Source of the DNA: Parachlorella kessleri
Lineage: Eukaryota; Chlorophyta; Trebouxiophyceae; Chlorellales; Chlorellaceae
Assembly (NCBI GenBank): GCA_001598975.1
Contig: BBXU01000352.1
Coordinates: forward strand, 1 to 22,154
Direction of reading: 5' to 3'
Length of the DNA stretch: 22,154 bases
Both the position numbers and the translations under genes were made by a program. Shown here one piece after another: positions 1 to 22,154 of the stretch. The notes under the pieces are model-generated. The model saw nothing but the letters and a program-made list of their open reading frames with translations. It was not told where the DNA came from and did not search any database. Each line of letters starts with the position of its first letter. Position 1 is the first letter of the stretch.

Positions 1-22
1 CGCGCCTCTGCCAGCCTCTCAC

Positions 23-3000
23 CTGTTCCATCATCGGACCCAGACAGGAACCTGGTGGGGTCCTGCTTGGAGAAGTCCACGCTCCACACCCGGCGGGCAT
101 GCTCGTCAAAGTGTTGCAGCTCGGCGCCACCAGCACCCACGTCCCACAGCTGGATGAGGCCGTCATAATCAGCGGTGACGAGCCGGGACGCCACGTAGGC
201 GTTCCAGCTCACGCTGCTGAGCTTGCTGCGGGTGGCCATCTGAAGATGGGACACAGGAGCAGCAGGCAGCCCAGTTAGTCATCCATTTCGGGCGGTGGTG
301 GGAGTGAGGGTTGGCGAGATGGAGTCCAGTCCTTGCGCAGTACAAGCCCCCATCACAATTCCACGGCCAGAAGGTGCAAGTGTGGGCCAGCAGTGGAGCA
401 GGCCTTACCATACCTAGCTGAATGCCTTGCCAATGATTCACCTGGATGCCAGCATGCCAACCCCAAGCCTTGGCAATACGTCCTATCTGACGGTACTTAC
501 ACCATAGCAGGGCCACAACTCAAGCCAGGCAGCATGTATTCCAAACACGGCCTCACAAATCACACGGGTTGCGCAGGTAAGCTAGCATCACCTGCAGCAC
601 AGGAAAGTGTAGCGCCCCCGGCTCTCCCGCCAGGCATGCGCCAAAGTCGAAGAGCTTGATGCGGCGCGAAACTCCCACGGTCGCAAACAGGCCGTCATCG
701 CGGTCAAACGCCACGCAGCAGGCCTGCATGGCCAAGGTCAAGGCATCGGCAGAGTACATGACAGCACGAGCACATGTTGCACAACTATAACTTCCTGCAC
801 AAGGACAACAAGTACCTGTACTCCTACATTCAACAAATGGCCTGTCTGGCAGCATCGTGCAGCATCCAGCTACTGACGCCCCTACAGTAAAACTCAGGTA
901 AACCCAGCGAGCCACTGCAAGGGCGTGTGCATGGTAGACAACTAAATCGAGTGCGCAGAAGCGGTCCCAACCGCGCCATCTCAACAGTAGAAAACATCAG
1001 GCCCCATCTCACTCAAGACAGTTGCAGTGCTCCCTACATGCAGGCTACCCACACTCACCATCTCCAGTGGTGACGCCATATCGCCACAGCGCAGCGTGGC
1101 CTTGACAGTCAAGCCACCACTCCGCGACACCACCTCCAACTCCTCGCCAAAAGAATCTATCTGTGCCGTGGACCAGCCTGCAGTAGGAAGGAACAACTGC
1201 TGTAGAAGCAGACAGACAGTGCTAAAATCACCACACCCATAGCAATATCCACCTTTCAACCCAGCAGAAATATGAGTAAGAGCACACGCACTGCAAACGG
1301 CAAGAGAGGTTGAGAGGCAATGGCGATCGATCATCAAGTAACCCCCAGCGTTGACATGTGTTGAAACACCCGTGCTAACAAGACTTTTCAAAATGAATCA
1401 CTGTCCAGTGGCAGTCGAGGGGGATACCACAGGCACTGACGCAGCCAACGTCACACCCAATGCCACATTCAGTTCTGCAGCCGCTCAAGCATGGTACGCA
1501 CCTCGCGCAGGCCGCCGTGCAAAGAAGAGGTCCTCCAAATGGGGCATCGCAGCGTCCAGCTTGGCTGCTGCCGCATCATCTATGCTAGCCGCTGGCCGCT
1601 GTTGGTGCAACTGCTCTAGCGGCGCTGCTAAGCCAGCCACCTCGCCCTGCGGAGATGCACTGCCTGCGCCGCTGGCTCCTGGCCCTCCTGCGAGGCGCTG
1701 GCGCTTGCTACGCGGCTCCTGTCCTGCTTGCTGCGCTTGCTGATCCTGCTGTGACGCGTGTAGGTGCACAATGTCTGCATCCACTGACTCCAGCTGGTTC
1801 TGCAAAACACGCGCCTCAGCCTGCTTCGACTCCTTCAGCAGCTGCAGGAAGTGCCGCAAACTCTCCCCATCAGCATCCGGTCCGGGGCCGCAGCTAGCTG
1901 CTGCAGAGCCAGCCGAGGCAGTGCCCTCCGCTGCAGGCCCTGCTGCTGGCGCCAGACCCTGCCCTTGCTGGTGCTGCTGCACTGCTAGACCTGAAGCAGC
2001 AGCTCTGCTGCCCGCCAGCGGCGCTGCAGGCTGCTGCTGCGACGCACAGCTGGGCATGGCATGCTGCTGCTGTTTCCTAGCGGCCCGCGACTGCCGCGCT
2101 TGCCAGCAGGGGAGAAGGGGCAGCAGACGGTAGACTTCCTGCAAAGGAAAGAAGCCAAGCAGCAGCAATCAGCACCTGCACACGCCACACCTTCCTGGCT
2201 ACAGCAAATGTACACGACACGAGCCATCGGACTACCACTACACAGGTACAGCGAAAGCTGTTCGGCCCAGCCCAATGTCTCAAGCGATCACTTCCCGGAC
2301 TACGCACCACATTCTCTAAATCCAACCTCCCTTCTGGCAGGCCCCCAAATCGCTACCACCTATCAGAGCCCTCACTTAATTGCTGTGCTCTAGCAAGGCT
2401 TTGACACAATATGGGCTAACAGGCCGAATGCGCACTGGCACAATTCCCGCCGCACCAGGCAAGCCGCTAATTTATAACGCCAAGGCCCTCCGTCAACATG
2501 ACTCATCAACCCGGTAAGCCTCGATTTCCATACTGACTTCCACACACAAAGAAAAACGCAGCGCAAGAATGTCCCACCTGCAGCTGGCCCGAGCGGACAA
2601 GCTGCGCCACCAGTGGCCGCTGCCGGGGGTCTGCCTGCAGAAGCGCCCGAACGAATGCGCGCAGGGGAGCCAGCTCCGGGCCTGCACCTGCCAGCTCAGT
2701 CGGCAGCATCCCCGCCGCAAGCGCCGCCAGCTGGGCGCAGCGCTCCTGCACCAGGGACATGACAGACGACAACGTGAGTCGGGAAGCGCAGTTCAGAATG
2801 CATACAGGGGGCTCCTGGTGACAAAAAGTGCACAGCCCCTTAAAAAGCGATCTTCACCTGACCTCGTGCTTGGATCTAAACTTTGCTTGCCAACACCAGC
2901 ACCAGAACACCACCAGACTGCTCCCATCCTCTCCTCTTCCCACACCTCACATAATCACCACCACCATCCATTCACCACGCACTCCTCCCAAGCTTACCTG

Positions 3001-4801
3001 CGTTGATGCGCATGGTAGGAACAGGTCCACGAATAGCACCCCCAAGGAGTACAAATCTGCCGCAAGTGTCACGCCACTGCTGCTACTACCAGCTGCTGCT
3101 CGACCTGCCCCTACCGCCTGCTGCCGCTCCTCAGGGGAGGCATACAGAGAGTCAAGCACCAGCTTGACATCGCCTGACAGCCCTGCCTGCTGCTGCTGCT
3201 GTGGCTGTACGGAGGAAGGGTAAGGCGGCTCCACTGCTCGCAAGCCCTGCGGGGTAATGCCTAGGGAGTAGGGGCGCAGCCGCAACAGCGGGGCGCCATG
3301 GCCGTGACAACTCTGTAGCAAAGCTACCGCCACCCCAAAAAGTTTGAGACGCTTTTCAAGGCTAGCAGGGCTGGCTATGAAGTCGCCCAACGGAAGCGCG
3401 GCTCCGCCCTGCGCTTGCGGCAGAGCAGCCATGGCCGTGGCAACATGTTGTTGCTGCTGCGCTTGCTGCTGAGCCTGTAACTGCTGGGCCGCCGGCTGAC
3501 TTGACAAGGCTGTCACAGGAACGGCCACAGGAGTCGCCACCTGCGGCGCTGCCAACAGCTGGTCGGCCGGGACGTTGCAGGGTGCTGCCTTCAGGATAAC
3601 CTCAGCAGCAGCTGGGGCAGGGTCAACTGAGCAAGGCTCTACTACATGCAGCAAAGGCTCTGCATCAGACAGGGCTTCCGCCGCAGTTGGTCCGCTAAGG
3701 TTGAACGTTCGCTGACCATGCTCTGCAGCAGCTGCTGGCGCCAAGACCGCAAGAGCCTCTGCCGCCTGCTGTGCTCCAGGTTGGACTTGCGGCACTGTTG
3801 CTGCGCTAGCTAACTGTTTCCGCCAAACGTGCTGCCAAATATGCTGCAGCTCCTTCTTGGTGACGGGCTTCACGAGATACTCGTCAGCTCCGCCTTGCAC
3901 ACACTGCAGCACTGTCTCGTCCTGCTCGATCGACGACATCACTGCAGCAGAGGTCACACTCCAGCCGGTTACAGCAAGCACAGTAGCTTACCGAGAAGTA
4001 AAAGAAACATGAAACATGCCAGCAAATACAAAGAAAAACATGTAGGCACTGACAATGTTGGTATCATATATATATTCTGCTCAGCGCTGTTGGCCCGGCC
4101 CCCGCCCCCCCGAGCAAACCAGCACTCACTTATCACAGGAACTGAGCGGAACGAGTCGTCCTGCTTGACCAGTTGAAGCAGCTCTATTCCATTTACTTCT
4201 GGCATGCAAATATCCTGCACCACAGCAAAAGTCATAGTAAGGCTCCAGCATACTGACTGGGTGACCTTGATCCAGCCCGACCACAAACCATACTGTATAG
4301 CTTAACACTTGTAAGCTCTACGAGTGCGAACCAGGGCCAGCTAACACAACGTCTTAAACATGCTGTGGAGCCCAAACCAGGACGTCAACGGCAAGTTACC
4401 TACCGTGAGCACAAGCTGGAAAGTGCCATGGGGACTCTTCCGCAGTAACTCCATTGCCTCAGCCCCATTCTCAGCTGTGGTGACTGCACACAGTCAAAAC
4501 ACATACCTCTCTTATGACCTGTCTGTGGCCAGGCCTGTACGAGAACTTATGTGGCTCTCAGCTTCACCAGCTCCTTCTCTAGTTGCAGGACTCCCTCTCA
4601 CCTTGATAATTGCATTTCCGAAGCAGGTTGCCTACGACTGTCCTGCTCAGCCGCTCGTCGTCCACTAACAGGACATGGAGCTGCCCTGGCTGAAAGCCAC
4701 TCGCTCGGCCAGGAGGCGCTACCTTTGCCCGGATATCCCCAAGAGGGCCTGTCCGACCGGCAGCGCCCTCTAAGGCCATAGTAGGAGGGCCTTCCCTAGC
4801 G
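23..4801 (-). CDS. SPA/COP1-family WD40 protein with an N-terminal response-regulator receiver domain (3' end outside window)
   Basis: SPA proteins are cofactors of the nuclear COP1 ubiquitin ligase in light signalling. Exons in gene order: 4801-4602, 4483-4404, 4214-4130, 3941-2998, 2745-2578, 2138-1502, 1177-1059, 723-592, 239-23; all reading phases agree and give 853 residues from the ATG at 4779. Residues 33-156 form a full receiver: acidic pair D40/D41, phospho-acceptor D87 in DICMP, S117 after PVIMM, K139 in LVKP, ending in the PRR-like ELQHIWQHVWRK. After a Gln/Ala-rich linker, about 293-485 match the SPA kinase-like region (YASPEE, LAADLYSLGVLFVDLF) without visible catalytic HRD/DFG motifs. 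A coiled coil begins near 577 (LRHFLQLLKESKQ), a basic PRSKRQR lies at about 627-633, and WD40 blades run from about 735 (VAFDRDDGLFATVGV, YDGLIQLWD, VWSVDFS). No RING finger is seen, so SPA fits better than COP1. ATG 4779 is probably internal: a pyrimidine-rich acceptor precedes 4801 in an open frame. Remaining WD40 blades lie outside the window. Confidence 0.85.
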
Positions 4802-4923
4802 CTGTGTTGAGGAAGAGGCCAGGTAGAAGATATAGGATAGGACGAAAATATCTAACGCAGAAACGTACGCAAGAGTGCGGAGCCAGAGGGACTTGTCATC
4901 CGACTGGCACCACCACCACACAC

Positions 4924-6000
4924 CTTGAGATCTTCTCTGGCAAACCCAGCTCCCGCGCTATTTTCGTCGCGTCCACCCAACCATGTGGTGCCTTCCCCTG
5001 ACCAAATGGCTGACGCTACTGTTTGAAGAGGCCGTCGGCAGGGAGGCGGACAGGGAGGCCTGTCATGGTGCAGCCTGCCACACTATCACCTTGTGGACCC
5101 CGAAGCAGCAAATAAGCAGCACTCTGCTAGTGCCTGCTTTGCTTACTGGTCTAAGAAACCAAAACGCAACGTAAACCCAGTCCTGGAGCTCCTCCTTGGT
5201 ACTGGACAACCAGCAGGGGTACATGCAGCAGAACAGCAGGAACGTCGCTTCTGGGGTGTGGGACAAGCAACACGTTGATCTTGGGTGGGCCGTTCAGCGC
5301 TGCAGGCCATGCACTGGTAGGTTCTCAACCCGTGAGTGGCTCGTATTGCAACAGTAGCTTGGGCACAGGTATTACCCAGCTTGGCTGAATCTTGTCACCA
5401 GCTTGTCACGATTTAATCCGAGCAGAGCCTCTACGTGCACTGGGCGGGCCGGCTTTGTGTACACCTTTGTGTGCACCGGGATCGCCCATCAGGTTTGGAC
5501 TGCCCGGGCGTCAAGGCTCCTAGGGAAGGCTGACAGCATACCCCCCTAGCACTGCTTTGTAGCACCAGCCCCCGTCCTATCTTACTCTTAGTGTCTGTTA
5601 CTGCCGACCCTAGCTAGAGCTGCATTGGTGGACCCCATGTACCTAGACAATGCGAAGCAGAATACCAGCCAAGCCAACGCAGGAGGCATGTTCGTTAAGT
5701 TTGAGCTATAGCTGTTGCTGTCCAGCCTATGCGGTGGACTTCAACTGCAGGGGGTGGGACACAAACAAGCTTAAGGTGTATTTGACCAAGTAGCGGGGAC
5801 CCTGCACCCCTCGTTAGGAGACATGTGCCTTGCCAGTGTCCACCTGAGCCGCACAGCTTTATCATGTGCACCGGTTTGTTCATGTCACCCTTTACAGTTA
5901 CCTGACAGCCTCCCAGCAACTGTTCCTCAGTATACCCTGCTAGGGCTTGCACCACGGGTTAGAATCAAAGGCCAACAAGTGTAGGATCACGGCCCATCCT
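4924..6000 (-). CDS. Candidate 5' exons of the SPA-fusion gene, encoding a PAS-like domain (with an apparent 1-nt frameshift)
   Basis: Four candidate exons join in compatible phase to the exon ending at 4801: 6000-5902, 5428-5376, 5201-5090 and 4997-4924. The first acceptor has a strong pyrimidine tract (cacctcctttag) and donors include CAG|GTAACT and AG|GTGTGT. The joined peptide reads like a PAS fold: VILHLLAFDSNP, then VVQALAGYTEEQLLGG, then CQALLGLNRDKLV, then WVYVAFWFLRPVSKAG and RVLLICCFGV. The GY-x-x-E-E-x-x-G core and the closing beta strands are typical of PAS/LOV domains, and the Cys after GG aligns with the LOV adduct Cys, although the flanking NCRFLQ residues are not kept. DSNP and VVQALAGY are in different frames, separated by one missing base at the CCC of 5958-5956. 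The last exon (GWVDATKIARELGL) is not recognised. No initiator exon was identified. This is inference from splice grammar and remembered motifs; a decayed or chance reading is possible. Confidence 0.45.
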
Positions 6001-6046
6001 CTAAAGGAGGTGCCAAACCCCTGGCCAACTTGGGGGAGATGGCCGA

Positions 6047-6072
6047 CCGAACATGAGTCCGAACATGAGTCA
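6047..6072. promoter_or_regulatory. 12-bp tandem repeat ending in a TGAGTCA motif upstream of RPT5
   Basis: CCGAACATGAGT occurs twice in direct tandem (6047-6058, 6059-6070). The second copy runs into CA, creating TGAGTCA, the consensus bound by GCN4/AP-1-like bZIP factors. It lies about 105-130 bp before the RPT5 ATG and in the divergent spacer. A regulatory role is inferred from position only. Confidence 0.3.
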
Positions 6073-6175
6073 TGGCGCCCTGCTGGGCATGCTCATTGCT
6101 TTGGGAAACTTGCCAGGGAACAAGGGCCATTCATGCAACATTTAGAGTAGAGGACTTTGAAGGAGCCTTCCCATC

Positions 6176-10515
<4,340 letters not shown>

Positions 10516-11049
10516 CGGAAGCAGCACTTGCTTGGCTGGGAGGCAATGGCATGCTGTGTCGAGTGAGCACCATGGGTTCAGCGGTGGTTCTTAAGAGTGC
10601 GCTGTTGTGTCCTCAAACTGGGTTCTCAAGAAGAAGGCTGTGAGAGGAAGGCATCAGAGCAGCTCAATCCTCGTGGCTACCTCACGAGCAGGGCCACAGG
10701 TGTGCTGCACAGTATTGCCTTGTGGCTGGCCGCTAGACTGCCTGGAAGTAGTGGAACTGTTGCAACATCACTCAGGAGGACCATGCCTCGCATATCCAGG
10801 TAACAGACAAGCTTACGGAGGCCGGTGTACCAGCAGACCAATTGATTCAATTCTAGGTTATTGGCAATAGCCTGTCGGCACAGAGCCTTGCCACAAAACT
10901 CACTGGATCAGACCGCAGGCTAGACACATAAAGCCTACCTGCACCCAGCGCTGACAGTCCAGTTCATCCCTGCCCTGTTTGCAGTGCCTGCCACCAACAA
11001 CAAAAAGAGCAGGGAAACAGGGGCTTGTGCAAAGCCCCACACCATATCT

Positions 11050-11054
11050 TGTAA
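11050..11054 (+). terminator. TGTAA polyadenylation signal, RPT5
   Basis: First TGTAA downstream of the RPT5 stop (535 nt). TGTAA is the usual poly(A) signal of Chlamydomonas-type algae; using it here assumes the same lineage. Confidence 0.4.
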
Positions 11055-11244
11055 CCGGCCCTAGACGGTACTCAAACAAGGTTAAACTACATGCCGCTGA
11101 TCACATACGGCACACACTGACAGCAGTCCCCAAAGCTGTGGCCAGGAAACTTCGAATTTCAAGTTCAGTGGGGACACTCACCAATCGCGTTTGTGCCTCA
11201 CATTCACATACAGGCCACCTTGCGGCGGCCAGTCCGACTTGACC

Positions 11245-11249
11245 TTACA
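11245..11249 (-). terminator. TGTAA polyadenylation signal, Lifeguard gene
   Basis: Reads TGTAA on the minus strand, about 160 nt after the TAA stop at 11411-11409. This distance is normal for a chlorophycean 3' UTR. Confidence 0.45.
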
Positions 11250-11408
11250 CTGCAATTTATCTAAGAGAAAACTTGGACGGCAGCAGCTCACACGCCAGGC
11301 CTCAGGCGTTACCCATGCTAGCTAGTCCGTGCTTGCTGGGCCACTGCAAGCCATGGCGGCCATTAATACAACTCTGTGGCCGTCAACAGTCTTCCGCCTG
11401 ATCCACCC

Positions 11409-14400
11409 TTAGTTGCTTGCAATGCTGGTGATAGAAAGAATCATAAGGAATATGTTAATGATATCCATGTAGATCTGCAGCACAAAAGACGCACGTCAGG
11501 GGGTGCAGGCCTACTCGGTCAAAATCTGAAGTGCTCAAGACCGCAAGCGTGAGCTCTGCACGAGCCAGCCCCATCCCACTACCTACCTACCCACTCGCCT
11601 GTTCCCCACACATGGCATGGGTACCCGCGTCACCCCACCCTACTCACCTTTACAACAGACCAAGAAGCAGAGGCCTGGTAGGCAACCGCAAAGCAGCTCG
11701 CAACAGGCCTGCCACTATCAACAACACCGACAGTGTGACCGCAAGAAGATAGAGTGACTGCAGCTGCTGTGCCCTACCTGGACTGAGGCAAAGACGTACT
11801 CATCAGGGCTGATCTCATACTGCTTGCCGCCGATCACCAGCTGCAACAGACAACACGGGCGCTCAACAAGCAAGCAGAGACACCTTCTGAGACTTGACCT
11901 CCAACGCCCCAGGCAAGATGTACAGCAGGTGACCTGCAGATAGGCGGGGTCACAGACACCACCCCACCCCTACCACCACACACACACACCACCAAACGAT
12001 GGACCCCAGAGCGTGCCGCCGCAGGATACCGCCTCAAGAGAGCAGTTTCTACGATAGCACACGACCACAAGACAGCCCCCCGTAGGCCGCCAGCTCACCT
12101 GTATGTCGTACAGGAGGAAAGCCGAAAACAGCAGTGCACCGATGCAGCTAATGACCAGGTACCACCATTTGTTGGCTGCACAGCAAGGGAGGCCACCAAG
12201 GAGGAGAGGTAAGAGGCATGCTGCCCTGACCAGCCAACAAGCCCTGCCACACACACGCAGGGGGCACATAACCCCCTACATGCACCAGCGCATAGTACTG
12301 AGGCTGGTTCGTCCTAGTTGCTAGACAGCGCAGCATGTGAAAGAGGGCTGCATCCAAGATGGACTGGCAGAGAGAAGCGCGGAACGGGGCTCCTCTCCTT
12401 GCCAGCAGCCCACAGCCCCACGGCAACAATTGCAGGGTCATGGGGGGCCTCACCATAGAAGAAGCCAAGCAGAATTGTGATCAGAATCTGCAACAGGGCA
12501 TTCCAAACAGGGCGAAGTCATGACGAGCCGTAGCATTTGAGCGCCAGGATGGACAACGCCACAGCCAAGGTGCTGGCCACACGCCCACACACGTCTTGCA
12601 TGGAGATTTCATGCTACCTCCTGGCCCTCTCTCGTACCTACTGTCCTGCCCCTGCAAACTGGTGGGCCAAACACACAATGCAACAAGATGCAGGCGGTTG
12701 GCGCAAACCTATCAATCAACCTGGACATTGGAAAGGCTTTCGCCACTTTTCAGTCTTCCAAAAGAGCCACGCCCAGAGGTCGAGGCACCCCACACTGCCA
12801 GTCTGAGACTCACCGCGATGAAAAACATCATGCTCGCCGCCCCCAGGATGTGGCCGCGCTTGGTCATATCGAACGGCATCACGCACGCCAAGAAGGTAAC
12901 CCCCGCAACCACGCCCGCCGTTGTGCAAAAGGCAATCAGGACAATCTGCGCACGCCAATTGGGCACACAGGCACACTGGGTCGCCCAGGCACCAGCTCTT
13001 CCATGCAGCGTAGCCCATTGAGCCTTGTCACTGCACCCTGGACATGGCCAGCCATATCCCTGCTGGTCATGCAATCAGGGAACCCTTGCGCTGGGTAGGC
13101 TACCACTGACAGATGCCACGCTGCCAAGCAACCTCATGCACAGCAGCAGGCAGCAGGGTGTGTGAGCCCTGCTTGGCCAGTGCCGAAAGAGTATCGAGAA
13201 CCCCCCACCGGCCCGCACCTGGACATCACCGTAGGCGCACACAGCGCCCACAAGCACGCTCATGACGGCTGTGAACCCAAAGAGCGCCAGGAGGTTGTAG
13301 GGGTGCCGCCGGCGCAGCGTGGTGGAGCAGGACAGCGCGATGATGGCAACCAGCGCCAGCGCCCAGGCCGCCCAGAAGACCCACTGACCCTGGCTGCCCG
13401 ACACGTAATGCTTGACGGGCTTGACAAACCTGATGGGGGGAAATTGAACTCGGGTTGTTTGCGGCTATTGTAACATTAACCTTCCCTCCCAACCAACCCT
13501 AACCTAACCTAACCAACCTAAACCTGGTAACCTTCAAACCCTAACCCTACAGCTGTTGGAGCAGGGGCCAGCCCGCATAATAGCGGCAATGCACAGCACT
13601 TCGGCAACAGTTTTTACCGAAGGGGAGGGGTACAGCAATGCACTGCGCTGCAACTGCCACCACCGCGCTTCCACCTCGCTGAATGCGGCACAACCAGGGC
13701 TCCACCATGTGCATGCAGTGCTCAGTAAGGGAGGCAGAAGGGCATGCTAGGAGCAATGCAAGTGTCAGCGGGCATCGGTTCAGCAACTTGGCGCCAGATT
13801 TGCCTGCTGTCGCCCCACTTCCACGGGGCTAACCTCGTCCTTTAACTAATTTCAAAGCAACTCACATGAACACGCAGGCCACGCCGGTCGTGATGGCAAT
13901 CTGCAGCGCCACCAGCAGGAACACCTTGCGCACAAACGCAGTGCGCACCGCCCGCTCGGCAAAGCTGCCGGCCGCGGCGGCAGCTGCAGCCGCCTCTGGG
14001 TCATACCCTGCTTAGGAAGGAGCAGCACTGTACTGGTGTCAAAGGTACTGACAAGTGCAAAGGCTGGTGGTATACATAGCCGCTGCCCCACTGGCCGTCC
14101 CTGCTGGGGCCGGCCGTGCCCAGTGGATTCAGCTAACTCGCAGAACGTGGTCCCAAAGGTATCCACCGCAGCTGGGAGGGACACCTTGCCACAACAGCAG
14201 CCATGGGCTGAGACATGGACTTCCTGCATGGCCGCCGCCAAGCTGGCTGCCAGCACCTGCCTTGGTAGGCAAGGCAAGCCTTGTGCAGGCAGCCCGGCAG
14301 CACGGGTCCTCATCAACAGTAAGCATCCCTTGGGTACCCATACCCAATGCATTGCCCACACCGGCAGCTCCTGAGTGCACGCGCTCAACATACACACTCC

Positions 14401-14905
14401 GGCAAGTGTCAGATAAAGAGTAGATGCTTACCCTGGTTCTGTGGCCGCCCGCCAGGTGGCTTGTACTGCTGGTATTGCTGCTGTCCGTACTGCGGCTGCT
14501 GTGTGTTGAAGGCTGCTGGTGGCGGTTGCTGATAGTAACCCTGCTGCTGAGGTGGGGGGTAGGGGTACTGCTGCCGGGGTGGGTATGCGTAGGTGCCTGG
14601 TGTCGGTTGGGGTGGGTACTGGAGAGGAGGCTGCGGCGGGTACCCTGCAACAGAGACACCGTGGCGCACCAAACGTGCCACACGTTGCAAACTTTCAGCA
14701 GAGAAGGACTGTCTTGCCTGGTGGGTTCTCATGCAGGCAGCATTGAGAGCGGGAGTGTGGGGGGTAAGGGTGGGGGAGCATGGCTTTGCCAAGGGAAGTG
14801 TATGGGCTGGCCCCTGCCCGTAGAGCTTCGCTGCCGAACAGACGTACCTGCAGGCGGAGGATATGCCGGCTGTGCGGAGCCTGCTCCCCTATCCTCTGCT
14901 CCCAT
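11409..14905 (-). CDS. Lifeguard / BAX inhibitor-1 family (TMBIM) seven-helix membrane protein
   Basis: TMBIM proteins sit in ER, Golgi or vacuolar membranes, act as pH-sensitive calcium-leak channels and restrain cell death. Exons in gene order: 14905-14848, 14644-14432, 14007-13866, 13429-13219, 12945-12814, 12487-12454, 12175-12099, 11840-11778, 11474-11409; 996 nt, 331 aa, all phases consistent. Residues 13-90 are Pro/Tyr/Gln-rich (YPPQP, QQGYYQQPPP), as in GRINA-type Lifeguards. Then come about seven hydrophobic helices, with signature stretches AFVRKVFLLVALQIAITTG, PYNLLALFGFTAVMSVLVG, HILGAASMMFFIA and KWWYLVISCIGALLFSAFLL, and the acidic pair D287 (LLYDIQ) and D314 (YMDIIN) that forms the pH-sensing di-aspartyl latch in bacterial YetJ. 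It ends SITSIASN. The ATG opens a short Pro-rich exon and is the first in frame. Family assignment is firm; cellular role is inferred. Confidence 0.92.
13471..13550. repeat. Interstitial telomere-like CCCTAA repeats in a Lifeguard intron
   Basis: Degenerate units AACCCT, AACCTAACCT, AAACCT and CCCTAACCCTA fill about 80 bases of intron 3 (13430-13865). On the gene's sense strand they read TTAGGG-like. They sit inside a gene flanked by exons on both sides, so this is not a chromosome end. Confidence 0.7.
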
Positions 14906-15443
14906 GGTATCACAAGCTTAGCTTGCAACCACTAGCTCTTTAAGCAGACTGCCACCTTGTACGGGAAGGCTTGACAGCGATCGCGTTATACTATGGAACC
15001 TAGCTATTGCTGCTTAGTACTGGGAAACCTGTCTCTGGCTGTCGAGCAAGTGCCTGTACTTCAACCTCCCACGGTTGTTGGAGTGGCACAAAGTGAGAAG
15101 AGAGTGTGTGCGAAAAAACTGCAGAAGGCCTCGTCAATTGCTCGCCTGGACGCTGCAGCGCGCGGGTCAGGGAGCTCTTAGACGCGTTCCTATACCGAGC
15201 ACGGCGAAGCAGGCTGCCCGCCATATGCCTAAGGTCTGCGACCAAGCCAAGGACCAAGCACTTATCCTGTGGTCATATTGTGCATTGGTGCGCCGTGCAG
15301 GAAATGCGGTACGACATTCGCACCTGCATGCATAGATGTTGAGGTGATGAAAGACTACCTTAAGTGAGCCTTAGAGTTGCTTTGTTGCCCCTTTTACGTC
15401 TAAAAAGCTGTACCCCAGTTCCAAGGCAACCTCTGTAGCACAC
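14906..15443. other. Divergent spacer between the Lifeguard and TTC27 genes
   Basis: These 538 bases must hold both promoters and 5' UTRs. No TATA box, repeat or known motif was convincing. An additional short 5' exon of the TTC27 gene could lie here, since the first TTC27 exon is poorly conserved at its start, but no candidate was persuasive. Confidence 0.4.
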
Positions 15444-18400
15444 ATGTCAGCTTTGGGCATGCACCTGCTGCTGTCAAGCTTGGCAGCTGTTCCCAAAACC
15501 CAGCTGCCCGCTGACACGGACGCCACCCTTCGGCTAGGACTGGACCAACTCCAGCAGGGCAACTATGTGGCAGCACTGGCAGGGTGCCTACGGGCGCTCT
15601 GGGCGGCAGGACACACCGCAAGTGCCGACAGGCAGCCAGAGTCCACGCCAGACTGGTTTGCAGCCTTTGAGGCAGTGATCCAGCAGCGGCTGGGCGGGTC
15701 TAGTGGCTCGCTCACAGAGTCTGCTGCCCTGCCGCTGCTGGCAGCAGTGTCAGCGCTGTACCTCTTTTTGCAGGCCAACCTAACAGGCCCTGCTGTCTCC
15801 CTCCCAGAGTGCCCATTTGATCTCTTGGACGAGTCGGCAACACAGCAGGCAGTAGACGCACAGACGCAGCAGGCAGCCGGGGACGCGGCAAGCGGCTTTG
15901 GGCGGGACAGCATCAGCCAGGGTGACAGGTGAGGACAGTACTTTCAGCAGTGGGCGGCTGGTGGGTGATAGAGCCTGGGTCATTCCTGCTGGGGCGGCTG
16001 GTGAATGTACATATTGCTTTGGTTGGTTGCTCGGCATGTTCCATATCCAGGCGTGCACCATATCCTGGCCTGGGGTAGCATGCTGGGTTGCAGCATGGGG
16101 CCAGAGGCACCAAGCGCAATGCCAGCAGCATGCGCTGGTTGGTGTACCACAGTTGCGGGTGCATGGCGCAGCCTTGTCTGGTGAAGCGTAACAGCGGTGC
16201 TTGTACATAATGCTCTGGTTGGTTGGCATGTACCATATCCAGGCGTGTACCATATCTTGGCCTGGGGTAGCATGCTGGGTTGCAACATGGTGCCAGAAGC
16301 ACCAAGCACACTGCCAGCAGCATGCGCTAGTTGGTGTGCCAGAGGCGGGGAACCATAATGCGTCCTGGTATCATCAAGTGCAGCAGCGGGCAGTCACTTG
16401 ACTATGCTACCGTGGAACCCCCCCCCCCACCACACACACATACACTCTTTGGAAGGGGGCATGTCCGAGGCAGCACGTAGCAGGCCAACATGCAGCCAAA
16501 GGAGGGAGGGAGGCATGGTTTGCCTGGCGCAAGCTGTGGTGTGCTGGATTGGCTGCTGCAGGTGGGCGGTGTCACAGCTGGAGGAGGATGGCGAGGAGGT
16601 CATCGGCCGAATCAGCAGCCCACAGTACCTGCTGCTGGCCAAAACAATCCTGCTGGCCCCGGCAGCCCTTGCCCCCTCCCATGAACCCCCAGATCACCAC
16701 GATCACCATCCCCACCACCAGCAGCAGCAGCAGCAGCAGCAGGAGGAGGAGGAGGAGCAGCCCGATGCTGTGCACGGCGCGGCGGTGGCAGCAGCAGGGC
16801 AGAGCACAGAAGAGTCAGATCACAAGGTGGATGTAAGGGGGGAGCTGGTGCCCGCTGGGTGGGCCTGGTGGGCACACCGGGCTGCCCTGCTGCAGCAGCG
16901 GGTGCTGGCGGGGCGCTCCGCCACGCTGCGGAGGGCGCTGGAGGGGCTGACGGAGCAGGTGGGGGAGAGGGAGGGCCTGGGTGACGTAATGAAGGGAGCA
17001 AGGGTGTGCCGTGTCCAGGTGTCAGGAGGGGTGCTGTCTATCTGTGGGGCAAGGTACAAGGGGGTTCTCCAGTCCCAGCTGCACCGCGTGGCCGCGGCCT
17101 TGCGTGCCGGGTGTGGCGGTGCCCTTAAGCAGGGGGGGAGCTGCCGCGGCCCGGAGGGAAGCGGTGAGGTTGAGGTATCCTGTCCAGGGTATCCAACCGT
17201 GTGTGGACAGCACGGGGGCTGTGCTGTACTTGTGACCCAGCCTTCTTTGGCTGGAAAGTGGTGTGTGCTGGCCAGCAGGCCCTTGAGGGATGAGTGCCGC
17301 TGTGCTGTTGCACTGTTGTGCCTATTGTCACTGGTGTTATGGCAGCGGTGCTTTGTCAATGGCAGGACGTCAACCACCAAATTGGCGCTGTTGCCTGCCT
17401 GCATATGGACGAAGGTGCTGGCGCACCCGGCATCCCCTGGGCGGGCGGCTGATGGTAGCCAAGGTGGCTTCGTTGCGGCTCAGCAGCGGCTGCTGCGCTC
17501 CGCTGCGCTGCTGGAGGCAGCCCTGGCTGAGACGGCCTACGGCTATGTGGAGGCGGCGGGGAGGTACCTGCGGGCCAGCTGTGAAGCGGCGGGGGTCCGG
17601 GTGCAGCTGACAGGTGCGCACCGAGCGCAGCCATGGTGTGTTACAGGCAGCTGGCTTGTGCAGTTGGGCAGCAGGCGGAGTTGCGGTACTGGGTTGGCCC
17701 CAGGGAGGGTCCTAGAGAAAGTGCTACGCGCACTGCACTGCTGGCCCTTCCTGTTGGATTGTCAGAACTTAGATAATGTATAATGGCGAGGTGGCAACTG
17801 GGAATATCGCAAGGGAGGACCATAGAGGCTCCTGGGGCACGGATTGTTAGGGTCAGTCTCTTGTTTTCATCCCTGCATGGACATCTTGTGCCTGGGCAGA
17901 TGCAGCTATGCTATACCTGGGGTTATGGACAGGCGTGCATTGCGTTGCATTGTGTAAGGTGTGTGTCTGCCGCCTTGGCATCTTGGCTGCAGGCGCCCTG
18001 GGGGTGCGCACCCAGCACCAGCACGAGGCCAAGGCTCAGCTGGTTGTGGCGGTGGAGCGCACAGCAGGCAGCCCAGCAGGCGCAGCGCAGGCGCCGGCGG
18101 GGCCTGCTGACGAGGCGCTGGAGGCGGGACTGCTGGATGCTGAGCTGGCCGCATCGCACAGCGTCGGCCGCGAGGTGGGGGGACGTGCCGGCGCCGTCGC
18201 TGCTGCTGGGGGTGCTTTGCTTCAAGGATCGGGTTGTTCAGTAACAGTGCAACCCTTTGGTGTTGGGTGGAAAGTGGAAGTTTTGTTGTCAGAAGAGGTG
18301 GGGGGGGGTAAAGGAAGGGGGGCGTGTTGCTGCGCAGCAAGCCGGGTGCGCAAGGGTGGCATGCAGGTGTGTAGTTTTTCCTGATTTCAAGTGTCTGAGC

Positions 18401-21400
18401 AAGGCCTTTGTGAAAAATTTGTTGGTCCAGGTATCCAGGGAGCTTCAGGGCCGCTAGGCAGCGTTGTTGATGAATTCAAATGTGCCCTAATACCTGCAGC
18501 GTCTGAAGAAGCCTTTAGCTGCCTTGCAGGTGTCCCAGGAGCTTCAGGGTCTCCAGGCAGCGACTGACGTGCTGCCACACCCCCGGCTTGACCCAGGAGG
18601 GGAGGGGTCCGGGGGTGGTGGCCTGCCGACCGACCTCGACTCACTGGAACAGGCAAGCGGTTGTACGAGCAGGTATTGCAGGTATTGACGTGGCACGATG
18701 TGCTAGGCCCCAGCACCCAGCCGCTGCTGAGGGGCATGTTGGAAAAGGTGACGGGCGCATGTCTGTCAGTCTTAGAAGGGATGGGCTTTGCGGCTGCTTC
18801 CTGTGTTTTCTCTGCGCGCCAGAGGGGCACCCTGCTGCAAAGTGAGGGTAGGGCTGCCCTTCACTAGCTAGCTAGCTAGGCGGACCCCGGGGCGGGGCGT
18901 AGTGTGGCAGCAGGGCTGGCTTGCAAGGTTGGTACCCGCCTGCCGGGCTGGGGGAAGTGACGGGAATGGTGCTGGCGCCTGCGCTCCAAGCGTTCACGAT
19001 TGCCTGTTACCGTCCTTGGCTCGCTGCTGTACGCTGGGGCAGACTGCCCGATCTGTCCTCGGCACTCTTGCATCGGGGCGCATGTCAGAGCGAGTTGCAT
19101 AAAGTTGCAGGCGCTGCTGCTGGCGCTGGCCTCCCATGTGGAGAAGGGCAGCTCGTCTGACGCTCTCAAGCCCTGGGAGGGGGCTGCCTACGCGGAGGCC
19201 GTGGAGCAGCAGCAGCGCAGCCAGGTGAGCCCCTACTGCTCTCTTCTACACTTGGATATCTCGGTGCCAGTGCCGCCCTCCTGGTGGTCACTACCCGGTA
19301 GTGCTAGTATGAGGCTGCCTGCTCAACAACAACTGTATCTGGCTAAGCCTGGTGAGCACTTGCCCGTCTTGGTTGTAACGGAAAAGGGGGGGGGGGGGAG
19401 GGTGTCCTCCCTGGAGCCAGCAACTTGCAGGCTTGTCCTGCTTCGCTTTCTTCTTCCCCTGCTTTGCTATTCGGTCGCTTGGTTTTGCTTTGACGAGCAG
19501 GGAGACGAGGCAGGGTGCGGAGTTGGTAGAGGAGCCCAGCCTGGCATGCGCACACGCTGCCCTTAGACCCGGAGCTCGCCAGCCTGCCTCCCTGCCTTCT
19601 TGCAGACTGACTAAGTGTCTGACCGACTGACCACTAAACCGGCTGACTGACTAACTGACCGAGTGACTGACTGGCTGACTGGAGTATGCTGTGCCGCGCT
19701 GCAGTTCCTGCTGCGCTGTGCTGCCAAGCTGGTGCTGGTGCGCTTTGAGAAGGAGCGCGTGCGCACCCGGGAGCGGGCGCTGCTGGCCCTGGAGCAGGTG
19801 GTGGCGGCCATACAGGCGGAAGGGAGCGTCCAGCCTGCCCAGCGCCTGAGGTAGGGTGGCTAGTCTAGTAGTCTAGTCTACAGGGTACCGCCACCTGACC
19901 ATGCTGCCGAGAGTCCTCCAAGTGGGGCCAGCAAAGAGCCAGGAGGTAGGGTGACTGGGTGGCCACTTCTTGTCGGGCTGTGTACACATCACCAGCATGT
20001 GCGGTAGAGCGGCGGGGGCCCTGCCGGCCGTGGAACGAACGTCCCAGCCGCGCAGAGCCACCCAGAGAGCACCTAGCGGCGGGCGGGGAACAAGCTTGGA
20101 GAGCTGCCCATCCCGGGGGCGTGGCGGGGAGCCGCCCTCGCTCCTCCCACCCGGCGCAGCCTGGCATCACACAAGTATTTATTAGGGTGGGAGGCAATGT
20201 GATCAGAGAGGAGGTATGGGTATGCTGGGCTGACAGGGTCCTATGCAGTCATGCTTTGCGTGTCTTGCCTAGCATCACACAAGCGTTGTGTCCCCGCTTT
20301 GCGCAGGCTTGCCTTCAGCGTCTGGTTCCCGCTGGGCGTGTCGCTCAAAAAGGAGCTGGGTGAGCTCCTGGTAGCTGCGGGGGTGCTGGGGGCAGCCTTG
20401 CCCCTGTTTGAGGGCCTGGAGCTGTGGGCCAACCTGGCTGTGTGCTACCAGCTGCTGGGCAAGAAGGTGCAGGTTAGTCATGTCGTGCTCTTTGTGTGTG
20501 TTGGTACGCGTGCAGGCAACAAGGTGCAGGTCAGTCGGCGTGACTGTCCCTCCTCGTTAGCCCTGAATGTCTGCAAGGGAGCAGCCCCAAGGGGGGCGGT
20601 TGCGGTATGCTTCCCGCTGTGGGACAGTCGCGCCCAAGAGAGTTCTGGCAGCTGCTGGGCAGGAAGGTGCAGGTCAGTCAGCACATGGTCTGTGGCTGCC
20701 TGTGCCCTGGCCAATTGCTAGGTAAGGGAGTCAATATCGGAGTGCGCAGCCTGCCGGCAGGAGGTGCTGGCCTGGGGCCAATGTAAGTTGCTCACGGAGC
20801 AATACTGGTCTTTGCCACACCGTGGCGCTGGGCGGAGCTTCAGGGGGTGCTGGTGGCTGCAAGGCCCCCCGCCGCCGCCGCCCCCGCCCCCGCCAGGAGC
20901 AGTTGAAGCTCCTGCTGGTAATAGCATTGGCCGGGAACAATGCACACCAACCATCCTGGCTCTCCTTCAGGCCGCCGAGCTTGTCTACACGCAGGATGGC
21001 ACCCATGGCCAGCCTCAGCATGCTCATGTTGCGAGTGGCCTGATCGATGGCTCGTCCCCATCCAGGCTCGTGTGGAAACGCCCGGAGGCTACCTCTAACC
21101 AGCCCCACGAGTATCATCACCCTCCAACCAGCAGTACTGATCTGAGCCAATGACTCATCCCCTTCCAGGCGGAGGAGCTTGTGCGGCGGCGCCTGGAGGC
21201 CACCCCCGACCAGCCCCGCCTGTGGTGCACCCTTGGCGACCTGACCCTGGAAGACAAGCACTACCAGGAGGCCTGGGAGCGGTCAGGCCACCGCAGCGCC
21301 AGGTGAGTCCCCACTGGTAGCTCCTGCACCACCGGCTTGCATACTACAACCGCAGCGTCAGGCGGCCCCCGCTGATGATTCCTTACCACCGGCATGGGAA

Positions 21401-22109
21401 GTACAACTGGAGCGCCAGGTGGGTTGTAGTCTAGGTGGTTTTGACAATGTACCGCCCGCGGTCATGCTGCCATGTGCTCCCAGTTAGGACCAGCAAGGTG
21501 GGTCAGATTGGTGACTCCGTGCCAGGTCGCACAGAGAAAGCGTGTGCTGAGTTCCTGGGGCGCAGAAGAAGCGTGTGTTGAGTTTTTGGGGCGCCAGCGT
21601 GGCACCGGGTGCCTTGCATGCCCTCGCGGACTCGGCTCAGTGTACCTGTTACCCATGCGCTGGCTTTCAGGCGCACTCGGACTCGCCACGTCCTCCCACG
21701 GCTGCCGGCCGACCCCTCATACCAGACATGTGCTTGTTTGTGTGGTCTGTGCGAAGCCCCTGCGGCGTGCCGGCACAAGTGCTCCCCTGGACATAAATGC
21801 CACCTGGAGCTGTGCCCTGGTTCCCGCCCGCTGGCCCACCCGCTAAAGCACCCGGGGCCGCAGCAGCCTCCCACTGGGAGCCGGCTGTAGGCAGTGGAGC
21901 AAGTCCCCCCTGATGTGATGCTGCGTGCCACGGTGTGCTGTGCAGGGCGCAGCGGTCCCTTGCCCGCAATGCCATGCGGCGCGGTGACTGGCCAGGCACT
22001 TCTCGCCACTGGGAACTGGCCCTGGCGCTCAACCCGCTCAACCCCGAGGGCTGGTTCGCCCTGGGCTTTGCGTACATCAAGCAGAAGGACTACCCCAAGG
22101 CACTACAGG
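15444..22109 (+). CDS. TTC27: TTC27/Emw1-type tetratricopeptide repeat protein (3' end outside window)
   Basis: TTC27 (yeast Emw1) is a conserved essential TPR protein of poorly defined role. Exons: 15444-15928, 16562-16958, 17019-17163, 17464-17613, 17993-18174, 18530-18652, 19111-19224, 19705-19850, 20307-20472, 21169-21302, 21946-22109; 735 residues visible, phases consistent. Family landmarks in order: GLDQLQQGNYVAAL, LYLFLQANLTGP, GEEVIGRISSPQYLLLAK, the QLTGALGVRT stretch, VLPHPRL, RTRERALLALEQ, LKKELGELLVAAGVLGAALP, PRLWCTLGDLTLED, RSARAQRSLARNAMRRGDW and the TPR helix pair GWFALGFAYIKQKDYPKAL. Exon 2 encodes His-rich, Q8 and E5 tracts absent from typical homologues. Exon 3 and the 60-nt intron before it are the weakest parts, as the sequence there is not conserved and stays open. 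The start ATG (MSALGMHLLLSSLAA) suits the plant-type N-terminus but an upstream exon is possible. Several introns contain copies of adjoining splice sites; intron 6 is GC-AG. Confidence 0.88.
16006..16345. repeat. About 195-bp tandem duplication in TTC27 intron 1
   Basis: The block from TGTACAT at 16006 recurs from 16202 with small indels: GGTTGGTTG, CATATCCAGGCGTG, the stretch TGGCCTGGGGTAGCATGCTG, and CCAGCAGCATGCGCT are all shared in order. Offset falls from 196 to 192 along the unit. Similarity fades after about 16345. It fills half of the 633-nt intron (15929-16561). Confidence 0.9.
16719..16757 (+). repeat. CAG and GAG trinucleotide repeats inside TTC27 exon 2
   Basis: A run of CAG units followed by GAG units encodes eight Gln then five Glu, preceded by a His/Pro-rich stretch. 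It is in frame and coding, in a loop-like region between conserved helices. Confidence 0.9.
18389..18567 (+). repeat. Tandem duplication of the TTC27 exon 6 acceptor, upstream copy broken by a stop
   Basis: The upstream copy at 18389-18467 (GTCTGAGCAAGGCCTTT, then GTCCAG and GTATCCAGGGAGCTTCAGGG) matches the functional copy at 18496-18567 (GTCTGAAGAAGCCTTT, then TTGCAG and GTGTCCCAGGAGCTTCAGGG). Exon-start positions 18431 and 18530 differ by 99 nt. The upstream copy reads VSRELQGR then TAG, so it is a dead pseudo-exon. Confidence 0.85.
18653..19110 (+). other. GC-AG intron 6 of TTC27
   Basis: The exon ends CTG GAA CAG and is followed by GCAAGC; the acceptor is AAAGTTGCAG at 19101-19110. Joining CAG to GCG in phase 0 gives SLEQ-ALLLALASHVEKGSSS, which follows the plant TTC27 pattern. 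No GT donor nearby preserves the frame as simply. Confidence 0.7.
18864..18879. repeat. CTAG tetranucleotide repeat in TTC27 intron 6
   Basis: Four perfect CTAG units. Each unit is palindromic, so the run can pair with itself. No coding role. Confidence 0.85.
19605..19682. repeat. Degenerate GACT/GACC tetranucleotide array in TTC27 intron 7
   Basis: About 78 bases of CTGA/GACT-type units with scattered changes (GACTGACCACT, GGCTGACTGACT, GACCGAGTGACT), ending just before the acceptor of exon 8 at 19704. A G-rich run also lies earlier in the same 480-nt intron. Confidence 0.8.
20445..20685 (+). repeat. Three copies of the TTC27 exon 9 5' splice site
   Basis: AAGGTGCAG followed by a GT donor occurs at 20464-20472 (GTTAGTC, the site used here), 20521-20529 (GTCAGTC) and 20664-20672 (GTCAGTC). 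The first and third copies also share the upstream CAGCTGCTGGGCA exon sequence. Copies two and three lie in the 696-nt intron 9. Confidence 0.85.
21291..21420 (+). repeat. Three tandem copies of the TTC27 exon 10 edge and 5' splice site
   Basis: CCGCAGCGCCAG|GTGAGT at 21291 is followed by CCGCAGCGTCAGGCGG at 21350 and TGGAGCGCCAG|GTGGGT at 21408, a period of about 58 bp. The intervening DNA also repeats (ACCACCGGC, then TACAAC). The middle copy has lost the GT. Reading past the first site meets TGA at once. Confidence 0.8.
21534..21593. repeat. About 31-bp tandem repeat in TTC27 intron 10
   Basis: Two units of the form AGAA(A)GCGTGTG(C/T)TGAGTT followed by TGGGGCGC, in the 643-nt intron 10 (21303-21945). 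No gene was recognised elsewhere in that intron. Confidence 0.8.
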
Positions 22110-22110
22110 G

Positions 22111-22112
<2 letters not shown>

Positions 22113-22154
<42 letters not shown>
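22113..22154. repeat. AT dinucleotide microsatellite at the window end
   Basis: Pure AT units begin two bases after the GT donor that follows TTC27 exon 11 and run to the last base of the window, so the full length is unknown. Confidence 0.95.

Follow-up and report, generated by a model that had tools for sequence, protein, structure and literature searches.

The window is the whole stretch of DNA that was analysed, 22,154 nucleotides of Parachlorella kessleri that constitute all of contig C212 in the 50.9-Mb assembly searched as the genome. At one end of it, nine minus-strand exons with GT-AG borders splice into a single open frame of 853 residues (4779-23), and because the gene runs off the contig end, the final WD40 blades are absent from the window model. 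The product is identical, letter for letter, to residues 1-853 of P0001 (Parachlorella kessleri N2152v2_010996), a protein of 1060 residues that is annotated as hypothetical and lies on a 2,035,142-base contig of another assembly. When used as a query against its own genome, P0001 finds near-identical exons on C212 only, and the remaining matches are 31-46% identical. The gene and the other features of the window are:

4602..4779, minus strand: exon 1, start codon (matching the annotated start of P0001), N-terminal tail and receiver beta1-alpha1 (D40, D41)
4404..4483, minus strand: exon 2, receiver beta2-alpha2-beta3
4130..4214, minus strand: exon 3, receiver with phospho-acceptor D87, alpha3 and beta4
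2998..3941, minus strand: exon 4, receiver remainder (S117, K139, helix 5 ...WQHVWRK), linker and initial kinase-like region in a single open frame
2578..2745, minus strand: exon 5, kinase-like region (SPA profile)
1502..2138, minus strand: exon 6, end of the kinase-like region, Gln/Ala-rich linker and coiled coil
1059..1177, minus strand: exon 7, pre-propeller helix and start of the WD40 domain (structure model)
592..723, minus strand: exon 8, WD40 blade
23..239, minus strand: exon 9, WD40 with VP-pocket residues, from which the gene runs off the contig
3814..4674, minus strand: receiver domain, residues 36-157, exons 1-4 (Pfam Response_reg and structure model)
3790..3795, minus strand: Val164-Pro165, candidate COP1-docking VP motif directly behind receiver helix 5
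2115..3390, minus strand: degenerate SPA kinase-like region, residues about 299-493, exons 4-6 (profile match and modelled helices)
1877-1722, minus strand: coiled coil, residues 573-624, a long helix in the structure model, aligned with COP1 in 9w90_C
7209-7460, 8445-8873 and 9310-9768, plus strand: pieces of a 26S proteasome-type regulatory ATPase (Prot_ATP_ID_OB_C, AAA) near the SPA gene; adjoining frames, to about 10515, resemble more of the same
12712-13074, minus strand: weak Bax1-I (Bax-inhibitor type) match, 22.2 bits, under the cut-off; adjoining frames resemble further membrane-protein parts
21914-22153, plus strand: TPR repeats that continue into a simple TA-type repeat, at the right end of the contig

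The complete receiver that the earlier note had placed at 4683-3817 is borne out at nearly the same position (4674-3814), with a Pfam Response_reg match over residues 36-148 that scores 93.5 bits (E 1.2e-26) against a cut-off of 30.2. In the structure model, strands and helices alternate over residues 35-162, and pLDDT is at least 90 for the block of residues 31-150. The hallmark residues it had named were found exactly, namely D40 (codon 4662-4660), D41 (4659-4657), D87 (4214-4212), S117 (3936-3934) and K139 (3870-3868). The frame of exon 4 by itself scores 18.3 bits with Response_reg, which is below the cut-off because the first two thirds of the receiver sit in exons 1-3. Exon 4 encodes residues 115-429, which cover the final third of the receiver, then the linker and the beginning of the kinase-like region; the seam between the two domains thus falls within one uninterrupted exon (3941-2998), as had been stated, and the gene model is free of a doubtful splice at this point. 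Exons 1-3 are short and the P. kessleri model rests on genomic sequence, which could suggest that an adjacent receiver gene and an SPA gene were wrongly merged, but such a two-gene artefact is extremely improbable, as the seam sits in one open exon and the identical domain order is found in at least 79 proteins of many sources and in the transcript-derived P0139. A gene-model artefact was rejected on account of the one-exon seam and the recurrence of the receiver and WD40 order across many proteins.

The C-terminal part of the protein identifies it as an SPA. A profile built from seven receiver-less SPA sequences, five of named seed plants and two unnamed, matches the window protein at residues 398-486 (E 2.3e-12), and it matched neither any of 40 RING-pattern proteins nor any of 123 other fetched proteins. 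The seven seeds were reached from 19 candidate SPA rows by dropping six and then six of the other 13, and this profile was used in place of a wider one that included the coiled coil and matched COP1 controls. The match indicates that the kinase-like region is real but weakly conserved in the window protein. It is followed by the coiled coil (the helix at residues 573-624) and by a COP1-type WD40 propeller, so that the earlier claims of a receiver fused to an SPA-type COP1 cofactor, and of a kinase-like region followed by coiled coil and WD40, both agree with what was found. The matches listed by the fold search are all WD40 or COP1, and the receiver and the kinase-like region were barely probed by fold.

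A RING domain is found neither in the Pfam scan of the window protein nor in the domain list of P0001, and COP1 is encoded by a separate gene on C23 that has a RING exon and COP1 WD40 exons. COP1 identity was rejected for the window gene on both of these grounds. Another COP1/SPA-like WD40 lies at C1119:21624-22352 in a 337-residue frame, shows 43-45% identity with the SPA propeller over the parts that match, and is possibly a RUP-type protein. The structure alignment covered 42 of the 292 fetched proteins, and an unrooted WD40 tree was built from 35 selected fetched proteins together with the COP1 exons of this genome. In this tree, a branch (96/89) sets the COP1 rows apart, and the window protein is placed outside them, beside core chlorophyte rows. 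The receiver proteins do not form a single group, and the well-supported branches require three changes of the receiver label. The metagenomic P0195 and P0207, which give no kinase-like match with the SPA profile, and P0152 adjoin COP1 (98/95 and 91/84).

Three protein searches, two of which are represented by the best 120 of 159 and the best 120 of 148 matches, yielded the 292 proteins, and at least 79 of these join an SPA-type receiver to a COP1/SPA WD40. The fusion is therefore common in green algae and not special to this genome. Named sources include Chlorella, Micractinium, Nannochloris, Myrmecia, Trebouxia, Coccomyxa, Elliptochloris, Tetradesmus, Dunaliella, Gonium, Volvox africanus, Pleodorina, Astrephomene and Cymbomonas, with Botryococcus and Picochlorum added by database label, and two metagenome clusters hold 250 and 260 member sequences. 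Chlamydomonas SPA1 is not among the matches listed, and hence the tie to genetics runs through Volvox, Gonium, Pleodorina, Astrephomene and Dunaliella. The kinase-like region was detected in 65 fetched proteins, 36 with a receiver and 29 without. The 29 include 18 named land plants, two SM000 rows (Spirogloea), P0106 (label 'Pyrami...', Pyramimonas-type) and its relative P0093, and no named land plant occurs among the 36, which agrees with the earlier remark that land-plant SPA proteins are not known to have a receiver. The absence of the receiver from P0106 and P0093 would be due to loss or truncation. Conversely, the SPA profile finds no kinase-like match in 47 of 83 receiver proteins, including P0011 (Nannochloris) and P0121, which keep receiver and WD40.

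In reading the database labels, we take Mesvir1 to be Mesostigma, Mesen1 Mesotaenium, Picsp Picochlorum, Botrbrau Botryococcus and SM000 Spirogloea. P0224 (label Mesvir1) combines a receiver (109.6 bits with a receiver profile made for this analysis and 77.5 bits with Response_reg) with a strong SPA kinase-like region (E 2.2e-34) in a gene model that ends before the WD40 domain. The presence of both domains in a row labelled as the streptophyte Mesostigma suggests that the fusion probably arose before the split of chlorophytes and streptophytes, with a later loss on the way to land plants. One origin before that split followed by at least two losses is the simplest reading, of which the WD40 tree gives no proof. 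In zygnematophyte gene models, Closterium P0147 and P0191 (label Mesen1) have an SPA-type receiver without WD40, and are either split models or a receiver freed as its own protein.

Several lines of evidence tie the receiver to plant-type response regulators. Its best PDB match by sequence is ARR1 (85.4 bits), with which it has IWQHV.RK in common. In the receiver tree, the SPA receivers, ARR1 and the P. kessleri TOC1-like receiver are split (86/90) from 20 other receivers, consisting of CheY and 19 rows labelled 'bact', several of metagenomic source; the order inside the SPA/ARR1/TOC1-like group is without resolution and nine rows are long. Furthermore, two of the three receiver introns (after Q59 and after I114, both phase 1) are exactly matched in the TOC1-like gene on C672, which has CCT matches on the same strand, and these common introns tie the SPA receiver to the clock-regulator receivers. 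A recent acquisition from bacteria is unsupported in view of this grouping and of the intron positions. In land-plant pseudo-receivers the acceptor aspartate is replaced; the P. kessleri TOC1-like gene (C672:29500-35500) retains an aspartate at the acceptor position (LTDLLMPE).

The SPA receiver is also tightly conserved. The acid pair, acceptor aspartate, switch serine and lysine are kept in all 66 complete receivers of the receiver and WD40 proteins (13 of the 79 were omitted from this count because their receiver is incomplete), and the same five catalytic residues are kept in three streptophyte rows. Of 2145 pairs, which are not independent of one another, 2138 show higher identity in the receiver than in the WD40 core, and a receiver that is more tightly conserved than the propeller is no relic. 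Among the receiver proteins, helix 5 (WqHV.r) and the segment before it are strongly conserved as well. A CCT domain is absent from the Pfam scan of residues 1-853 and from the domains listed for full-length P0001. A dead pseudo-receiver of the clock type was rejected, since D87 is present and the acceptor aspartate is retained in every one of the 66. The 'clock-type' receiver proposed earlier thus holds for descent, given the introns common with the TOC1-like gene, but not for a receiver that has lost its phosphorylation site.

Candidate partners for a phosphorelay are encoded in the same genome. A single Hpt match lies on C77 (HQFKGSSASFGA), where the piece scores 47.1 bits, and C1150 carries a minus-strand array of LOV core (GRNCRFLQG), H-box (SHEIRTPL), ATP-binding motif and receiver, whose elements represent a candidate LOV/histidine kinase, although a single gene is only putative. 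A second HisKA match lies on C123, and more receivers are found on C124, C546, C980 and C672. In Ostreococcus, LOV- and rhodopsin-histidine kinases have been proposed to feed TOC1 via HPT, according to the available text of PMC12704426. A histidine kinase, likeliest of the LOV type here, would phosphorylate D87 via HPt, and phosphorylation would alter the shape of the alpha4-beta5-alpha5 face of the receiver and of its long helix 5. This change may in turn affect how SPA assembles with COP1 or presents targets to it, which would change how CONSTANS-type factors are destroyed and how photoprotection genes are expressed. We infer such a phosphorelay action on the ligase; against it, a receiver is already part of the LOV kinase array, and those on C124, C546, C980 and C672 could be alternative targets. 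Taken as a whole, the best explanation is that the window gene is a chlorophyte SPA orthologue built as a response regulator, probably controlled by a phosphorelay, to which we assign a probability of roughly 0.55.

The receiver might instead serve as a phosphorylation-independent docking or dimerisation module that keeps its fold and charged pocket, with TOC1, HPt, a photoreceptor or COP1 as its partner. The strong conservation of helix 5 and the preceding segment fits this idea, as do the two introns that match the TOC1-like receiver in position and phase, because the TOC1-like receiver family is known for protein-protein work. However, docking leaves the 66/66 retention of the acid pair, acceptor aspartate, switch serine and lysine unexplained, and we consider it a minority possibility, at about one chance in four.

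A further possibility concerns the segment directly behind the receiver. A VP pair occurs 4-8 residues past the receiver in 60 of 82 proteins, as compared to 103 of 2351 equal-length control windows further along the linker, and takes the form VP-x-hydrophobic in 33 of the 60, which are related proteins and do not amount to 60 independent events. The window protein has the VP-pocket residues K787, Y806, R831 and W833, P0001 adds R916 and F978, and these residues are largely retained in 66 relatives. As far as the available text of PMC6745501 goes, it is established that COP1 partners compete via VP peptides, and K767 and W812 of Arabidopsis SPA1 are required for function. The receiver may therefore gate a built-in VP peptide, so that in one phosphorylation state the peptide fills the COP1/SPA WD40 pocket and excludes substrates, much as UVR8 and CRY shut out substrates in trans; a receiver that hides or shows this peptide would be a built-in competitor. 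Against such gating, the pair is missing in 22 of the 82 proteins, including those of Volvox, Gonium, Dunaliella and Tetradesmus, five named Trebouxia rows and three streptophyte rows, and the kinship of the VP proteins weakens their count. In addition, the published signature in the available part of PMC6745501 has E/D after VP, whereas Q, H or R mostly follows here, and the VP segment is of low confidence in the structure model. Gating of this kind is unlikely. A bolder and likewise improbable scenario is that the ancestral green-plant SPA was a phosphorelay-controlled response regulator gating a VP peptide, and that land plants dropped the receiver and let the photoreceptors' own VP peptides do the gating. 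Two more VP pairs (HGVPxVP) are present 29-31 residues past WQHVWR in P0193-P0201 and P0204-P0207, all 13 of which are metagenomic.

Database entries already read 'Response regulatory domain-containing protein', and the bare domain call is for this reason not new. The present analysis adds the SPA identification, the range beyond the Mamiellales, the streptophyte case, the introns in common with the TOC1-like gene, and the VP motif. PMC12704426, to the extent of its available text, is the sole report of an algal receiver-WD40 protein found in the open-licence literature. The available portion of PMC8024647 describes SPA proteins as consisting of a kinase-like domain, a coil and WD repeats, and mentions neither algae nor Chlamydomonas nor a receiver. 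The inputs given in the algal SPA1 papers PMC6736836 and PMC8775618 are UVR8 and phototropin, and neither 'receiver' nor 'response regulator' occurs in their main texts as available. The fusion would represent a direct, little-explored wire from two-component signalling to the ubiquitin ligase for algal photoprotection and plant photomorphogenesis, and could place protein destruction in green algae under direct two-component control. An ancestral receiver would mean that an input disappeared in land plants, and not that algae acquired one.

Among known systems, COP1 differs from the window protein by its RING domain and is encoded separately on C23. The type-B response regulator ARR1 is the closest receiver by structure-database match, but its output is a GARP DNA-binding domain, while that of the window protein is a coil and WD40 without a DNA-binding domain. 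TOC1 and the pseudo-response regulators have a plant-type receiver in common with it, together with the two intron positions and phases of the P. kessleri TOC1-like gene, and differ in that the window protein has no CCT and an acceptor aspartate is present. REC-WD40 of Ostreococcus, Bathycoccus and Micromonas, compared by architecture alone, likewise joins a receiver to WD40; in the available text of PMC12704426 (2025) it is a putative response regulator conserved in Mamiellales, followed within that group only and not termed SPA, and COP1 appears 0 times in the main text. Finally, land-plant SPA1-SPA4 are alike in having a kinase-like region, a coiled coil, a COP1-type WD40 and no RING, and the K422 and W467 equivalents, which are essential in Arabidopsis SPA1 according to the available text of PMC6745501, are kept in the window protein. 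Unlike them, the algal protein has a weakly conserved kinase-like region and adds an N-terminal receiver with an intact phosphorylation site.
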